Source: Halomonas denitrificans
Lineage (GTDB): Bacteria > Pseudomonadota > Gammaproteobacteria > Xanthomonadales > Wenzhouxiangellaceae
Reading direction: 5' to 3'
Assembly: GCA_019800895.1 (NCBI GenBank)
Contig: JAHVKF010000001.1
Coordinates: 310,001 to 374,000, forward strand
DNA length: 64,000 nt
Part shown: positions 1 to 64,000 of the stretch, piece after piece
How the letters are laid out: every line of letters starts with the position of its first letter
How positions within the stretch are numbered: position 1 is the first letter of the stretch
Made by a program: the position numbers and the translations under genes
The notes under the pieces: generated by a model
The model's database searches: none
What the model was told of the DNA's origin: nothing
What the model saw: the letters and a program-made list of their open reading frames with translations, nothing else

Positions 1-188
1 TCGGAAATTCCCGTCGAATTCCGATGAATCGTGATCGCATCATCGCTCGCGATCGAGTCCCCGCCGCCGGCTCCGGGCACGTTCGTGTGAATGTCCGAAG
101 ACAGGTAGATCTCTTCGAGCGGCGTGCTGGAAAACGCCGGAGCCGGTACCAGCGACGCCAGGGCGAGAAAAGTCCTGGCGGCATTCAT
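1..188 (-). CDS. Secreted EI-LS-DIHT family protein, N-terminal part only (runs off the window)
   Basis: An open frame starts at ATG 188 and is still open at base 1, giving about 62 residues. It begins with a signal peptide (MNAARTFLALASLVPAPAFS) and continues LEEIYLSSDIHTNVPG. This matches the mature N-terminus of the Calx-beta protein at 2989-4182 (LDEIHLSADIHTRFP), so the two are paralogs. The start codon overlaps the stop of the upstream beta-helix gene by one base (TGATG), so it is probably translationally coupled, as in the second module at 2989-4913. By analogy the missing part should carry a beta-rich body and perhaps a DGFE tail. That is inference. Confidence 0.75.
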   Translation of the reverse strand, partial: MNAARTFLALASLVPAPAFSSTPLEEIYLSSDIHTNVPGAGGGDSIASDDAITIHRNSTGIS

Positions 189-883
189 CAGCAGGCACTC
201 CCATTGCAGAAATTGGTGTCCCCGAAGTTCGAGCAGAGCTGCTCCGGGATCATCCCGCCGGACCCGTTCGATCGAAAGGAATTCCCGCTGCAGACCCCGC
301 TCGACACACCGGTACCGCCGTTGTTGGCGAACACGCTGTTGCGGATCACGAAGCTCGTGTTGGTCCACGCCCCCGTGCCTCCATTGTTCAGGAACAGCGC
401 CGAATCGATTTGGCCATCGCCGTACACGCGCGCGCCCCTCAGACCGTTGTGCGCGATGCGCATGTCAGTCAGCCACAAGTTCGTCGCAACGATTCCGTTT
501 TCCGGGAATCCCGTCACGGCGCCATTGAAGACGGTCAGCTGCCCGCTGTCGATTGCGATGATCCCCTCACCCACACTGAGTGGATCGCACGACGGCAGGT
601 TGCCCGTGCACCGGGTCGGACCGATCAGGGCGTGTCCACCGAAATCCAGTGAAACTTCGAACGACCCCGGCGGAATCAGGATCCCGTTCGCGCCCAGCGG
701 AACCTCGATGTTCGAGGTCAGACGATAGCTTCCCGATCGATCGATCGTGACGGGAAACCCCGGGGCGTCCCCCTCGAAGCATCCGATCGGGACGCACAGT
801 TGATGAATTTCGAACCGGCCATCGGCAAAGGCCGATTGCCCGATCGACCAAAACAAGATGGCCATGCACCAAGCGATTCTCAT
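188..883 (-). CDS. Secreted beta-helix-like protein, GCF-GD paralog 1
   Basis: A 231-residue exported protein with a signal peptide ending near SAFA-DG. The mature part opens with the family signature E-I-H-Q-L-C-V...GCF-x-GD-x-PG-F-P, then GSYRLTSN. Short hydrophobic, glycine-rich repeats follow (G-I-L-I-P, G-I-I-A-I-D, N-G-I-V-A, G-T-G), as in right-handed parallel beta-helices. A C-terminal cysteine cluster (...FCNGSAC) is shared with the three paralogs at 1035-1757, 1754-2467 and 4173-4913. A GGAG ribosome-binding site lies 7 bases before ATG 883. It is the first gene of a coupled pair with the DIHT-family gene at 1-188. Enzymatic function is unknown and no pectate-lyase active site is evident. 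Confidence 0.8.
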   Translation of the reverse strand: MRIAWCMAILFWSIGQSAFADGRFEIHQLCVPIGCFEGDAPGFPVTIDRSGSYRLTSNIEVPLGANGILIPPGSFEVSLDFGGHALIGPTRCTGNLPSCDPLSVGEGIIAIDSGQLTVFNGAVTGFPENGIVATNLWLTDMRIAHNGLRGARVYGDGQIDSALFLNNGGTGAWTNTSFVIRNSVFANNGGTGVSSGVCSGNSFRSNGSGGMIPEQLCSNFGDTNFCNGSAC

Positions 884-1034
884 GTTCTGTCTCCAGATCT
901 ATTTGTAAACGGGCTGTATAGTTCGAGACGTCGCAGTCACGGACATATAGAGATCCAGTCCGGGTAGACCCGAACCATGCCTTTGCTCCACAGTAGGGCC
1001 CTGGACCCCACCTCAGCATGCGTGCGCGGCTCGA

Positions 1035-1757
1035 TCAGATGTCCGGACACAATGCACCGGAGCAGGAGTTGCCGCCAATCTGAACAGGACAGAGCAGGTC
1101 AATGGTCGACCCGTTTCCGTTTCTGTTGAGCTGGTTTCCAGTGCAGCTTTCTGCAAAGATTCCAGTTGACCCGGTTTCGTTGACCACGCTGTAGAGCACC
1201 AGAGCGTTCGGTGCGAAAATGCCCGATTCCCCGATCACGTTCACATTGACGCCTTCGACTCGGCCTGGGGCGAGTGAACTCACGCCGTGCTCTCGACAAT
1301 GGCTAATTCCAAGGTCGCGCACGATCATGGAAAGAACCTCCGCTTCGATCGAAACACAACTCTCGTTGAACCCTTCGACGGTCCCGTTCTCGATCATCAC
1401 GTGATCGACTCGCGCGGCGCCGGTCACGCGGATTCCGGAATCGACCAACGTGCCGAGACAAACAGGCGGAGACCCGGAGCAATTGGTGGGTCCGCCCACG
1501 GTGAATCCGCTGAGGTCGAGGGAGACTTGCGGTGCTTGAATGTCGATCACGGCGTCAAGTGCTTGTCCTCCGGAAGTAACCAGGTTGGACGTCAGGCGAT
1601 AGCTGCCGGACTGGGAGATTTCGATCGGAAAGCCCGGCGCATCTCCCGCAAAGCAACCGCTCGAAACGCAAAGCTGATTGATTTCATAGCGCCCACCGGC
1701 CACTGCGGTGGCCGGTTGCAGCACGGCAAAAAGGCAGAAGACAGCCAAACACCTCAT
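1035..1757 (-). CDS. Secreted beta-helix-like protein, GCF-GD paralog 2
   Basis: A 240-residue exported protein. The start is ATG 1757 (MRCLAVFCLFAVLQPATAVA, a signal peptide); its ATG overlaps the TGA of the upstream paralog (ATGA), so the pair is probably translationally coupled. The mature N-terminus is GGRYEINQLCVSSGCFAGD, then PGFP and GSYRLTSNL, the family signature. Beta-helix-like repeats follow, then a C-terminal cysteine trio (NSCSGALC). An open frame continues upstream of this start, but that part is a shadow of the neighbouring paralog. The family is known to me only as uncharacterised secreted proteins. The role is unknown; surface or envelope location is inferred from the signal peptide. 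Confidence 0.8.
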   Translation of the reverse strand: MRCLAVFCLFAVLQPATAVAGGRYEINQLCVSSGCFAGDAPGFPIEISQSGSYRLTSNLVTSGGQALDAVIDIQAPQVSLDLSGFTVGGPTNCSGSPPVCLGTLVDSGIRVTGAARVDHVMIENGTVEGFNESCVSIEAEVLSMIVRDLGISHCREHGVSSLAPGRVEGVNVNVIGESGIFAPNALVLYSVVNETGSTGIFAESCTGNQLNRNGNGSTIDLLCPVQIGGNSCSGALCPDI

Positions 1758-2467
1758 GGACAGAACCCTCCATTGCAGAGATTGCCGTCGATCTGCACGT
1801 CGCAGCTTTCTTCCGGGAGCCCCTGGCCGTCCCCGTTGTCCCGGAATACGTTGCGGATGCAGGTCCCTCCATCCGCTCCCTCGCTGTAGTTGTTGATGAA
1901 CTGGCTGTCCCGGATCTGGATCGCTTCGGTTGCCCGGATTCCGGCAAAGCCGCTTCGGCCGACCATGACCGAGTCCACGACGCCGTAGCCGCCGGACGCG
2001 TTGGCGACGATGCCGTTGCCGCAGTCGTGGATCGAGACGTTCCGAATGCCGAGATTCAGCACGCTCGATGCACGGATGCCGACGCTGCCCATTCCCCGGA
2101 CCGCACCCCCATGAATCGAGACGCCGACGCGACCGCTGTCGACCCAGATTCCGGTCTCTCCGGTATCGGCCGAACACAGTGGGAGGGGTCCGCTGCAACC
2201 GAATCCTCCGCGCAGGGTGAAGCCGTTCAAATCCAGGTCGACCTGGTCCGAATCGATGAAGATCGCTGTTTCGCCCGGGTCGACCGCCAGATTGGAGCTC
2301 AATCGGTAGCTTCCCGGGTGTAAGACCGTCACCGGGTAGCCGGGAAAGTCGCCGTCGAAGCATCCATCTGCCACACAGAGCTGATGGATTTCGATCACGC
2401 CCCCGGCGATCGCGCCCTTCGAAAGCAGCGCGAACGCCAGGCCCCATGTCCACCGTGTTCGTTCCAT
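1754..2467 (-). CDS. Secreted beta-helix-like protein, GCF-GD paralog 3
   Basis: A 237-residue exported protein starting at ATG 2467 behind a strong AAGGAG ribosome-binding site. The signal peptide is MERTRWTWGLAFALLSKGAI. The mature part has EIHQLCVADGCFDGD, PGYP and GSYRLSSNL, a central region of about ten short beta-helix-type turns (GIRASSVLNLGI, GIVANAS, GIRATEAI), and the C-terminal cysteine trio NLCNGGFC. It is the first gene of a coupled pair with paralog 2. A longer in-frame start exists at 2584 but lies upstream of the clear ribosome-binding site and would bury the signal peptide. Confidence 0.8.
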   Translation of the reverse strand: MERTRWTWGLAFALLSKGAIAGGVIEIHQLCVADGCFDGDFPGYPVTVLHPGSYRLSSNLAVDPGETAIFIDSDQVDLDLNGFTLRGGFGCSGPLPLCSADTGETGIWVDSGRVGVSIHGGAVRGMGSVGIRASSVLNLGIRNVSIHDCGNGIVANASGGYGVVDSVMVGRSGFAGIRATEAIQIRDSQFINNYSEGADGGTCIRNVFRDNGDGQGLPEESCDVQIDGNLCNGGFCP

Positions 2468-2988
2468 TCGTGCATCTCCTTGTCTCGCCACACCGCCTCT
2501 GCGGTACCGCTCACCACCTTGAATGCCGTCGAGCACTGCAACCGCACACGCGGATCCGGGCCGCGCGGCGAGCCGAGAAGGCAATAGGGTCGGGCGATAG
2601 TTGCACGGCGACCGGGGAACCGCCCGGACCGGGCGGCGGAACGGGTTCGTGCGATGGAGACGGTAAGGGTGACGCTACGGCAGGAGCCTGCCGGTCGGGC
2701 CGACTGGCCGACGTCTACGGCCTGTTTGCCTGATCAGGCGTGAAACGCGTACCCCGAGCAGGCAAGCAACGCGAGTGAGGGCGGCTCGCCCATGGACACC
2801 TGCCAAGCCCGAGGAGCGGGGGACGACGGGGAGCGGACCGGCCCAGTGAGCACCGTGGATCGAGCACTGACCATCGGCTCCGGAAGTCGGGGACCGTCGA
2901 GCGGTTCCTCAACTGTCTCGGTCGTTGGCCGGTGTGACTTTGCCCGCAAGTAGCGCGGCAGCGCTCCCGGCAACAACCCGCCTCGAAT
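2468..2988. other. Intergenic stretch, no gene recognised
   Basis: About 520 bases between the start of the paralog 3 gene and the end of the Calx-beta gene. It is GC-rich, with only short open frames of arginine/proline-rich composition that look like non-coding noise. It must contain the promoter for the 2467-1035 gene pair, but I cannot place a convincing -35/-10. No repeat or hairpin terminator stands out. Confidence 0.5.
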
Positions 2989-4182
2989 TCAGCTTTCGAA
3001 GCCGTCGGCGAACAGGAAGTCCTCGTCGTCGCGGATTCGGACGGTGATTCGGCTCGGGTGGATCACCTGCGCACCGTTGCTGGCCTGCACGAGGTCGACG
3101 AAGAAGGTCTTGTCGCCGTCAACGACCCCGTCGTCGAACAGGGTGATCGGCACGGTTCCGCTCGCCTGCCCGTCGGAGAACGCGGCGGACCCGGACGCAC
3201 CGCCGAAGTCGATTCCCGATGTGGCCGTGCCGTCCACCGTCGTCCAGCTGACCGAGACGGGGCCCTCGTTCGGGCCGACCCGATCGATGACCAGGTCCAC
3301 GCTGCCCTGGCCTTCGAGCACGTCGATGTCGGCCCGGCTCCAGCGCAGGTCGCCGGGAATCGGCGCCCGCACCACGTACAGCGCGTCCGTATCGGCGCCC
3401 GCCCAGCTCGTATCGATCGCGGCCGGCTGGAATGCGACCTCCCAGGGACTTCCGGGTGAGGCCTGCTCGACCACGTCCTGGTCGGCGAAGGCGGTACCGA
3501 GGTCCGGAACGGGAGCGGCGAAACTTGCCAGCACGGCGCCCGTATCGAGCACGTGGGCCGCATCGAGGTTGCCGCTGCCCGGGCCGGCGCGAAACAGGCT
3601 GAACGCGCCACCGGAAAAGCGAACCAGGTCATCGGGGCGGAACACCTGCCCATCGAGTAAGACCGTGACATCGAAGGAAACGACCAGGTCGCAGGTGCCG
3701 GGATCGCGCGTCACGGCGTCAAGATCGACGCCGTCGGCGATCCCTTCGGCGATGCCATCGAGAAACTTGACGCCCGTCGTTCCGAAGACGTCCACGGGTC
3801 GCAGCAAGGTCCCACCGATCTCCGCGGTCGCACTCAAGGAAAACAGGGCTCCGCCGCAGGCATCGGCCGCGTGATAGGCGTCGACGTCCGAGCGGTCGAT
3901 GGCGCCGAGGAACGCCGTCGCCTCGGCCTCCCCGAGCGCGGTGTCGTAGAGAATGATGTCATCGTCACCGACGACCAGGACCGCGCCGCCGTCGGCCGGA
4001 AACCGGGTGTGGATATCGGCCGAAAGATGGATTTCATCCAGTGCGGTGGCCGCCCGGGAAGCCGGCGCATCGATCAGCGCAGCCGATGTGGATGCGAGTA
4101 ATGCCACGGCCAGGGGAAATGCCCGCGCGGGCTGCCGACGATCCCCGTGGCCTCCCGAGCTCGCAATGGCCTTCAGGGACAC
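2989..4182 (-). CDS. Secreted Calx-beta domain protein with DGFE tail
   Basis: A 397-residue exported protein. The likely start is GTG 4182 (VSLKAIASS...), which overlaps the stop of the preceding paralog 4 gene by 10 bases; the signal peptide ends near ASRA. The mature N-terminus LDEIHLSADIHTRFP is shared with the partial gene at 1-188. A middle beta-rich region is followed near residues 285-385 by a Calx-beta domain, recognisable from VSWTTVDGTATSGIDF and the later DGVVDGDKTFFVDL. The protein ends exactly in DFLFADGFES, the tail seen on several exported proteins in this window. Calx-beta domains bind calcium in extracellular adhesion proteins, so an adhesive or matrix role is plausible but inferred. 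Confidence 0.8.
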   Translation of the reverse strand: MSLKAIASSGGHGDRRQPARAFPLAVALLASTSAALIDAPASRAATALDEIHLSADIHTRFPADGGAVLVVGDDDIILYDTALGEAEATAFLGAIDRSDVDAYHAADACGGALFSLSATAEIGGTLLRPVDVFGTTGVKFLDGIAEGIADGVDLDAVTRDPGTCDLVVSFDVTVLLDGQVFRPDDLVRFSGGAFSLFRAGPGSGNLDAAHVLDTGAVLASFAAPVPDLGTAFADQDVVEQASPGSPWEVAFQPAAIDTSWAGADTDALYVVRAPIPGDLRWSRADIDVLEGQGSVDLVIDRVGPNEGPVSVSWTTVDGTATSGIDFGGASGSAAFSDGQASGTVPITLFDDGVVDGDKTFFVDLVQASNGAQVIHPSRITVRIRDDEDFLFADGFES

Positions 4183-4913
4183 GGCGCACCGCTGCAGATG
4201 CTGATGTCGATGTCGTTGGCGCAGTTCTCCTCCGTGATCGCCAGGTTCGTCGCGTTCGACCACAGCGTATTGCCGCTGCAATTGGCGTCCTGCACGCCGT
4301 AGGAGAAATTGTTCAGAAGATAGCTGTTCCGGACAGTGACCAACCCGTTCCCGGTGATGCCGGTAGCGCCGGCGTTGCGGACGACCGTGTCTTCGATCAG
4401 GCCCTGGCCGAAATGAATGATGCCGTTCGCGCCGCAGTCCGATACCTGCAGATCACGAACCACGACGCCGGCGCCCGAGACCCGCATGCACTCGAACTCG
4501 AAGCCCTGCACCGTGCCGTTCCGGATCGTGATGCTGGAGGGAAAGTTCATGACCCCGAAGCCGATGCCCCGAATGCCCGCCGCGCCGCTACAGGTCGGGC
4601 CGTCGCCGGTGCACACGTGCCCGCTACGGATCGCGTGCCCGCCGAGGTCGAGCACGACCTGGGAGGCCTGGATCTCCACGCCTTCGCTGGAACTCGGCAC
4701 GTCGAGGTTCGAGGTCAGCACGTAGCTGCCCGGTTCGGTAATCCGCACCGGCCACCCGGGCGAGTCCCCGTCGAAGCAACCTGTGGCCACGCAGAGTTGG
4801 TTGATTTCGATCGCGCCCTCGCCGGCGACCGCCGGGGAGTCGAGCGCGGCGGTGGAAAGCGCCAGCACCAGTGTGGCGGCGGCAAGGGTCGAAGGAAGGC
4901 GGTTTCGAAACAT
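4173..4913 (-). CDS. Secreted beta-helix-like protein, GCF-GD paralog 4
   Basis: A 246-residue exported protein with a signal peptide (MFRNRLPSTLAAATLVLALS). It has the signature EINQLCVATGCFDGD, then PGWP and GSYVLTSNL, beta-helix-type repeats (GIIHFGQGLIEDTVVRN, GITGNGLVTVRNS) and the C-terminal cysteine trio ISICSGAPC. An AGAGG ribosome-binding site precedes ATG 4913. It is followed by an overlapping Calx-beta gene, reproducing the order of the pair at 1-883: beta-helix protein first, DIHT protein second. Function is unknown; the repeated pairing suggests the two products act together. Confidence 0.8.
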   Translation of the reverse strand: MFRNRLPSTLAAATLVLALSTAALDSPAVAGEGAIEINQLCVATGCFDGDSPGWPVRITEPGSYVLTSNLDVPSSSEGVEIQASQVVLDLGGHAIRSGHVCTGDGPTCSGAAGIRGIGFGVMNFPSSITIRNGTVQGFEFECMRVSGAGVVVRDLQVSDCGANGIIHFGQGLIEDTVVRNAGATGITGNGLVTVRNSYLLNNFSYGVQDANCSGNTLWSNATNLAITEENCANDIDISICSGAPCP

Positions 4914-5188
4914 CGTTCAGGTCCTCTCGATCGGATTCTGTATGGGCGACCCCGGGCGACCCCACGCGATCGGGGAGCCCTCGGCGACGCGCCGCAAACG
5001 CTACACCAAGGCCACGGTCAAATCCAGTTCGAGGGCGGCGCCCCGGTCGCCCGGCGTTCGCTCCGCCGGTTCACGACCGTCGGGCCGGATCGTCGTGCGA
5101 AGCGAAGAGACGATCAGCACCGTTGACCGGCCCGACACCGCGCTGTAGCTTGAAGGGCTGTACCTCATGCCATCGGGAAGAATCGCCC

Positions 5189-6853
5189 ATGTCCGACGCC
5201 CAGTTCGTTTCCGGCACGCCTCGCGTCATCCTCGGCGCGCTCGTACGCAACCTCGTGCCCTGGCTGCTCGCCGTGCTGACCACGTCGGTGCTGGGCTCCC
5301 TGGTCCAGACGCACGTCAACCTCGTCAACCTGCTCGAGATGGGCGCCTACTGGACGCTCGAAGACTGGCAGCGCTCGATGGTCCACGACCTGCTCACCTT
5401 CATGCCCTTCTTCGCGTTGCTGGTCGGCGTCGCGTTCCTGCTGGCCTTTCCGGTGGCACTGTGGATCAGCAAGGAGAAGTGGCCGGACCACCGAGCCGGT
5501 TTGCTGGCCCTGGCCGGCGCCGTCAGCCTGGCGGTCGCGTTCTTCGTTGCCGACACGGCCGCGCCGATCCCCACGCTGATCGCGGCCACGCGGGACGTGA
5601 CCGGCTACGTGGCGATGCTGGCCTGCGGGGCCGTGGGCGGATGGGTCTTCCATCGTGCGAGCGCCACGGAAGAGCTCCGCTCCAGGCCGGGTGTCTCGCT
5701 GGCGTACCTCTCGGTTCCGGTGCTGGTCCTTGGCGGGGCGTTCGGTCTGCACGTCGCGATGAAACCGGAGCGCTCGCTGGAGATCGAGGACGTCCCGATG
5801 GACGGCTTCGAGGTCGCGGTGCTCGTCGACGGGCTGGTCCACCCGTTCAGCATGGCGCGCCTGCCGGACGGTCGCTGGTTGATCGTCGAGCGCGTCGGCC
5901 GCCTGCGGATCGTGGATCGCGATGGCGCCCTGCTGCGCGAGCCGGTCGCCGGTGTTCCGGAGGTCATCCCTGGCAAGCAGGCGGGCCTGCTCGATATCGA
6001 ACTCTCGCCGGACTTCGAGCGGGACCGTCTCGTCTTCCTCAGCTACGCCTGCGGCACGGCGGAAGAAAACCACACCTGCATCGGTCGCGGAACCTTCAAC
6101 GACGACCGGCTGGACAACTTCGAACGGATCTTCCAGGGTCGCCCCCTGAAGGCCACGGGGGTCCAGTTCGGCTCGCGCATCCTGTTCCTGCCCGACGGGA
6201 CCTTGCTGGCCAGCGTCGGCGACGGCTTCGACCTGCGCGAGGACGCGCAGGACCTGGGCTCGCACATCGGCAAGCTCGTCCGCCTGAACCCCGATGGCTC
6301 GGTGCCCGACGACAATCCCTTCATCGGACGCGACGACGTGCTGCCGGAAATCTACAGCTACGGCCACCGCAATCCCCAGGGCCTGGTGCGGGACGAACGC
6401 ACCGGCGCGATCTACGAGAGCGAGCACGGCCCCTACGGCGGCGACGAAGTCAACCGGATCGAGCCCGGCGTGAACTACGGCTGGCCGCTCGCCACCGAGG
6501 GAGTCAACTATCCGGGCTCGAGCATTTCACCCCACGACGACCTCGACGAGGTCCGCGGCCCGTTGAATCACTGGACGCCCTCGATCGCCCCGTCGGGCAT
6601 CGCGCTCTATCGCGGCGATGCCTTCCCGGAACTCGACGGCGACCTGCTGGTCAGCGGGCTGGCCGGCAAGGGCCTGTTCCACCTCGAACTGGAGGACGGC
6701 CGGGTGACCTCCGATCGTCGACTCTTCCACGCACTCGACAAGCGAATCCGCGACGTCATGGTCGGAGACGACGGCGAACTCTACCTGCTGACCGATCACG
6801 ACCCGGGACAGCTGCTCCGGATCGATCCCGCGGAGCCGGATCGCCCGGACTGA
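5189..6853 (+). CDS. Membrane-anchored PQQ-type glucose/sorbosone dehydrogenase
   Basis: A 554-residue protein. The start ATG 5189 (MSDAQFVSG) is preferred over an upstream in-frame extension of low-complexity residues. Residues 1-195 hold about five hydrophobic helices. The rest is a six-bladed propeller of the soluble glucose dehydrogenase/sorbosone dehydrogenase family: HPFSMARLPDGRWLIVER, GLLDIELSPDF, GRDDVLPEIYSYGHRNPQGL, SEHGPYGGDEVNRIEPGVNY and HWTPSIAPSGIALY. The family oxidises sugars with PQQ and transfers electrons to the respiratory chain; the propeller should face the periplasm. Most family members have only a signal peptide, so the five-helix N-terminus is unusual. The substrate cannot be assigned. 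Confidence 0.8.
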   Translation: MSDAQFVSGTPRVILGALVRNLVPWLLAVLTTSVLGSLVQTHVNLVNLLEMGAYWTLEDWQRSMVHDLLTFMPFFALLVGVAFLLAFPVALWISKEKWPDHRAGLLALAGAVSLAVAFFVADTAAPIPTLIAATRDVTGYVAMLACGAVGGWVFHRASATEELRSRPGVSLAYLSVPVLVLGGAFGLHVAMKPERSLEIEDVPMDGFEVAVLVDGLVHPFSMARLPDGRWLIVERVGRLRIVDRDGALLREPVAGVPEVIPGKQAGLLDIELSPDFERDRLVFLSYACGTAEENHTCIGRGTFNDDRLDNFERIFQGRPLKATGVQFGSRILFLPDGTLLASVGDGFDLREDAQDLGSHIGKLVRLNPDGSVPDDNPFIGRDDVLPEIYSYGHRNPQGLVRDERTGAIYESEHGPYGGDEVNRIEPGVNYGWPLATEGVNYPGSSISPHDDLDEVRGPLNHWTPSIAPSGIALYRGDAFPELDGDLLVSGLAGKGLFHLELEDGRVTSDRRLFHALDKRIRDVMVGDDGELYLLTDHDPGQLLRIDPAEPDRPD

Positions 6854-6937
6854 GCGAGCTTCGACCCCGGCGATGAACCGGGGGGGGCCGGCCGGGATTC
6901 TCCCGACCGGCCCCGGCACTTCCCCGGATCTACTCTC

Positions 6938-8680
6938 CTACTCGGCCTCGTCCGCGTCGCCGACCCGCGGGGCGTGGAGTTCCTGTCCGCGCTGGAAAAG
7001 GGTCAGGGACTCGGCCGGCCCCGACTCGGGCACGCTGAACTCGATGTCCGCACCGACGAGATTGCTGAAGAAGCGCGTGGGCGATTCGGCTTCCACGGGA
7101 ATGGCCAGTTGCCCCGTGGCCTGGACCTCCAGGCGGCCCTCGTTGAGGCGGACCGTCATCACGAAGCCCGGCTGCAGTTCGTAGCGCCCGACCAGGCGTT
7201 CGAGCTGCTCGACGGGGACGTCGATGCCCTCGCGCACCTGGACCTCGTCGCTGATCCGCTCGGCGCGCTCGGGGTCCCCGCCCCAGGCATTGTGCAAGGC
7301 GACGGCGACGACCGTGCCCGACTCGTCGCGCTCGATCGAGAACCAGCTCAACGACTGCTCGAAGGCAAGCCGATCGCCTTCGACCGGATAGACCTCGAAC
7401 TCGGGGCCGCCCGCACGCTGGCTGATCAATCGGCCGTCCTCGTAGCGGATCGTCCGATTCTCTTCCTCATCGATCCGATACGTTCCCTGCACCGCGACGG
7501 ACTCGTCTTCCGTCCAATCGACGCGCGGCGCCTCGATCGGATAGGAACGTCCCGTCGCCAGGCCGGCCAGGCGCAGCGCGACGTCCTGGGGCCCCCAGCC
7601 CGGCATCGCGCGGTTGCTCAGCACCACCACCGACAACCGTTCTTCGGGCAGGTACAGGGCATGGGTCACGAAGCCGAAGATGCCGCCCCCGTGAGAGAGT
7701 GCGGGCTGGCCGAACCAGGTGCCCGAGAGGATGCCGAACCCGTAGTCTTCCTCGGCGGCAGCGCCTTCGGGCGTGATCATTCGCGTGTACATCTCTTCGC
7801 CGAGGATCTTTCCGTTGTGCAGCGCGACCTGCCAGCGGTCGACGTCCCCGGCGGTGGCCATCAACGCGCCGGCCGCATGGGGCTGGGTCATCGACAGATA
7901 CGACGTCCTCGTGATCTCGTCCGGCGTCCCGTCGTAGCCCTCGACCCGGCCCGGGACGATCTCGTAGTCGCTGTAGGCATCGGTGTTCTCGATCCCGTTG
8001 GGCAGGAGAAGCTCCTCGCGGAGATACTCGTTCCAGGGACGATCGGTGACGGCCTCGATGACCGCGCCGACCAGGACATAGCCCGAGTTGTTGTAGGCGT
8101 ATTTCTCCCCCGGCGCGAAGTCGACGGGTTCTTCGGCGAATACGGCGATCAATTCGTCCGTGTCCAGGTCGGCACGAATGCGGTCCGAGGTCATGTACCC
8201 CTCGATGCTGGTGTAGCTCTTGATGCCCGAGGTGTGGTTCAGCAGTTGCGCGATCGTCACGTCGCCTACCGGAAATTCGGGCAGGTACGCAGACAGGGGG
8301 TCGTCCAGCGCCACCCTGCCCTGCTCGACCAGCTTGAGCAGACCGGCCGCCGCATACTGTTTCGAAACGGACGCCAGCCGGAACACGTGGTCGGGGCGAA
8401 GCGGGACGTCGAGCTCGAGGTCCGCCATGCCGACGGCGTGTTCGAGAACGACATCGCCGTCCCGGCTGACCACCACGACCGCGCCGGGCGCATCGCTCGA
8501 GTATGCGGACTGCAGCACCTTCTTCGCCTGGTCGGCGAAGTGCTCGTCGGCCAGCGCCGGGCCAGCGATCGCCATCGCGGCGAACAGCAGCGCCAACGAC
8601 ACGATGCGGAACTTCGCGACCGGGGTCGAGGGGTCTGCGATCGACCGCTTCTTCGCTTCAATCGTCATGCCTTGCAACAT
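6938..8680 (-). CDS. Serine hydrolase, beta-lactamase/D-Ala-D-Ala carboxypeptidase fold
   Basis: A 580-residue exported protein. The start ATG 8680 has a GGAG site 8 bases upstream; ATG 8668 is a weaker alternative. A signal peptide spans residues 24-44 (ending PALA). The penicillin-binding fold (PF00144 type) is shown by the SxxK motif S104-V-S-K107, the second motif Y196-N-N (YAYNNSGYVLVG) and the third, HGGGIFG. A C-terminal beta-sandwich of about 150 residues follows, a layout common in esterase-like members. It could be a peptidase, esterase or amidase; a true beta-lactamase is unlikely given the length and context. It is convergent with the dehydrogenase gene and apparently monocistronic. 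Confidence 0.85.
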   Translation of the reverse strand: MLQGMTIEAKKRSIADPSTPVAKFRIVSLALLFAAMAIAGPALADEHFADQAKKVLQSAYSSDAPGAVVVVSRDGDVVLEHAVGMADLELDVPLRPDHVFRLASVSKQYAAAGLLKLVEQGRVALDDPLSAYLPEFPVGDVTIAQLLNHTSGIKSYTSIEGYMTSDRIRADLDTDELIAVFAEEPVDFAPGEKYAYNNSGYVLVGAVIEAVTDRPWNEYLREELLLPNGIENTDAYSDYEIVPGRVEGYDGTPDEITRTSYLSMTQPHAAGALMATAGDVDRWQVALHNGKILGEEMYTRMITPEGAAAEEDYGFGILSGTWFGQPALSHGGGIFGFVTHALYLPEERLSVVVLSNRAMPGWGPQDVALRLAGLATGRSYPIEAPRVDWTEDESVAVQGTYRIDEEENRTIRYEDGRLISQRAGGPEFEVYPVEGDRLAFEQSLSWFSIERDESGTVVAVALHNAWGGDPERAERISDEVQVREGIDVPVEQLERLVGRYELQPGFVMTVRLNEGRLEVQATGQLAIPVEAESPTRFFSNLVGADIEFSVPESGPAESLTLFQRGQELHAPRVGDADEAE

Positions 8681-8864
8681 CGAGCAACTCCATCGGAAAC
8701 GTAGGAGTCGCAGCCTACCCGGCACCGTCGATGAGCGGGAGTGGCAGAAGTCATTGGCGACGTGACGGAGAGTCGAGACGCCGTGCGAGGGCGAAGTGCA
8801 GAACGACGCGGACCGACGCAGGGGTCGGTCCGCGTGCAGGTTCGCCTGCAGTCCCGAAAACCGG

Positions 8865-9929
8865 CTATTGCTGCGGCTCGGGAATCTCGATCGTGGAACG
8901 GAACAGGATCACCTGGGGCTGGTCGGCGTGATCGACCCGGATCAGGATTTCCGAGACCTCCGCTTCACCGAAATAGCGTGCCCGCCTCGACACGGCCTTG
9001 CCGGGCCGACCGCCGGCACGGAAATCGATGGGCTCGCTTCCGAACTGGCCGTCCGGATCGAATTCCTCGATCGTCACGGCCGGCAGGTCCGGCACCATCG
9101 GCACCAGCGTCCACTCGGCACGCGCCCTCGGGGATCCCAGCGGCAGGCCCAGGGACCGCCACAGCATGAAGTCGGGCGTCACGAACCAGCAGCGGTGAGC
9201 GACCAGGCCAGGGTCACGGGCGCAGCTGCACAGGGGAACGTCGTTCGGGACCCAGTCGTTGGGCACGCCGTCGGCCGTCTCGAAATCACAGAACCGCGGA
9301 CCGTCCGGGCTGCCTCCGCCGGTTTCGACGTAGACCCAGAACGGCACCCAGGCCGTCGAACCGCCGATCGTCAGCGGTTCCCAGCCCGGCGGGTTCGGAC
9401 GCGCATCGAAGAACGCATCACGAACCCCGCTGCTGTGCCACATCGGCCCACCGCCTCGCCGCGTGGCGCAGGAGGCATCGTCGGTCGCGCTCAGTACCAC
9501 CGCGTAGCCGGTGCCTGCCGACACCGCGACCGGAGGCATGTCGAACTCGGTGATGCCGGCATCCAGGGAGATTCCGTCGGCCGCTCGGGACAGGCTGGAC
9601 AGCGCGACGCCCGCGGGCGTGCCGTCGGCGGCGAGCTCCTGCAGCTCTACCGTCACGGTTCCCGGAGATCCTTCGCTGCAACCGAGCACCAGGTCGATCC
9701 GGGCCAGCGTCCCGGAACGGCCGGCGTCGTAGCTCATCGCAAGCATCTGTTCCGAGGAACCGCCGACCGCCAGGGGCACGTCCGGGCTCCACCCGAAGAC
9801 ATACTGGTCCAGCTCGACCGCGGCATGCCCCAGGCCGGTCCAGGCCACCAGGACCCACCCTGCCCATCGCGCGAGGGCCGGCCCTCGGCGACGATTTCCA
9901 GACAACGAATCGGAACGTGATTTACTCAT
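8865..9929 (-). CDS. Secreted protein of unknown function
   Basis: A 354-residue protein with start ATG 9929 (MSKSRSDSLSGNRRRG) behind a GGGAG site. The signal peptide ends near GLGHAA. The mature N-terminal half (VELDQYVFGWSPDVPLAVGGSSEQMLAMSYDAG...) resembles the beta-sandwich domains of exported 'choice-of-anchor' type proteins. The C-terminal half has a cysteine pair (CSCARDPG) and a small conserved-looking beta region (AEWTLVPMVPDLPAVTIEEF). There is no DGFE tail and no membrane anchor. I do not recognise the family. It is divergent from the small membrane protein at 10075. Confidence 0.7.
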   Translation of the reverse strand: MSKSRSDSLSGNRRRGPALARWAGWVLVAWTGLGHAAVELDQYVFGWSPDVPLAVGGSSEQMLAMSYDAGRSGTLARIDLVLGCSEGSPGTVTVELQELAADGTPAGVALSSLSRAADGISLDAGITEFDMPPVAVSAGTGYAVVLSATDDASCATRRGGGPMWHSSGVRDAFFDARPNPPGWEPLTIGGSTAWVPFWVYVETGGGSPDGPRFCDFETADGVPNDWVPNDVPLCSCARDPGLVAHRCWFVTPDFMLWRSLGLPLGSPRARAEWTLVPMVPDLPAVTIEEFDPDGQFGSEPIDFRAGGRPGKAVSRRARYFGEAEVSEILIRVDHADQPQVILFRSTIEIPEPQQ

Positions 9930-10074
9930 GGCGCTGCTCCCGCTTGGTGAACGATCGAACCACTCTTTCTTCCACAAACGGGAACCGGCCCCGAATCCGG
10001 CCATCGCCGTCGGTCGAACCGCGAGTCGGCCCGAAGCGCTAGACTCGACTCGGGTCGTTACCGGGATTCGGCGC

Positions 10075-10587
10075 TTGGAGCTCCAGGGCAGCATCACGAT
10101 CAACGGGAAGAAGTTCGACAAGGGCGATTTCATTCCCTGGTACAAGGTCTACCCATTCTTCCTGCTTCACATGGGCATGTTCGGCGGATCGGGCTTTCTC
10201 ATGGCCTACATGGGCGACGGACCGCCGCTGGCCTTCCTCTACCTGCACGGCGGCTTCGCCTGCCTGGTCTACCTGATCTTCTACGTGACTATCTTCGGCG
10301 TCGACCGGGTCCGGTGGATGTTCATCAACGCAGCGCTCGGCCTGTTCGGCATCTACGCCCAGATCGACTGGATCCTCTCGCTGTTCGGCAAACAGGCGTC
10401 GGACTTCTCGGCCTGGGTCCACTTCATCCCGTTCTTCTACTACGTCCTCTACACCTTCCTGCTGCACCAGATGATCATCGACGTGTTCCACGCCCGGAAC
10501 GACACGGCGCGACGACGGGTCATCGACGCGCTGTACATCGGCGGCTCGGTCCTCGTCTACGGCGCCGTCTGGCTGGCGCAGCACTGA
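10075..10587 (+). CDS. Small multi-pass membrane protein
   Basis: About 170 residues from a TTG at 10075 (LELQGSITINGKKFDKGDF). The frame is open back to ATG 9928, but that 49-residue extension is polar and unlike the rest, so the shorter form is preferred; this start is uncertain. Four hydrophobic helices are visible: PFFLLHMGMFGGSGFLMAYM, FLYLHGGFACLVYLIFYVTI, WMFINAALGLFGIYAQIDWI and FIPFFYYVLYTFLLHQMI. A hydrophilic C-terminal segment (DVFHARNDTARRR) precedes a last hydrophobic stretch. No family is recognised. It is a single gene, followed by a hairpin terminator shared with the convergent ompA-like gene. Confidence 0.7.
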   Translation: MELQGSITINGKKFDKGDFIPWYKVYPFFLLHMGMFGGSGFLMAYMGDGPPLAFLYLHGGFACLVYLIFYVTIFGVDRVRWMFINAALGLFGIYAQIDWILSLFGKQASDFSAWVHFIPFFYYVLYTFLLHQMIIDVFHARNDTARRRVIDALYIGGSVLVYGAVWLAQH

Positions 10588-10698
10588 TCCGGGATCGCTT
10601 CGGCAAAGGCGGCCGAATGACCTGGCCGGGAGCATGGCGGCGGCCGGCGCTATCCGGCCTGCCGCAGGACGCATTGGCTTGGGTCGATGCTCCTCACG

Positions 10699-10723
10699 AA
10701 AAAGGCCCCGCGCCGGCGGGGCC
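10699..10723 (-). terminator. Intrinsic terminator of the OmpA-like gene
   Basis: A perfect 8-bp stem (ggccccgc / gcggggcc, 10704-10711 with 10716-10723, loop gccg) is flanked on the left by five A residues, which read as a U-tract on the minus strand. It lies 30 bases past the stop of the gene at 10754-11761 and also separates it from the convergent plus-strand gene. Confidence 0.8.
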
Positions 10724-10753
10724 TGTTTCAGGTCGTTTTGACGCTCTCCCGAA

Positions 10754-11761
10754 TCAGCCTTCGCGTTCGGTGACCGGCTCTTCGTCATAGGAGATGATGA
10801 TCTCGACCCGGCGATTCTGCGCCCGGCCGGTATCGGTGTCGTTGCCGGCCACCGGATACTGTTCACCGTAGCCCTGGGTCACGATCCGGTCGGGGTCGAC
10901 GCCGTTGGCGACCAATGCGGCTTCCACGGCCTCGGCGCGGCGTTCGGACAGCGCCTGGTTATAGTCGTCGCTGCCGGTGCTGTCGGTAAAGCCCTCGATC
11001 CGGATGGGTCGATCGGAGTAGGTCTGGAGATAGGTCGCGAGCTCGGCCATCTGCCGCTGCGCGCCGGACTTGAGGTCGGCTTCGTTGAAGTCGAAGAGGA
11101 CGTCACGAAGCGTCAGCAGCAGTCCGCGTTCGGTCTGCTCCGCCTGGAGCTCTGCAAACTGGTTGCGCAGCTCGGCCAGTTGCTCCCGGGCGCGCTCGGC
11201 GTCTTCGCGCGCGGCCCGTGCCTCGATTTCGGCCTCGGCCCGACGCTCTTCGGCCAGCCGGCGTTCCCGCTCGGCCTGCTCCCGTTCGGTCATTGCGCGT
11301 TCCCGCTCGGCCCGCTCGCGCAGTGCCACGGCAGCGGCCGCCTGCGCTTCGGCTTCGGATTCCGCTGCGCGCGCCCTGGCGGCCATTTCCGCCATCTCCG
11401 CACGCGTGACGCGGGCTTCGAGCCTCAGGCGTTCGCGCTCTTCGGACAGTTCACGCGCCTGGACGCCGATCCGCTCGACCGAAGCCTGGGTCTCGGCGAT
11501 GTCGAGCAGGCGCTCGGCGACATACAGCAGATGTTCGAAGCGGGGCGTCGCGCCGTCCTCTTCCCAGGCACGGGCGGCCCGTTCGACCGCGTCGCGCGCT
11601 TCATCGACTTCTTCTGCAGCGTATCGCTGGACGCTGTCGTCGTTCTCGACGACGTCGAGACGTTGCTCGACAGCGGCGAGGTCTTCATTGATTTCCGGGG
11701 TGGAGGCACAGGCCGCCAGCAGCGCTGCCGCGGTCAATGCCGTCAGAAGGGTACGAATCAT
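10754..11761 (-). CDS. OmpA-family lipoprotein with coiled-coil stalk
   Basis: A 335-residue lipoprotein. The start ATG 11761 sits behind AAGGAG; the lipobox is LLAAC. Residues 25-110 match a DUF4398-like helical segment. A long, highly charged coiled coil (alanine, arginine and glutamate repeats such as REQAERERRLAEERR) covers about 110-225. The last 110 residues are an OmpA peptidoglycan-binding domain: VLFDFNEADLKSGAQRQM, IEGFTDSTGSDDYNQALSERRAEAV and GYGEQYPVAGNDTDTGRAQN...RRVEI. The protein probably tethers the outer membrane to peptidoglycan. It is followed by a terminator and preceded by a second lipoprotein gene on the same strand, 71 bases upstream, so the two form an operon. Confidence 0.9.
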   Translation of the reverse strand: MIRTLLTALTAAALLAACASTPEINEDLAAVEQRLDVVENDDSVQRYAAEEVDEARDAVERAARAWEEDGATPRFEHLLYVAERLLDIAETQASVERIGVQARELSEERERLRLEARVTRAEMAEMAARARAAESEAEAQAAAAVALRERAERERAMTEREQAERERRLAEERRAEAEIEARAAREDAERAREQLAELRNQFAELQAEQTERGLLLTLRDVLFDFNEADLKSGAQRQMAELATYLQTYSDRPIRIEGFTDSTGSDDYNQALSERRAEAVEAALVANGVDPDRIVTQGYGEQYPVAGNDTDTGRAQNRRVEIIISYDEEPVTEREG

Positions 11762-11832
11762 CGTGGCGTCTCCTTGAAATCGTTGGTCAGGAATCCAGAG
11801 CCGAGCCTTGAAGGTCGGTCCATCGAACGGAC

Positions 11833-12213
11833 TCAACCTCGCGGTGCGAGCTCCTGTTCGAGTGCTTCGATGGCAGCCTCGATTTCGGCCAGGAGCTGCT
11901 GCTGTTCGATCCGATCGGCCTGGAGGCGGGCGAGGCGGGCGTCGAGCGTTGCCTCGTGGGCCAGCCGTTCACCGATCAGACCGTTGTCATCGCGGATGGC
12001 CTGCTCGGCGCGCTCGATCTTCGAACGGGCCTGGCGATACAGCGCCGGCACCAGATCGTCGGCGTCGCTGACGCGCGCCTGCTCCAGAGCGGATTTCGCC
12101 ATGCCCAGGCGCTCGCTCGCCGGTTCGACCGACGGCGTACTGGCGCATGCGGAAACCAGCAGGGCAATGGCCGAGAACCCGAGAACTCTGACTGCTCCAT
12201 GCGTTGTCGACAT
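11833..12213 (-). CDS. DUF4398-type helical lipoprotein
   Basis: A 126-residue lipoprotein (lipobox LLVSAC). After the lipidated cysteine comes a helical, charged segment: ASERLGMAKSALEQARVSDADD, LYRQARSKIERAEQAI and a Glu/Leu coiled coil at the end. This is the DUF4398 pattern, which commonly lies beside OmpA-like lipoproteins as it does here (gap 71 bases to the OmpA gene). It is likely an outer-membrane lipoprotein acting in the periplasm. The molecular role of the family is unknown. Confidence 0.85.
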   Translation of the reverse strand: MSTTHGAVRVLGFSAIALLVSACASTPSVEPASERLGMAKSALEQARVSDADDLVPALYRQARSKIERAEQAIRDDNGLIGERLAHEATLDARLARLQADRIEQQQLLAEIEAAIEALEQELAPRG

Positions 12214-12417
12214 CGTGAAGGTCCTTTTTTCATTGCGGAGTTCGGGCCAGCATAAGGCGGGCTTTCCGGGCCGGCTCTAACCCGTGTTAAGACGCTCATC
12301 GCCAACGATCCGGTGCGTTCGCCCGGTCGATCGGAGAATCCGGAGGCCCGGCCGGATGTGCGGTTGCGGCTTCCACCTGCATTGAAGGGGGTGAACCTGC
12401 CGGAGCCGACCACCACC

Positions 12418-15342
12418 ATGATCAACACCGCCGCCCCGCGCCCGAGCACCCTTCCGCGCCGATTCCTACGCCGATTCCCACGCCGATCGCTCGCGCCGAC
12501 GATCGCCGCCGTGGCCGTCGCGCTGCTGCCGATCCTGCTTTCGGCGCAACCGTCACCCGACCCCCAGTTCGATGCCCTCGAACGACTTCGCGCGGACTCG
12601 CTGGTGCCCGTCGACGTGCATTTCGACGAGGGCGCGGCCCGCTCGCTCCGCTTCGACCTGCGCGGTCGGGGCAGCGACGAGGTCGAAATGGCCCGTAATT
12701 TCATCGCCGACTATGCCGACCTGTTCCTCCAGGGACCGCCCCGCACGAACGAGGGCTACGACGCGGTCCCGGAATCGCACCTTCCCGTACGTGCGATGCG
12801 CGACATGGGCAGCGAGATCGTGGTCGAGTTCAGCCAGACCATCGGGGGGCTTCCGGTGGTGGGCGCCAACCTGGCCGTCTCGGTCTGGCCCGACGGTCAT
12901 CTGCGCAGCGCGTCCGGCGTCCTGCTCCCGCGCCGCCCGCTCGCCCTGGCGCCCTGGTTGACCCGGCAGGAGGCCGAAGACGCCGCTCGGAACGCGCTGG
13001 ACGACCCGCAGGCAAGCGTCGCTGGACGGACCCATCGCGTCGTCTTCGACCCGCTGATCTTTGGTGAACCGAGCGATCTGCGCCTGGCCTGGTCGGTCGT
13101 GGTCGTCACGGGCGAAGCCGCCCGGGTCCTGATCGACGCCCTGGACGGACGCGTTCTGCAGATCATGCCGGTCGGCTTCAGCGGCACCCGGTTCCTCGAC
13201 AACTACGATCTCTACCTGCAGGACGCGAACGGTGGGAACATCATCGACACGAACTGCTTCAACCCGACGACCCTCGATGACTTCGTCGGCGACGAAACCG
13301 GCATCGTTCCCGCGTACCTGAACGACCCCGAAGCCTCGCGCATGTGGTGGGAATGGAGAAAGACCTACGGCTTCTTCGAGAATGTGTTCGGGCGAGAATC
13401 CTTCGACGGCGATGGCGAGGAGATCGAGTCCTACATCTACTCGTTGCCGAGCGATCCATCGAACGGCTACGGCGCGCGCTATCTCGCGACCTGCGGCTTC
13501 GAGTTCATGCCCGGCTGGGTCAGTTTCGACGTTGCGGCGCACGAATTCGCGCACGGCGTGATCCATTACAGCTCCGGACTGATCTACGCCAACCAGTCCG
13601 GCGCCCTGAACGAAAGCTTCGCCGACCTGATGGGCGTGATCGCCGACGCCGAGGACTGGCTGCTTGCCGAAGACCGGACCAGCGGCCTGGGCGCGATCCG
13701 GAACATCGCCGATCCCCTCAACGGCGACTGCGGCATGCCGAGCAGCCCGGTCGCATGCGGCGACCCGGATCACATGTCGATCTACTGCCTATCGGACGAC
13801 GACTGCAATTTCACCGGCGACAACGGCGGCGTCCACACCAACAGCGGCATCCCGAACAAGGCGCACTACCTGTTCGCCGAAGGCGGGACGCACGGCGGCA
13901 TTCCGGTCATCGCAAGGAACCGGCTGAAGATGGCGCGCCTGCTCTATCACACCTTCCAGATCCTGCCGCCGGGCGCGACGTTCATGGATGCGCGACTGAC
14001 CGAGCGCAGCGTCGCCATGTCCTGGGCGCAGCAAGGCATCTACGGCTTCAACAACATCGACGTCTGCTCGATCACCAATGCCTGGGCCGCCGTCGGCGTC
14101 GGCCCGAGCGATGTGAATTGCGACCTGGTTCTGGACGGAACCGTCGACACGGACGGAGACGGCCACTACGACGAAGCGGACAACTGCCCGACCGTGGCCA
14201 ACGTCATCCAGTGGGATTGGGACATGGACGGCCTGGGAGACGCGTGCGACGACGACGATGACGGCGACACCTGTCCGGACAGTCTCGACAACTGCCCCGG
14301 CGTCTACCTGCCCTGCACCGGAACCTACGTCGGTTCGCCGGACTCCGATGGCGACGGCGTCGGCAATGCCTGCGACGAGGACGATGACAACGACGGGGTG
14401 CTCGATGTCGACGACAATTGCCCCGGCGACCCGAACCCCGACCAGTTCGACGGCGACGACAACGGCCAGGGCGACGCCTGCGACCCGGACCACGACGGCG
14501 ATGGACTGTACAACGATGCCGACAACTGCACCTTCGTTGCCAACGCCGACCAGGCCGACACCGACGGTGACGGCATCGGCGATGCCTGCGACGACTGCCC
14601 CGACGTCGCCGACAACCTGCTCGCCTACACGCCCGGCCTGCCTGCGCTCGGGATCGATCCCGAGCCCTATCAACCCGACAGCGACGGCGACGGCATTCCC
14701 GATGCCTGCGACGATACGGCCTTCGATACGCTCGCCCTGGCCTTCGACGGCTCCCCCTACAATCCGATCGCCCCGCCGATCCGCGGCGACCGTTCGCGGC
14801 CAATGCACATCGAGGGCCCGGCCGGTTCCACCCTGTCCGTCCCGATCTCCGTGTGCGGCGACGACCTGGCGACGCTGCGCCCGGGACAGCGGGTCGAGCT
14901 GGTCACGCGCGGCCTGCCCGATTCGGTCGACGTCACGATCACCGACCAGATCGGCACCCGGGTCGCGCGCCTCGGCCCGGCGATCGGCGGCATGCGGGGT
15001 CTCTGGTTCACCGTCGATTGCCGGAACGAGTACCGACTCGAAGCGGCCCTGGTTCAGGATCTGACGCCCGGCGTCGATGTCCTTCTCGATCTGCTGGATA
15101 CACAGCCGAACGCGCCGTACCCGTGGGGCACGCCCGGTGCCGGACACCCGGCGCCTGTTGCGATCCCGGATTTCGACCGTGACCTGCAGCCGAACGCGCT
15201 CGACAACTGCCCGTTGACGCCCAACGCGGACCAGCGCGACGACGACCGCGACGGCTTCGGCAACGCCTGCGATCGATGCGACGACAGCGCGCCCGGGCCC
15301 TGCGAAGTGCTGTTCGACGACGGCTTCGAGTTCCGCCCTTGA
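12418..15342 (+). CDS. M4-family (thermolysin-like) secreted metalloprotease with thrombospondin type-3 repeats and DGFE tail
   Basis: About 974 residues from ATG 12418 (MINTAAPRPS, an arginine-rich signal peptide ending near LLSAQP). A FTP-type propeptide occupies about 40-270. The catalytic zinc site is HEFAH at 375-379, with the third ligand E399 in NESFADLMG, the 20-residue spacing of thermolysin. NGGVHTNSGIPNKAHYL supplies the later active-site region. Residues 575-760 hold aspartate-rich thrombospondin type-3 repeats (DTDGDGHYDEADNCP, DSDGDGVGNACD), a calcium-binding stalk. A beta domain and one more repeat (DRDGFGNACD) follow, and the protein ends CEVLFDDGFEFRP. It should be secreted and self-processed. 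It is a monocistronic gene. Confidence 0.9.
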   Translation: MINTAAPRPSTLPRRFLRRFPRRSLAPTIAAVAVALLPILLSAQPSPDPQFDALERLRADSLVPVDVHFDEGAARSLRFDLRGRGSDEVEMARNFIADYADLFLQGPPRTNEGYDAVPESHLPVRAMRDMGSEIVVEFSQTIGGLPVVGANLAVSVWPDGHLRSASGVLLPRRPLALAPWLTRQEAEDAARNALDDPQASVAGRTHRVVFDPLIFGEPSDLRLAWSVVVVTGEAARVLIDALDGRVLQIMPVGFSGTRFLDNYDLYLQDANGGNIIDTNCFNPTTLDDFVGDETGIVPAYLNDPEASRMWWEWRKTYGFFENVFGRESFDGDGEEIESYIYSLPSDPSNGYGARYLATCGFEFMPGWVSFDVAAHEFAHGVIHYSSGLIYANQSGALNESFADLMGVIADAEDWLLAEDRTSGLGAIRNIADPLNGDCGMPSSPVACGDPDHMSIYCLSDDDCNFTGDNGGVHTNSGIPNKAHYLFAEGGTHGGIPVIARNRLKMARLLYHTFQILPPGATFMDARLTERSVAMSWAQQGIYGFNNIDVCSITNAWAAVGVGPSDVNCDLVLDGTVDTDGDGHYDEADNCPTVANVIQWDWDMDGLGDACDDDDDGDTCPDSLDNCPGVYLPCTGTYVGSPDSDGDGVGNACDEDDDNDGVLDVDDNCPGDPNPDQFDGDDNGQGDACDPDHDGDGLYNDADNCTFVANADQADTDGDGIGDACDDCPDVADNLLAYTPGLPALGIDPEPYQPDSDGDGIPDACDDTAFDTLALAFDGSPYNPIAPPIRGDRSRPMHIEGPAGSTLSVPISVCGDDLATLRPGQRVELVTRGLPDSVDVTITDQIGTRVARLGPAIGGMRGLWFTVDCRNEYRLEAALVQDLTPGVDVLLDLLDTQPNAPYPWGTPGAGHPAPVAIPDFDRDLQPNALDNCPLTPNADQRDDDRDGFGNACDRCDDSAPGPCEVLFDDGFEFRP

Positions 15343-15717
15343 CCAAGAGCCCGGCTGTCCAGCAATGCCGAGCGCACGGACCGGACGCTCGGGCTCCAGG
15401 AGGGCGGACCGAGCGTTCCCGGCCGGGCGAACCAGCGCGCGGGCAGGGATTTATGCGCAAGTCGTCGCCGACCCATCGCGCGCAGGGATACTGCGCGTGC
15501 GCCGAACCGTCGTTGCTTGCCCGTCAGGGATCGAGGCGACAGGCCATCGCATCCACCAGGCGCCGAGATACCCGTTTGTGCGGCGACAGGGCGTGGTCCT
15601 ATACTGGCTGCAGGCTGCATCGGTCCCGCGGCCCGCTTCGATGGGCCAGGTCAACGGTCCGGAGCAGCGGTGCCCGGCCGACGATCCGGCCACCCAACCC
15701 ACACCAAGGATGCCCGA

Positions 15718-16233
15718 ATGACCAAGCGAACCGACCCCGTCGACCAGGTCGACTCGAAGCACCGACGTCGCGTCATCCGGTTGTTCGGCACCGCGGCAGC
15801 GCTGCTGCCGATAACCGCAATCATCGGCTGCTCCGACGATTCCGCATCGCCGCCTGCCCGTTCGGCCTCGCAAACGGATGCCGAGCCGCAGACCGAAGCA
15901 CCGGAAGCAACGCCAGCGCAGCGTTCATCCGCCGAGCAAACCGATCCCGAACCGGCCGCACAGGAGTCGATGTCCTCGACTTCCGAGTCCACGGGGTCCG
16001 GCGACATGCCACAGGTCAGCCTCGATGATCCGACGGCGAAGGCCCTGGGCTACAGGCACGACGCCGACGAGATCGACGCCAGCGCCTACCCCTCGTACGA
16101 ACCGGGTCAGGTCTGCGCCAACTGCACGCTGTTCCAGGGTGACAACGGCAACGGCTGGGGCGGATGCTCGCTGTTTCCCGGCAAGGTCGTCAACGCCAAC
16201 GGCTGGTGCAGCGGCTACACGCCGAAGGCCTGA
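15718..16233 (+). CDS. High-potential iron-sulfur protein (HiPIP), Tat-exported
   Basis: A 171-residue protein from ATG 15718 (AAGGA site upstream). A twin-arginine-like signal (HRRRVIRLFG followed by a hydrophobic run) precedes a long Ser/Glu/Pro-rich linker of about 60 residues. The C-terminal 70 residues are a HiPIP: four cysteines C133, C136, C150 and C164 in QVCANCTLFQ, GWGGCSLFPGK and NANGWCSGY bind a 4Fe-4S cluster. HiPIPs carry single electrons in the periplasm between the bc1 complex and oxidases or reaction centres. The acidic linker and the possible lipobox-like IIGC near residue 38 suggest the protein may be membrane-tethered. Confidence 0.9.
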   Translation: MTKRTDPVDQVDSKHRRRVIRLFGTAAALLPITAIIGCSDDSASPPARSASQTDAEPQTEAPEATPAQRSSAEQTDPEPAAQESMSSTSESTGSGDMPQVSLDDPTAKALGYRHDADEIDASAYPSYEPGQVCANCTLFQGDNGNGWGGCSLFPGKVVNANGWCSGYTPKA

Positions 16234-16347
16234 CCGGACCGCGTCGTCGCACCGTTCCCCGGCCCTTCGCCGGTGCCGTCCGATTCGACTCGGACGACCC
16301 GGCTATGGCAATGAATCGCCGCGAATGGCCGGTTTCCAGGACTGCGC

Positions 16348-16872
16348 TCAGTCTTCGAGGCTCGGCGCGAACTGGCCGATCAGTTCCACGATGGTCCGCA
16401 ACAGGATCAGCACGATGCTCACGCTGAGCGCGCACAGCAGGACGACCATCCAGAAGATCAGGTCGTAGAGGATCGAGTACCAGTTGTCGGGCAAGCGATC
16501 GAACTCGCCCACCGGCATGGTCACGATCATCAGCAGGGCGATGGCGCCCATCAGGTTGACCGCGCAGGCCTTGGAAATCAGGGTGATGCGCTGGAAGAAC
16601 TCGATGTCGAAGTCCTGGTCGAGTCGATTGACCAGGCCGACGATGGTCAGCATCAGCGCGATGGTGGTCGCCGAACTGGTCGCGATCGCCGACCCGAGGT
16701 AGAGCGCCGAACGCGACAGCGAGGCGATCAGGTCCTGCGCCTCGGCGGCAGAGTAGACCACACCGCTCAGCCAGCGGGCCGCAACGCCGAGAACCAGGAT
16801 GCAGCCGAAGCCGACCAGCGTGTTCTTGTGCTTCAGCAGGATTTTCATCAAGTCGTCCTCGATCGAACCCAT
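16348..16872 (-). CDS. Four-helix membrane protein of unknown function
   Basis: A 174-residue protein from ATG 16872 (MGSIEDDLMKILLKHKN). Four hydrophobic helices are visible: TLVGFGCILVLGVAARWL, ALYLGSAIATSSATTIALML (with TIVGLVN), AVNLMGAIALLMIVTM and ILYDLIFWMVVLLCALSVSI. The loop after helix 2 (RLDQDFDIEFFQRI) is acidic and aromatic. No family is recognised; the size and topology are those of small inner-membrane proteins. It is transcribed away from the EEP nuclease gene. Confidence 0.65.
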   Translation of the reverse strand: MGSIEDDLMKILLKHKNTLVGFGCILVLGVAARWLSGVVYSAAEAQDLIASLSRSALYLGSAIATSSATTIALMLTIVGLVNRLDQDFDIEFFQRITLISKACAVNLMGAIALLMIVTMPVGEFDRLPDNWYSILYDLIFWMVVLLCALSVSIVLILLRTIVELIGQFAPSLED

Positions 16873-17132
16873 GCGAGCATTCCGCCATGCGCGAGCCGTT
16901 TCGCGAACGGCCGACCGGTCGCTGGCGCTCATCGACCGGCGCGGCCCGGTCTGCACGCTCCTGTTCACCTTAACCCAGCAGCAACGGCAACGTGAGCGCT
17001 CCGACTGCCGAACGCGATCGATCGACGGTGCGCATCGCATTTGCATCGGTGCAAGGCGCAGGTGCATACTCGATTGGGGGGTTGGCATCGTCCGGCGCGC
17101 GGCTTCGGTCCCGCCGGTCGACGGAGGGCAAC

Positions 17133-17150
17133 ATGGGCAAGCGCACGTGA
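17133..17150 (+). other. Possible five-codon leader peptide coupled to the EEP gene
   Basis: ATG GGC AAG CGC ACG TGA, with GGAGG five bases upstream. Its TGA shares bases with the GTG start of the next gene at 17147. The real gene has no good ribosome-binding site of its own, so its translation may depend on termination of this short frame. Seen directly; the function is inference. Confidence 0.35.
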
Positions 17151-18160
17151 ACTACGGCGATTATCCCGATTTCGTGGTCGAGGACATCGTCCGGCTGCGC
17201 CGGCGCCTCGATCTTGTTTCCGTGCCTCCGCGCCGAACCGACCACAACTTCATCCTCGGCACCTGGAACATCCGCAGCCTCGGCGGCTACTTCGACGACT
17301 GGGGCGAGAACCCCGATTCGCCGAAGCGGAACCTGCGCGGCCTGGCCTTGATCGCCGAGGTCATCCGTCGCTTCGACGTCGTCGCCATCCAGGAAGTCAA
17401 GCGCGACACGAGCGCGCTTCGCCTGTTGGCCGAAGACTTCCTCGGCCCCGACTGGGGCGTGATGATGAGCGACGTGACCGCCGGCGACAAGGGAAACACC
17501 GAACGTGCGGCCTACCTGTACGACACCCGTCGCGTGAAGCCCTCCGGCCTGGCCGGCGAGATCGTGCTCCCGCCGACGGACATGGGCGACCCACAGGAAC
17601 AGTTCGATCGCACGCCCTATCTGGTCGGTTTCGTCGCCGGCGGCGAGCGCTTCGCGCTGCTGACCGCACACATCCGCTACGGCGAGGACCTGAGCGACCG
17701 GATTCCCGAACTACGACGGCTGGCGAAGTACACGGCCGAGGAAATCCGCGACCGCTCGCGCTTCGCGCATGCCGAGGAAGCCAACCTCATCGTGCTCGGC
17801 GATTTCAACACCGATCGCGACGAGGACAACGACCTGTTCGAGGTCTTTCTCGAAAAGGGCCTGTGGGTGCCGGAAGAGCTGCGCGACCTGAAGACCACCT
17901 ACGGCCAGGAAGCCAAGCACTACGACCAGATCGGCTGGTTCCGCGACGACATGACCCTGATGCCCACGGGCCGGGCCGGCGTGGTCGACTTCGCCGGCGC
18001 CGTGTTCCAGGAGCTGACCGCATTCCAGATGACCTTCCGGGTCAGCGACCACTTCCCGCTGTGGTGCGAATTCAGCACGGACCGCAGCACCGAGGCCCTG
18101 GCCGGCGTGCTCGGCGTCGACGCGAACATGCCCGACCCCTTCTCCGGGGTGCCGGACTGA
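17147..18160 (+). CDS. Endonuclease/exonuclease/phosphatase (EEP) family protein
   Basis: About 337 residues from GTG 17147 (VNYGDYPDFVVEDIVRLRRRLD). EEP-fold motifs are in order: LGTWNIRSL near residue 38, VVAIQEVK (metal-binding glutamate), AAYLYDTRRV, LLTAHIRYG, LIVLGDFNTDRDEDND (catalytic D-x-N) and FRVSDHFPLWCEF (S-D-H). The order and spacing are those of DNase I-like nucleases and phosphatases. There is no signal peptide, so it is probably cytoplasmic. The substrate (nucleic acid or phospho-compound) cannot be told from sequence. A five-codon frame ends on its start codon. Confidence 0.85.
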   Translation: MNYGDYPDFVVEDIVRLRRRLDLVSVPPRRTDHNFILGTWNIRSLGGYFDDWGENPDSPKRNLRGLALIAEVIRRFDVVAIQEVKRDTSALRLLAEDFLGPDWGVMMSDVTAGDKGNTERAAYLYDTRRVKPSGLAGEIVLPPTDMGDPQEQFDRTPYLVGFVAGGERFALLTAHIRYGEDLSDRIPELRRLAKYTAEEIRDRSRFAHAEEANLIVLGDFNTDRDEDNDLFEVFLEKGLWVPEELRDLKTTYGQEAKHYDQIGWFRDDMTLMPTGRAGVVDFAGAVFQELTAFQMTFRVSDHFPLWCEFSTDRSTEALAGVLGVDANMPDPFSGVPD

Positions 18161-18415
18161 ATAGCGGCTCGACCTCGACCCACCATGGCGGGCATGATGC
18201 GCGTGCTCGAGACTGTGCAGCCGTTGCCCGGGGCCTTACCCCAAGTCCTCCCTGGCTCTCGACGAGTCCAGGATACGCCCATGCATCGTTCGGATCCTGT
18301 CCGCAGATCCTCAGCTGTTTACCTAGGTTAATGATCCTTCCGGGCTCAGCCTTCATGCTTGACCCGATGGCGCTGAACGCGCCACATCCAACTCGAACCG
18401 AAAGAGGAAGAATCC

Positions 18416-19069
18416 ATGAGAAAACTTCCACTTGCAATCGGGATCGCATCGGCATTGGCCGCCGGAACCGCGGTTTCGCCCGCCCTTGCCGACGAACATG
18501 CCTCCGCCCTGAAGGGCCTCGAGGACGATACCTCGATCACGGTCTCCGGAACGGTGATCGAAGCACGTGAGGACGAATTCGACCTGCTCGTCGGCAACGA
18601 GCGGTTGACCGTCGAAATCGACGACGATATCCGCGACGGCGGCGCCTACACGCTCGCCTCCGGCGACCGGGTCACCACCACCGGCACCGTCGACGACGAC
18701 TTCTTCGAGGGCAAGGAGCTCGAAGCCACTGCCCTGTACATCGAGAAGCTCGGCACCACCTTCGTCGTCGACGAGGACTACGCCGGCGACCACGGCATGG
18801 TCGTGGGCCGGAACCTCGGCGAATACGTCGAAGTGACCGGCACCGTGACGACCGTGAGCGACGACGACGAGGAGTTTCGCCTGCAGGGCGACCTGGGCAG
18901 CTTCACCGTCGAAGTCGACGAGCTCGACGACGACCTGTTCGACGACGAAGACTATCTGCAGGTCCGCGTGGGCGACACGGTCCGCGTCGTGGGTGAGATC
19001 GACGACGACTGGCTGGAAGGCCGCGAAATCGAGGCCAACAGCGTCAACGTCATCCGCGTCGGTTCCTGA
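18416..19069 (+). CDS. Periplasmic protein with two OB-fold-like repeats
   Basis: A 217-residue exported protein with a clean signal peptide ending ALADEHAS. Two internal repeats of about 85 residues are visible: ITVSGTVIEAREDEFDLL...VTTTGTVDDDFFEGKELEA and VEVTGTVTTVSDDDEEFRL...VRVVGEIDDDWLEGREIEA. Each repeat has the strand order of bacterial OB-fold (BOF-type) stress proteins and an acidic D-D-D-(F/W)-(F/L)-E-G-(K/R)-E loop. The protein is very acidic. It is preceded by 255 non-coding bases and followed by a terminator at 19172. The precise role is unknown. Confidence 0.75.
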   Translation: MRKLPLAIGIASALAAGTAVSPALADEHASALKGLEDDTSITVSGTVIEAREDEFDLLVGNERLTVEIDDDIRDGGAYTLASGDRVTTTGTVDDDFFEGKELEATALYIEKLGTTFVVDEDYAGDHGMVVGRNLGEYVEVTGTVTTVSDDDEEFRLQGDLGSFTVEVDELDDDLFDDEDYLQVRVGDTVRVVGEIDDDWLEGREIEANSVNVIRVGS

Positions 19070-19373
19070 GCCACGCAATCGGGCTGCGCCCCCTCGGGGC
19101 TACAGCGGCAACCGCGGTACGCGCTTGCGTGACCACAACAACAACCGCGCGACTGCGTTGAAGGATCGATGACCGGGCCGCGAGGTCCGGTTTTCTTTTG
19201 GCCGGGTCCGACCCTCGCCACGACGTGGGAGCACCCCGTCCGTTCCATTCGTCACGGCCCCGTGCCGGCCCGACCGGCACATGCCGCGGCCGAGATCCCG
19301 CGGATGCAGTAGAGTGACGGCTGGCCGAGGCCCGAAGACGGTGCCCGTCCGACACCCACGGACGTTGTGAACC
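19070..19373. other. Intergenic stretch with a terminator
   Basis: About 300 bases between the OB-fold gene and the DUF1499 lipoprotein gene. Apart from the hairpin terminator at 19172-19199 I see no gene, repeat or RNA. The promoter of the lipoprotein gene should lie in its last 100 bases but cannot be placed with confidence. Confidence 0.5.
19172..19199 (+). terminator. Intrinsic terminator after the OB-fold protein gene
   Basis: Stem accgggcc / ggtccggt with a gcga loop and one G-T pair, followed by a T-rich tract (ttttctttt). It is oriented for the plus-strand gene ending at 19069, about 100 bases downstream of it. Confidence 0.7.
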
Positions 19374-19850
19374 ATGAGCCGATCGCATTTAAAACTGCTG
19401 CCGGGAATTCTGCTCGGCACGGTGCTACTCACAGGATGCTCCGAAATGCCCGAACCTGCACGAGATCCCGCCACCGTCACCGAACTGGCAGGCTGCCCGT
19501 CCAGCCCGAACTGCGTCTGCAGCTGCGCACCGGCGGACGATTCGCACTACATCGAGCCGATCCGCATCGCGGGCGACCCGGCCCGGGCCTGGTCGACGCT
19601 GTCGAGGATTCTCGAAGACGACGACAGCATCGACATCGGCGGCTCGAACGACCGTTACATCCGTGCGGTAGCCACGACGCGCATCCTGCGCTTCAAGGAC
19701 GACGTCGAGTTCCTGCTGGACCGCGGCGCCGGGATGATCCACCTCCGCTCCGCTTCGCGTATCGGCTACTCGGACTTCGGCAAGAACCGCAAGCGGATGG
19801 AGTCCATTCGAGAGAGAATGGTCGAAGCGCGTGCGGCGTCCGCGTCCTAG
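19374..19850 (+). CDS. DUF1499 lipoprotein
   Basis: A 158-residue protein with a lipoprotein signal (LGTVLLTGC). The mature part contains CPSSPNCVCSCAP, then HYIEPIRIAGDPARAWSTLSRIL, IRAVATTRILRFKDDVEFLLD and IHLRSASRIGYSDFGKNRKRMESIR, the full DUF1499 pattern. These proteins are small envelope proteins of unknown activity. The end R-x-G-x-S-D-x-G-x-N-R-x-R is the family's most conserved segment and is intact. It lies 71 bases upstream of the DUF808 gene on the same strand. Confidence 0.85.
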   Translation: MSRSHLKLLPGILLGTVLLTGCSEMPEPARDPATVTELAGCPSSPNCVCSCAPADDSHYIEPIRIAGDPARAWSTLSRILEDDDSIDIGGSNDRYIRAVATTRILRFKDDVEFLLDRGAGMIHLRSASRIGYSDFGKNRKRMESIRERMVEARAASAS

Positions 19851-19921
19851 GCGCGACAGTTCCCGTTCCGCACGACCGGAAGCCAGACCCACCGGAACCC
19901 AGACCCCAGGACGAAGCACAC

Positions 19922-20842
19922 ATGGCCGGAAGCCTGATCCTCCTTCTCGACGATATCGCGACCGTTCTCGACGACGTATCGGTCATGACCAAGGTGGCGG
20001 TCAAGAAGACCGCCGGCGTGCTGGGCGACGACCTGGCGCTGAACGCCGAGCAGGTCTCGGGTGTCAAGGCCAGCCGCGAACTGCCGGTGGTCTGGGCGGT
20101 CGCGAAGGGGTCGGCCCGCAACAAGTGCATCCTGGTGCCCGCCGCCCTGCTCATCAGCGCCGTCGCGCCCTGGGCCGTCACCTTGCTGCTGATGCTCGGC
20201 GGCGCCTACCTCTGCTACGAAGGCGCGCACAAGCTGGCGCACAAGTTCCTGCACAAGGAGGAGGCCGAGCAGGACAAGGCGAAGATCAAGCAGGCGCTGC
20301 GGGACCCGCAGGCCGACATGAAGGTCGTCGAGCGCGACAAGATCAAGGGCGCAATCCGCACCGATTTCATCCTGTCGGCCGAGATCATCGTCATCTCGCT
20401 CGGCACGGTCACCGACGAGCCCTTCCTGACCCGCCTCGGCGTGCTGATCGCGATCGCCGTCCTGATGACCGTCGGTATCTACGGCCTGGTCGCCGGCATC
20501 GTCAAGCTCGACGACGCCGGCCGGGCGCTGGCGCAGCGAACCAGCACCTTCGCGCAGAAGGCCGGCAGTGCCATCCTGGCCTTCGCCCCGTGGCTGATGC
20601 GCTTCCTGTCCATCGCCGGTACCGCTGCGATGTTCCTGGTCGGCGGCGGCATCATCTCCCACGGCATCCCCGCCCTGCACCACTTCAACGAAGCCCTGGT
20701 CGAGGGCATGGCCCAGCCCTGGGCCACGCTCACCGGCATGGCCTGGACCGGCCTGGTGGGTGTCGTGCTGGGCGCGATCCTGGTCGCGGCGATCTCGGCC
20801 TTCTCGAAGGTGTTCGGCAAGAACGAACCTGCCGCAGACTGA
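19922..20842 (+). CDS. yedI: DUF808 (YedI-like) inner-membrane protein
   Basis: A 306-residue protein from ATG 19922 (MAGSLILLLDDIATVLDDVSVMTKVAVKKTAGVLGDDLALNA...). This N-terminus and the following EQVSGVKASRELPVVWAVAKGS and KFLHKEE segments are characteristic of DUF808/YedI. Several hydrophobic helices follow: ILVPAALLISAVAPWAVTLL, FILSAEIIVISLGTV, LGVLIAIAVLMTVGIYGLVA, LMRFLSIAGTAAMFLVGGGI and GLVGVVLGAILVAAI. It is an inner-membrane protein whose function is unknown. The upstream in-frame extension is a shadow of the DUF1499 gene. Confidence 0.9.
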   Translation: MAGSLILLLDDIATVLDDVSVMTKVAVKKTAGVLGDDLALNAEQVSGVKASRELPVVWAVAKGSARNKCILVPAALLISAVAPWAVTLLLMLGGAYLCYEGAHKLAHKFLHKEEAEQDKAKIKQALRDPQADMKVVERDKIKGAIRTDFILSAEIIVISLGTVTDEPFLTRLGVLIAIAVLMTVGIYGLVAGIVKLDDAGRALAQRTSTFAQKAGSAILAFAPWLMRFLSIAGTAAMFLVGGGIISHGIPALHHFNEALVEGMAQPWATLTGMAWTGLVGVVLGAILVAAISAFSKVFGKNEPAAD

Positions 20843-20896
20843 TCGCGCCGTTCGTCGGCGTCCCGAACGATCGGGCGCCGCGAAGCCGTGCGGGGG

Positions 20897-21979
20897 CTAG
20901 CGCAGCTCGTACCAGTTGCCCTGTTCCCTGTAGATCAGCCGATCTTCCGCGGGCTCGCCCGCGAATGCCCGCCGGAAGAACTTCGCCAGCTCCTTGTTCT
21001 TCTCGGCCGGCTCGCCGAACGGCGAGTGCGATTCCTTGACCCAGGAGGCGTCGGTCAGGTTGACGTAGTACGCGATCCGGCTGTCCAGTCGCTTGACGAA
21101 ATGGCCCAGGCGCGCTCGCTGGGCATCGCCCGGCTTGATGCGCGAGAGTCGGAGCGCGTAATCGTTCTCGTTGATGGTGATGAACACCCGGCGGTTGTGG
21201 CGGATCCGGTCCACCCACTCGGGGTGACCCTCATTGTTCGTGTCGGCCTGGCACAGCACGACGTTGTCGAAGATCAACTCGTTGCCTTCGCTGATCGTGC
21301 TCTTCAGCATCTGCTTGTACAGGTAGTTGCCCATGCTGTGGAACATGGCATTGATCGTGAACGGGCAGTCCTTGCGCAGAAGTCGGGCGTAGAGCGCGTC
21401 GCGCTTCTCGGCATTGTCCGGGAACTTCTCGAAGGCCTTGGCCCGGCAGAGCTCGCGCGACGATTCGCTGATCTTCATCAGGAAGTAGTGGACCATCTTC
21501 AGCGCACGCTCCAGCGCACCGGCGGAGGCGCGCGCGTCGCGCTTGTCGGACAGGTAGCTCAACTTGCCGTGCACTCCACCGCCGTTGGCCGGCCAGGAGA
21601 ACGGCAGCACCTCCACGTCGTAGGCCTTCTCCAGGTCGAAGGCGGCTCGGAGTACGTCCTTGATCTCGTTGTTGTAGCCGTGCACGAGCACGAGTAGATG
21701 GCGCTTCTTCGCCCGCAGCCGCTTGACCAGCTCACAGGCCACGCGAAGGCTCGCGTAGTGTTGCGCGTCCGGGTCCAGGTCCAGGGAAAATTCCTGGATG
21801 TACGCCTTGGCCTCGGCCTTGGAAATCTTGTCCGGCAGGACTTCGATCGAGAACCCGTTGCCCCGCCGCGTGGCCTCGACCACGCGCAACTCGTTGTTTC
21901 CTTTTTCGTTCGGCCGCTTGCCCAGCTTGTCCAACCCGGACGCCTCCGGATCGACACGGCGATTCGTGATGATGAACAT
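20897..21979 (-). CDS. Alpha/beta hydrolase, DUF900-like
   Basis: A 360-residue protein from ATG 21979, with a GGGAG site upstream. It has an alpha/beta hydrolase core: strand and oxyanion turn LLVLVHGYNNEI near residue 98, the nucleophile elbow in NAMFHSMGNYLY, and later DNVVLCQADTN and RVFITINENDYAL, as in the DUF900 group. It has no signal peptide, so it is probably cytoplasmic. The N-terminal 60 residues (MFIITNRRVDPEASGLDKLG...) are typical of a group of bacterial hydrolases of unknown substrate. It is a single gene convergent with DUF808. Confidence 0.75.
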   Translation of the reverse strand: MFIITNRRVDPEASGLDKLGKRPNEKGNNELRVVEATRRGNGFSIEVLPDKISKAEAKAYIQEFSLDLDPDAQHYASLRVACELVKRLRAKKRHLLVLVHGYNNEIKDVLRAAFDLEKAYDVEVLPFSWPANGGGVHGKLSYLSDKRDARASAGALERALKMVHYFLMKISESSRELCRAKAFEKFPDNAEKRDALYARLLRKDCPFTINAMFHSMGNYLYKQMLKSTISEGNELIFDNVVLCQADTNNEGHPEWVDRIRHNRRVFITINENDYALRLSRIKPGDAQRARLGHFVKRLDSRIAYYVNLTDASWVKESHSPFGEPAEKNKELAKFFRRAFAGEPAEDRLIYREQGNWYELR

Positions 21980-22190
21980 CGCAATCTCCCGCTACCACTA
22001 CGCCTGAAGTCACGGTAGCACCGGCTTTTTGTGAAATGCAAGCACCGCTGCCCGTCGAGGACCAGCAGGAAAAAGCGGGTCGCCGGTTCACCCGCGCAGC
22101 GCACGCTGCGACGCGGTTGGGACGAAGACGTGCGGATTATCCCCCGTGCGGCATTGGAAGCAATGAACCCATGGATATCGAGAGTTCGTC

Positions 22191-23834
22191 ATGCGCAAGT
22201 TCCTGCTTCCGTTCGTGCTCCTCCTGCCCCTTGCCGCCGCCGCGGATCCGGCAGGATCGGCCTTCACCTACCAGGGCGAGCTCTGGAGTGCCGGTGAGCC
22301 GGCCAACGGGGAATTCGACCTGGTGTTCAACCTGTTCGACCAGGCCGCAGGTGGCACGCCCATCGCCGCGCCGGTCCAGCTGGATGACCTGCAGATTGAC
22401 GGCGGACTGGTCAATGCGGAACTCGATTTCGGCGCATCGATCTTCTTCGGCGACGCCGTGTGGGTCGAGGTGGCGGTGCGGGACGGCGCCAGCACGGGCT
22501 CCTACGACACGCTGGCACCACGCTCGCCGATCACGCCTGCGCCCTACGCCCTGTTCGCGCTCGACGGCAGCCCCGGACCGCAAGGCCCGGCCGGACCGCC
22601 GGGGCCCCAAGGACCGCCCGGGGATTCGCAGTGGACGCTCGTCGCCGGCGACATCCACTTCGCCGGCGGCCGGGTCGGGGTCGGAGAGGACACACCGCTC
22701 GCGGCCCTGCACGTCCAGACCAACAATCTGTCGTTGACCGACCAGGAGACGTTCAACGACGACCTCGTCGTCGAGGACTCGGACGCTAGCATCGGGCTGT
22801 ACAGCAGCGGGGGCGGCGGCTACGGCTCGTCGATCACCCTGTCGGAGCTGACCGCAGGCAGCCTGCTCGACACCTGGGGAATCGTGCGTCGAACCGCCCT
22901 GGGCAACAGCGAACTCTGGTGGACCTACGGTACCGATCCCGACTACAGCCAGAACGACACGCGCTTCATCCTCGCGCCCGACGGATCTGCCGCGCTGGGC
23001 GCCACGCCGGTGCTGGACCCGGAATCGACGCTTACCGTCGAGGCCGGCGGCGACAACTTCGGCGTCCTCGTCCAGTCGCTCGGCCAATTCGGCAGCGCGA
23101 TCGGACTCCACGCCGGTCCGGCGGGCTATTCGAGCCTTGCCAAGAACGCCTACTTCGACGCCGGCTGGCAGCGCTTCGACACCAACAACGGCGCCTTCCT
23201 GATGGAGGTCGCGCCCGACGGCACGACGACGATGTTCACGGAGATCGGCGGTGCCAATCCGATCGACTTCCAGCCGACCCTGACCCTGGCCGACGGCGAA
23301 ACCACGGTCAACGGCGCGTTCTTCGTCGGCAACGGCAGCGTCGTGACGTCACCGGGCGGCTTCTTCGGATTCAACCGGGCCGATGCGCAGTTCCCGGTGC
23401 ACGTCGGCAACAACGCCCTGAACGGCAACGGCGCGCGCCTGACCACCGGCGGGACGTGGACCGATGCCTCGAGCCGTCTGTTCAAGACCGACTTCCAGGC
23501 CATCGATCCGCAGGACATCCTCCAGCGCGTGCTGCGGCTACCGGTGCTGCGCTGGCGCTACCGCGATTCCGAAGAGGGCACCCATCTGGGCCCGATCGCC
23601 GAGGACTTCCACGCCCTGTTCGGACTCGGTGACACGGAGCAGTACATCGCCGGCGTGGACCGCAACGGCGTCGCGCTTGCCGCGATCCAGGGCCTGCACC
23701 AGCAGCTCGAGGAGAAGGACCAGCGGATCGCCGAACTGGAGCGGATGCACCAGGAGAGCCAGCGCGCGCTGGCCGCGACCATCGAGCGTATCGAACGGCT
23801 CGAGCGCGAGGAACGAGGGGAGGACCGGCAATGA
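22191..23834 (+). CDS. Exported tail-fibre-like protein with collagen repeat and S74-type chaperone domain
   Basis: A 547-residue protein with a signal peptide (MRKFLLPFVLLLPLAAAA). The N-terminal domain is FTYQGELWSAGEPANGEFDL...PYALFALDG, followed by a short collagen-like G-P-Q repeat (GPQGPAGPPGPQGPPGD). Beta-rich repeats come next. The C-terminal 120 residues resemble a peptidase S74 intramolecular chaperone: SSRLFKTDFQAIDPQDIL, RLPVLRWRYRDSEEGTHLG and PIAEDFHALFGLG, ending in a coiled coil. S74 domains promote trimerisation of fibres and then cleave themselves off. It is probably a surface-exposed trimeric fibre. Its stop overlaps the next gene (ATGA). Confidence 0.8.
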   Translation: MRKFLLPFVLLLPLAAAADPAGSAFTYQGELWSAGEPANGEFDLVFNLFDQAAGGTPIAAPVQLDDLQIDGGLVNAELDFGASIFFGDAVWVEVAVRDGASTGSYDTLAPRSPITPAPYALFALDGSPGPQGPAGPPGPQGPPGDSQWTLVAGDIHFAGGRVGVGEDTPLAALHVQTNNLSLTDQETFNDDLVVEDSDASIGLYSSGGGGYGSSITLSELTAGSLLDTWGIVRRTALGNSELWWTYGTDPDYSQNDTRFILAPDGSAALGATPVLDPESTLTVEAGGDNFGVLVQSLGQFGSAIGLHAGPAGYSSLAKNAYFDAGWQRFDTNNGAFLMEVAPDGTTTMFTEIGGANPIDFQPTLTLADGETTVNGAFFVGNGSVVTSPGGFFGFNRADAQFPVHVGNNALNGNGARLTTGGTWTDASSRLFKTDFQAIDPQDILQRVLRLPVLRWRYRDSEEGTHLGPIAEDFHALFGLGDTEQYIAGVDRNGVALAAIQGLHQQLEEKDQRIAELERMHQESQRALAATIERIERLEREERGEDRQ

Positions 23835-24124
23835 GCACCCTCCTCGCGTGCCTGTTCGCCCTGTCCGTCGGACTGCAGTCCGGCGGCCCCTTCGAGATGC
23901 GGAAGTCCGTCATCGCGGCTGGCGGCGACACGGTCCAGTCCACGGCCCCCGGATCGTCGTTCCTGCTTTCTTCCAGCCTCGGCCAGCCGAGCACTACCAC
24001 CAGCACCGCCGGCGCGTTCCAGCTCTCCGGCGGCTTCTGGGCCGGCCTTGAGGGCGCGTCGGTCTTTTCGGATGGCTTCGAGGCCCAGACGGGCCCGAAT
24101 CCGAGGTCTCGATCGGATCGATAG
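23831..24124 (+). CDS. Small exported GGFW protein with DGFE motif
   Basis: A 97-residue protein with a signal peptide (MSTLLACLFALSVGLQSGG). The mature part MRKSVIAAGGDTV...SSSLGQPSTTTSTAGAFQLSGGFWAG follows the G-Q-P...L-S-G-G-F-W pattern of short secreted beta proteins. It continues SVFSDGFEAQ and has 12 further residues, basic in part. The start overlaps the stop of the fibre gene by four bases, so the two are coupled. The same fibre-like plus GGFW pair recurs at 42837-44775. It may be an accessory or anchor for the fibre; that is inference. Confidence 0.75.
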   Translation: MSTLLACLFALSVGLQSGGPFEMRKSVIAAGGDTVQSTAPGSSFLLSSSLGQPSTTTSTAGAFQLSGGFWAGLEGASVFSDGFEAQTGPNPRSRSDR

Positions 24125-24160
24125 CGCTCCCGATCCGCGATGGCGGACGTCGGGGCCCCG

Positions 24161-25537
24161 TCAGGACAGGTCGAAGACCACAGCCAGCACCAGCACCACC
24201 GCACCGGCGGCGTAGAGCTTGAGGATCAGCGGAAGGCAGAAGCGGAACCAGCTGGCGTAGGAAATGCCCGCTACGCCGAGGATGCCCATCAGGATGGCGT
24301 TCGTCGGGATGATCATGTTGGTGAAGCCGTCGCCCATCTGGTAGGCCATCACGGCGACCTGGCGCGGCACGTCGAGCAGGTCGGACAGCGGCGTCATCAG
24401 CGGCATGGTCACGAAGGCCTGGCCGGAGCCGGACGGGATGAACAGGTTCAGCACGGCCTGGATCAACATCATGCCGACCGCGGCCAGCTCGGCGCCGACC
24501 AGCGACAGCGGCTGCGACAGGTAGTGGACGATCGTGTGGAGGATCTGGCCGTCTTCCATGATCAGCGCGATGCCGCGGGCGATGCCGACGAGGATCGCGG
24601 TCTCGGTCAGCTCCTTCGCACCTTCGATGAACTTCTCGGAGGCGAAGCTGGGCCCCACGCGACCGATCACGGCGGTCACCAGCCCGAGCACCACGAAGCA
24701 GGCCCCGAGCTCGTTCAGGTACCAGCCGCGCGTCGCGATGCCCCAGACGCCGACGCCCAGCGCAGCAAGGAACGCCAGCACGATGGCCACGTGTTTGCCC
24801 TTGAGCGCCGGGTAGTGTGCCGGCGGCTCGACCTCCGCCGCCGCGTCGCCTGCAACCAGGCTGGCCGACGGGTCGTTCCGAACCTTCTCCGCGTAACTCC
24901 AGACGTGGTGCACCGCGATCAGCACGAACGGGACCAGCAGGGACAGCCGCAGCCACCAGCCGGAATAGGTCGGCAGCTCGGCGATCTCCTGCGCCACGAC
25001 CACCGTGTACTGGTTGAACGCCGCCAGCCCGTAGCCCACGCCATAGCCGGCGACGACCATCCCGACCGCCGTCATCGCGTCCATCCGCATCGCCCGGCAC
25101 AGCGCGACCAGGATCAGCACGAAGGGAATGTACTCACCCGACGAGCCGACCGCGCTCGAGGCCAGCGAAAACACGAAGATCACCGCGAAGATCAGGCTCC
25201 TCGGCCGATCCCGGAACCGCTCGAGCAGCCGCCCCAGCAGCGCATCGATCGTACCGGTGGCGCGGATCATCGCCAGCACGCCGCCGATGATGAACAGGAA
25301 GAAGATGATCGGCCCGGCGTCCACGAACGCGCGCGGAATCGCCGTGAACAGCGCCAGGGGCGACAGCATCTCCTTCTCCGCCACGACCTCGTAGGACCCC
25401 GGCACCACCCGCCCGGAATCCAGGTCCTCGGCAAAGAACCCCTGCGGCACCAGCCACGCCGCGACCAGCGCCGCGATCATCAGGAAGAACAGCAGGGCCA
25501 GCGTGTGGGGGATGCGAAGCGTGGGGGACTGCGTCAT
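24161..25537 (-). CDS. YfcC/DcuC-type membrane carrier
   Basis: A 458-residue polytopic inner-membrane protein with about twelve hydrophobic helices. The N-terminus MTQSPTLRIPHTLALLFFLM and the early V-P-Q-G-F-F are typical of YfcC. GPIIFFLFIIGGVLAMI, SSAVGSSGEYIPFVLI, the re-entrant SGSGQAFVTMPLMTPLSD and DGFTNMIIPTNAILMGILG identify the DcuC/YfcC branch of the ion-transporter superfamily. Members are thought to carry dicarboxylates, amino acids or similar organic anions. The substrate cannot be assigned here. It is a single gene, convergent with the GGFW gene. Confidence 0.85.
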   Translation of the reverse strand: MTQSPTLRIPHTLALLFFLMIAALVAAWLVPQGFFAEDLDSGRVVPGSYEVVAEKEMLSPLALFTAIPRAFVDAGPIIFFLFIIGGVLAMIRATGTIDALLGRLLERFRDRPRSLIFAVIFVFSLASSAVGSSGEYIPFVLILVALCRAMRMDAMTAVGMVVAGYGVGYGLAAFNQYTVVVAQEIAELPTYSGWWLRLSLLVPFVLIAVHHVWSYAEKVRNDPSASLVAGDAAAEVEPPAHYPALKGKHVAIVLAFLAALGVGVWGIATRGWYLNELGACFVVLGLVTAVIGRVGPSFASEKFIEGAKELTETAILVGIARGIALIMEDGQILHTIVHYLSQPLSLVGAELAAVGMMLIQAVLNLFIPSGSGQAFVTMPLMTPLSDLLDVPRQVAVMAYQMGDGFTNMIIPTNAILMGILGVAGISYASWFRFCLPLILKLYAAGAVVLVLAVVFDLS

Positions 25538-25615
25538 CGTATCGAGCGCTCGAAGGGGCTTCGGGCGATTCTACCCGTGAGCGACCGCCGACTCCCCTGC
25601 CCGGCCGTTTACGGC

Positions 25616-26203
25616 TCAGAACCAGTGCGCAAGCACCACCAACAGAACCATGTTCAGCACCACCGTCGTCCAGAACACCGCCTGGAACTCGGCCTTGCGC
25701 GTCTTGTGGCGCAACAGGCGCTGCGCCATCAGGGCGCCCGGCCAGCCACCGACCAGCGCAAGCAGATGAAGGGTGGCTTCGGAGGTTCGCCACGAGCCCC
25801 GTCGCGACGCGCTCTTGTCCAGTCCGTAGGCGATGAACGTCACCACCGACAGCAGCAGGACAATGAACGGAATCGCGATGTGGAGCGCGCCTTCGATGGA
25901 CGCTGCGAACAACACCCCGATGAAGATAAACAGAAACAATCGCTCGAACGGGCTCACGCTAACGGCTGCGGGAGCCTCAACGCCGGCACGTCGCGTTCCG
26001 ATGGGACGCACATCGCACGCCTGCCACCGGCCCTTCGGGTCCTTTTCGAGCGAATACGTGACCAGGTCACCCGTCGCTGGCCGCCGCGCTCCGAACGCCA
26101 GCGCCGAGATGTGGACGAACGCCCTCTCGCCACCGTCATGCGGCTCGACGAACCCGAACCCCCGCGCGTCGTTCCACTGCACCACTATGCCCTGCACCCG
26201 CAT
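25616..26203 (-). CDS. Cold-shock domain fused to DUF1294
   Basis: A 195-residue two-domain protein. Residues 1-66 are a cold-shock-like OB fold (GIVVQWNDARGFGFVEPHDGG, AFVHISAL, GDLVTYSLEKDPKGR), which usually binds single-stranded nucleic acid. Residues 85-195 are DUF1294, with hydrophobic helices and the conserved AYGLDKSASRRGSWRTSE, LHLLALVGGWPGALMAQRLLRHKTRKAEF segment. This fusion is widespread in proteobacteria; its job is unknown. The C-terminal part should sit in the inner membrane with the nucleic-acid-binding domain in the cytoplasm. Confidence 0.9.
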   Translation of the reverse strand: MRVQGIVVQWNDARGFGFVEPHDGGERAFVHISALAFGARRPATGDLVTYSLEKDPKGRWQACDVRPIGTRRAGVEAPAAVSVSPFERLFLFIFIGVLFAASIEGALHIAIPFIVLLLSVVTFIAYGLDKSASRRGSWRTSEATLHLLALVGGWPGALMAQRLLRHKTRKAEFQAVFWTTVVLNMVLLVVLAHWF

Positions 26204-26455
26204 TCCGGCACCTCCGCCTGCGCTCGATCACGATCATAGGGGACCGAATCGGTAGAGTGGCCTCGGATTCCAGCAGGTTTCACAGCGCGGCTCCGCAGCG
26301 CCCCCAAGTCCGCGCGCGATGGGGCGGTGCACCCAAGTAACGGCGCAGAGCCGGAGGGAAACTGGGTGCCTCGAACCCCTGCCACCATGGCGGGCTCGGC
26401 TTGCTGTATTCTTCCTCGCATCGGGGAATGGGCAAGAATTGATCAGTTGGTGCTT

Positions 26456-27208
26456 ATGCGTATCGAGGAACTGCAGCAGGCGGCACGCGAGTTTCGCACT
26501 CATCTGGACCGCATCAAGCAGGAAAGCCCGGACGTCGATTGGTTCTTCGGCGACATTCTCGGCAACATCGACGCAATCGGCGGGCTACTGACCGGCGGCA
26601 ATCGCGACTTGTTCGGCAGACTGTCCGGAGGGCGAATCGCCGACATCGGCGCAGCCGACGGCGACCTCTCGTTCTTTCTCGAGACGAAAGGCTTCCGCCC
26701 CGAGATCGTGGATTTCGCCGCTTACAATTTCAATCAGCTCGAAGCCGCCTACCGACTGAAAGAAGCGCTCGATTCAAGCGTTCCGATCCACGAGATCGAC
26801 ATCAACGGCCAGTTCGAGTTGCCTCATCGCTATGACGCCGTGATCTTTCTCGGCATTCTTTATCACCTGCAGAACCCCTACCTCGCCCTGGAAACGCTCG
26901 CACATACCAGTCGGTACTGCATTCTCAGCACCCGAGTCGCCGCCTGGATGCACTCGGGGCCCTGGCCGTGGCAGTTTCGAGGTCGCATCAGGAACCGCCC
27001 GATCGCCTACCTGCTCGAACCCGATGAATTCAACAACGACTCGACCAACTACTGGATCTTCTCTGAAGCCGGGCTGAAGCGGATCGTCGAGCGTACCGGG
27101 TGGCGAATTCTCGATTTCAAAACATACGGCAAACGCTGGACCTCGAACCCGCGCGATCCGAAGCGAGACCAGCGCGCGTTCATGCCGTTGGAATCGCGCC
27201 ACACCTGA
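26456..27208 (+). CDS. Class I SAM-dependent methyltransferase
   Basis: A 250-residue protein. ATG 26456 (MRIEELQQAAREFRTHLDRI) is chosen because the upstream extension is not protein-like; no clear ribosome-binding site is seen. Motif I is RIADIGAADGDLSFFL, the acidic residue of motif II is in IVDFAAYNFNQ, and YDAVIFLGILYHLQNPYLAL is the DUF1698/CmoB-like 'LG-LYHL-P' segment. SEAGLKRIVERTGWRI is the typical C-terminal methyltransferase tail. The closest resemblance by eye is to CmoB-like tRNA or small-molecule methyltransferases. The substrate is unknown. Confidence 0.8.
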   Translation: MRIEELQQAAREFRTHLDRIKQESPDVDWFFGDILGNIDAIGGLLTGGNRDLFGRLSGGRIADIGAADGDLSFFLETKGFRPEIVDFAAYNFNQLEAAYRLKEALDSSVPIHEIDINGQFELPHRYDAVIFLGILYHLQNPYLALETLAHTSRYCILSTRVAAWMHSGPWPWQFRGRIRNRPIAYLLEPDEFNNDSTNYWIFSEAGLKRIVERTGWRILDFKTYGKRWTSNPRDPKRDQRAFMPLESRHT

Positions 27209-27432
27209 ACGACGTCGGTCGAACAGGGCTCCGAACGCCCCAACCACCCGGTTTCCCGATCGCCGCTTGTCCCCTTTACGCAATCGGGTGTCCCGCACGT
27301 TTTCTCATTGCGCCTCTAGAAGATTTCGTTGAACGGGGAACAGCCCCCGATGGCGGGGTTTGCGCCCGGACTACGATTGATGGAGAAGGAGGCCATTAGC
27401 GGCCCATCGACACTTCAGCACGGGGACGGAAC

Positions 27433-28803
27433 ATGACGCACACCATTCGCACGCTACGGGCCGCCGGGCCCTCGCTGATGCTGCTGGCCCTGGCCGGCGC
27501 AGCCCAGGGCGCCGTGCTCACGGCCGGCCCGGGCGGCACCTACGCGACGGTCCAGGACGCCCTCGACGCGGCCGTCGCCCTCCCCGGCGACGACGAGGTG
27601 CGGGTCCGCTTCGGCGTGTTCCCGGAAAACCTGTTCGTCGACCTGGACGGCAGCGGTGATCTCATCGAAATGAGCGGCGGCTGGGATGCCACCTTCACGA
27701 GCGCCAGCGATGCCCGGACCACCGTCATCGACGGCGGCGGCCTGGGCAAGGTGTTCGAGATCCAGACCGAGGGCAGCGACCGGTTCGTGCTGCACGGGAT
27801 GGAGCTGGCCAACGGCGAGGACACGCTGCGCGCCGGGGTCGCGGTCTTCGCGCGCGACACCAGCTCGGTCGAGCTCTACAACCTGACCATTCGCGACAAC
27901 CTGGCGATCGCCGATCGGGCGTCCTCGGGCGGCCTGTACGCGGTCCTGATCGGCAGCGCCGACCTCGAAGTCCGCGATTGCGACCTGCTCGACAACACGG
28001 TGACCTCGACCGGCACCGTCGACGGACGCGGCGGCGGTTTGACGGTCGAACTCAACAACACCTCGACCGCCCGCATCATCGGCAACCGCATCCGGGACAA
28101 CGTCGTCACCGTGGCCGGCAGCGGCGCCGGGCTCGGCGCCGGCGCGGACATCATCCAGTTCGAGGCCGGGTCATTCTTCGAACTGACGGACAACGAATTC
28201 CGGGGCAACCGGATCGACGCCAGCGGCGTCACCGGCACGGGGCTCATGCTCAGCGGCACGAACTGGGTGGCCCGCCGGAACCGGGTCGCCAACAACATCG
28301 ACGACAGCGCGAACGGCTTCGGGTCCCAAGCCTTCTTCAGCACCTTCGCGGGCACCGCGGTCCTCAGCGACACCCTGGTCGTCGACGGCAACGCGCGCGG
28401 TGTGCAGCTCAACGCCAACAGCGGCGCCACCCTGCGCGCCACCAACCTCACGGTCGCCGGCCATTTCACGGAACGCGGCATCCTCGCAGGCACCAGCGGC
28501 GGCGGCCAGCTTTCGGTGTACAACTCCATTTCCGTGAACAACGGCGTCAACGCCCAGCTCGACCCCACCGTCACCGAGGGCAGCAACCTGTTCACCAACG
28601 ACTCCGGCCTGTTCATCGATCCGCTGATCGGCGACTACCGCCTCGCGCCCGGCTCCGCCGCCATCGACGCCGGCGACAACACCCCACCCGGCGGCCTCGG
28701 CCCCATCGACCTCGCCGGCCGAACCCGCATCTTCGGCCCGGCCGTCGATATCGGCGCTTACGAGGCCGACGACGTGCTGTTCGCGGATGGATTTGAGGCC
28801 TGA
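27433..28803 (+). CDS. Secreted parallel beta-helix protein, choice-of-anchor-Q type, with LFADGFE tail
   Basis: A 456-residue exported protein with a signal peptide ending AAQGA. The mature start LTAGPGGTYATVQDALDAAV is typical of pectate-lyase-fold proteins. About twelve beta-helix turns follow (VFARDTSSVELYNLTIRDN, LEVRDCDLLDNTV, RIIGNRIRDNVV). The C-terminal SAAIDAGDNTPPGGLGPIDL and VDIGAYEADD are the hallmark of the 'choice-of-anchor Q' domain, normally followed by a sorting signal. Here that position holds VLFADGFEA, the last residues of the protein. It is probably surface-bound, carbohydrate-related, and monocistronic. Confidence 0.85.
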   Translation: MTHTIRTLRAAGPSLMLLALAGAAQGAVLTAGPGGTYATVQDALDAAVALPGDDEVRVRFGVFPENLFVDLDGSGDLIEMSGGWDATFTSASDARTTVIDGGGLGKVFEIQTEGSDRFVLHGMELANGEDTLRAGVAVFARDTSSVELYNLTIRDNLAIADRASSGGLYAVLIGSADLEVRDCDLLDNTVTSTGTVDGRGGGLTVELNNTSTARIIGNRIRDNVVTVAGSGAGLGAGADIIQFEAGSFFELTDNEFRGNRIDASGVTGTGLMLSGTNWVARRNRVANNIDDSANGFGSQAFFSTFAGTAVLSDTLVVDGNARGVQLNANSGATLRATNLTVAGHFTERGILAGTSGGGQLSVYNSISVNNGVNAQLDPTVTEGSNLFTNDSGLFIDPLIGDYRLAPGSAAIDAGDNTPPGGLGPIDLAGRTRIFGPAVDIGAYEADDVLFADGFEA

Positions 28804-29036
28804 ATCGCACCCGGGCAAACGAAAGCGACGGGCGATTGGATCAGAGTACTGCCGAGCAGCCTGGCGCGGCGCTCGCGTTCCGACGAGGCCCCGAGAGAAA
28901 CCTAAGCAGCTGATTTAGCTGTCTTCCGCATGTGGGACTCTCGTTAATCTGGGCGAGTCGGGCGCGGACTGGTCGCGAGTATCCAGCGGGGCATTGGCTT
29001 CGTCAAGGAGCCATTTCCGGCAGGTATTCTTTCCCC

Positions 29037-29891
29037 ATGAATGCATGCATTCGCGCGTTCGTCCTCGCCTGCCTCGCCGCGCTGTTGACCGGCTGCGGTG
29101 TGCGCATCACCTACAACAACCTCGATTGGCTGGCCATTCGCTGGGTGAATTCTCAAGTCGACCTCAGCGCAGAATAGGAGCTGCAGGCCCGGAGCGCCAT
29201 CGAACGCAAGCTGGCCTGTCACTGCGAGAACGAGCTGCCGGACTACATTGCACTGATCGAACGCATCGACCAGGACGTTGCAACCGGCCACATCACCGTG
29301 GACGCCCTGGACGGCTACGGCCGGGAGATCGGCGAATTCGGCCCACGCCTGCTGGACCGCGCACAGCCCACGATCATCGAATTCCTGGCGAGCCTCGACG
29401 ACCAGCAGGTCGAAAACCTCATCGATAACATTCGGGAACGAAACGAAGAACTCGAGAAGGACAGCGAAGCGCTTAGCCCCGAAGAACGGCAAGCAGCGAT
29501 GATGGATGACATGGAACAGAGCCTCCGCAGACTACTGGGCCGTCTTGACGCCGACCAACGCGCACGCCTCGGACAATGGGCCCAAGCACGCCAACCCGAT
29601 TCGGCATTCGAGCGAGAATGGCGCGAACTCCGCCACCAGCGGTTCATTCAAGCCCTGGCCGTGCGCAACGATACCGCGGAATTCGAACGGCGGATGAAGG
29701 TTCTGTTCGAACTCGCACAGCTCGACTCGCGACGGGAGTCCGGCCCCGCCCAACGCGCCACGCCCCACAACCGGGCCAACATGTTGGACACACTGATCGA
29801 CGTCTACGAGCTTGCCGACGACCGCCAGATCAAACGAATGCGCAATCGGCTCGGAGATCTAGCGGATGACTTCCGAGAACTCAGATGCTAG
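29037..29891 (+). pseudogene. DUF6279-type lipoprotein interrupted by one in-frame amber codon
   Basis: ATG 29037 begins a lipoprotein (MNACIRAFVLACLAALLTGC) continuing VRITYNNLDWLAIRWVNSQVDLSAE, then TAG at 29175-29177. The same frame then runs ELQARSAIERKL...ELPDYIALIERI on to 29891 with no other stop. The two halves together make a full-length DUF6279 protein (284 residues plus the amber). Family members normally have glutamine here, and TAG differs from CAG by one base, so a single C-to-T change explains the break. It may be a recent pseudogene, a read-through gene or a base error. The downstream half alone lacks a signal. Confidence 0.8.
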
Positions 29892-30017
29892 GGTCAGGAT
29901 CGAGTCGAAAGCAAATAAAGAGGCGAATTGATTCTCGCGCAAGAACCATGACCTACCCACATCTCTCCGCGCCTATTGAATAGGCGTTTGTCAAGTTCAG
30001 CAGAGTAGACGCGAATC

Positions 30018-30914
30018 TTACTCGCAGTTCTCGCCGACCCAATCGCGAAACTCTTGGAGGCGATGTGACCAAAAAACCACTACGTCCGCCTCGACGAGCC
30101 TCTCAACGTCCTTCTCAGATATCACACCTTGCAAAAATGCGCCGGTAACAACAAAACTTCCCCAGTGCTCTCTCCAAGAAGTTGCCTTTGTTAGCACATC
30201 ATTTATTCGTTTGACTGAATTGGTAGCATCGTTTGTGACTTTGCATTCAAGCGCGAGCATCTTAGTGTTTCCAAGCCCACATGCAACATCCACTTCTTTG
30301 GGCCTGGTTTTGGTTGCAAATCTTGTCTTGTGCATGAACTTTTTCGCATCCACGTCGCCTCTTGACTCAATTTTCTTACTGGGGATTTGAGACCAACCAA
30401 GCTCCATAAGCGCCTCAATAACAAGCTGCTCCTGCTCACTTGCCAACGCCTTCCTCCTTTCGGTAGCAACTGACTGACTAGCCATCAATGCACAAACCAC
30501 TTCTTGTAATCGCTTCAATTGTGACCAAGAGGGATCAATTCCCGGCTCCACCCACGGGCAGAGGCTCTTATCTAGAATTCGAATTAATACTGATTCCGCA
30601 GCCTTCGCGACATCAGGCTGAAGTCCAACACCAGATTTTTCACTTGCCTTGCTCCATGTTGGACACAGTAAGAGGAACTGATCCTGGCTTATCGGAGGGG
30701 CACAAAGATGACGGAACACTCTCATCGTCCGGCCATCTGTTTCAAGTGCAAGAGGAATACTCAGAAGCCCATTGGACAAACGTAGAGCTTCGCTAATTTG
30801 TCGCCGCTCAGCGCGCTTGGCGGAATACCAACTGTCTACTGCAGAGTCATTGATCTGCGAGTCTATGTAGATTGCTTTAGCTTCTTCACAATATTTCGCT
30901 GCCTCTTCAACCAT
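30018..30914 (-). CDS. Type II restriction endonuclease, possibly XamI-like
   Basis: A 298-residue protein six bases after the stop of the cytosine methyltransferase gene and on the same strand. KEVDVACGLGNTKMLALECKVTND (about residues 210-232) fits a PD-(D/E)xK nuclease core: D, then E-x-K. The rest recalls the XamI family (SQLKRLQEV, INDVLTKATSWREHWG), but this is by eye and the pairing with a C5 methylase is not that of XamI itself. It should cut DNA unmodified by its partner. G+C is visibly lower than the neighbours', so recent transfer is likely. The recognition site cannot be deduced. Confidence 0.7.
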   Translation of the reverse strand: MVEEAAKYCEEAKAIYIDSQINDSAVDSWYSAKRAERRQISEALRLSNGLLSIPLALETDGRTMRVFRHLCAPPISQDQFLLLCPTWSKASEKSGVGLQPDVAKAAESVLIRILDKSLCPWVEPGIDPSWSQLKRLQEVVCALMASQSVATERRKALASEQEQLVIEALMELGWSQIPSKKIESRGDVDAKKFMHKTRFATKTRPKEVDVACGLGNTKMLALECKVTNDATNSVKRINDVLTKATSWREHWGSFVVTGAFLQGVISEKDVERLVEADVVVFWSHRLQEFRDWVGENCE

Positions 30915-30920
30915 GAAGAA

Positions 30921-32108
30921 TCACCTACCAGCTGCGTAGTAGGGGGATCGAACCCTTACTGAACCATTCCTCTTGTCTTCTTTCTCCGTATATCTGACCG
31001 CTGCGGTCATATAATCGGGAAATGGCTTTGACACGTTTTCGCCTTCGTGGGCTCCACTCAGTGAGTCGATCAAAGCTCGCCCCAGCACTTTCCCCAACGG
31101 AGGTGGGACGGCATTGCCAATTTGTCTATACCGTGCAGCTCTACTACCTGTAAAAACCCATTCACTCGGAAAACCCTGTAATGCAGCGGCCTCTGCTACG
31201 GTAATTCGACGCAATCGATTTCGAGTATCCCAGATCCAATCTTGCGACGAAGACGCAGTCACAGTTCGGGCCGGCAGATTTTGATCTGCCACAAATGCGC
31301 CCTGCTTGTAGCCCCAATGCCCCCCAGGCCGTGTCGGCTCTTTGACCCCTCTACTCTTAAGTCCAGTTCCGGGTTTAAGCTCTGAAAGCTGCTTAAATAG
31401 TGAGGCGCTAGGTTGGACTAGCATTTCGTTCTCGGGCTCCATGATGTCTTGGAGTGCAGCCGCCATCGTGACCCACGGCGGAAGACCATCACGTTCGTCC
31501 TTAGAGTGCGAAGGCGTGGGAAACTCAGGAGGTGGCTCTTCAAGAGAAGCAAGCATGAAAAGGCGAACTCTTCTCTGAGGTACGCCAAAGTCGGCCGCGT
31601 TAAGCACCGAAAAATTTGTGCGGTATCCTATACGCTCAAACGACAAGCGCACCAAATTAAGGGCCTCCCCTGGGATTCCACCGGGCCCCCGGGCAGTGAC
31701 CAGTCCGCGGACGTTTTCGAACAGTATCCTACGAGGCTTAATCTCGTCAGCGATTCTCACAAAGTCTTCAAACAAGCGTCCCCTAGAGTCAGCAACAGAC
31801 CGCTGAGCACCCGCGGAGCTAAATGGTTGGCAGGGAGGCCCTCCAACAAGAATATCAGGAGACTCGCCAAGCTCTTCTTTTAACGATAGGCCCGAAATAT
31901 CTTCGTGACCAATCGTTGCGCCTTCCAAATACCGGCGTTTTCGCTTCGCGTTGATTCGTATGCCAGCAAGTTGATTAGCTCGCAGCGTCTCGACACACGA
32001 CCCATCAAAATCGGAGGCTCGAATCAACTCAAAGCCTGCCTGCTCAAGACCAATGTCAAGTCCACCTGCACCAGAAAACAAAGATACTGCTTTGAACACT
32101 TCAGCCAC
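30921..32108 (-). CDS. DNA (cytosine-5) methyltransferase of a type II R-M system
   Basis: A 395-residue protein with all main C5-methyltransferase motifs: I (LFSGAGGLDIG, residues 10-20), IV (GGPPCQPFS, catalytic C93), VI (FENVRGL), VIII (QRRVRLFML), IX (ASSSQDWIWDTRNRLRRITVAEAAALQGFP) and X (YRQIGNAVPPPLGK). It methylates cytosine at a site shared with the adjacent endonuclease. The gene is lower in G+C than its surroundings. It begins 15 bases after the nrdJb stop, on the same strand, so it may be expressed in part from the nrdJ promoter. The methylase-first order protects the host. Confidence 0.95.
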   Translation of the reverse strand: MAEVFKAVSLFSGAGGLDIGLEQAGFELIRASDFDGSCVETLRANQLAGIRINAKRKRRYLEGATIGHEDISGLSLKEELGESPDILVGGPPCQPFSSAGAQRSVADSRGRLFEDFVRIADEIKPRRILFENVRGLVTARGPGGIPGEALNLVRLSFERIGYRTNFSVLNAADFGVPQRRVRLFMLASLEEPPPEFPTPSHSKDERDGLPPWVTMAAALQDIMEPENEMLVQPSASLFKQLSELKPGTGLKSRGVKEPTRPGGHWGYKQGAFVADQNLPARTVTASSSQDWIWDTRNRLRRITVAEAAALQGFPSEWVFTGSRAARYRQIGNAVPPPLGKVLGRALIDSLSGAHEGENVSKPFPDYMTAAVRYTEKEDKRNGSVRVRSPYYAAGR

Positions 32109-32123
32109 CAGAACGCTGCCAGT

Positions 32124-32879
32124 TCATCCACATTTCGAATAGCCGCAGGCCAAGCAGGTTTGACACCCATCCAGCAGCACCAGCGCCTTCGTATTGCACT
32201 TGTGGCACAGCGTCGCGGAGGCCGGGTAGTCTTCGCCGTCGGCGGTTGCGGGTGCCGAGGCGTCGACGACTGCGCCGCCGCTTTCGCGCGCTTCGAGTTC
32301 GGCGCGCTTTTCCTTCAGCATCAGCTGCTGCTGCTCGGACAGCTCGTCCGGCTCGAGCAGGCCGATGCGCTTGAGGTGGACTTCGACCACGGCGCCGATG
32401 TCGGCGACGATGGAGGGGACGAAGCGGCCGCCGGGCTTGAAGTAGCCGCCCTTGGGGTCGAACACGGCCTGGAGCTCCTCGCACAGGAAGGTGACGTCAC
32501 CGCCCTTCCGGAACACGGCGGACATGACGCGGGTCAGGGCCACGATCCACTGGAAGTGGTCCATGTTCTTGGAGTTGATGAAGATCTCGAAGGGCCGGCG
32601 CTGCTCGTGCTCGGTGCCGGCGTTGAGCACGATGTCGTTGATCGTGACGTACATCGCGTGGTCGTCGAGCGGGGTCCGGATCTTGTAGGTGGCGCCTTCG
32701 AGGCACTCCATGCCTTCCGGGCGCTCGAGCTTCTCGTGCATCCGGATGATGTCAGCGGACTTGCCGCGACCGGCGCGACCACCGTCCTCCTTGACCGCCT
32801 CGGCGGGCGGGGCCTCTTCGGCCTTGCTCTTGTCCTTGACCTGGTACCCCACGATCTTCTTGCTGATCTTGACCGTCAT
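32124..32879 (-). CDS. nrdJb: Ribonucleotide reductase class II, small C-terminal component
   Basis: A 251-residue protein from ATG 32879 (MTVKISKKIVGYQVKDKSK). It contains a TSCPD domain (about residues 60-170: ATYKIRTPLDDHAMYVTIND, FEIFINSKNMDHFQWIVAL, TRVMSAVFRKGGD) and ends with cysteine pairs LCHKCNTKALVLLDGCQTCLACGYSKCG. In split class II enzymes such as Pseudomonas NrdJab, this part supplies the C-terminal redox cysteines that re-reduce the active site of NrdJa. It lies downstream of nrdJa on the same strand but separated by 840 repeat-rich bases, unlike the close spacing usual elsewhere. Confidence 0.9.
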   Translation of the reverse strand: MTVKISKKIVGYQVKDKSKAEEAPPAEAVKEDGGRAGRGKSADIIRMHEKLERPEGMECLEGATYKIRTPLDDHAMYVTINDIVLNAGTEHEQRRPFEIFINSKNMDHFQWIVALTRVMSAVFRKGGDVTFLCEELQAVFDPKGGYFKPGGRFVPSIVADIGAVVEVHLKRIGLLEPDELSEQQQLMLKEKRAELEARESGGAVVDASAPATADGEDYPASATLCHKCNTKALVLLDGCQTCLACGYSKCG

Positions 32880-33060
32880 TCTGCGTTCTCCTACCCCGGG
32901 TCTCTGCCCGTTCCGCTGATTCGGCGCCTGGTGCGCCTCGTTGAATTCGTTTCGTGCCGGCGGGAATCCGTAGCGTTCCCGACGGCGACTCTGCTGCTCC
33001 CGGAGGCGCGCGGCGTTCCGGGGGTGCTTGCTGGCTTCAGTGGAAACCGGCAAGAAGGTC

Positions 33061-33090
33061 ACTGGATCCCGGATCAAGTCCGGGACGACA
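33061..33090. repeat. Dispersed palindromic repeat, copy 1
   Basis: actggatcccgg then atcaagt then ccgggacgaca: a short palindrome with 6-base arms. Close copies occur at 33100, 33367, 33477, 44816 and (inverted) 53664. Similar hairpins are known as intergenic repeats in many proteobacteria. Confidence 0.85.
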
Positions 33091-33099
33091 GGCCTTTTG

Positions 33100-33130
33100 T
33101 CTGGATCCCGGACCGAGTCCGGGACGTTGG
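33100..33130. repeat. Dispersed palindromic repeat, copy 2
   Basis: Copy of the 33061 element, ten bases downstream of it in direct orientation. It differs mainly in the loop (accgagt) and at the 3' end (gttgg in place of gacaa). Confidence 0.8.
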
Positions 33131-33312
33131 ATCCAGTCTCCTAGTGCCGGGTCTGTTCTTCCGGCTTGCGTTCGCGGTCGACCTCGATGATCCGAAGTCC
33201 GCCGATGCCACGCCCCGAGGGGCCCCACTCCTTGCACTTGTCCGCCCGGCTCCGCTTGATCCGCTTCTGCCGGGACTTCGCTCGATCGCTCAACCACCGC
33301 TCCCGCCCGGTT

Positions 33313-33341
33313 CCGGGCTCACGTTGCACACGATCCTGCTC
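33313..33341. repeat. 29-base direct repeat, copy A
   Basis: The 29 bases starting ccgggctcacgttgcac recur exactly at 33409-33437. Each copy is followed, after 25-40 bases, by a palindromic repeat, so the pair marks a duplication of about 96 bases. Confidence 0.8.
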
Positions 33342-33366
33342 TTGCTCCTGCTCTCAAATCAAAGAC

Positions 33367-33396
33367 ACTGGATCCCGGGTCAAGCCCGGGACGACA
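33367..33396. repeat. Dispersed palindromic repeat, copy 3
   Basis: Copy of the 33061 element with compensating arm changes (cccggg / cccggg around tcaag). Changes on both arms keep the hairpin, which argues that the folded form matters. Confidence 0.8.
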
Positions 33397-33408
33397 GATA
33401 AACCTTTC

Positions 33409-33437
33409 CCGGGCTCACGTTGCACACGATCCTGCTC
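33409..33437. repeat. 29-base direct repeat, copy B
   Basis: Second copy of the 33313 repeat, offset by 96 bases. It is followed at 33477 by another palindromic repeat. Confidence 0.8.
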
Positions 33438-33476
33438 TGCGTTCCTTTTTTCTGTTCAACCCTTCAGTTCAAAGTC

Positions 33477-33507
33477 GCTGGGTCCCGGCTCAAGGCCGGG
33501 ATGACAG
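33477..33507. repeat. Dispersed palindromic repeat, copy 4
   Basis: gctgggtcccggc tcaag gccgggatgaca: the same element with arms cccggc/gccggg. The change is again matched on both arms. Confidence 0.8.
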
Positions 33508-33719
33508 AAAAATACTCGCACCGGGACCTTGCTCTGAACGGTCCTGCTCAGCGTCGTTTTTATCTTTCCCCATCGGGACCCAGTTTTGGCTGCGTGGCAC
33601 AGTCAGGCGTTCGCAGGCAAGGCTTTGCAAGTCATCGGACACCGGAGCGCACTGAAGTGCGTGAGGATGCCGGTGGCGAAGCAAAACGCCGCATGCGGGC
33701 GCCTGGCGACGCCACGCAG

Positions 33720-35864
33720 TTAAAACTTGCCGTAGTAGCCTTCCTTGAGCGCATCAAACAGGTTGGCCGCCGTATGCATCTCGCCGTCGTACTCGACCTC
33801 TTCGTTGCCCTTCAGCTCGATCTGCTCGCCGCCCTCCAGCTCGAACACGTAGGTGGTGTTCTCCAGGTCCTTCTCCGTGACGAGCACGCCCTGGAAGGCT
33901 TCCGGGTTGAAGCGGAAGGTGGTGCAGCCCTTCAGGCCCTGCTCCCACGCGAACAGGTAGATGTCCTTGAAGTCCTCGTAGGGATAGTCGGTCGGCACGT
34001 TGGCGGTCTTGGAGATGCTCGAGTCCACCCACTTCTGCGCCGCGGCCTGGATCGAGACGTGCTCCTTCGGCGTGATCGTCTCGGCGGTCAGGAAGTAGTC
34101 CGGCAGCTGTTCTTCCGGGTCGTCGGAGAACGGCATGGCCTTCGGGTTGACCAGCGTGCGGTAGGCCAGCAGTTCGTAGGAATAGACGCTGACCTTTTCC
34201 TTCGACTTGCGGCCCTCGCGGATCACGTTGCGGTTGTAGTGGTGCGCGAAGCTCGGCTCGATGCCGTTCGAGGCGTTGTTGGCCAGCGAGAGCGAAATGG
34301 TGCCGGTCGGCGCGATCGAGGTGTGGTGGGTGAAGCGCGCGCCGGTCTCGGCGAGGCGGTCGACCAGCTCGGGGGCCACTTCGGCCACCTTCTGCATGTA
34401 GCGGCTGTAGCGCGCGTGCAGCACCTTGCCGGGCACGCGATCGCCGACCTTGTAGCCGTCCTTCGCCATCTCGGGGCGCTTGCGCAGCATCTCGGCGGTC
34501 ACCTCGAACTCGTCGAGCATGATCGGCGCCGGTCCCTTCTCCTGCGCAAGCTCCAGGCCGGCCTCCCAACCGGCCACGGCCATCTCGCGGGCCACCTTCT
34601 CGGTAAAGTCCAGGGAATCGGGGTCGCCGTACTTCTTGCACAGCATGGTCAGCGTCGAGCCCAGGCCCAGGAAGCCCATGCCGTGGCGGCGCTTGTATTC
34701 GATTTCGCGGCGCTGCTGGCCCAGCGGCAGGCCGTTGACTTCGACCACGTTGTCCAGCATGCGGGTGAAGATCTTGACCGCCTTGCGGTACTCGTCCCAG
34801 TTGAACGAGGCCTCGTCGGTAAAGGGTTTTTCGACGAAGCGGGTCAGGTTGACCGAGCCCAGCAGGCAGGCGCCGTAGGGCGGCAGCGGCTGCTCGCCGC
34901 AGGGGTTGGTCGCGCGGATGGTCTCGACGAACCAGTTGTTGTTCTGCTCGTTGATCCGGTCGACCAGGATGAAGCCCGGCTCGGCGTAGTCGTAGGTCGA
35001 CGACATGATCATGTTCCACAGGCGCTTGGCCGGGACGGTCTTGTAGACCTTGCAGGCGACCAGGCCTTCCTCGTTGGACACGTAGCCCGACTGGATCGGC
35101 CACTCGCGCCAGATCACCTGCTTCGGGTCGTCCAGGTCCAGCTCGTCGGCTTCGGTTTCGAGCACCGGGAAGACCAGCGGCCAGTCGGCCTCGTCCTGCA
35201 CGGCGCGGATGAAGTCGTCGGTGATCAGCAGCGAGCAGTTGAACTGGCGCAGGACGCCGTTCTCGCGCTTGGCACGGATGAAGTCCATGACGTCCGGGTG
35301 CGAGACATCGAAAGTGGCCATCTGCGCGCCGCGCCGGCCGCCGGCAGAGCTCACGGTGAAGCACATCTTGTCGTAGATGTCCATGAACGACATCGGGCCC
35401 GAAGTGTAGGCGCCGGCGCCGGACACGTAGGCGCCCTTCGGCCGCAGGGTCGAGAACTCGTAGCCGATGCCGCAGCCGGCCTTCAGCGTCAGCCCGGCCT
35501 CGTGGACCTTGCCGAGAATGTCGTTCATCGAGTCGCCGATCGTGCCCGACACGGTGCAGTTGATGGTCGAGGTGGCCGGCTTGTAGGCCTGGGCTCCGGC
35601 GTTGGACGTGATCCGCCCGGCCGGGATCACGCCGCGGCGCAGCGCCCACAGGAACTCCCGGTACCAGGTCTCCTTGGCGTCGGTCCCCTCTTCCGCATCG
35701 GCCAGCGCCCGCGCAACCCGCTTGTAGGTGTCATCGATCGTCTCGTCGATGATTTCTCCCGACTTGGACTTGAGACGATATTTCTTGTCCCAGATGTCCA
35801 GCGACGCTTCCTGGAATTCGATCTCCGGGAGCGCTGCGTTCAGTGCTTCAGCCGATACACTCAT
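33720..35864 (-). CDS. nrdJa: Adenosylcobalamin-dependent (class II) ribonucleotide reductase, large component
   Basis: A 714-residue protein from ATG 35864 ([14 protein letters not shown]), with AGAGG upstream. It reduces ribonucleotides to deoxyribonucleotides using vitamin B12. Landmarks: [19 protein letters not shown] (first active-site cysteine), [49 protein letters not shown] (the N-x-C-x-E radical and proton-transfer site) and [24 protein letters not shown]. It lacks the C-terminal TSCPD/redox part, which is encoded by nrdJb, matching the split NrdJa/NrdJb arrangement of Pseudomonas. Upstream lie two DnaA boxes and two NrdR boxes, so it is likely tuned to replication and to nucleotide levels. 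Confidence 0.95.
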
Positions 35865-35913
35865 GCCTGCAACCTCTTGGAATTGTTCTCTACCCCGGCC
35901 TTGCGCCGAAGAC

Positions 35914-35922
35914 TTATCCACA
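35914..35922 (+). promoter_or_regulatory. DnaA box 1 upstream of nrdJa
   Basis: TTATCCACA, a perfect consensus DnaA box, 50 bases upstream of the nrdJa start. A second lies 23 bases further. DnaA boxes control nrd genes in E. coli; here the link is by position only. Confidence 0.65.
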
Positions 35923-35936
35923 GCTTGTGAGCCGTT

Positions 35937-35945
35937 TTATCCACA
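35937..35945 (+). promoter_or_regulatory. DnaA box 2 upstream of nrdJa
   Basis: TTATCCACA, identical to box 1 and in the same orientation. It overlaps the first five bases of the proximal NrdR-like box, so the two regulators could compete for this DNA. Confidence 0.65.
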
Positions 35946-35956
35946 AACCCTTGTGC
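35941..35956. promoter_or_regulatory. NrdR-like box, proximal
   Basis: ccacaaacccttgtgc, a 16-base imperfect palindrome of the form CACAA-N4-TTGTG. Its start lies exactly 32 bases from that of the distal box, matching the usual three-turn spacing of paired NrdR boxes. NrdR represses ribonucleotide reductase genes. Confidence 0.6.
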
Positions 35957-35972
35957 GCTGGGCAAAATTTGC

Positions 35973-35988
35973 ACACAAGATGTTGTGT
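35973..35988. promoter_or_regulatory. NrdR box, distal
   Basis: acacaagatgttgtgt, a near-perfect 16-base palindrome that fits the NrdR consensus (ACAC...GTGT ends with an A/T-rich centre). It lies between the divergent nrdJa and trmL genes. Confidence 0.7.
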
Positions 35989-36051
35989 TTCAGGGCTACG
36001 ACGATACGCGCTCCGGTTCACACTTTCAAGAAGATTCTCCGTCGATTTTCG

Positions 36052-36600
36052 ATGGGAACGACGCCTGATTCGAACGGAAAAGCCCAAGTGACTGATTCAT
36101 CGGAATTCCCCGCCACGCCCCACCGGACCGTGCTGCCGGAGATCGTTCTGGTGGCCCCGGAAATCCCGCCGAACACCGGCAACATCCTGCGCCTGTGCGC
36201 CAACACCGGCGCCCGCCTGCACCTGGTCCGGCCGCTGGGATTCGCGCTCGACGATCGCCGCCTCCGCCGGGCCGGGCTGGACCACGTGGAGCGCGAACGG
36301 CTCGCCGTCCACGCGGATTTCGCCGCCTGCCGGCAGGCCCTGGGCACCCACCGCCGATGGCTGGCCGTGGAGACCGGCGGCGCGGTACGGTACGACCGGG
36401 TGGCGTATCGCGCGGACGACGTGCTGGTGTTCGGCTCCGAGACGAAGGGGCTGCCGGAAGGCGTGCTGGCCGAATTCGACGAGGATCGCCGGGTGCGGAT
36501 TCCGCAGCGCCCCGGCTCGCGAAGCCTGAATCTCTCCAACTCGGTTGCCGTCGCGATCTACGAGGCGTGGCGACAGCTGGGGTTCGAAGGCGCGGACTAG
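36052..36600 (+). CDS. trmL: tRNA (cytidine/uridine-34 2'-O) methyltransferase
   Basis: A 182-residue SPOUT-class protein. ATG 36052 gives a 25-residue N-terminal extension beyond the usual family start; GTG 36088, with a GGA about 10 bases upstream, is a good alternative (170 residues). It methylates the wobble nucleotide of tRNA-Leu. Motifs: [46 protein letters not shown] and [27 protein letters not shown], the knotted SAM-binding site. The gene is divergent from nrdJa, sharing 187 bases of control DNA. Confidence 0.9.
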
Positions 36601-36671
36601 CCGCAGACCGGCGAGGGGATCAAGGGCCCGGGCGTCAGAGGCGAAATGTGTGCGCAAGCCTCGCTCGCGAG

Positions 36672-39083
36672 TCAGGAGCCCGGGCCGCCTCCCAGACCTG
36701 CACGAAGCTCGTCCAGCGATGCCTGGTCCTCGGACGTCCAGCCCTCACCGACCAGTTCCCGGCGACGTTCGGCCAGCTGGACGGCGCGCGCGGGGTCCGA
36801 TTCAGCGAGACGGCGGGCGAGGAAGTCCAGCGCGCTGGCGCTGTTCTCCGCATGCGGCTCGAGTTCGGCGACCAGAGTATCGATGTCCGGGGCGCCGGGA
36901 TCGACCCCGAGCAGCAGCAGACCCAGCTGGCCAGCGGAATCCACGGTCTCGATCGGCGCGTTGCCCTCACGCGTCAATCGATAGGCCTCGCGCTGCGCGT
37001 TCACAGCGCCCTGGAGGTCGCCCCGGCCTTCGGCCAGCAGAGCGCGCGCCCGGGCGATCTGCGGTCGTAGGCGATCGAGTTCGGAGCCGTCCAGGCGGTC
37101 CGTCGCCTCCTGCAGCTGCTGCTCCGCCTCGTCGAATCGATCGGCGGCGATCAGGGCCTCGACCAGGGCAATCCGCGCCCGCTCGGCGCCGGGTGCCTGG
37201 TCGATGTCGAGGTACAGGTCCCGGGCGCGTTCGAACAGGCTGGCTGCCTGAGCTGCCCGATCGCGGTCGAGTTCCGCACGCCCCTGCTGGAGCAGGGCGA
37301 ATGCCTGGTTGGTCGGGCTGCCCAACTCGATCGCACGCGCATGGGCTTCGGCCGCCCGAGCAACCGCATCCTCGAGCCGACCGATTCGCCGAAGAACGGA
37401 GGAGAGGTTTGCCAAGGCCTGGATCTCCAGGTTCGGGCTCTGGTACTCACGCGCCGTATCCAACACTCTCTGCTCGTAGGCGAGCGCCTGCGACCACTGC
37501 CCACGGGCCATCTCGACATCACCGATCACGAGTAGCGTCATGGCGACTTCAAGCGGCAGTTCGAGCGTCTGACGGATGTCCAGCGAAGCAAGCAAGGTGC
37601 GTTCGGCATCGTCGAAACGGCCCTGGTCGACCTGCAACGTTCCGATGTTCTTCAATGCGGTGGCTTCATTGAAGCGGTCGCCGACGGCACGATAGTGGTC
37701 CAAGGCTTCGCCCATGAGCGCCTCGGCCTGCGAGAATTCGCCGCGCGTTGCGGCCAGGATGCCGAGGTTCGACTTGGCATTCGCGACGTAGTCCTCGTTG
37801 CCCAGTTCGGCAAAGGCTTCGAGCGACTTTCGGTACATCGCCTCCGCCGTCGCCTTGTCGCCGCGCCGCCACGCCAGGGTGCCCGACACCGATTGCACGC
37901 TGGCGAGCATGCCGCGATCCCCCTGCGCCTCCGCCTCTTCCGTCAGTTCCCGGTGCAGACGCTCCGTGTAGTCCCAGTCGCCGAGCCGGCGGGTGACCAG
38001 GGCCAGGTGGTACTTCGCATCGAGGAGGTCGGGCGCGGCCGCGAGCACCGTGTCGAAGAAGCGCGCGGCCTCCTCCCAGCGGCCGCGCAGGCGCGCATCG
38101 AGGCCGCGGGCAAAGGCTTCGTTGACGAACGGATCGTCGGTGACCAGGCCGCGCCGCGCCCGCTCGGAACCCTGCCAGCGCGACAGGGATTCCGACAGCG
38201 TCGTCCCGGCGGCCACGGCCAGCACGGCCACGTCGGCGCCCTGCAGGTCGAGGTCGTAGCGCTCGGTCGTCCCGTCGGCGCTGCGCAGCGAGAAGCGGTA
38301 GCCGCCGTCGGCCAGCTCCAGCTGCGGCACCAGAACGCGGTCCGCCCGCGTGTTCAGCTTCAGCACGCGCGCCTGCGCCGCCGGATCCTCGGCGTCCGGA
38401 TAGCGACGCAGCGTCGACAGCACCTGCGAGGTCTGCACCCGTTGCACGCCGCCCTGCTCCAGCGCACGGTCGAGCAGCGGCAGCACGCCGAGTTCCACCC
38501 AGTCGAGCCGTGCATCGCCGGTCCGGTTGTCGACCGGCAGGACCGCGATGCGAAGCGTCTCCTCGTCCGGCGTCTGCAGCCGGGTCCAGGACAGGACCAG
38601 GAGCGCGACCAGCGCCGTGGCGAGCAGCGGCAGTCCGATCCGCCGACCCCAACTCGGGCCGCGACGGTGAGGCGAGAACGGAGACGATGACGACGCCGAC
38701 TGCGCCAGGGGCGCCGAACGACCGCCGGTCTCGATCGTTTCCACCGGCGCGGTGAAGCGGTAGCCGACGCCGTAGACCGTGGCCACCCACTGGTCCGGCT
38801 CTCCGCCGAGCGCCTTGCGAACGCGACTGGCCGCCTGGGCCACCGTCGATTCGGACACCGGGCGCGAGTGCCAGACCTCGCGCAGCAGCTCGTCCTTGTC
38901 CACGACGCGATCCGCGTTGCGCATCAAGTGGACCAGCAGGTCGAAGGCGCGCCGTTCGATCGTGACCGGCTCGCCGTCGAGGCGCAGTTCGCGCGCACCC
39001 GGATCGACCTCGATGCCGTTCGAGCGCAGCAGGGCCGGCTCGGGCGACGTGTCGTGGTCGATGGGAGTGCTCTCGTCCGTCAT
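36672..39083 (-). CDS. CadC-type transcriptional regulator with TPR sensor domain
   Basis: An 803-residue protein. Residues 20-115 are an OmpR/CadC winged helix (VDPGARELRLDGEPVTIERRAFDLLVHLM, LREVWHSRPVSESTVAQAASRVRKALGG, ATVYGVGYRFTAPV). A single helix near 150-165 (LPLLATALVALLVLSW) anchors it in the inner membrane. The periplasmic part has a beta region followed by about nine TPR-like helical pairs (ALKNIGTLQVDQGRFDDAER, ALANLSSVLRRIGRLEDAV). Such one-component regulators bind DNA from the membrane and read periplasmic signals. It is divergent from the xylanase gene with 103 bases between, so it may control that secretion cluster; this is inference. Confidence 0.85.
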   Translation of the reverse strand: MTDESTPIDHDTSPEPALLRSNGIEVDPGARELRLDGEPVTIERRAFDLLVHLMRNADRVVDKDELLREVWHSRPVSESTVAQAASRVRKALGGEPDQWVATVYGVGYRFTAPVETIETGGRSAPLAQSASSSSPFSPHRRGPSWGRRIGLPLLATALVALLVLSWTRLQTPDEETLRIAVLPVDNRTGDARLDWVELGVLPLLDRALEQGGVQRVQTSQVLSTLRRYPDAEDPAAQARVLKLNTRADRVLVPQLELADGGYRFSLRSADGTTERYDLDLQGADVAVLAVAAGTTLSESLSRWQGSERARRGLVTDDPFVNEAFARGLDARLRGRWEEAARFFDTVLAAAPDLLDAKYHLALVTRRLGDWDYTERLHRELTEEAEAQGDRGMLASVQSVSGTLAWRRGDKATAEAMYRKSLEAFAELGNEDYVANAKSNLGILAATRGEFSQAEALMGEALDHYRAVGDRFNEATALKNIGTLQVDQGRFDDAERTLLASLDIRQTLELPLEVAMTLLVIGDVEMARGQWSQALAYEQRVLDTAREYQSPNLEIQALANLSSVLRRIGRLEDAVARAAEAHARAIELGSPTNQAFALLQQGRAELDRDRAAQAASLFERARDLYLDIDQAPGAERARIALVEALIAADRFDEAEQQLQEATDRLDGSELDRLRPQIARARALLAEGRGDLQGAVNAQREAYRLTREGNAPIETVDSAGQLGLLLLGVDPGAPDIDTLVAELEPHAENSASALDFLARRLAESDPARAVQLAERRRELVGEGWTSEDQASLDELRAGLGGGPGS

Positions 39084-39186
39084 GCCCCGCTCTGTCCGCC
39101 CGGAAGTCGTCGAAATGCCATGCCGTCAGGGGTCGGTCACGCTGCCGTCAAGATTCGATAGGCCTGCGGTTTCAGGATAGTACGCC

Positions 39187-41001
39187 ATGAAGACACAGCC
39201 CGTCACGACCCACCACGAACCGCGCCCCGGCAATCTCCGCCGGGCCACTCCTCCCGTCCGGCCGGCGTCCGATCCGGGCCCTCGAGATCGATGGGCGCCG
39301 GCCGGCTGGGTCCTTGCCGTTCTCGTCGGCGGGTTGCTCTGCACCGCGGCGCTGGCCGGCAGCAACCTGCTCGACAATCCCGGTTTCGAAGCGGGCATCG
39401 CACCCTGGGTGGCCTGGGGCGATGCATCGATCGCGCAGACCGACCAGGTCGTCCACTCCGGCCAGTACGCCGCCGAGGTCACCGGCCGCACGGCCGAGTG
39501 GCAGGGCGCGGTGCAGGCCATCCCGGTCGGGCTGCTCGAGCCGGGCCGGAGCTACCGCGTGCGGGCCTGGGCACGAATCGCAGGGGCCGCGACCGCGCCG
39601 CTGGCCATGACCATCGCCCGCGAAGACGGCGACGGATTGACCTTTCCGCGCGTTCTCGACGCGGACGGCTTCGACGACCGCTGGGTCGAGCTCGACGAGG
39701 TCTATACACATGAAGTCACCGGCACCCTGACCCGCTTCGACTTCTACGTCCACGGCCCCGGGCCGGGCATCGACCTGCTGGTCGACGACCTGAGCTTCGA
39801 GCCGCTGCCGCTCGATTGGCAGTCCGAGGCCGATGCACGCATCGAGTCCCTGCGCAAGCGCGACCTGGAAATTCTCGTCGTCGACGGCCAGGGCCAGCCG
39901 GTCGCCAGCGCCCAGGTCGACATCGAACAGCTCGAGCGCGGCTTTCCGATCGGCACGGTGATGGCCGCGGGGCCGCTGGACACCGAGCCGCAGTACCGCG
40001 ACTACATCACGCAGCACTTCAACTGGACCGTGCACGAGAACGCGATCAAGTGGTACGCCACGGAGCCGGTCCAGGGCCAGGTCGACTACACCACCGCGGA
40101 CACGATGCTCGAATGGGCCGAGTCCGAGGGCCTGGAAGTCCGCGGTCACACGATCTTCTGGGCGCCGGAGCAGTGGCAGCCGAACTGGGTGCCGGGCCTC
40201 GACGACGCGACGCTGGCCGCCGAGGTCGACGACCGGCTCGAAGACCTGGTCAGCCGCTACGCGGGGCGCTTCCGCCACTGGGACGTCAACAACGAGATGC
40301 TGGCCGGCTCCTTCTACCAGGATCGCCTCGGCCCCGACATCCGGCGCTGGATGTTCGAGCGCACGCGTGAACTCGACCCGTCGGCCGAGCTGTTCGTCAA
40401 CGACTTCAACGTGGTCTCGTCCTCGTCCAAGACCGATCGCTACGTGCGCTTCATCCAGGACTTCGATGCCGCCGGCATCCCGGTCGACGCGATCGGCGCC
40501 CAGGGCCACTTCACCGACGTCGACCCGTGGGGCGTCAAGGTCCGTCTCGACAAGCTGGGCGCCCTGGGCAAGCCGGTCTGGATCACCGAGTTCGACGTCG
40601 TCCAGGCCGACGAGAACGACCACGCGGACGCGCTCGAGGACTTCTTCCGCATGGCCTACAGCCACCCGGCCGTCGAGGGCATCGTGCTGTGGGGCTTCTG
40701 GGCCGGCTCCCACTGGCGCGGCCCCGACGCAGCCCTGATCGATCTGGATTGGACCGTCAACGCCGCCGGCCAGCGCTTCGAGGCCCTGATGGCCGAATGG
40801 TGGAGCGACGAGACGGTGACCACCGACCTCGCCGGTGCGGCCGATGCGCGCGTGTTCCACGGCACGTACCGGATCGACGTCACGGCCGCGGGCTTCCCGG
40901 CCCGGGAGTTGACCGTCGGCGTCCCGGCAGACAGCGGGCCGCTGCAGATCACCGTCGACCTCGATGTGCTGCACACCGACGGATTCGAGTCGCTTCCCTG
41001 A
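39187..41001 (+). CDS. Secreted GH10 endo-1,4-beta-xylanase with N-terminal CBM-like domain and DGFE tail
   Basis: A 604-residue exported protein; the signal or anchor segment is WAPAGWVLAVLVGGLLCTAALA. A carbohydrate-binding-module-like beta-sandwich (NLLDNPGFEAGIAPWVAWGDAS..., about 60-215) precedes the GH10 barrel. The acid/base glutamate is E370 in WDVNNEM and the nucleophile E468 in ITEFDV, at GH10 spacing; the substrate-binding FNWTVHENAIKWYATEPVQGQ and GHTIFWAPEQWQP are also present. A beta domain follows, ending VLHTDGFESLP. It hydrolyses xylan outside the cell. It heads a likely operon of five secreted-protein genes, with 46 bases to the next. Confidence 0.9.
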   Translation: MKTQPVTTHHEPRPGNLRRATPPVRPASDPGPRDRWAPAGWVLAVLVGGLLCTAALAGSNLLDNPGFEAGIAPWVAWGDASIAQTDQVVHSGQYAAEVTGRTAEWQGAVQAIPVGLLEPGRSYRVRAWARIAGAATAPLAMTIAREDGDGLTFPRVLDADGFDDRWVELDEVYTHEVTGTLTRFDFYVHGPGPGIDLLVDDLSFEPLPLDWQSEADARIESLRKRDLEILVVDGQGQPVASAQVDIEQLERGFPIGTVMAAGPLDTEPQYRDYITQHFNWTVHENAIKWYATEPVQGQVDYTTADTMLEWAESEGLEVRGHTIFWAPEQWQPNWVPGLDDATLAAEVDDRLEDLVSRYAGRFRHWDVNNEMLAGSFYQDRLGPDIRRWMFERTRELDPSAELFVNDFNVVSSSSKTDRYVRFIQDFDAAGIPVDAIGAQGHFTDVDPWGVKVRLDKLGALGKPVWITEFDVVQADENDHADALEDFFRMAYSHPAVEGIVLWGFWAGSHWRGPDAALIDLDWTVNAAGQRFEALMAEWWSDETVTTDLAGAADARVFHGTYRIDVTAAGFPARELTVGVPADSGPLQITVDLDVLHTDGFESLP

Positions 41002-41047
41002 CCACCACCGCCCGCGCTTCGGTTTACTACCCCAAGGAGAGCTGCAC

Positions 41048-42418
41048 ATGAACACCGCACTTCCGCGAAGCATCGTCTTTGCCGCCGGCACGGCCGTGGC
41101 GACGCTTGCGCAGGCGGGTCCGACTCCGGAACCGCTCGATTTCGATCCGACGTTCGCCGGGGATGGAAGGCTGATCCTGGAACCGGGCACCCGAGCGCAA
41201 GCCCGCGCCGGCGTGATCGACGACACGGGCGAAATCCTGTTGTTCGGCCAATCGGATGACGGCAGCGCCAGCGCTCGCGAAGCCATCTTCCAGCGCATCT
41301 TCGCCGACGGCACCCCCGGAGCGCTCGAGCGCTTCGATGCGCAATGGCCAGGCTGTCAAGTGCCCCGGTCCTTTCTTACCGGCATCCGGCTGAGCAACGG
41401 CGACTATCTCGGCGCTGGCTATGTGCAGGAGGGATGCAGCGGCCGGCCTCGGCTCTTCAACGCGCTCCAGCTCGCGCCTTCCGGAGGACTGGTCGAAGAA
41501 TTCGACCGCGTGCCCTTCGACAACCAGCGCGCGTATATCCGTGCGCTGGGCGAGCAGTCCGACGGCAGCATCATCGCGGTCGGGTTCACGGAAGGGCCGG
41601 CCCTCGGCAACGAGGCCTTCGACGTCTCGGTCGCGCGCTTTACCCCTGCTGGCGTACTCGACCCCACCTTCGGCTCCGGCGGGACCTTCACCTTCGACCG
41701 CGCCGGCGATGAGGACCAGGCCTTCGACGTCGTCGTCGACCCGGCCGATCGGATCCTGGTCGCCGGTCGTTCGCGGTTATCTCAGGGCGATCAGGACATG
41801 TTGGTCCTCCGCCTCGAGCCGGACGGGGCGCTGGACTCGACCTTCGACGGCGACGGTGTCTGGACTTACGACGGCGGTGGAGGCCTTGACGAATTCGCGG
41901 CGTCGATCGATCTGGCAGGGGGTGGACGAATCCTGATCGGCGGCACCGCGTTCAAGGCGGTCGACCGGCGCGAGGCGACGATCGTGGCCCTGACCGAAAA
42001 CGGCGCGTTGGATACGGGTTTCGGAAACGGCGGGCTCGTTTCCCTTGCGCTCGGCAACACCGAATCCTCGATCAACGACATCCTGTATGACGCCTGGCGC
42101 ATCTACGTGGCCGGTTGGAGCCGCCCGGTCGGCGGTCAACGCACCGACATCGATGCCGCCGTCACCGTGCTGAGGTCGACCGGCGCGCCGAACACGATGT
42201 TCAACGGCGGCGAGGCGATCGTCTTCGCGTTCGATCCGGCGCTGGGTCCCCAGTTCGACCTCATTCAGACCGTCGACGTCAGCGGCGACGGCCAGCAGAT
42301 CCTCGTTACTGGCTATACGGAAAACGAAGCGCTCGACAGGAACCGCATTGCTGTAGTGCGACTGGTCGGGCGGGAAAACGCCTTGTTCATCGACGGCTTC
42401 GAGGGAGGCGGACCGTGA
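41048..42418 (+). CDS. Secreted delta-60 repeat protein with LFIDGFE tail
   Basis: A 456-residue protein from ATG 41048, with an AAGGAGA site. The signal peptide ends TLAQA. It contains six or more delta-60 repeats, recognisable by G-x-L-D-x-(T/S)-F-(G/D)-x-(G/D)-G (LDPTFGSGGTFTF, LDSTFDGDGVWTY, LDTGFGNGGLVSL), which build a beta-propeller-like fold. The C-terminus is ENALFIDGFEGGGP, so the DGFE motif is five residues from the end. Its TGA overlaps the GTG start of the next gene (GTGA). These repeats occur in large exported bacterial proteins of unknown function. Confidence 0.85.
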   Translation: MNTALPRSIVFAAGTAVATLAQAGPTPEPLDFDPTFAGDGRLILEPGTRAQARAGVIDDTGEILLFGQSDDGSASAREAIFQRIFADGTPGALERFDAQWPGCQVPRSFLTGIRLSNGDYLGAGYVQEGCSGRPRLFNALQLAPSGGLVEEFDRVPFDNQRAYIRALGEQSDGSIIAVGFTEGPALGNEAFDVSVARFTPAGVLDPTFGSGGTFTFDRAGDEDQAFDVVVDPADRILVAGRSRLSQGDQDMLVLRLEPDGALDSTFDGDGVWTYDGGGGLDEFAASIDLAGGGRILIGGTAFKAVDRREATIVALTENGALDTGFGNGGLVSLALGNTESSINDILYDAWRIYVAGWSRPVGGQRTDIDAAVTVLRSTGAPNTMFNGGEAIVFAFDPALGPQFDLIQTVDVSGDGQQILVTGYTENEALDRNRIAVVRLVGRENALFIDGFEGGGP

Positions 42419-42840
42419 AACGCGCAGCCTTCGTGCTTTGCCTCGCGCTCGGGGTCGCGCTGGCAGCTCCGGCATCGGGCGACCAGCTCCGCGGCCGGTT
42501 CAGCAACCTCGCCGCGCTCGATGCACGGCTCGACATCCGCATCCGTTTCTACGACCGCAGCATGGACACGCCGCTGGCCGAACGTCGCTATCGGGCCGTC
42601 GACCTCGACGACGGCGCGTTCGAACTTCCGGTCGACGCATCGCAGATTCCGATGAGCGCGCGCATCGTCGAAGTCGCGATCCGCCCGCATGCACGCCCTT
42701 ATGCAGCGTTCCAGCCGGTCCCGCCCCGCCGGCCCCTGGTCCGCGCCGATGCGGGCGCCCGCTTCGCATCGCGTCCTGGCATCGGCGCGTTCGGCGCCCG
42801 GGCGCCCGTTCACTCTTCCTTTCCCGGAGTGCAACCATGA
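42415..42840 (+). CDS. Small exported protein of unknown function
   Basis: A 141-residue protein from GTG 42415 behind GGAGG. The signal peptide is VKRAAFVLCLALGVALAAPASG. The mature part DQLRGRFSNLAALDARLDIRIRFYD..., DGAFELPVDASQIPMSARIVEVAIRPHA resembles a short beta-sandwich. A Pro/Arg-rich tail follows (PVPPRRPLVRADAG). It has no DGFE motif. It overlaps both neighbours by four bases, so it is translated in one chain with the delta-60 and FTYQG genes. It resembles the 'FTYQG' N-terminal domain only loosely. Confidence 0.7.
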   Translation: MKRAAFVLCLALGVALAAPASGDQLRGRFSNLAALDARLDIRIRFYDRSMDTPLAERRYRAVDLDDGAFELPVDASQIPMSARIVEVAIRPHARPYAAFQPVPPRRPLVRADAGARFASRPGIGAFGARAPVHSSFPGVQP

Positions 42841-44444
42841 ACTCGATTCGCCGCATGCTGGCAGTCCTCGTCTACTTCGCCTCCATCGGCGCTGCAGCAC
42901 AGTCCGCGTCCTTCACCTACCAGGGCCAGCTCCGCGACGCCGGCCAGCCCTTCACCGGCATCGCCGACCTCGAATTCCGGCTCTACGACGAGTTGACCGG
43001 TGGAACCCAGATCGGCAGCGTGCAGGCGCGGGGCCAGTGGCCCGTCGAGGACGGCCTGTTCCAGGTCGAGCTGAACTTCGGCGGAGGAGCCTTCGACGGC
43101 AGCGACCGGTTCCTCGAGATCACCGTCGACGGCGCCCCGCTGAGCCCGAGGCAGAAGATCACGGCCACGCCGTATGCGCTGCTGGCGACCGGATTGGCTG
43201 CGGGATCCGTCGGCGGCGGGAGCGTCGATCCAACCGCAGTGCAGCTTCGCGTTACCGGAACCTGCCCGCCGGGCCAGTACATCGCGCAGGTTCTACAGTC
43301 CGGCAACGTGGTCTGCGAGGTCGACCAGGATTCGGGCGGGACCGCCTGGAACCTGGGCGGGAACGCCGGGCTTTCCGCCGGCGCCTACCTCGGCACGGCG
43401 GACGCGACCCCGATGAACATCCGGGTCGACGGCAAGCGAGCGATGCGCTACGAGTGGGGCTTCAGCAGCAGCGGCGCGCCGAACATCATCGGCGGAGTGG
43501 ACGCGAACTCGATTCCTGACACCAACGAAGCTTCAGTGATCGCCGGCGGCGGGTTGGCCGGCGCACCGAACTCCATCGTCGGCAACGGCAGCGCCATCGG
43601 TGGCGGTATCGGAAATGTCGTCGACGGAAACTGGTCCGTGATCCCCGGGGGCCGATCGAACCAGGTCGACGGCAACGACAGCGTCGCCATGGGGCGAGGT
43701 GCGCAGGCCAACCACTCCAACGTCTTCGTCTGGAACGACGGGGGCTCGTTCGCATCCACGGGACCGGACCAGTTCCTGATCGACGCCGCCGGCGGTGTCG
43801 GAATCGGAACGAACAATCCGAGCGATCAGCTGCACATCTCCATTCCTTCGGGTGACGCGATGCGTGTGCAGATCGGAGGACAGACGCGATTCCGCATCCA
43901 CGACAACGGCGGAATCTCGGTCGGCGTGAATTCCGGACCCCCGGCAAATGGATTACTCGTAAATGGCGATATTCGGTACTCGCAACCGCGGACTCGATGG
44001 CTGATGCTGAGTTCCGGCTCCTTTGTGCAGGGCTTTGGGAGCGCTTCTTCCTATGACTTCAGCCATAACTTCGGTGGATTGACCCTGAATGAACCTGCAT
44101 TCTGTTCGATTGGCGCGAACAGCTTCCGCGGCGCGGTGCAAATCCCCCATGGTGCGATTGTCCGCGTATTCCGCGCACACCTGACCGAGGACGATAGCGA
44201 CGCGAACCTGCGGATCGAGCTACGAAGAGTGCGCGAGGATGGCGATTGGGACGATTTCATGGCATCCATTGTGACAGCGGGTGCGAACAGTTCACCCCGT
44301 GTTTTCGAGGATGCATCGATCGCTACTCCCGTCATCGATAACGAGAACTACGCCTATTTCGTAACGTTCTTCGGAGGGTGCAACCTGGGATCCACCACCC
44401 TCCACAGCATACGAATCGAATACGAGCTTCGAGATGTTCTTTGA
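42837..44444 (+). CDS. Exported FTYQG-domain protein, fibre-like
   Basis: A 535-residue protein with a signal peptide (MNSIRRMLAVLVYFASIGAAA). Its N-terminal 110 residues (ASFTYQGQLRDAGQPFTGIADLEFRLYDELTGGT...ITATPYALLATGLA) are the domain found in the fibre gene at 22191. A long glycine/asparagine-rich middle follows (NSIVGNGSAIGGGIGNVVDGNWSVIPGG), with the head-like repeats of trimeric autotransporters or fibres. The C-terminal 150 residues are a beta domain without an S74 site. Its start overlaps the previous stop (ATGA). It is probably a surface fibre or adhesin. Confidence 0.8.
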   Translation: MNSIRRMLAVLVYFASIGAAAQSASFTYQGQLRDAGQPFTGIADLEFRLYDELTGGTQIGSVQARGQWPVEDGLFQVELNFGGGAFDGSDRFLEITVDGAPLSPRQKITATPYALLATGLAAGSVGGGSVDPTAVQLRVTGTCPPGQYIAQVLQSGNVVCEVDQDSGGTAWNLGGNAGLSAGAYLGTADATPMNIRVDGKRAMRYEWGFSSSGAPNIIGGVDANSIPDTNEASVIAGGGLAGAPNSIVGNGSAIGGGIGNVVDGNWSVIPGGRSNQVDGNDSVAMGRGAQANHSNVFVWNDGGSFASTGPDQFLIDAAGGVGIGTNNPSDQLHISIPSGDAMRVQIGGQTRFRIHDNGGISVGVNSGPPANGLLVNGDIRYSQPRTRWLMLSSGSFVQGFGSASSYDFSHNFGGLTLNEPAFCSIGANSFRGAVQIPHGAIVRVFRAHLTEDDSDANLRIELRRVREDGDWDDFMASIVTAGANSSPRVFEDASIATPVIDNENYAYFVTFFGGCNLGSTTLHSIRIEYELRDVL

Positions 44445-44775
44445 CGTACGGAACGACGCGGATGCTTACTTGCGGCGAGTGCGGCGCGATTTGCTGGCGT
44501 CCGCAAGCCTGGTTCTGATCATGTCCTCTCCAATCCTCGCCCAGAGTTTTTCGGTCGACTGGCACACGACCGACGGCGGCGGCGAAATCCTGTCCGAGTC
44601 GGATGACCAGCAATGGCAGCTCTCGGGCACGATCGGCCAGCCCGATGCAACGGAGCTGATCGACCTGGCCGGCAACGGATGGACGCTGACCGGCGGGTTC
44701 TGGGGTGTGAACATCGAAGAGACGGACCTCCTGTTCGAGGACAGCTACGAAGGGGTGGATGTGCCGGTGCGATAG
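44434..44775 (+). CDS. Small exported GGFW protein with degenerate LLFEDSYE tail
   Basis: A 113-residue protein overlapping the FTYQG gene by 11 bases. A signal peptide-like stretch (LLASASLVLIMSSPILAQ) precedes FSVDWHTTDGGGEILSESDDQQWQLSGTIGQPD and GNGWTLTGGFWGV, the GGFW beta pattern also seen at 23831. It ends TDLLFEDSYEGVDVPVR, in which D-S-Y-E stands where the others have D-G-F-E. It forms a fibre plus GGFW module for the second time in the window. A decayed duplicate of its last third lies just downstream. Confidence 0.75.
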   Translation: MFFDVRNDADAYLRRVRRDLLASASLVLIMSSPILAQSFSVDWHTTDGGGEILSESDDQQWQLSGTIGQPDATELIDLAGNGWTLTGGFWGVNIEETDLLFEDSYEGVDVPVR

Positions 44776-44815
44776 GTTGCCGTGCCCTTTGGCTCGCGCA
44801 AAATTCAGGAACGTC

Positions 44816-44845
44816 GCTGGGTCCCGCATCAAGTGCGGGACGACA
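44816..44845. repeat. Dispersed palindromic repeat, copy 5
   Basis: gctgggtcccgc atcaagt gcgggacgaca: the 33061 family, arms cccgc/gcggg. It sits between the GGFW gene and the decayed copy of its tail. Confidence 0.8.
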
Positions 44846-44846
44846 A

Positions 44847-44950
44847 ACTACGGCTGGATGGACGCTGTCCGGTCGGTCCTGGGCTGTGAAATTCGGAGAG
44901 ACCTCCTGTTCCGGGACACCTACGAAGGCGAGGAGGTGACTGCGAGGTGA
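44847..44950 (+). pseudogene. Decayed duplicate of the GGFW gene's C-terminal part
   Basis: The sequence ggatggacgctg...ctcctgttcc...acctacgaagg matches the end of the 44434-44775 gene (ggatggacgctg...ctcctgttcg...agctacgaagg). In the frame open here it reads LLFRDTYEGEEVTAR then stop, beside LLFEDSYEGVDVPVR. The upstream part is not conserved and has no start or signal peptide, so it is a relic of a tandem duplication. Confidence 0.6.
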
Positions 44951-44959
44951 TCGAGTGCA

Positions 44960-45018
44960 TGCGGCCCTCGCTCCCACAGGAAGCCCCGCCCTTCGCCCGC
45001 AAGCGGCCTCCCACAGGA
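44960..45018. repeat. REP-like element, degenerate
   Basis: Two GCTCCCACAGG/CCTCCCACAGG-type ends and ttcgcccgcaagcgg between them resemble the REP arms at 53584-53608 (ttcgctcgcaagctcactcc). It lies between the GGFW relic and the pheA stop. Confidence 0.5.
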
Positions 45019-45097
45019 ACACCACGCCGTTCGAACTGATCGCCTGTTGGAGGGCGCTTGCGCGCGAATCGGTTCAGCTTCGCGTTCGGCTTCGAAC

Positions 45098-46246
45098 TCA
45101 GGCCGGGCCGCTGTCTTCTTCGCGCGCGGCGTCGGGTTCGCGGCCGAGCACGGCGCGCGGATAGGAACCGAGAATCTTCACCATGCGCGCTTCGCCCTCG
45201 AGCTCACCGAGGACGCCGGAGAGCCGCTCGTCGGTGACGTGGCCGTCGACGTCGATGAAGAACACGTAGTCCCAGCGACCCTGGCGCGACGGGCGCGATT
45301 CGATGCGGTTCATGTTGACCCCGTGACGGGCCAGCGGTTCGAGCAGGTCGAGCAGCGCGCCGGGACCGTCGCGGCCGGCGACCATCAGCGTGGTCTTGTC
45401 GTCGCCCGACGGCTCGAGCAGGTCGCGGCCGAGCACGAGAAAGCGCGTGGTGTTGTCGACGTGGTCCTCGATGTTGCCGAACAGCACCGGCAGGCCGTAG
45501 ACCTCGGCAGCATGACGCCCGGCAATCGCCGCGGCTTCCGGCCGCGTTCGAACGCGCCGGGCCGCCTCGGCGTTGCTGGACACGGCGACCAGCTCCGTCT
45601 TCGGCAGGTGCGCCCGCAGCCAGTGCTTGCACTGGGCCAGCGACTGGGCGTGGGCGTAGACGATTTCGATGTCGCCGAGCGACTTCGCCTGGGTCAGGAG
45701 GTGCTGGTGGATGCGCAGCTCGACCTCGGCACAGATCTTGACCTCAACGTTCAGGAACATGTCCAGCGTGTGGCTGACCATGCCCTGGGTCGAGTTCTCG
45801 ACCGGCACGACGCCGAAGTCGGCCTCCCCGCTCTGCACCTGGAGGAACACGTCCTCGATGCTCTCGGCGGCGATCGCCTGGACCGAGTGGCCGAACTGGC
45901 GGTAGACCGCCTGCTGGGTGAACGTGCCTTCGGGGCCGAGGTAGGCGATCTTCATCGGCTCCTGCTGGGCCAGGCAGGCCGACATGATCTCGCGGAAGAG
46001 GCGCAGCATCACCGAGTCGGACAGCGGGCCGTCGTTGCGGTCAATGACGTTGCGCAACACCTGCGCCTCGCGATCCGGCCGGTAGTATTCCGCGCCGCGA
46101 CCCAGGTCACCCTTGCTGGCACGGACCTCCAGCGCGAGCTTCGCGCGCTCGGAAATCGCGGCCTGGATCTTCGCGTCGAGCGCGTCGATACGCTCGCGGA
46201 TCTCCGCGAGGCGGGCGGGATCGGGCTTGTCGGACGCTTCAGCCAT
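45098..46246 (-). CDS. pheA: Bifunctional chorismate mutase / prephenate dehydratase (P-protein)
   Basis: A 382-residue protein from ATG 46246 (MAEASDKPDPARLAEIRERID), overlapping the serC stop by eight bases. It makes phenylpyruvate from chorismate through prephenate. Residues 1-95 are an AroQ mutase (IRERIDALDAKIQAAISERAKLALEVRASKG...PLSDSVMLRLFREIMSA). Residues 98-275 are the dehydratase (KIAYLGPEGTFTQQAV, VVPVENSTQGMVSHTLD, the N-T-T-R-F motif in DHVDNTTRFLVLG). The last 90 are an ACT domain with GALLDLLEPLARHGVNMNRIESRPSR, which mediates phenylalanine feedback inhibition. The serC-pheA order is normal in this bacterial group. Confidence 0.95.
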   Translation of the reverse strand: MAEASDKPDPARLAEIRERIDALDAKIQAAISERAKLALEVRASKGDLGRGAEYYRPDREAQVLRNVIDRNDGPLSDSVMLRLFREIMSACLAQQEPMKIAYLGPEGTFTQQAVYRQFGHSVQAIAAESIEDVFLQVQSGEADFGVVPVENSTQGMVSHTLDMFLNVEVKICAEVELRIHQHLLTQAKSLGDIEIVYAHAQSLAQCKHWLRAHLPKTELVAVSSNAEAARRVRTRPEAAAIAGRHAAEVYGLPVLFGNIEDHVDNTTRFLVLGRDLLEPSGDDKTTLMVAGRDGPGALLDLLEPLARHGVNMNRIESRPSRQGRWDYVFFIDVDGHVTDERLSGVLGELEGEARMVKILGSYPRAVLGREPDAAREEDSGPA

Positions 46247-47306
46247 GGCGACGCTCGAACTCGTGCATGAACTCGACCAGCGCGGTGACCGCGTCCGGCT
46301 CCACGGCATTGTAGAGGCTGGCCCGCAGGCCGCCAACCGCGCGGTGGCCCTTCAAGCCCGGCATCCCTTCGGCCTCGGCCTGCTCGACGAAGCGCATCGT
46401 CAGCGACTCGTCGGCCAGCACGAAGGGAACGTTCATCATCGAGCGTGCGTCCGGGTGAACCGAGTTGGCGTAGAACTCCGAGGCGTCGATCGCGGCGTAG
46501 AGGCGGTCGGCCTTGTCGCGGTTGCGTACGCCGATCGCGCCCAGCCCGCCGAGCGATTCGATCCAGTCGATCACCTCCAGCGCCACGTACCAGGCGAAGG
46601 TGCACGGGGTGTTCTTCATCGAGTCGGAATCGACCCAGGTGCGGTAGTCGAGGTAGCTCGGCAGGTCCTCGGGGATTCGCTCGAGCAGGTCGCGACGGAC
46701 CAGCACCACCGTGAGCCCGGCCACGCCCAGGTTCTTCTGCGCGCCCGCGTACATCATGCCGAGGTCGGCGTAGGGGTACGGTCGCGACAGGAACTCGCTG
46801 GAAAGATCGGCCGCCAGCGGCACCGCCGCCGCGGGCGGCTCGGCGTACTGAACCCCGTGGATGGTCTCGTTGCCGGTGTAGTGCAGGTAGGCGGCGTCGG
46901 CCGGCAGGTGGCCGAGCTCGGGCAGGTCCCGATAGCCCTGGTCGGAGCCGCTGGCCACGAGGCGCGTCTCGACGATCCGCGCACTCTCGGCAAAGGCCTT
47001 CTCGCCCCAGTGACCGGTGATCGTGAACGCCGCGGTGCGATCGCGGGCGAAGTTCATCGGCAGCATCGCGAACTGCAGGTGCGCCCCGCCCTGCAGCAGC
47101 AGCACCGCGTGCTCGTCGCCGACGCCCATCAGGCGGCGCAGGCCGGCCTCGAGGCGCTCGGCCAGCGCCATGAACGGCTTGCCGCGATGCGAAATCTCGA
47201 CCACCGACGGCGTGAAGTCCCCGTCCAGCGCGAAGGTCTCGGCCAGCTTCTCGCGCACCGGCCGCGGCAACGCGGACGGCCCGGCACTGAAATTGTGAAT
47301 CGTCAT
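46239..47306 (-). CDS. serC: Phosphoserine aminotransferase
   Basis: A 355-residue PLP enzyme of serine (and pyridoxine) synthesis: it converts 3-phosphohydroxypyruvate and glutamate to phosphoserine. The N-terminus MTIHNFSAGPSALPRPVREK and EISHRGKPFMALAERLEAGL are typical. The lysine that binds PLP is in YAGAQKNLGVAGLTVVLVRRD, and the RSMMNVPFVLADESL and HRAVGGLRASLYNAVEPDAV segments close the active site. It is followed by pheA, overlapping by eight bases. Confidence 0.95.
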   Translation of the reverse strand: MTIHNFSAGPSALPRPVREKLAETFALDGDFTPSVVEISHRGKPFMALAERLEAGLRRLMGVGDEHAVLLLQGGAHLQFAMLPMNFARDRTAAFTITGHWGEKAFAESARIVETRLVASGSDQGYRDLPELGHLPADAAYLHYTGNETIHGVQYAEPPAAAVPLAADLSSEFLSRPYPYADLGMMYAGAQKNLGVAGLTVVLVRRDLLERIPEDLPSYLDYRTWVDSDSMKNTPCTFAWYVALEVIDWIESLGGLGAIGVRNRDKADRLYAAIDASEFYANSVHPDARSMMNVPFVLADESLTMRFVEQAEAEGMPGLKGHRAVGGLRASLYNAVEPDAVTALVEFMHEFERRHG

Positions 47307-47382
47307 CGTTACGGACGTCCTTGCTCAGGCGTCCAGTATGAAGCAGTAATTCGAGGAAAAGCAGGCCGTCGTGCCCCGACCG

Positions 47383-47592
47383 TTTAGAGGATGGACACAA
47401 AGGCGCGAAGGAGCAAAGATCGCGAAGAGGAACAATTACCGGGTTTCAAACCTCGGAAGCAGTCGTCAACCAGCTCCAGGAAAAAGCCTCCCGCTGGTTC
47501 AGCCCGTCCGGATCGACAGGTCTTTCATTCTCTGCACGACTTGTTTCTTGGCGTCCTTCGCCCCTTGGCGCCTTTGCGTCCATCCTCTAAAG
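47383..47592. repeat. MITE-like element 1 with long inverted ends
   Basis: The left end (tttagaggatggacacaaag, then gcgcgaaggagcaaag) is repeated in inverted form at the right end (ending gcgtccatcctctaaag). About 45 bases at each end pair with roughly 80% identity, flanking about 120 bases with no gene. It lies between serC and recR and covers most of the 316-base gap there. A second element of this kind is at 61235-61491. Confidence 0.7.
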
Positions 47593-47622
47593 GAAGACAG
47601 CACGCCAACGAACGAGGCGATG

Positions 47623-48225
47623 TCAGTCGCCGCGGACGGGGAGTCTGGAGGCGAAGGCGTGGGCCAGGGTCGAGGAGTCGGTGTGTTCGAGTTCGCCGCC
47701 GAGCGGCACGCCCTGGGCGAGGCGGCTGAGCTTGATGCCGCGCTTGTTCGCCAGTCCGGCGATGTAGTGTGCGGTGGCTTCCCCTTCGACGGTGGAATTG
47801 GTGGCCACGATGATCTCGTCGATCGGCTCGTCGGAAAGGCGCTGCTCGAGCTGGTCGAGCCCGATGTCCTCGGGGCCGATGCCGTCGAGCGGCGACAGGC
47901 GGCCGAGCAGCACGAAGTACTGGCCGTCGTAGCCGGTGGCCTGTTCGATCGCCAGCACGTCGCCGGGCGCCTCGACCACGCACAGCACGCCGCGGGCCCG
48001 CTTGTCCGACCGGCAGATGCCGCACAGCTCGTCGGAAGTAAAATTGCGGCAGCGCGAGCAGCGTCGGATGTCCTGCATGGCGCGGCCGAGCACGTCGGCC
48101 AGTTCGCGACCGCCCCGCCGGTCGCGCTCGAGCAGGTGCAGCGCCATCCGCTGGGCGGTGCGCGCACCGACGCCCGGCAGACAGCGCAGCGCGGTCAGCA
48201 GCTCATCGAGAAGCGGATCGTTCAC
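47623..48225 (-). CDS. recR: Recombination mediator RecR
   Basis: A 200-residue protein from GTG 48225 (VNDPLLDELLTALRCLPGVG). It helps load RecA at gaps with RecF/RecO. Helix-hairpin-helix LRCLPGVGARTAQRMALHLL comes first. The zinc finger is CSRCRNFTSDELCGIC, and the Toprim domain (LCVVEAPGDVLAIEQ, EIIVATNSTVEGEATAHYIA) ends with the conserved KLSRLAQGVPLGGELEHTDSSTL. It is the third gene of the classic dnaX-ybaB-recR group, 19 bases from ybaB. Confidence 0.95.
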   Translation of the reverse strand: MNDPLLDELLTALRCLPGVGARTAQRMALHLLERDRRGGRELADVLGRAMQDIRRCSRCRNFTSDELCGICRSDKRARGVLCVVEAPGDVLAIEQATGYDGQYFVLLGRLSPLDGIGPEDIGLDQLEQRLSDEPIDEIIVATNSTVEGEATAHYIAGLANKRGIKLSRLAQGVPLGGELEHTDSSTLAHAFASRLPVRGD

Positions 48226-48244
48226 TCGGGTCGACGCGCCGCGA

Positions 48245-48562
48245 TCAGGGGAGGGAGAAGCCGGGCGGCATCGGCAGGCCACCGGTCATCGAGGCCATCT
48301 TTTCCTTGCTGACCTCGGCCACGCGGTTGACCGCATCGTTGATCGCCGCGGCGATCAGGTCTTCGAGCATTTCCAGGTCCTCGCCGGCCGACGGCTCGAT
48401 CTCGACCTTCTGCACGGCGTGGCGGCCGTTCATGGTGACCTTGACCATGCCGCCGCCGGATTCGCCCGTGACCTCCAGCTCGGCCATCTCGGCCTGCGCC
48501 TTCTTCATGTTCTCCTGCATCTTCTGCGCTTGCTGCATCAACTGCGCGATGTTGCCTTTCAT
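48245..48562 (-). CDS. ybaB: YbaB/EbfC nucleoid-associated protein
   Basis: A 105-residue DNA-binding protein. [25 protein letters not shown] and the strands [28 protein letters not shown], then [35 protein letters not shown], are the complete family pattern. It forms tweezer-like dimers on DNA. It lies between dnaX and recR. Confidence 0.95.
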
Positions 48563-48613
48563 GGGTTTCTCCGGGAATCTGTAGAAAGTTCGTGATCGAC
48601 GAACGCGGTGCGA

Positions 48614-50389
48614 TCAGTGCCGCGTCGGCTCGCCGGGACGCACGCTGCCGGGCACGACTTCGGCATCGAAGGTGTCCTGGAGGTTGCGCACCACGGGGTC
48701 GCTCGCGACCGCCGCTTCGGCCTGGGCCTGGCGCTCGGCCTGGTCGTCCTGGGCCAGCTTCGCCGGGGTGACCAGGTCGTCGTGATCGACCGGCTTGACG
48801 TCGATCCGCTTCGGGCCGCCGGCCTGGCGTTCGATGGCCTCGCCGAGACTGGCCTTGAAGCGTTCCGTGACCAGGACCAGATCGTCGCGCGGCACGTGAA
48901 ATTCAAGTCGGCCCTCGTCGACCCGGACCAGGGCGAGCATGCCGGCGACCGCGCGCACCGAGCCGTTGAGTTCGAGGCTGTCGAGGACCTCGGCCCAGGT
49001 CTCGGGGGCGAGCTTCGGCGCCGGCGTCGCGGCCGGGGCCGGCGATTCGCGGCGCGGCTCGACACGTTCGGGCGGCGGCGGTTCCGGTCGCGGGTCGTCC
49101 GTCGTCTGCCGCCGGTGCGACGGCGGCGGGGCGGGCGGCGGGACGGACGACGACGTGGACGACGCTGCGGGCGGCGACGCTTCGCGGACCGCATCGGCGC
49201 TGGCGCTCGATCCCGACGCCGCGGCCGGTGCGGCGGATCTCGCCCGGGACGCGGGCGAGGCGGACTGGCTGTCGACCTTGTCCGGCCGGGCCGCTCCGCC
49301 CTCGCCGGCCGGCTGGAACGCGAACATCCGCAGGAGGGTCATTTCGCATCCGGTCCGCATCGAGGGCGCGAGACCCAGGTCGCGCCTGCCGGTGACCGCG
49401 ATCTGGTAGTAGAGCTGCACGTCTTCCGGGTCGAGCCGACTCGCCCAGTCGACCAGCTGCTCCCAGTCGCTTCGGCTGTCGTCGCGGTAGTCGGGGACAT
49501 GCTGGATCAGGGAAACGCGGTGCAGCGTTTCGGCCAGGTCGCCGAGCAGCCGGGCGAGGTCGCGGGCCAGGCTGAACACCTCGTCGACCGCCGCCAGCGC
49601 GCGCGCCGCGTCGTTCTCGATCAGGCCTTCGACGATGTCGTGCAGGTGGCGCTTCTCCACCGTGCCGAGCATGTCCTCCACGGCCCCGGTTTCGAGCCTG
49701 CCCGAGCCTGCGGCCAGGGCCTGGTCGAGCAGGCTGAGGCCGTCGCGCATGCTGCCGTCGGCGGCCCGCGCCAGCAGCGCCACCGCCTCGTCCTCGCAGG
49801 AAAGCTCCTCGGCGCCGAGGATGCGCTCGATCTGGCCGCCGATCTCGTCGACGCCGAGCCGACGCAGGTTGAACTGCATGCAGCGCGACAGGATGGTGAC
49901 CGGGATCTTCTGCGGGTCGGTGGTCGCGAGCACGAACTTGACGTGCTCCGGCGGCTCCTCCAGCGTCTTCAGCAGCGCGTTGAAGCTGTGCGTGGACAGC
50001 ATGTGCACCTCGTCGATCAGGTACACCTTGAAGCGGCCGCGGGCCGGTGCGTACTGCACGTTGTCGAGGATCTCGCGCGTGTCGTCGACCTTGGTCCGCG
50101 ACGCCGCGTCGATCTCCATCAGGTCGACGAAGCGGCCCTCGTCGATCGCCACGCAATGCTCGCATTCGCCGCAGGGTTCGGCGGTCACCCCGGTCTGGCA
50201 GTTCAGCGACTTGGCGAGGATCCGCGCGATCGTGGTCTTGCCCACCCCGCGCGTGCCGGTGAACAGGAAGGCGTGGTGCAACCGGCCCTCGTTCAGGCCG
50301 TTCGACAGGGCCCGGACCACGTGCTGCTGGCCGACCAGGTCGGCAAAGGTCCGGGGCCGCCACTTCCTTGCAAGAACCTGATAACTCAA
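48614..50389 (-). CDS. dnaX: DNA polymerase III subunit tau/gamma
   Basis: A 591-residue protein from TTG 50389 (LSYQVLARKWRPRTFADLVGQ); no ATG fits the conserved N-terminus. It is the clamp-loader ATPase of the replicative polymerase. Walker A is TGTRGVGKTTIARILAKSL, the zinc cysteines are in CQTGVTAEPCGECEHC, Walker B is VYLIDEVHMLS and sensor I is KFVLATTDPQKIPVTILSRC. A long Ala/Ser/Pro-rich linker follows (about 380-465), then a tau C-terminal domain (WAEVLDSLELNGSVRAVAGML). The linker makes the ribosomal-frameshift gamma form possible but I see no clear slippery site. Confidence 0.95.
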   Translation of the reverse strand: MSYQVLARKWRPRTFADLVGQQHVVRALSNGLNEGRLHHAFLFTGTRGVGKTTIARILAKSLNCQTGVTAEPCGECEHCVAIDEGRFVDLMEIDAASRTKVDDTREILDNVQYAPARGRFKVYLIDEVHMLSTHSFNALLKTLEEPPEHVKFVLATTDPQKIPVTILSRCMQFNLRRLGVDEIGGQIERILGAEELSCEDEAVALLARAADGSMRDGLSLLDQALAAGSGRLETGAVEDMLGTVEKRHLHDIVEGLIENDAARALAAVDEVFSLARDLARLLGDLAETLHRVSLIQHVPDYRDDSRSDWEQLVDWASRLDPEDVQLYYQIAVTGRRDLGLAPSMRTGCEMTLLRMFAFQPAGEGGAARPDKVDSQSASPASRARSAAPAAASGSSASADAVREASPPAASSTSSSVPPPAPPPSHRRQTTDDPRPEPPPPERVEPRRESPAPAATPAPKLAPETWAEVLDSLELNGSVRAVAGMLALVRVDEGRLEFHVPRDDLVLVTERFKASLGEAIERQAGGPKRIDVKPVDHDDLVTPAKLAQDDQAERQAQAEAAVASDPVVRNLQDTFDAEVVPGSVRPGEPTRH

Positions 50390-50628
50390 GATATTTTTCC
50401 GCAGACGGTGGGGTCGAGGGGGTGTCCGCGGCAGCCCGATCGGCGACCGCAACCCGGTTCACCGAGTCTACACCAACCGTCCCCGCGGGCCGCGGGCCGA
50501 TCGCCGTCGGCCGAAGGGCCGCCCGGCACCTTTCCGTGACCTGCGGCACGTGCAGCGGGTCGTTGGAAAAAGCAGACTGTGGTCCAGCGCACTCGCTCCC
50601 TTGCCCTTTCCCCAGGACCGGCTCGACG

Positions 50629-52227
50629 ATGCCCGACCCCGAAGCTGCCCCACCCCGGCCCCTGCGGCGCGTTCTGAAGCGGACGGCCATCGCCGCTGTC
50701 CTGCTCCTGCTCGGCGTCCTCGGGCTGGTGGCGATCCTGCTCGCCTGGCCGGCGCCGGACCCGCCCGATCGCAGCGTGAGCGGCGACTTCGTGATCCGTG
50801 ACGTGTCGGTCGTCGACGTCGAAACGGGCACGGTGCGGCCCGGACGCGACGTGATGCTTCGGGCCGGCACGATCGAGTCGATCTCGGCGACCGGTACCGG
50901 GCCGGTGCCCCAAGGCGCGGTCGAGATCGACGGGCGCGGCCGCTTCCTCGTCCCCGGCCTGTGGGACATGCACACGCACTCCAACGCCTTCGCGCCGCAG
51001 TTCCAGCATCCGCTGTTCATCGCCCACGGCGTCACGGCCGTGCGCGAGATGTGGGGCTGCATGTCGCGACCCGACCCGTTCTTCGCCTGCGCCGAGGATC
51101 GGCAGCGGTGGAACCGGGCGCTGGCCGAGGGTCGCGGTGTGCACCCGCGCTACGTCGGCCAGTCCAGCTTCCAGATCAACGGCGGCAGCGAAGTGCCCGA
51201 GGGCTACGAAGCCTTCTTCCGCGCCTCGACGCCGGCCGAGGCGCGCGCGATGGCCGCCTGGTACGCCGAGCACGGCGTCGATACGCTGAAGGTCTACTCG
51301 GAACTGAGCCCCGCGGCCTATGCCGCACTGGCCGGCGCTGCGCGCGAGCACGGCATGTCGGTCGCCGGCCACCGGCCGGTCCGCGTCTCGCTGGAACAGG
51401 TGATCGACGCGGGCCAGCGCAGCATCGAGCACGGCCGCCTGTTCGCCTTCGAGTGCTTCGAGGACGCCGAGGCATTCCGGGCCCGGGAGCGACCGATGGC
51501 CGCCTACGACGGCGACCTGCGCCGCCGCCTGGTCGACGAGCAGGACCCGGCGCGCTGCTCGGCGCTGATGCAGCGCATGGCCGCCTCCGACACCGCGTGG
51601 ACGCCCACCCTGCTCACGCTGCGCATGGAAGGCTTCGCCGACGACGCCGACTTCCGCAAGGACGCCGGCCTGCGCTACGTGCCCTGGCTGGTCCGCCGCC
51701 TGATGTGGTTCCCCGACGCCGACCGCATGGCCGCTTCGGCCGTCGGCAACGACGGACGCAACGTGCGGCGCGAGCTCTACCGCCTGGCCCAGCGCCACGT
51801 GGTCCAGGCCAACGACGCCGGCGTGGACATCCTCGTCGGCACCGATGCGATGGACACCTATTCCGTTCCCGGCGCGGGCCTCCACGACGAGCTCGAAGCG
51901 CTGGTCGAGGCCGGCCTGACGAATGCCGAGGTGCTGCGCGCGGCCACGCTGGGCGCGGCCGAGTACAGCGGAGCCGCCGACCGCCTCGGCACCGTTGCAT
52001 CCGGCAGGACCGCCGACCTGCTGCTGCTCGACGCCAACCCGCTGGAGGACATCGGCCATACGCGCGAGATCGCCGGAGTATTCCTCGCCGGACGGTACTT
52101 CGACCGTGACGCGCTCGATGCACTGCTGGCGTTCTCCGAGGCGCGCGCCGGCAGCCCGTCGCAGAACCTGAAGATCTTCTTCGCCGCGATCCGGAGCCCC
52201 CTGCTGCGCGTGCAGATGGCCGACTGA
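50629..52227 (+). CDS. Membrane-anchored amidohydrolase
   Basis: A 532-residue protein from ATG 50629 (MPDPEAAPPRP). A single helix near residues 22-42 (AIAAVLLLLGVLGLVAILLA) anchors or exports it. The amidohydrolase barrel has the HxH metal site (WDMHTHS), VFKVY-like TLKVYSELSPAAY, VAGHRPVR, the later SIEHGRL histidine and the DILVGTDAM aspartate. GTVASGRTADLLLLDANPLEDI closes the fold. It belongs to the imidazolonepropionase/prolidase-like branch; the substrate is unknown. The C-terminal 40 residues are extra. Confidence 0.85.
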   Translation: MPDPEAAPPRPLRRVLKRTAIAAVLLLLGVLGLVAILLAWPAPDPPDRSVSGDFVIRDVSVVDVETGTVRPGRDVMLRAGTIESISATGTGPVPQGAVEIDGRGRFLVPGLWDMHTHSNAFAPQFQHPLFIAHGVTAVREMWGCMSRPDPFFACAEDRQRWNRALAEGRGVHPRYVGQSSFQINGGSEVPEGYEAFFRASTPAEARAMAAWYAEHGVDTLKVYSELSPAAYAALAGAAREHGMSVAGHRPVRVSLEQVIDAGQRSIEHGRLFAFECFEDAEAFRARERPMAAYDGDLRRRLVDEQDPARCSALMQRMAASDTAWTPTLLTLRMEGFADDADFRKDAGLRYVPWLVRRLMWFPDADRMAASAVGNDGRNVRRELYRLAQRHVVQANDAGVDILVGTDAMDTYSVPGAGLHDELEALVEAGLTNAEVLRAATLGAAEYSGAADRLGTVASGRTADLLLLDANPLEDIGHTREIAGVFLAGRYFDRDALDALLAFSEARAGSPSQNLKIFFAAIRSPLLRVQMAD

Positions 52228-52273
52228 CCGGTCCCGGAGGCATCCGGCACGCGCGAGCCGCTAGACTCCGCGC

Positions 52274-53512
52274 ATGAGCGAGCCCGAGTCCGCCCTCTCC
52301 CCCGACCCGAACCGACCCTGGGACGTGATCGTCATCGGCGCCGGCGCGGCCGGGCTGATGTGCGCCATCACCGCCGGCCAGCGCGGGCGGCGGGTCCTGG
52401 TCGCCGACCACGCCAACAAGGTCGGCAAGAAGATCCTGATGTCCGGCGGCGGGCGCTGCAACTTCACCAACCTGCACTGCGGGCCCGAGAACTTCCTGTC
52501 GGCGAATCCGCACTTCGTCAAGTCGGCGCTGGCCCGCTACACCCAGTGGGACTTCATCGCGCTGGTCGACAAGCACGGCATCCCGTGGCACGAGAAGACC
52601 CTGGGCCAGCTGTTCTGCGACCGCTCGTCGAAGGACATCGTGCGCATGCTGCTGGCCGAGTGCGAGGCGGCCGGCGTGACGGTTCGAACGCACTGCCCGA
52701 TGGAACTGATCGAGCGGGGTGACCGGAGCGCAGGCCGACCGTACCGCGTGCGGCTGACGGTCGATGGTACGGAACGCGAAGCGACCTGCGAGTCGCTGGT
52801 GATCGCGACGGGCGGCTACTCGATTCCGCGCATGGGGGCGACCGGCTTCGGCTTCGACTTCGCCCGCTCGCTCGGCCTGAAGGTCCACCCCACCCGCGCG
52901 GCGCTGGTGCCCGTGACCTTCGAGGGCCGCAAGCTCGAGCAGATCGCCGACCTGGCCGGCGTCTCGCTCGACAGCGAAGTCAGCGCAGGAGAAGGTCGCT
53001 TCCGCGAAGCCATGCTGTTTACGCACAAGGGGCTCAGCGGCCCGGCCGTGCTCCAGGCCTCGTCCTACTGGGACGTGGGGCAGCCGATGACCCTTGACCT
53101 GGCGCCCGGCGTCGACCTGGAGGCGGAATTGAAGACCGCGCGGCGCGAGCAGCCGAAGAAAGCGCTGAAGACCTGGCTCGGCGATCGCCTGACCAAGCGC
53201 GTGGCCGAACGCTGGATCGCGCTGGGGATCGACGACAAGCAGATGGCCGACCTGTCCGACGCCGACATCCGGAACATCGCCGACCGTGTCCATCGCTGGA
53301 CCGTCTGGCCCAGCGGCTCGGAAGGCTACGCGACCGCGGAGGTCACGATCGGCGGCGTCGACACCGACGCCCTGTCGTCGAAGACCATGGAGTGCAAGGA
53401 CTACCCGGGCCTGTACTTCATCGGCGAAGTCGTCGACGTCACCGGCCACCTCGGCGGCCACAACTTCCAGTGGGCCTGGGCCTCGGGGCATGCGGCGGGG
53501 GAAGTCGCTTGA
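52274..53512 (+). CDS. Flavoprotein of the HI0933/YhiN family (NAD(P)/FAD-dependent oxidoreductase)
   Basis: A 412-residue FAD-binding protein. The Rossmann dinucleotide motif is VIVIGAGAAGLMCAI. GKKILMSGGGRCNFTN, LFCDRSSKDIVRMLL, VIATGGYSIPRMGATGFGF and the C-terminal YFIGEVVDVTGHLGGHNFQWAWASG are diagnostic of HI0933/YhiN. The reaction is unknown. It follows the amidohydrolase gene by 46 bases, but there is no functional link I can name. It is probably cytoplasmic. Confidence 0.9.
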   Translation: MSEPESALSPDPNRPWDVIVIGAGAAGLMCAITAGQRGRRVLVADHANKVGKKILMSGGGRCNFTNLHCGPENFLSANPHFVKSALARYTQWDFIALVDKHGIPWHEKTLGQLFCDRSSKDIVRMLLAECEAAGVTVRTHCPMELIERGDRSAGRPYRVRLTVDGTEREATCESLVIATGGYSIPRMGATGFGFDFARSLGLKVHPTRAALVPVTFEGRKLEQIADLAGVSLDSEVSAGEGRFREAMLFTHKGLSGPAVLQASSYWDVGQPMTLDLAPGVDLEAELKTARREQPKKALKTWLGDRLTKRVAERWIALGIDDKQMADLSDADIRNIADRVHRWTVWPSGSEGYATAEVTIGGVDTDALSSKTMECKDYPGLYFIGEVVDVTGHLGGHNFQWAWASGHAAGEVA

Positions 53513-53538
53513 TCATCTCGAATCGAACATCGACAGAT

Positions 53539-53608
53539 CTGTGGGAGTGAGCTTGCGAGCGAAGGCCCACGACCGGCTCGTTCTTCGCTCGCAAGCTCAC
53601 TCCCACAG
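53539..53608. repeat. REP pair (BIME-like inverted repeat)
   Basis: Two perfect 25-base inverted copies (53539-53563 and 53584-53608), 20 bases apart. Each carries the core GTGGGAGTGAGCTTGCGAGC. It closely resembles Pseudomonas-type REP elements (gtgggagcgggcttgc...). Such pairs fold into a hairpin and are usually extragenic. Confidence 0.85.
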
Positions 53609-53663
53609 GCACCTGGCAGACCGAATCTGCAGCTGGAGATCGAACCCGGGATCCCGCCCTCCC

Positions 53664-53692
53664 CGTCGTCCCGCACTTGATGCGGGACCCAG
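53664..53692. repeat. Dispersed palindromic repeat, copy 6 (inverted)
   Basis: tcgtcccgc acttgat gcgggacccagt, the reverse complement of the 44816 copy. It lies in the 393-base gap between the flavoprotein and MarR genes, beside the REP pair. Nothing else is visible in that gap apart from the MarR promoter. Confidence 0.8.
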
Positions 53693-53867
53693 TGTCTCTC
53701 CCTGTTCGTAGCCCGGATGGGCGAAGCGCATCCGGGGCGTTTCGTCGATGGAATCAGACACTTGGTCGCCCACCGTGATCGTTCCGGACCGGGCGGCGGC
53801 GTCGCTTCACGAATCGTGCCTGAAGGCCCACCCGCATTCTGTCGAACGTGCCGTTCGGTCGAGTTTG

Positions 53868-53896
53868 TTGCTTTTATTTGCGCGCTCAAGTATCAT
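53868..53896 (+). promoter_or_regulatory. Probable sigma-70 promoter of the MarR gene
   Basis: -35 TTGCTT (53868-53873), 17-base spacer, -10 TATCAT (53891-53896), ten bases before ATG 53906. The region is markedly AT-rich compared with its surroundings. If correct, the transcript would start nearly at the AUG (leaderless or very short leader). Confidence 0.5.
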
Positions 53897-53905
53897 TCAC
53901 GCATC

Positions 53906-54355
53906 ATGAAAATATCTACCTGCACACCGAGTGAAACTGCCGCCATGACCCTGATCGAAATCGCCGACCTGATCGAACGCCGACTGGACCGCGAAATCTC
54001 GTTTCGCCGGGGCATCTCGTTCCGTGAGTTCCGGATACTGAAGAGCCTGTCCCGCTTCCCGCAGGCTGGCGCGATGCGCGTCGACCTAGCGGCCGAAGTC
54101 GGCCTGACGCCGTCGGCGATCACGCGAGCACTGAAGCCGTTGGAGAAGATCGGCGTGGTCACCAGCATCCGCAGCGAGCGCGACTCGCGCAGCTCGCTGG
54201 CCCGCCTCACCGACGCGGGACGCGAGATGCTGGCCGATGCGCAGGCCATCGTCGACGATGCACTGGCCGACATGCCGATCGAGCACATCCCGGGCGCCGC
54301 GCTCGACGAGCTGCATGCGGCGCTGCTTGCCACGCGCCGTCCGGCAGCCAGCTGA
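53906..54355 (+). CDS. MarR-family transcriptional regulator
   Basis: A 149-residue protein from ATG 53906 (MKISTCTPSETAAMTLIEI). Winged-helix motifs: the recognition helix VDLAAEVGLTPSAITRALKPLEKIGVV and the wing SERDSRSSLARLTDAGREML are typical. LERRLDREISFRRGISFREFRIL is the dimerisation helix. It should bind DNA as a dimer and release it on binding a small aromatic ligand. No target operon can be pointed out; it may regulate itself. Confidence 0.9.
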   Translation: MKISTCTPSETAAMTLIEIADLIERRLDREISFRRGISFREFRILKSLSRFPQAGAMRVDLAAEVGLTPSAITRALKPLEKIGVVTSIRSERDSRSSLARLTDAGREMLADAQAIVDDALADMPIEHIPGAALDELHAALLATRRPAAS

Positions 54356-54418
54356 TGGGAGGCAGTGGAGCGTGATCGGTACCGGAAGCCCATGACGCTC
54401 TGCGCCCAAAAAAGAACA

Positions 54419-54448
54419 GGCCCCGCACGATGGCGGGGCGTTTTCTTT
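54419..54448. terminator. Bidirectional terminator between MarR gene and tRNA-Ser
   Basis: Stem gccccgc / gcggggc with an acgatg loop; followed by ttttcttt on the plus strand and preceded by aaaaaag, which reads as a U-tract on the minus strand. It can end both the MarR gene and the convergent tRNA. The same ggccccgc stem is at 10704 and 63021. Confidence 0.85.
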
Positions 54449-54450
54449 GT

Positions 54451-54543
54451 TGGCGGAGAGAGAGGGATTCGAACCCTCGATGGGGCTTTTGACCCCATAC
54501 TCCCTTAGCAGGGGAGCGCCTTCAGCCACTCGGCCACCTCTCC
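54451..54543 (-). tRNA. tRNA-Ser (anticodon GCU)
   Basis: The 93-nt transcript (with encoded CCA) starts GGAGAGGTGGCCGAGTGG and folds with a 7-bp acceptor stem, a D arm, an anticodon loop CTGCTAA (GCU, reading AGC/AGU), the long variable arm of class II tRNAs and the T arm GGTTCGAATCC. The CCA end is encoded at 54451-54453. Confidence 0.95.
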
Positions 54544-54667
54544 GGAAAATCGCCGCCCGGGCAGGACCCAGGCGAGCCGGAGATTATAACGGCCTCGAAA
54601 CCGGAATGCGACCGCGCAAGCGCCCGAATGGCTGACGCGCCGCCGGGAATTTGCGACAATACGCGCT

Positions 54668-54779
54668 GGTGGTCCTCGTCGGTCTCCCCGCACCACGAAC
54701 CCGTGAACCCCGTCAGGCCCGGAAGGGAGCAGCGGCAGCGGGGGATGTGGGTGACGGGATCGGGCGGTCGGGGGCCACC
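54668..54779 (+). ncRNA. ffs: Signal recognition particle RNA, 4.5S type
   Basis: The core GTCAGGCCCGGAAGGGAGCAGC, conserved in 4.5S RNA, forms the Ffh-binding tip with its asymmetric loop. The 5' end ggtggtcc pairs with the 3' end gggccacc, and ccccgc... pairs inside. It is about 112 nt, close to E. coli (114). A GACAAT-type -10 precedes it at about 54655 and a hairpin terminator follows. Confidence 0.9.
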
Positions 54780-54800
54780 TCTTTCCCTCTTTTCCAGGTC

Positions 54801-54833
54801 GCGGGCCGGTGTTCTGCCGGCCCGCGCTCGTTT
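54801..54833 (+). terminator. Terminator of the SRP RNA gene
   Basis: Stem gcgggccgg / ccggcccgc with a short loop, followed by gctcgttt. It lies 22 bases past the 3' end of the SRP RNA. Confidence 0.75.
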
Positions 54834-55054
54834 GCGGCCGGCCTGCGGCGCACCGTGCAGGCCGTTCCCGCCTGCGGAATTTTCCTACGAGCCTGCGCAA
54901 TCCGCCCGATGCGGTCGGGTGGATTTCCGACGTGCGGACGCGGCGGTTTCCGATGGCCGGTGCGCCGCCGGATCGACAGACTGGATCGCGAGGTGACCGG
55001 CACGGCGCCGGCGCCCGTCGATATCCAGACATCGTTATCCGAAGGAGGCACCAC

Positions 55055-55387
55055 ATGTTCAAGCAATCGTTCGATCAATCGTTCAAGCCGTCGTTCAAAC
55101 CGTCGTTGAAGCAGATCGTCCTCGCCCTGGTCCTGGCGTTTTCGCTGGGCGGTGCGGCGCTGGCCGCCGACGAGGCCCAGGTCGACGTCAACACGGCCAC
55201 CGCCGAGCAGCTGGCCGAGACCCTGGTCGGCGTCGGCACGTCGAAGGCCGAGGCGATCGTCGCCTACCGCGAAGAGAACGGCCCGTTCCGCCACATCGAC
55301 GAGCTGGTCAACGTCCGCGGCATCGGCATGGCCACGGTCGACAACAACCGCGAGCGCATCCGGCTGGGCATCAGCGACGACGGCTGA
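55055..55387 (+). CDS. ComEA-like helix-hairpin-helix protein
   Basis: A 110-residue protein from ATG 55055 behind GAAGGAGG. A signal peptide (about 1-38; IVLALVLAFSLGGAALAADE) is preceded by a repetitive N-terminus (QSFDQSFKPSFKPSLK). The mature domain is QVDVNTATAEQLAETLVGVGTSKAEAIV, then HIDELVNVRGIGMATVDNNRERI: two helix-hairpin-helices that bind DNA without sequence preference. It may take part in DNA uptake (ComEA role) or be a general periplasmic HhH protein; the rest of a competence system is not in the window. Confidence 0.85.
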   Translation: MFKQSFDQSFKPSFKPSLKQIVLALVLAFSLGGAALAADEAQVDVNTATAEQLAETLVGVGTSKAEAIVAYREENGPFRHIDELVNVRGIGMATVDNNRERIRLGISDDG

Positions 55388-55568
55388 CCACGCGACGAAG
55401 CACCGTCGATGCCGGGGGCCGTGGGGGCTGCACCGGCAACCGGGGCGCGCCGTCCGCTACGGCGTTGGCAGGAACGGCGCGCCCCACTCTCCATCCGGGC
55501 CGGCGCGGCCCGGGGTCTTGAACCGATCGGCAGATTGATGCCGCAAGTCATTGAATGGAAATGGATAC

Positions 55569-55589
55569 CGCCCGGCCACGCGCCGGGCG
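55569..55589 (+). terminator. Possible terminator downstream of the ComEA-like gene
   Basis: Stem cgcccggc / gccgggcg with a cacgc loop, followed by ttct. It precedes the LexA box and the imuA gene. The T-tract is short, so this is uncertain. Confidence 0.4.
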
Positions 55590-55639
55590 TTCTGCGTCCA
55601 GCCCCGGTATTCACCCGCGGGTTCTCGGAATCTGAGAAA

Positions 55640-55655
55640 CTGTACTTCTATACAG
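55640..55655. promoter_or_regulatory. LexA (SOS) box upstream of imuA
   Basis: CTGTACTTCTATACAG, a perfect CTGT-N8-ACAG SOS box, 30 bases before the imuA start. It predicts induction of imuA-imuB by DNA damage. Confidence 0.85.
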
Positions 55656-55684
55656 TTCTCCACACCCGAGCACGGAGACCCGCC

Positions 55685-56365
55685 ATGCCCCTGAATTCCA
55701 ACTCCATTTCGAAGCCCATCTCGCTGGGCCAGCTGCTGGCCGACCGCGACGACCTGTGGCGGGGCCGCCAGCGGCGGCCCGCCCCGGCCCGCTCGACCGG
55801 CCACGCCGCGCTGGACGCGAAGCTGCCGACCGGGGGCTGGCCGCGCGGCAAGCTGACCGAGCTGGTGCCCGAACGCGCCGGCAGCGGCGAGCTGGACCTG
55901 CTGCTGCCCTGCCTGGCCGAGTGCACCCGCGAGGGCCGCTCGGTGGTGCTCGCCGCCCCGCCGCTGGTGCCCTGCCCCCAGCGGCTGCACCGGGCCGGCG
56001 TGGACCTGGCCCGGGTGCTGGTGGTGCGTGCGCCGGACCATGCACTGTGGGCCGCCGAGCAGTGCCTGAAGAGCGGCCTGTGCGGCGCGGTGGTGGTCTG
56101 GCCGCAACGCAACCAGGTCAACGAGCGCGCGGTACGGCGGCTGCAGCTGGCCGCCGAGAACGGCGAGGCGCCGCTGTTCGTCTGCTATCCGCCCGGCTGC
56201 CCCGCCCCGCCGTCGCTGGCCGCGCTGCGGCTGGCGGTGCACGCCGGCGGCGAGCTCGAGGTGCTGCGCAGCGCGCAAGGAAGAGCGAACGGGCCAATCC
56301 GGCTGGCGCCGGACAACGTGGTGACGCTGGCCGCGCGCCGGCACGCGCTCGAACGCCGCGCCTGA
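55685..56365 (+). CDS. imuA: ImuA translesion synthesis accessory protein
   Basis: A 226-residue RecA-like protein from ATG 55685. GHAALDAKLPTGGWPRGKLTELVPERAGSGELDLLLPCLAE is the defining N-terminal region of ImuA/SulA-like proteins. HALWAAEQCLKSGLCGAVVVWP and LRLAVHAGGELEVL follow. It lacks a normal Walker A. It is the first gene of an imuA-imuB operon with a LexA box, needed in other bacteria for damage-induced mutagenesis with DnaE2. dnaE2 does not follow here. Confidence 0.85.
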   Translation: MPLNSNSISKPISLGQLLADRDDLWRGRQRRPAPARSTGHAALDAKLPTGGWPRGKLTELVPERAGSGELDLLLPCLAECTREGRSVVLAAPPLVPCPQRLHRAGVDLARVLVVRAPDHALWAAEQCLKSGLCGAVVVWPQRNQVNERAVRRLQLAAENGEAPLFVCYPPGCPAPPSLAALRLAVHAGGELEVLRSAQGRANGPIRLAPDNVVTLAARRHALERRA

Positions 56366-56378
56366 ACGGGTCGGTGGC

Positions 56379-57821
56379 GTGTCCGGAACGCTTCGCAAGG
56401 CCGCGCTGTGGACCGGCGTCGTCTGCCCCCGCCTGGCGCTGGAAGCCGCCGGGCGGATGCGCGCGCCGGACGAGAACGCCGACGACCGGCCGCGGGCCGC
56501 GCACGACACGGTCGGCGGGCAGATCCGGCTGGTCGCGGTCGACGAGGCCGCGGCCCGGCTGGGCGTGCGCACCGGCCAGGCGCTGACCGATGCGCTGGCG
56601 ATCGCTCCCCGGCTCGACAGCCAGCCGCGCGACCGGCGCGCGGAAGCCGCCTGGCTCGAGGACCTGGCCCTGGTCGCCTACGGGTTCAGCCACCAGGTCG
56701 CGCTGACCGGCGACGGCGTGGTGCTCGAAGTCGGTGGCAGCCGGCGGCTGCACGGCCCGCTGGATACGCTGCTGGACGCCCTGGACGAGGCCCTGGCCCC
56801 GCTGGGCGTGACCACCCGGCTCGGCGTGGCGCCGGTGGCCGCGGCCGCCGGCCTGATGGCGCGCGCAGGCAGCCGCGCCGAGACCCTGGACGCGCTGGAG
56901 AAGACGCTGGCCGCCTGGCCGATCGAGCATCTGGAGCTGGCCCCGGCCGAACGGCGCAAGCTGGACGGCCTGGGTGTCCGACAGGTCCGCGACCTGGTCC
57001 GCCTGCCGCGCTTCGAGCTCGACCGCCGTCTCGGCCAGGGCGTGGGCCGCTACCTGGACCAGCTGCGCGGCCGGCTGGAGACGCCGCTGGTCTACTGGCA
57101 GCCGCCGGAGACCTTCGCCCGCACCGTCGACCTGCCGGTGCCGGTGCGCCGGACGGATGCGCTGATCTTCGCGCTGAACCGCGTGCTCGACGGGCTGGAG
57201 CACTGGCTGCGCGTGCGCGACCAGCGCCTGACCCGCCTGCACGTGACGCTGGTGCCCGAGGACCAGGGCCCGAAGATCGCGTTCTCGGCCGGCCTCGGCC
57301 AGCCGGGCTTCCAGCGCGACCGGCTGCTCGAGATCCTCAAGCTCAAGCTCGAACCGATCCGCATCCAATCCGACATCGAGACGCTGCGGGTCGAGGCCGA
57401 CAGCGTCAGCGGCCAGCGCCCGCCGCAGGCCGATCTCTGGTCCGGCACCAACATCAACGATGCCTGGCCGGCACTGCTCGACCGGCTGGAGGCGCGGATC
57501 GGCGAGGACGGCCTGTGCGGCGTGGCGCCGAAGTCCGACCACCGACCTGAAAAGGCCTGGGCGTGGACGAAGCCCGGCACCACCGCGGTGGCCGACGACG
57601 CGCCGGAACGTCCGGCCTGGCTGCTGCCCGACCCGCGGCCGTGCCGCCTCGACGATCTCCGCCTGATCGACGGCCCCGAGCGGATCGAGACCGGCTGGTG
57701 GGACGGCCAGGACTGCCGCCGCGACTACTGGGTAGCGCACGACGCGAGCGGTCACCGGCTGTGGGTGTTCCGCGAGTACAAGCCGCGCGACGGCTGGTTC
57801 GTGCATGGAGTTTTCGGGTAG
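56379..57821 (+). CDS. imuB: ImuB, Y-family polymerase-like mutagenesis protein
   Basis: A 480-residue protein from GTG 56379, 13 bases after imuA. The Y-family core is visible (IRLVAVDEAAARLGVRTGQALTDALAIAPRL, ADRAWLEDLALVAYGFSHQVAL, GVVLEVGGSRRLHGPL, LGVAPVAAAAGLMARAG), but the catalytic acidic triad is not clearly present, as expected for ImuB, which acts as a hub rather than a polymerase. The C-terminal WWDGQDCRRDYWVAHDASG and LWVFREYKPRDGWFVHGVFG is the conserved ImuB-C tail. It should bind the sliding clamp and DnaE2. Confidence 0.9.
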   Translation: MSGTLRKAALWTGVVCPRLALEAAGRMRAPDENADDRPRAAHDTVGGQIRLVAVDEAAARLGVRTGQALTDALAIAPRLDSQPRDRRAEAAWLEDLALVAYGFSHQVALTGDGVVLEVGGSRRLHGPLDTLLDALDEALAPLGVTTRLGVAPVAAAAGLMARAGSRAETLDALEKTLAAWPIEHLELAPAERRKLDGLGVRQVRDLVRLPRFELDRRLGQGVGRYLDQLRGRLETPLVYWQPPETFARTVDLPVPVRRTDALIFALNRVLDGLEHWLRVRDQRLTRLHVTLVPEDQGPKIAFSAGLGQPGFQRDRLLEILKLKLEPIRIQSDIETLRVEADSVSGQRPPQADLWSGTNINDAWPALLDRLEARIGEDGLCGVAPKSDHRPEKAWAWTKPGTTAVADDAPERPAWLLPDPRPCRLDDLRLIDGPERIETGWWDGQDCRRDYWVAHDASGHRLWVFREYKPRDGWFVHGVFG

Positions 57822-57993
57822 GGCGAGGGGTCAGGGACGGGTGAAAAACAGTTCGGCCGGGCGGATGGGCCGGCGTTGAGGATTCAATGGTGAGGGGCGA
57901 GTGACGAGGGTCCAGTCGCTGCAGCGAAGAGGCCGCCCTCGGTCACCGCCCCTCACCACTGGCGCCTCACCCATCGCCCCGCTCCCCACGCGT

Positions 57994-58032
57994 CCCTGGT
58001 CCTTCCCCCTGGTCCTTCCCCCTGGTCCCTCC
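57994..58032. repeat. Three tandem 13-base repeats
   Basis: ccctggtccttcc twice and ccctggtccctcc once, directly upstream of mtfA in the 250-base gap after imuB. The last copy ends 40 bases before the mtfA start. The gap also holds a loose inverted pair ggtgaggggcgagtga / tcaccgcccctcacc. Confidence 0.7.
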
Positions 58033-58072
58033 TACTGCTATCGTTCCCCGCTGCCGACGCCGCCGGACCGTG

Positions 58073-58933
58073 ATGAAAGCGATCCTCGTCATTGTTGCCG
58101 TCGCCCTGCTCGCCTGGGGCGCCCATCGTTTCCTGCGCTTTCGCCAGCGCAAGCGCGCCGCGGCCACGCCGCTGTCCGAGGTCCAGCGGCGGATCCTGCA
58201 CGACAACATCCCGCTGTACCGCCGCCTGCCCGACGATCTGAAGGCCAAGCTGGAGCGTCACGTCCAGGTGTTCCTGTTCGACAAGCGCTTCCACGGCCTG
58301 AAGGGCCAGACCATCGACGACGAAGTCCGGCTGACGATCGCGGGCACGGCCTGCATCCTGCTGCTGGGCCGCGACGACCTCGAGTTCGCTGACTTCACCA
58401 ACGTGCTGGTCTACCCGGGCACCTTTGTCTCGGAGCAGAAGCACCACGACGGCCTGGTCGAGCAGGTCGGCCGGCAGGCCCGGCTGGGCGAGTCCTGGAA
58501 GCGCGGACCGATGGTCCTGGCCTGGGACGCGTCGGAGCACGGTGCGCGCGACGTCCACGACGGCCACAACGTGATCCTGCACGAGTTCGCGCACAAGCTC
58601 GACGAGGCCGATGGCGCGATGGACGGCGCGCCGATCCTCGAACAGAAGAGTCACTACGTCAGCTGGGCGCGCACCCTGCAGCCCGAGTACGATCGGCTTC
58701 AGGAGTACGCTGCCCGTGATGTCGAAACCGTCATGGACCATTACGGCGCAACCAACCCGGCCGAGTTCTTCGCGGTCCTGGTCGAGACCTTCTACGAAAA
58801 GCCCATGCAGCTCGAGAAACACCACCCGGAACTCTACGCGCAGATGCAGCGGGCCTTCGGCGTCGACCCACTCGCCTGGTGGACTGCAGAACGCGAAGAA
58901 CACCGGGTGAATCGCGAGGAAAAACGGTCATGA
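58073..58933 (+). CDS. mtfA: MtfA-family zinc peptidase
   Basis: A 286-residue protein; ATG 58073 (MKAILVIVAVALLAWGAH) follows an in-frame GTG. An N-terminal helix anchors it in the membrane. ILHDNIPLYRRLPDDLKAKLERHVQVFLFDKRFHG is the family start, VLVYPGTFVSEQKHHDG and ASEHGARDVHDGHNVILHEFAHKLDEADGAMDGAP supply the HEFAH zinc site, and NPAEFFAVLVETFYEKP holds the third ligand. In E. coli MtfA inactivates the repressor Mlc; most proteobacterial members have no known target. It overlaps the next gene by four bases. Confidence 0.9.
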   Translation: MKAILVIVAVALLAWGAHRFLRFRQRKRAAATPLSEVQRRILHDNIPLYRRLPDDLKAKLERHVQVFLFDKRFHGLKGQTIDDEVRLTIAGTACILLLGRDDLEFADFTNVLVYPGTFVSEQKHHDGLVEQVGRQARLGESWKRGPMVLAWDASEHGARDVHDGHNVILHEFAHKLDEADGAMDGAPILEQKSHYVSWARTLQPEYDRLQEYAARDVETVMDHYGATNPAEFFAVLVETFYEKPMQLEKHHPELYAQMQRAFGVDPLAWWTAEREEHRVNREEKRS

Positions 58934-59763
58934 AGCGCTGGTTCATCACCCTGTTCCTGCTGTCGCTGGTCGCGCTGCTGGTGTTCGCTGCGCTGATGCT
59001 GGCTCGCCCGGAGGTGCCGCTGCTGGCACCGGCCGGACTGATCGTCGCCGCGGCCGCGCCGCTCGGGTTCTTCGCCTGGCTGTTCATCGGCGGCCCGGCA
59101 CGAACGGACCGTCACCCGGTGCTGGTTTCGGCCATCATCGGCCTGGGCGCGGTGCTGTGCGCAGCGGCGGTGTACCGCTACGGCGAGGTCTGGAACATGT
59201 TTCTCGCCGGCGGCATCGGCGTGCTGATCGGCTGGATGATCTACCTGCGCTGGTACTCGGTGCAGCCGGCGGCACCGAACGCCCCGGTGCCCGGCCAGCC
59301 GCTGCCCCCGTTAACGCTCCAGACCGAGGACGGTGCGCCGATCGAGTCCGAAGCGCTGCGCGGGAAGCCGGCGGTGCTGGTGTTCTACCGCGGCAACTGG
59401 TGCCCGCTGTGCGTTGCCCAGATCAGGGAACTGGTCGCCGCGTGGCGCGATGTGGCCGATGAGGCCACCCTATGGTTCATCAGCAACCAGGGCCAGGGGC
59501 AGACCCGTGCGATCGCGGCGAACTTCGACCTGTCCGGTGCGTTCCTGCGCGACCCGGACGGCCTGGCGGCGCGCACGCTCGGCCTGCACGCGCCCGGCGC
59601 GACGCCGGCCGGTCTCGAACTGCTGGGCTACCCGCGCGATGCCGCCGTGCCCACGGTCATCGTGATCGACGCCGAGGGCATCGTGCGCTTCGTCGAGGTG
59701 GCCGACAACTACCGGCTCCGCCCCGATCCGTCGGTCTACCTCCAGGTGCTCGACGAATCGTAG
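58930..59763 (+). CDS. Membrane protein with thioredoxin-like/peroxiredoxin domain
   Basis: A 277-residue protein from ATG 58930 overlapping the mtfA stop (ATGA). Residues 1-105 hold four hydrophobic helices (WFITLFLLSLVALLVFAALM, LIVAAAAPLGFFAWLFIG, AIIGLGAVLCAAAVYRYG, MFLAGGIGVLIGWMIYLRW). The rest is an AhpC/TSA-like domain: PGQPLPPLTLQTEDG, VLVFYRGNWCPLCVAQIRELV (redox C-x-x-C) and AVPTVIVIDAEGIVRFVEV. It probably acts as a membrane-bound thiol oxidoreductase on the periplasmic or cytoplasmic face; which side cannot be told. Confidence 0.85.
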   Translation: MKRWFITLFLLSLVALLVFAALMLARPEVPLLAPAGLIVAAAAPLGFFAWLFIGGPARTDRHPVLVSAIIGLGAVLCAAAVYRYGEVWNMFLAGGIGVLIGWMIYLRWYSVQPAAPNAPVPGQPLPPLTLQTEDGAPIESEALRGKPAVLVFYRGNWCPLCVAQIRELVAAWRDVADEATLWFISNQGQGQTRAIAANFDLSGAFLRDPDGLAARTLGLHAPGATPAGLELLGYPRDAAVPTVIVIDAEGIVRFVEVADNYRLRPDPSVYLQVLDES

Positions 59764-59779
59764 AAGCGCTGACGCCGGC

Positions 59780-60139
59780 TCAGTCGTCGGCCGGCGGCAC
59801 CTTCGGCTTGTCGCCGTCCATCTCGACCAGGCCCATCGGATTGCCCGCCGGGTCGCGGAACAGGCCGAGGACGACCAGGCCCGGCACTTCGAAGCGCGGC
59901 GTGTCGATGCTGCCGCCGGCATCCTCGATCGCTTCGAGGCAGGCCGTCACGTCCGAGACCCCGACGTAGAGCCGCTTCTCCTTCGGATCCCGGCGGATCG
60001 CCGCGCGCAGCGGCTGCAGCACGTCGAGCTCGATCTGACCGGTGGGCGTGAAGCGCCAGTCGAAGATGGTCTTGTAGAAGGTCCGGAGCGCTTCGTCGTC
60101 CGGCCCGGCGATATCGAGGAACACGATCGGAGAGGACAT
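59780..60139 (-). CDS. VOC (glyoxalase-fold) family protein
   Basis: A 119-residue protein. The fold is one bleomycin-resistance/glyoxalase module: IVFLDIAGPDDEALRTFYKTIFDWRF, LYVGVSDVTACLEAIEDAGG and LGLFRDPAGNPMGLVEMD. The last gives the terminal glutamate metal ligand. It probably binds a metal and a small molecule. The substrate is unknown. It is convergent with the thioredoxin-fold gene. Confidence 0.85.
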   Translation of the reverse strand: MSSPIVFLDIAGPDDEALRTFYKTIFDWRFTPTGQIELDVLQPLRAAIRRDPKEKRLYVGVSDVTACLEAIEDAGGSIDTPRFEVPGLVVLGLFRDPAGNPMGLVEMDGDKPKVPPADD

Positions 60140-60223
60140 GGCGGCCTGGGCTGTGGATCCGAGCCCAGTACACTCCTGCCGGTCGCGGATTTCAACAGGA
60201 ATCTCGCGAACGGCTGTCTCGAA

Positions 60224-60559
60224 CTACTCCCGCGCGCCCGCGCAGTCGATGCACAGCGTGACTGCGGGGTCGTTGGTCAGTCGGGCCTCGGCGATCGGCT
60301 CGCCGCAGTCGAGGCATTCGCCGAAGTCACCCCGCTCGAGCCGCTCCAGCGCCGCCTTCAGTCGTGAAATCTGCTGCGCCCTGCGTGCTTCTGAAGCTTG
60401 CGCCATCGCCTGGCCCTGCATGGCGTCAATCCGTGACAGTCGTCCCTGACGCGTCTGGTCCAGCTCGACCGGCTCGCGGTCATCGCGCGAGGCCTCGCTG
60501 GCCACCCGCAGCTCGGCAAGCCGGGCCTCGATCAGCGCCGTCCAATCCACGTCACTCAT
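60224..60559 (-). CDS. DksA/TraR-type zinc-finger protein
   Basis: A 111-residue protein. A short helical hairpin (LIEARLAELRVAS...LDQTRQGRLSRIDAMQGQAMAQA) is followed by GDFGECLDCGEPIAEARL and VTLCIDCAGARE, a C4 zinc finger. The protein is shorter than DksA and resembles TraR/YbiI. It should bind in the secondary channel of RNA polymerase. The tip lacks the usual D-x-x-D-x-A, having D-Q-T-R-Q-G-R instead, so its effect may differ. Confidence 0.8.
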   Translation of the reverse strand: MSDVDWTALIEARLAELRVASEASRDDREPVELDQTRQGRLSRIDAMQGQAMAQASEARRAQQISRLKAALERLERGDFGECLDCGEPIAEARLTNDPAVTLCIDCAGARE

Positions 60560-60624
60560 TCCACGAGCCTACCGCAGCCGCGCTAGGCTTTATGCAGGCA
60601 TCCCGGAGCAACCGACCGCGGCCC

Positions 60625-61218
60625 ATGAAAATTCGAACTGTTCCCGGCTCCGCCCTCGCCCCATGGCTCGACGAGGTCGCGACGCTTCGTACGACCGTGT
60701 TCCGCGAGTACCCCTACCTGTACGACGGAAGCACGGCCTACGAGCGCGACTACCTGGCGACCTATGTCGACTGCCCCCAGTCGGTCACGCTGCTGGTGGT
60801 CGACGAGGACGGCGACGACGAGACCGTGGTCGGCGCGTCGACCGGCCTGCCCTTGACGGCTGCCGACGCCGCCTTCCGTGTGCCGTTCGAAACCGCCGGC
60901 ATCGACCCGGCGAGCGTTTTCTACTTCGGCGAGTCGGTGCTGCTGCCCGACTATCGCGGCCGGGGCATCGGCCACGGCTTCTTCGACCTGCGCGAGGACC
61001 ATGCGAGGCGACTCGGCCTTGCGATTACCACCTTCTGCGCCGTCGACCGCCCCCCCGACCACCCGGCACGCCCGCACGACTACCGCCCGCTCGACGGCTT
61101 CTGGAGCGGCCGCGGCTACGTCAAGCGCCCCGACCTGCAGGCCGCCTTCGATTGGAAGGAAGTCGGAGAGTCCCACGAATCCCCGCACACCCTGACGTTC
61201 TGGCTGAGGGGCCTCTGA
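60625..61218 (+). CDS. GNAT-family acetyltransferase
   Basis: A 197-residue protein from ATG 60625 (MKIRTVPGSALAPWLDEV); ATG 60592 is a possible longer start. The GNAT fold is shown by VTLLVVDEDGDDETVVGASTG and ESVLLPDYRGRGIGHGFFDLREDHARRLG, the latter carrying the acetyl-CoA-binding R-G-x-G-I-G. It acetylates an unknown substrate. The end (AFDWKEVGESHESPHTLTFWLR) is family-typical. It is a single gene. Confidence 0.85.
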   Translation: MKIRTVPGSALAPWLDEVATLRTTVFREYPYLYDGSTAYERDYLATYVDCPQSVTLLVVDEDGDDETVVGASTGLPLTAADAAFRVPFETAGIDPASVFYFGESVLLPDYRGRGIGHGFFDLREDHARRLGLAITTFCAVDRPPDHPARPHDYRPLDGFWSGRGYVKRPDLQAAFDWKEVGESHESPHTLTFWLRGL

Positions 61219-61234
61219 GAGCGAAAAGCCTGGT

Positions 61235-61491
61235 TCTTTAGGTGATGAGCGCGAAGACGCGAAGGAGCGAAGGACGCAAAGAGAAGCCGTTATTGCCGAT
61301 TGGTTTGGACTCGAACCGCCAATTCGAGCAATTCAGAGGTGGGCATGGAGCCAGTCCCATCTGCAAGAGACTCGTTGACGCCGGCGAGACCAATCCTGGT
61401 CCTACTTCGACCAGCGGGCCTGCTTTTCCCAACGAAAGATCTTCTTTGCGCTCTTTGCCCCTTCGCGCCTTTGCGCTCATCATCTAAAGGA
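61235..61491. repeat. MITE-like element 2 with long inverted ends
   Basis: The left end (ctttaggtgatgagcgcgaa, then gacgcgaaggagcg) is mirrored at the right end (...cgcgcctttgcgctcat, then catctaaagg). About 50 bases at each end can pair, flanking about 155 bases with no recognisable gene. The ends are clearly related to those of the 47383-47592 element, while the interiors are not alike. It lies between the GNAT gene and the barstar gene. Confidence 0.7.
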
Positions 61492-61511
61492 CGCTGCCGG
61501 GAAGCCGAAAA

Positions 61512-61907
61512 TCAGCCCCTCCCCTGCAACAGGATCGCCGCGACGAGACCGGCTTCGGGGAGCAGGCAGGCTTCGTCGACGATCTCGCAGAAGGTTTCGG
61601 CGAGGTCGGGGTCGGCGTCTTCGAGCAGGGTGAAGTCCTGGAACACCATCACCCGGCGTTTGCCCTGTTTCGGTTCGAGGGCGTTCAGGGCGTCGGCGAG
61701 CGCGTCGAGATTGAAGCCGAACCAGGCGGGGAGTTCCAGGGCCTGGTAGAGGGCGTGCATCAGCGTGTCCCTGTCGAACACGGGTGCGCGGTCGACGCGG
61801 ACGGCCTCGTAGCCGGCGGCGCTCAACCGGCCGACCAACGTGTCGGCATCGAATGGATCATCGAGGCGAACGATGCCCTGGCGCGCGTCGAGGTCGATGC
61901 CGCTCAC
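61512..61907 (-). CDS. Barstar-family ribonuclease inhibitor
   Basis: A 131-residue cytoplasmic protein. RDTLMHALYQALELPAWFGFNLDALADALNAL is the barstar signature (the conserved P-x-W-F-G-x-N-x-D-A-L-x-D helix that blocks the RNase), followed by RRVMVFQDFTLLEDADP. It is encoded immediately after the barnase-like gene, its start overlapping that gene's stop (ATGA). It protects the cell by sealing the RNase active site. The acidic C-terminal half fits this. Confidence 0.9.
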   Translation of the reverse strand: MSGIDLDARQGIVRLDDPFDADTLVGRLSAAGYEAVRVDRAPVFDRDTLMHALYQALELPAWFGFNLDALADALNALEPKQGKRRVMVFQDFTLLEDADPDLAETFCEIVDEACLLPEAGLVAAILLQGRG

Positions 61908-62368
61908 GGCGGCCGGACTTCGATGTTCAGGCGGACGAAGCTGCGGTAGTGATCGGACGTGTACCAGGCATCGCCGTCGCGGCCGACCACCAGCCGCTGC
62001 GGACCGACGCCGCGCAGGCCCGGCGTACGGACCACGAATTCGCGGTAGTAGCCGCGCGGCTTCGACGGCAGCCGACCTTCGCGATTCTGGAACGTGGCCC
62101 CGTCGTTGCGGTGCTCATCGGACTCGCCGCGTTCGATGCGTTCGATCGCCGGGCCGAGGTCCATGTCGCCGCGCCAGGCGACGCGCCCGTCGCGGTCGCG
62201 AACGACCACATCGCGAACGACCGGGCCGGCGGAGTCCCCGGCCGGAGCGGACTCGGACGAGGGCGCGCCGGACTGCGGAGCCGACTCGAGGAACTGCGGG
62301 TTTTCCAGCGCGATCCACGCGACCAGCGCGAGGATCAGCAGCGGCAGGATCTTCTTCAAGGGCTTCAC
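61904..62368 (-). CDS. Barnase-like guanyl-specific ribonuclease
   Basis: A 154-residue protein from GTG 62368 (VKPLKKILPLLILALVAWIAL, a signal peptide or anchor helix). The C-terminal 60 residues are a barnase-type RNase: NREGRLPSKPRGYYREF, RTPGLRGVGPQRLVVG and DAWYTSDHYRSFVRL. E110, R125 and H140 keep the spacing of barnase E73, R87 and H102. A spacer of about 60 residues lies between the helix and the catalytic domain. The RNase probably acts outside the cytoplasm or after export. It is followed by its inhibitor gene. Confidence 0.9.
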   Translation of the reverse strand: MKPLKKILPLLILALVAWIALENPQFLESAPQSGAPSSESAPAGDSAGPVVRDVVVRDRDGRVAWRGDMDLGPAIERIERGESDEHRNDGATFQNREGRLPSKPRGYYREFVVRTPGLRGVGPQRLVVGRDGDAWYTSDHYRSFVRLNIEVRPP

Positions 62369-62390
62369 CCGCGAGACGGTCCGCGGTCGT

Positions 62391-62882
62391 CTACCAACGG
62401 TGGTAGGCCGGATGGCCGGGCTTGACCGCGACGAAGCGACCGGTGCAGCGATCGTAGACCGTGCCATCGATGGACAGCTCGGACTCGACGGTGACGATGT
62501 CGCCGTCGACGTCGGTCGGCCAGGCCACGAGGGTCAACTCGCGGTCCGACGGGGTCGGACGTCGCAGCTGGACCTTGAACTCCATGGTCACGCAGCACGG
62601 CGGCGTGTCCAGGTCGCGCTGCCGGGCCAGGTGCCAGGCGGCGGTCCAGTTGCAGTGGCAATCGAGAATGGCGCCGATGATGCCGCCGTTGAGCACGCCG
62701 GGGAACGCCTCGTGATGCGGTGCCGGGGTCCAGCGGCAGACCACCCGGCCCTGCTCGCTGTCCCGCTCCGGCACGGAGCGGATCCGCAGGCCTTTCTCGT
62801 TGGCCGGCCCGCAGCCGAAGCAGGCGTTGTGCGGCGCGAAGTACTCCTGGAGCCCTGTGCCGTCGGGGAGCGTCGCGGTCAT
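62391..62882 (-). CDS. Hotdog-fold thioesterase, PaaI type
   Basis: A 163-residue protein from ATG 62882 (MTATLPDGTGLQEYFAPHNACFGCG). A longer in-frame form to 63047 would include a repeated D-G-T-T stretch and is less likely. EAFPGVLNGGIIGAILDCHCNWTAAWHL is the hotdog helix with its G-G-x-x-x-x-x-D motif, and CCVTMEFKVQLRRPTP is the following strand. It hydrolyses an acyl-CoA, the substrate being unknown. Three cysteines near the N-terminus (NACFGCGPAN) are unusual but common in this subgroup. Confidence 0.85.
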   Translation of the reverse strand: MTATLPDGTGLQEYFAPHNACFGCGPANEKGLRIRSVPERDSEQGRVVCRWTPAPHHEAFPGVLNGGIIGAILDCHCNWTAAWHLARQRDLDTPPCCVTMEFKVQLRRPTPSDRELTLVAWPTDVDGDIVTVESELSIDGTVYDRCTGRFVAVKPGHPAYHRW

Positions 62883-62900
62883 CGGCTCGGTCCTCCCTGT

Positions 62901-62972
62901 CGTTCCATCGGTCGTTCCATCGGTCGTTCCGTCGGTCGTTCCGTCGGTCGTTCCATCGATCGTCTCGTCGAT
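62901..62972. repeat. Six tandem 12-base repeats upstream of the thioesterase start
   Basis: cgttccatcggt (twice), cgttccgtcggt (twice), cgttccatcgat and cgtctcgtcgat. Read on the minus strand they encode T-D-G-T, in frame with the thioesterase, if its start were 63047. They begin 18 bases upstream of the preferred start at 62882, so copy number could affect expression or, with the longer start, the N-terminus. Confidence 0.8.
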
Positions 62973-63020
62973 GCAGTTCTTCGACCCGGTCCATCGATGC
63001 CACGGGCCGACTGGCATACG

Positions 63021-63040
63021 GGCCCCGCGCGTGCGGGGCC
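63021..63040 (-). terminator. Possible terminator of fumC
   Basis: A perfect 8-bp stem ggccccgc / gcggggcc with a gcgt loop, just downstream of fumC on the minus strand. There is no U-tract, so it may be a pause or Rho-assisted site. The stem is the same as at 10704 and 54419. Confidence 0.4.
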
Positions 63041-63052
63041 GATGCACGAACC

Positions 63053-64000
63053 TTACTCGGAAACTCCGCCGCGAGCCAGCTTCAGCGGATCGAGCAGCGA
63101 TTCGAGTTCCTCGCGGCTCATGCCCGTGGTCTCCATCGCGACATCGATGATCGGCCGGCCTTCCTTGTAGGCCTGCTTGGCGGTCGCCGCGCCCTTCTCG
63201 TAGCCGATCACACGGTTCAGTGCAGTGACCAGGATCGGGTTGCGGTCCAGCGCGCGCTTGATGTTGTCCTCGCGGACCGTGAAGGACGCGATCGCCTTGT
63301 CGGCCAGCAAGCGGCTGACGTTGGTCAGCAGCGCCAGGCTCTCCAGCAGCGTTGCGCCGATCACGGGGAGCATGACATTGAGCTGGAAGTTGCCGGACTG
63401 GCCGCCGACGGTGATCGTCGTATCGTTGCCGATCACGCGCGCGGCGACCATGCAGGTGGCCTCCGGGATCACCGGGTTGACCTTCCCCGGCATGATCGAG
63501 CTGCCCGGCTGCAGGGCCTCCAGTTCGATCTCGCCGAGGCCGGCCAGCGGGCCGGAATTCATCCAGCGCAGGTCGTTGGCGATCTTCATCAACACGCCGG
63601 CCAGGGTCTTGAGTTGGCCGGAGAGTTCGACCGCGCCGTCCTGCGCCGCGATGCCCTCGAACTTGTCGGCGGCCGACTCGAAATCGAAGCCCGTGAGCAC
63701 CTTGAGCTCCTGCGCGACCTGCTCACCGAAGCTCGCGGGCGCGTTGATGCCCGTACCGACCGCGGTGCCGCCCTGCGGCAGGCGCTTGAGGCGGACCAGC
63801 GCCGACTCGATGCGGGCGCGGCAGGAGGCGATCTGGCTGGCCCAGGCGCCGAGCTCCTGGCCAAAGGTCACCGGCATCGCGTCCATCAGGTGGGTACGGC
63901 CGGTCTTGACCGTGTCCTTCAGCTCGCCGGCCTTCGCGCGGATCGTCGCTTCGAGGTGGTCCAGCGCCGGCAGCAGGTCCTCGCTCGCGGCGAGACAGGC
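63053..64000 (-). CDS. fumC: Fumarate hydratase class II (C-terminal part; runs off the window)
   Basis: The frame reaches the right edge (upstream part reads CLAASEDLLPALDHLEATI, KAGELKDTVKTGRTHLMDAMPV). It is the fumarase/aspartase superfamily: TGRTHLMDAMPVTFGQELG, GTAVGTGINAP and the signature GSSIMPGKVNPV (catalytic serine loop) are all present, and it ends with the C-terminal helices ALNRVIGYEKGAATAKQAYKEGRPIIDVAME. FumC interconverts fumarate and malate in the TCA cycle. Aspartase is unlikely given these motifs. About 316 of roughly 460 residues are visible. Confidence 0.9.
   Translation of the reverse strand, partial: ACLAASEDLLPALDHLEATIRAKAGELKDTVKTGRTHLMDAMPVTFGQELGAWASQIASCRARIESALVRLKRLPQGGTAVGTGINAPASFGEQVAQELKVLTGFDFESAADKFEGIAAQDGAVELSGQLKTLAGVLMKIANDLRWMNSGPLAGLGEIELEALQPGSSIMPGKVNPVIPEATCMVAARVIGNDTTITVGGQSGNFQLNVMLPVIGATLLESLALLTNVSRLLADKAIASFTVREDNIKRALDRNPILVTALNRVIGYEKGAATAKQAYKEGRPIIDVAMETTGMSREELESLLDPLKLARGGVSE

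Follow-up and report, generated by a model that had tools for sequence, protein, structure and literature searches.

The coupling of dNTP supply to replication is understood mainly from the E. coli nrdAB operon, in which the sites for DnaA and NrdR are separate and other reductases are present in the cell. The nrdAB promoter serves a class Ia enzyme, and its DnaA double box, TTATCCACAaagTTATGCACT, precedes the NrdR pair by about 47 bp, is directed towards the gene and shares no bases with the NrdR boxes. In E. coli nrdDG, which encodes a class III reductase, the NrdR pair is upstream, and a consensus DnaA box, TGTGGATAA on the gene strand, is found downstream of it, before the start codon. Distances of 64 and 141 bp separate the DnaA boxes of nrdDG from NrdR box 2, with no overlap, and a TATAAT resembling a -10 element is located downstream of the NrdR boxes. 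The nrdDG leader was bound by DnaA in ChIP-seq experiments (PMC11317965). The tandem double boxes of E. coli combine a strong box with a weak partner of the same direction at a distance of 2-3 bp. Gaps of 2 or 3 bp between tandem boxes are favoured by E. coli DnaA, and the partner box at rpoH matches at 4 of 9 positions (PMC11317965).

Class II reductases with two NrdR boxes have been described in P. aeruginosa (nrdJab, where the enzyme is split) and in S. coelicolor (nrdRJ). NrdR represses these genes aerobically (PMC4409342, PMC9110341), and the accounts of the two promoters that were consulted mention no DnaA site. A literature search for the combination of a class II reductase and a DnaA box, in a body of work that lacked key older papers, returned no paper.

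The window, which is the whole 64,000-nucleotide stretch of Halomonas denitrificans DNA that was analysed, carries a split class II reductase whose nrdJ is closest to that of Wenzhouxiangellaceae. The nrdJa gene (33720-35864, reverse strand) encodes an adenosylcobalamin-dependent (class II) ribonucleotide reductase of 714 residues, with its ATG start codon at 35864 preceded by the ribosome-binding site AAGAGG. The second part, an nrdJb-like gene (32124-32873, reverse strand), matches the C-terminal part of a class II model. The divergent gene on the forward strand (36052-36600), starting at ATG 36052 or GTG 36088, was assigned to trmL, encoding a tRNA 2'-O-methyltransferase; the score was under the curated cut-off of the TrmL models, yet this was the best family by far. 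Both nrdR and dnaA are encoded in the genome. Neither a class I small subunit nor a class III reductase was found in the genome, which has a completeness of 99.98%, so that the cell appears to rely on nrdJ as its only reductase.

Several other features were noted as well. The segment directly behind nrdJb (30018-32108) holds an open reading frame that reads as a C5 cytosine DNA methyltransferase and is followed by a further frame, perhaps as a restriction-modification unit. In several relatives, nrdJa has an in-frame interruption of about 380 residues at the active site NPC/CGEQ motif, with an intein-like start and endonuclease-like motifs, as in L174 (G036:C1:1873500-1874900); the copy in the window is free of this insert. 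The segments at 54677-54773 and 54454-54543 of the window correspond to a bacterial small SRP RNA and a tRNA, both ordinary.

The gap between nrdJa and trmL contains two exact DnaA boxes, TTATCCACA, both on the forward strand and 23 bp apart, designated box 2 (35914-35922) and box 1 (35937-35945). It also contains two NrdR palindromes, features without a strand, that are 32 bp apart. NrdR box 1, ACACAAGATGTTGTGT (35973-35988), has no mismatches to ACACWAN4TWGTGT and NrdR box 2, CCACAAACCCTTGTGC (35941-35956), has two; the CACAA-N4-TTGTG cores begin one base after the start of each 16-mer. The 32-bp distance agrees with the three helical turns (31-32 bp) expected for the spacing of an NrdR tetramer, and the locus has the traits of a putative NrdR regulon member, namely paired palindromes, a reductase gene downstream, a predicted promoter nearby and nrdR in the genome. 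The last bases of DnaA box 1 are a half-site of NrdR box 2, and the two sites have 5 bp in common (35941-35945). The 23-bp spacing of the DnaA boxes can accommodate one further 9-mer. A weak DnaA-like middle site, TTGTGAGCC (35925-35933, forward strand), occupies this position, with a gap of 2 bp to box 2 and of 3 bp to box 1. A previous sequence-only reading of this DNA had described both exact DnaA boxes in the same orientation, the two palindromes 32 bp apart and the bases shared by a DnaA and an NrdR box. All of these were confirmed to the base; the weak middle box and the tandem spacing of 2 and 3 bp had been missed. Pattern searches of the whole 3.21-Mb genome found six exact copies of TTATCCACA, two of them at nrdJ, and three CACWAN4TWGTG palindromes, two at nrdJ and the third inside an open frame reading like queE. 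The arrangement at nrdJ is beyond chance.

The only sigma-70-like promoter predicted in the gap is on the reverse strand, with a -35 element TTGAAA (36024-36029) and a -10 element TATCGT (36001-36006) separated by a 17-bp spacer. A promoter of the form TTGA-N17-TANNNT recurs just upstream of the NrdR boxes across the family. Transcription is predicted to start near 35994, relative to which the NrdR boxes span about +6 to +53 and the DnaA array about +49 to +80. Since the predicted promoter is upstream of all of the boxes, the DnaA array would be within the transcribed leader. In the direction of transcription the DnaA boxes follow the NrdR pair, and their orientation is away from the gene.

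The sequence-only reading had likened this region to the control region of E. coli nrdAB, with a different enzyme class. The likeness consists of DnaA and NrdR sites on one reductase promoter, and their combination at a class II reductase is supported by the boxes and by their conservation in relatives. The layout is not alike, the DnaA boxes here being downstream, in the opposite orientation, overlapping an NrdR box and in the predicted leader. As a comparison, nrdAB is therefore fair in concept though not in anatomy. For layout, nrdDG is a nearer match than nrdAB, its TGTGGATAA having the orientation seen here. However, nrdDG differs in enzyme class, in the distance between its DnaA and NrdR boxes, in having the weak partner on the opposite flank of the strong box and in its -10-like TATAAT downstream of the NrdR boxes, whereas the predicted -10 element is upstream here.

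The comparison covered the DNA upstream of nrdJ in 80 species of a genome collection and in 43 genomes of this family. Forty family promoters were usable, and the clade of interest comprises three genera (g1, g5 and g7) with 34 examinable genomes. The NrdR pair with 32-bp spacing was present in all 40 promoters, and TTATNCACA was found downstream of it in 34 of the 34 clade genomes, its distance to the start of NrdR box 2 being 33 or 34 bp, or 42 and 45 bp in two genomes that bear insertions. The sequence-only reading had named a lack of conservation in relatives as grounds for giving up its claim; the arrangement is kept throughout the clade. Box 2, the most conserved DnaA box, reads TTATGCACA in 15 genomes, TTATCCACA in nine and TTATACACA and TTATTCACA in five each; eight of its nine positions are invariant, and variation is confined to the position left as N in the DnaA consensus TTWTNCACA. 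In the 26 promoters with the same spacing, pairwise identity was about 0.29 in the flanks, 0.92 in box 2 and 0.84-0.86 in the NrdR boxes. The NrdR cores were invariant in the 26 aligned relatives, and the outer bases of NrdR box 2 were off consensus on the DnaA side throughout the clade. Conservation among relatives is the strongest evidence that the arrangement is genuine.

The DnaA array was not found at nrdJ in six other genomes of the family, which belong to other genera, or in nearly all Lysobacteraceae, and it is therefore not required for nrdJ control in general. A tree was built from 36 NrdJ proteins, of which 23 belong to promoters with the box. The box-bearing entries formed one group (96/97 support), which fits a single gain, and the arrangement seems to have originated once within one family. 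Among 76 more distant nrdJ promoters, five had TTWTNCACA within 400 bp compared to 2.2 expected, and five or more matches were obtained in 4 of 100 shuffles of the distant promoters. Outside the family, DnaA boxes beside nrdJ are at most a weak tendency. In seven other gammaproteobacteria (L030, L032, L033, L046, L065, L073 and L077), two strong NrdR boxes at nrdJ are about 165 bp apart instead of 32, a spacing for which a looping arrangement is conceivable; in L033 and L073, TTATCCACA is near the distal NrdR box.

Each of the 34 clade genomes has a second DnaA-like box, equivalent to box 1, at a distance of 22 or 23 bp from box 2. It matches TTWTNCACA exactly in nine and with one mismatch in 20. 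It falls under the E. coli consensus in most relatives, where it is represented by TTGTCCACA, TTGTTCACA, TTTTCCACA and other weaker forms. In 32 of the 34 genomes, box 1 overlaps NrdR box 2. In the other two, G018 (L125) and G005 (L092), insertions of 8 and 11 bp, respectively, repeat the shared TTGTGA or most of it, so that NrdR box 2 and the DnaA box (TTATTCACA and TTACTCACA) are separate, with the latter still 23 bp from box 2. Both insertion lineages have retained both sites, which speaks for a dual function of the shared bases. The middle site, at offset 11, had the third-best average likeness to the DnaA consensus among 52 offsets when the 34 relatives were scored (4.5 of 8, versus about 2 elsewhere), although it is weak in the window, where 4 of 9 bases match. 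With this putative partner, the array would resemble the E. coli double boxes in combining strong and weak boxes of the same direction at 2-3 bp, but there are apparently three in a row here and four in G005. A third NrdR box beneath DnaA box 2 was considered and rejected because neither the spacing nor the half-sites fit.

Several observations bear on whether these 9-mers are DnaA sites. Variants that are also seen at nrdJ, namely TTATCCACA, TTGTCCACA and TCATCCACA, are present in the dnaA-dnaN regions examined in 30 genomes of the family. The candidate oriC of this genome has TCATCCACAGCTT twice, with a flank common to box 2 at nrdJ (TTATCCACAGCTT), and domain IV of its DnaA, when aligned to that of E. 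coli (1J1V), is identical through the helix-turn-helix. It is quite improbable that TGTGNATAA is instead a -10 element, an RNA element or the site of another factor. NATAAC/G partly resembles TATAAT, but conservation is lacking at the first and last T, the key bases of a -10 element, which makes such an element unlikely, while the base that is free to vary coincides with the DnaA consensus N; moreover, the same 9-mers are used in oriC of the same genomes and the partner at 22-23 bp fits DnaA. No consensus RNA fold was found in the nrdJ leader, and no Rfam family, cobalamin or other riboswitch, matched it; the -10, conserved RNA structure and riboswitch readings were all rejected. That DnaA-like 9-mers came to lie beside an ordinary NrdR pair by chance is scarcely credible. 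Single 9-mers do arise in this way, but TTWTNCACA occurs in 34 of the 40 family promoters versus 1.1 expected from shuffles (maximum 4), and two of the six exact boxes in the genome are here. It is also unlikely, if a little less so than the -10 or RNA reading, that the site is mainly a locus for DnaA titration or nucleotide exchange that happens to occupy the nrdJ leader. The tandem arrays datA and DARS of E. coli are bound by DnaA and have such roles, but the array at nrdJ is short and its position is fixed, with a distance of 33-45 bp to NrdR box 2 across the 34 genomes. Other clusters of DnaA boxes were observed in this genome at G000:C3:567569-567770, G000:C1:769998-770194 and G000:C1:574950, their settings being between ychF-like and sbcB-like genes, before an argS-like gene and among nuo-like genes (gene names read from the frames); these may be titration or reactivation sites.

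If DnaA does act at this site, it could oppose NrdR or act beside it. Because of the bases common to DnaA box 1 and NrdR box 2, the two proteins should interfere and are probably unable to occupy these sites simultaneously. DnaA may be an anti-repressor in direct competition with NrdR, ATP-DnaA growing along the three-box leader array as its level rises before initiation and evicting the dNTP-sensing repressor from NrdR box 2, so that nrdJ is derepressed at the onset of replication. We regard this as possible but doubtful. It is consistent with the sharing of bases in 32 of 34 genomes, with the need of NrdR for both boxes and with the drift of the outer base of NrdR box 2 from T to G or A, which suits DnaA. 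However, the two lineages in which the sites are separated and both kept indicate that overlap is not essential, and DnaA bound along the leader would be expected in its own right to impede RNA polymerase. The alternative that we favour, with moderate confidence, is two-input control of nrdJab, in which DnaA in the leader would act mainly as a replication-linked second brake. DnaA would anchor at box 2 and spread cooperatively over the middle site to box 1, and this leader-bound DnaA could slow transcription that starts just upstream. We infer both the binding of DnaA and the sign of its regulation at nrdJ; net repression is our preference, and the sign is a guess by analogy with E. coli, in which high DnaA-ATP represses nrdAB (PMC8203912).

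Judged by its boxes and their retention in relatives, the arrangement is a real and conserved instance of the known DnaA and NrdR control, here newly on a class II reductase. DnaA and NrdR appear to meet on overlapping sites at what is apparently the only reductase, an enzyme of a different class from that of nrdAB. The arrangement makes the interplay between DnaA and NrdR directly testable, the two genomes with separated sites serving as natural controls. If competition were true, the apparent sole reductase would be switched by both replication initiation and the dNTP level through one overlapping site. In this bacterium and 33 relatives, the nrdJ operon is probably tuned by nucleotide supply and by the state of replication.
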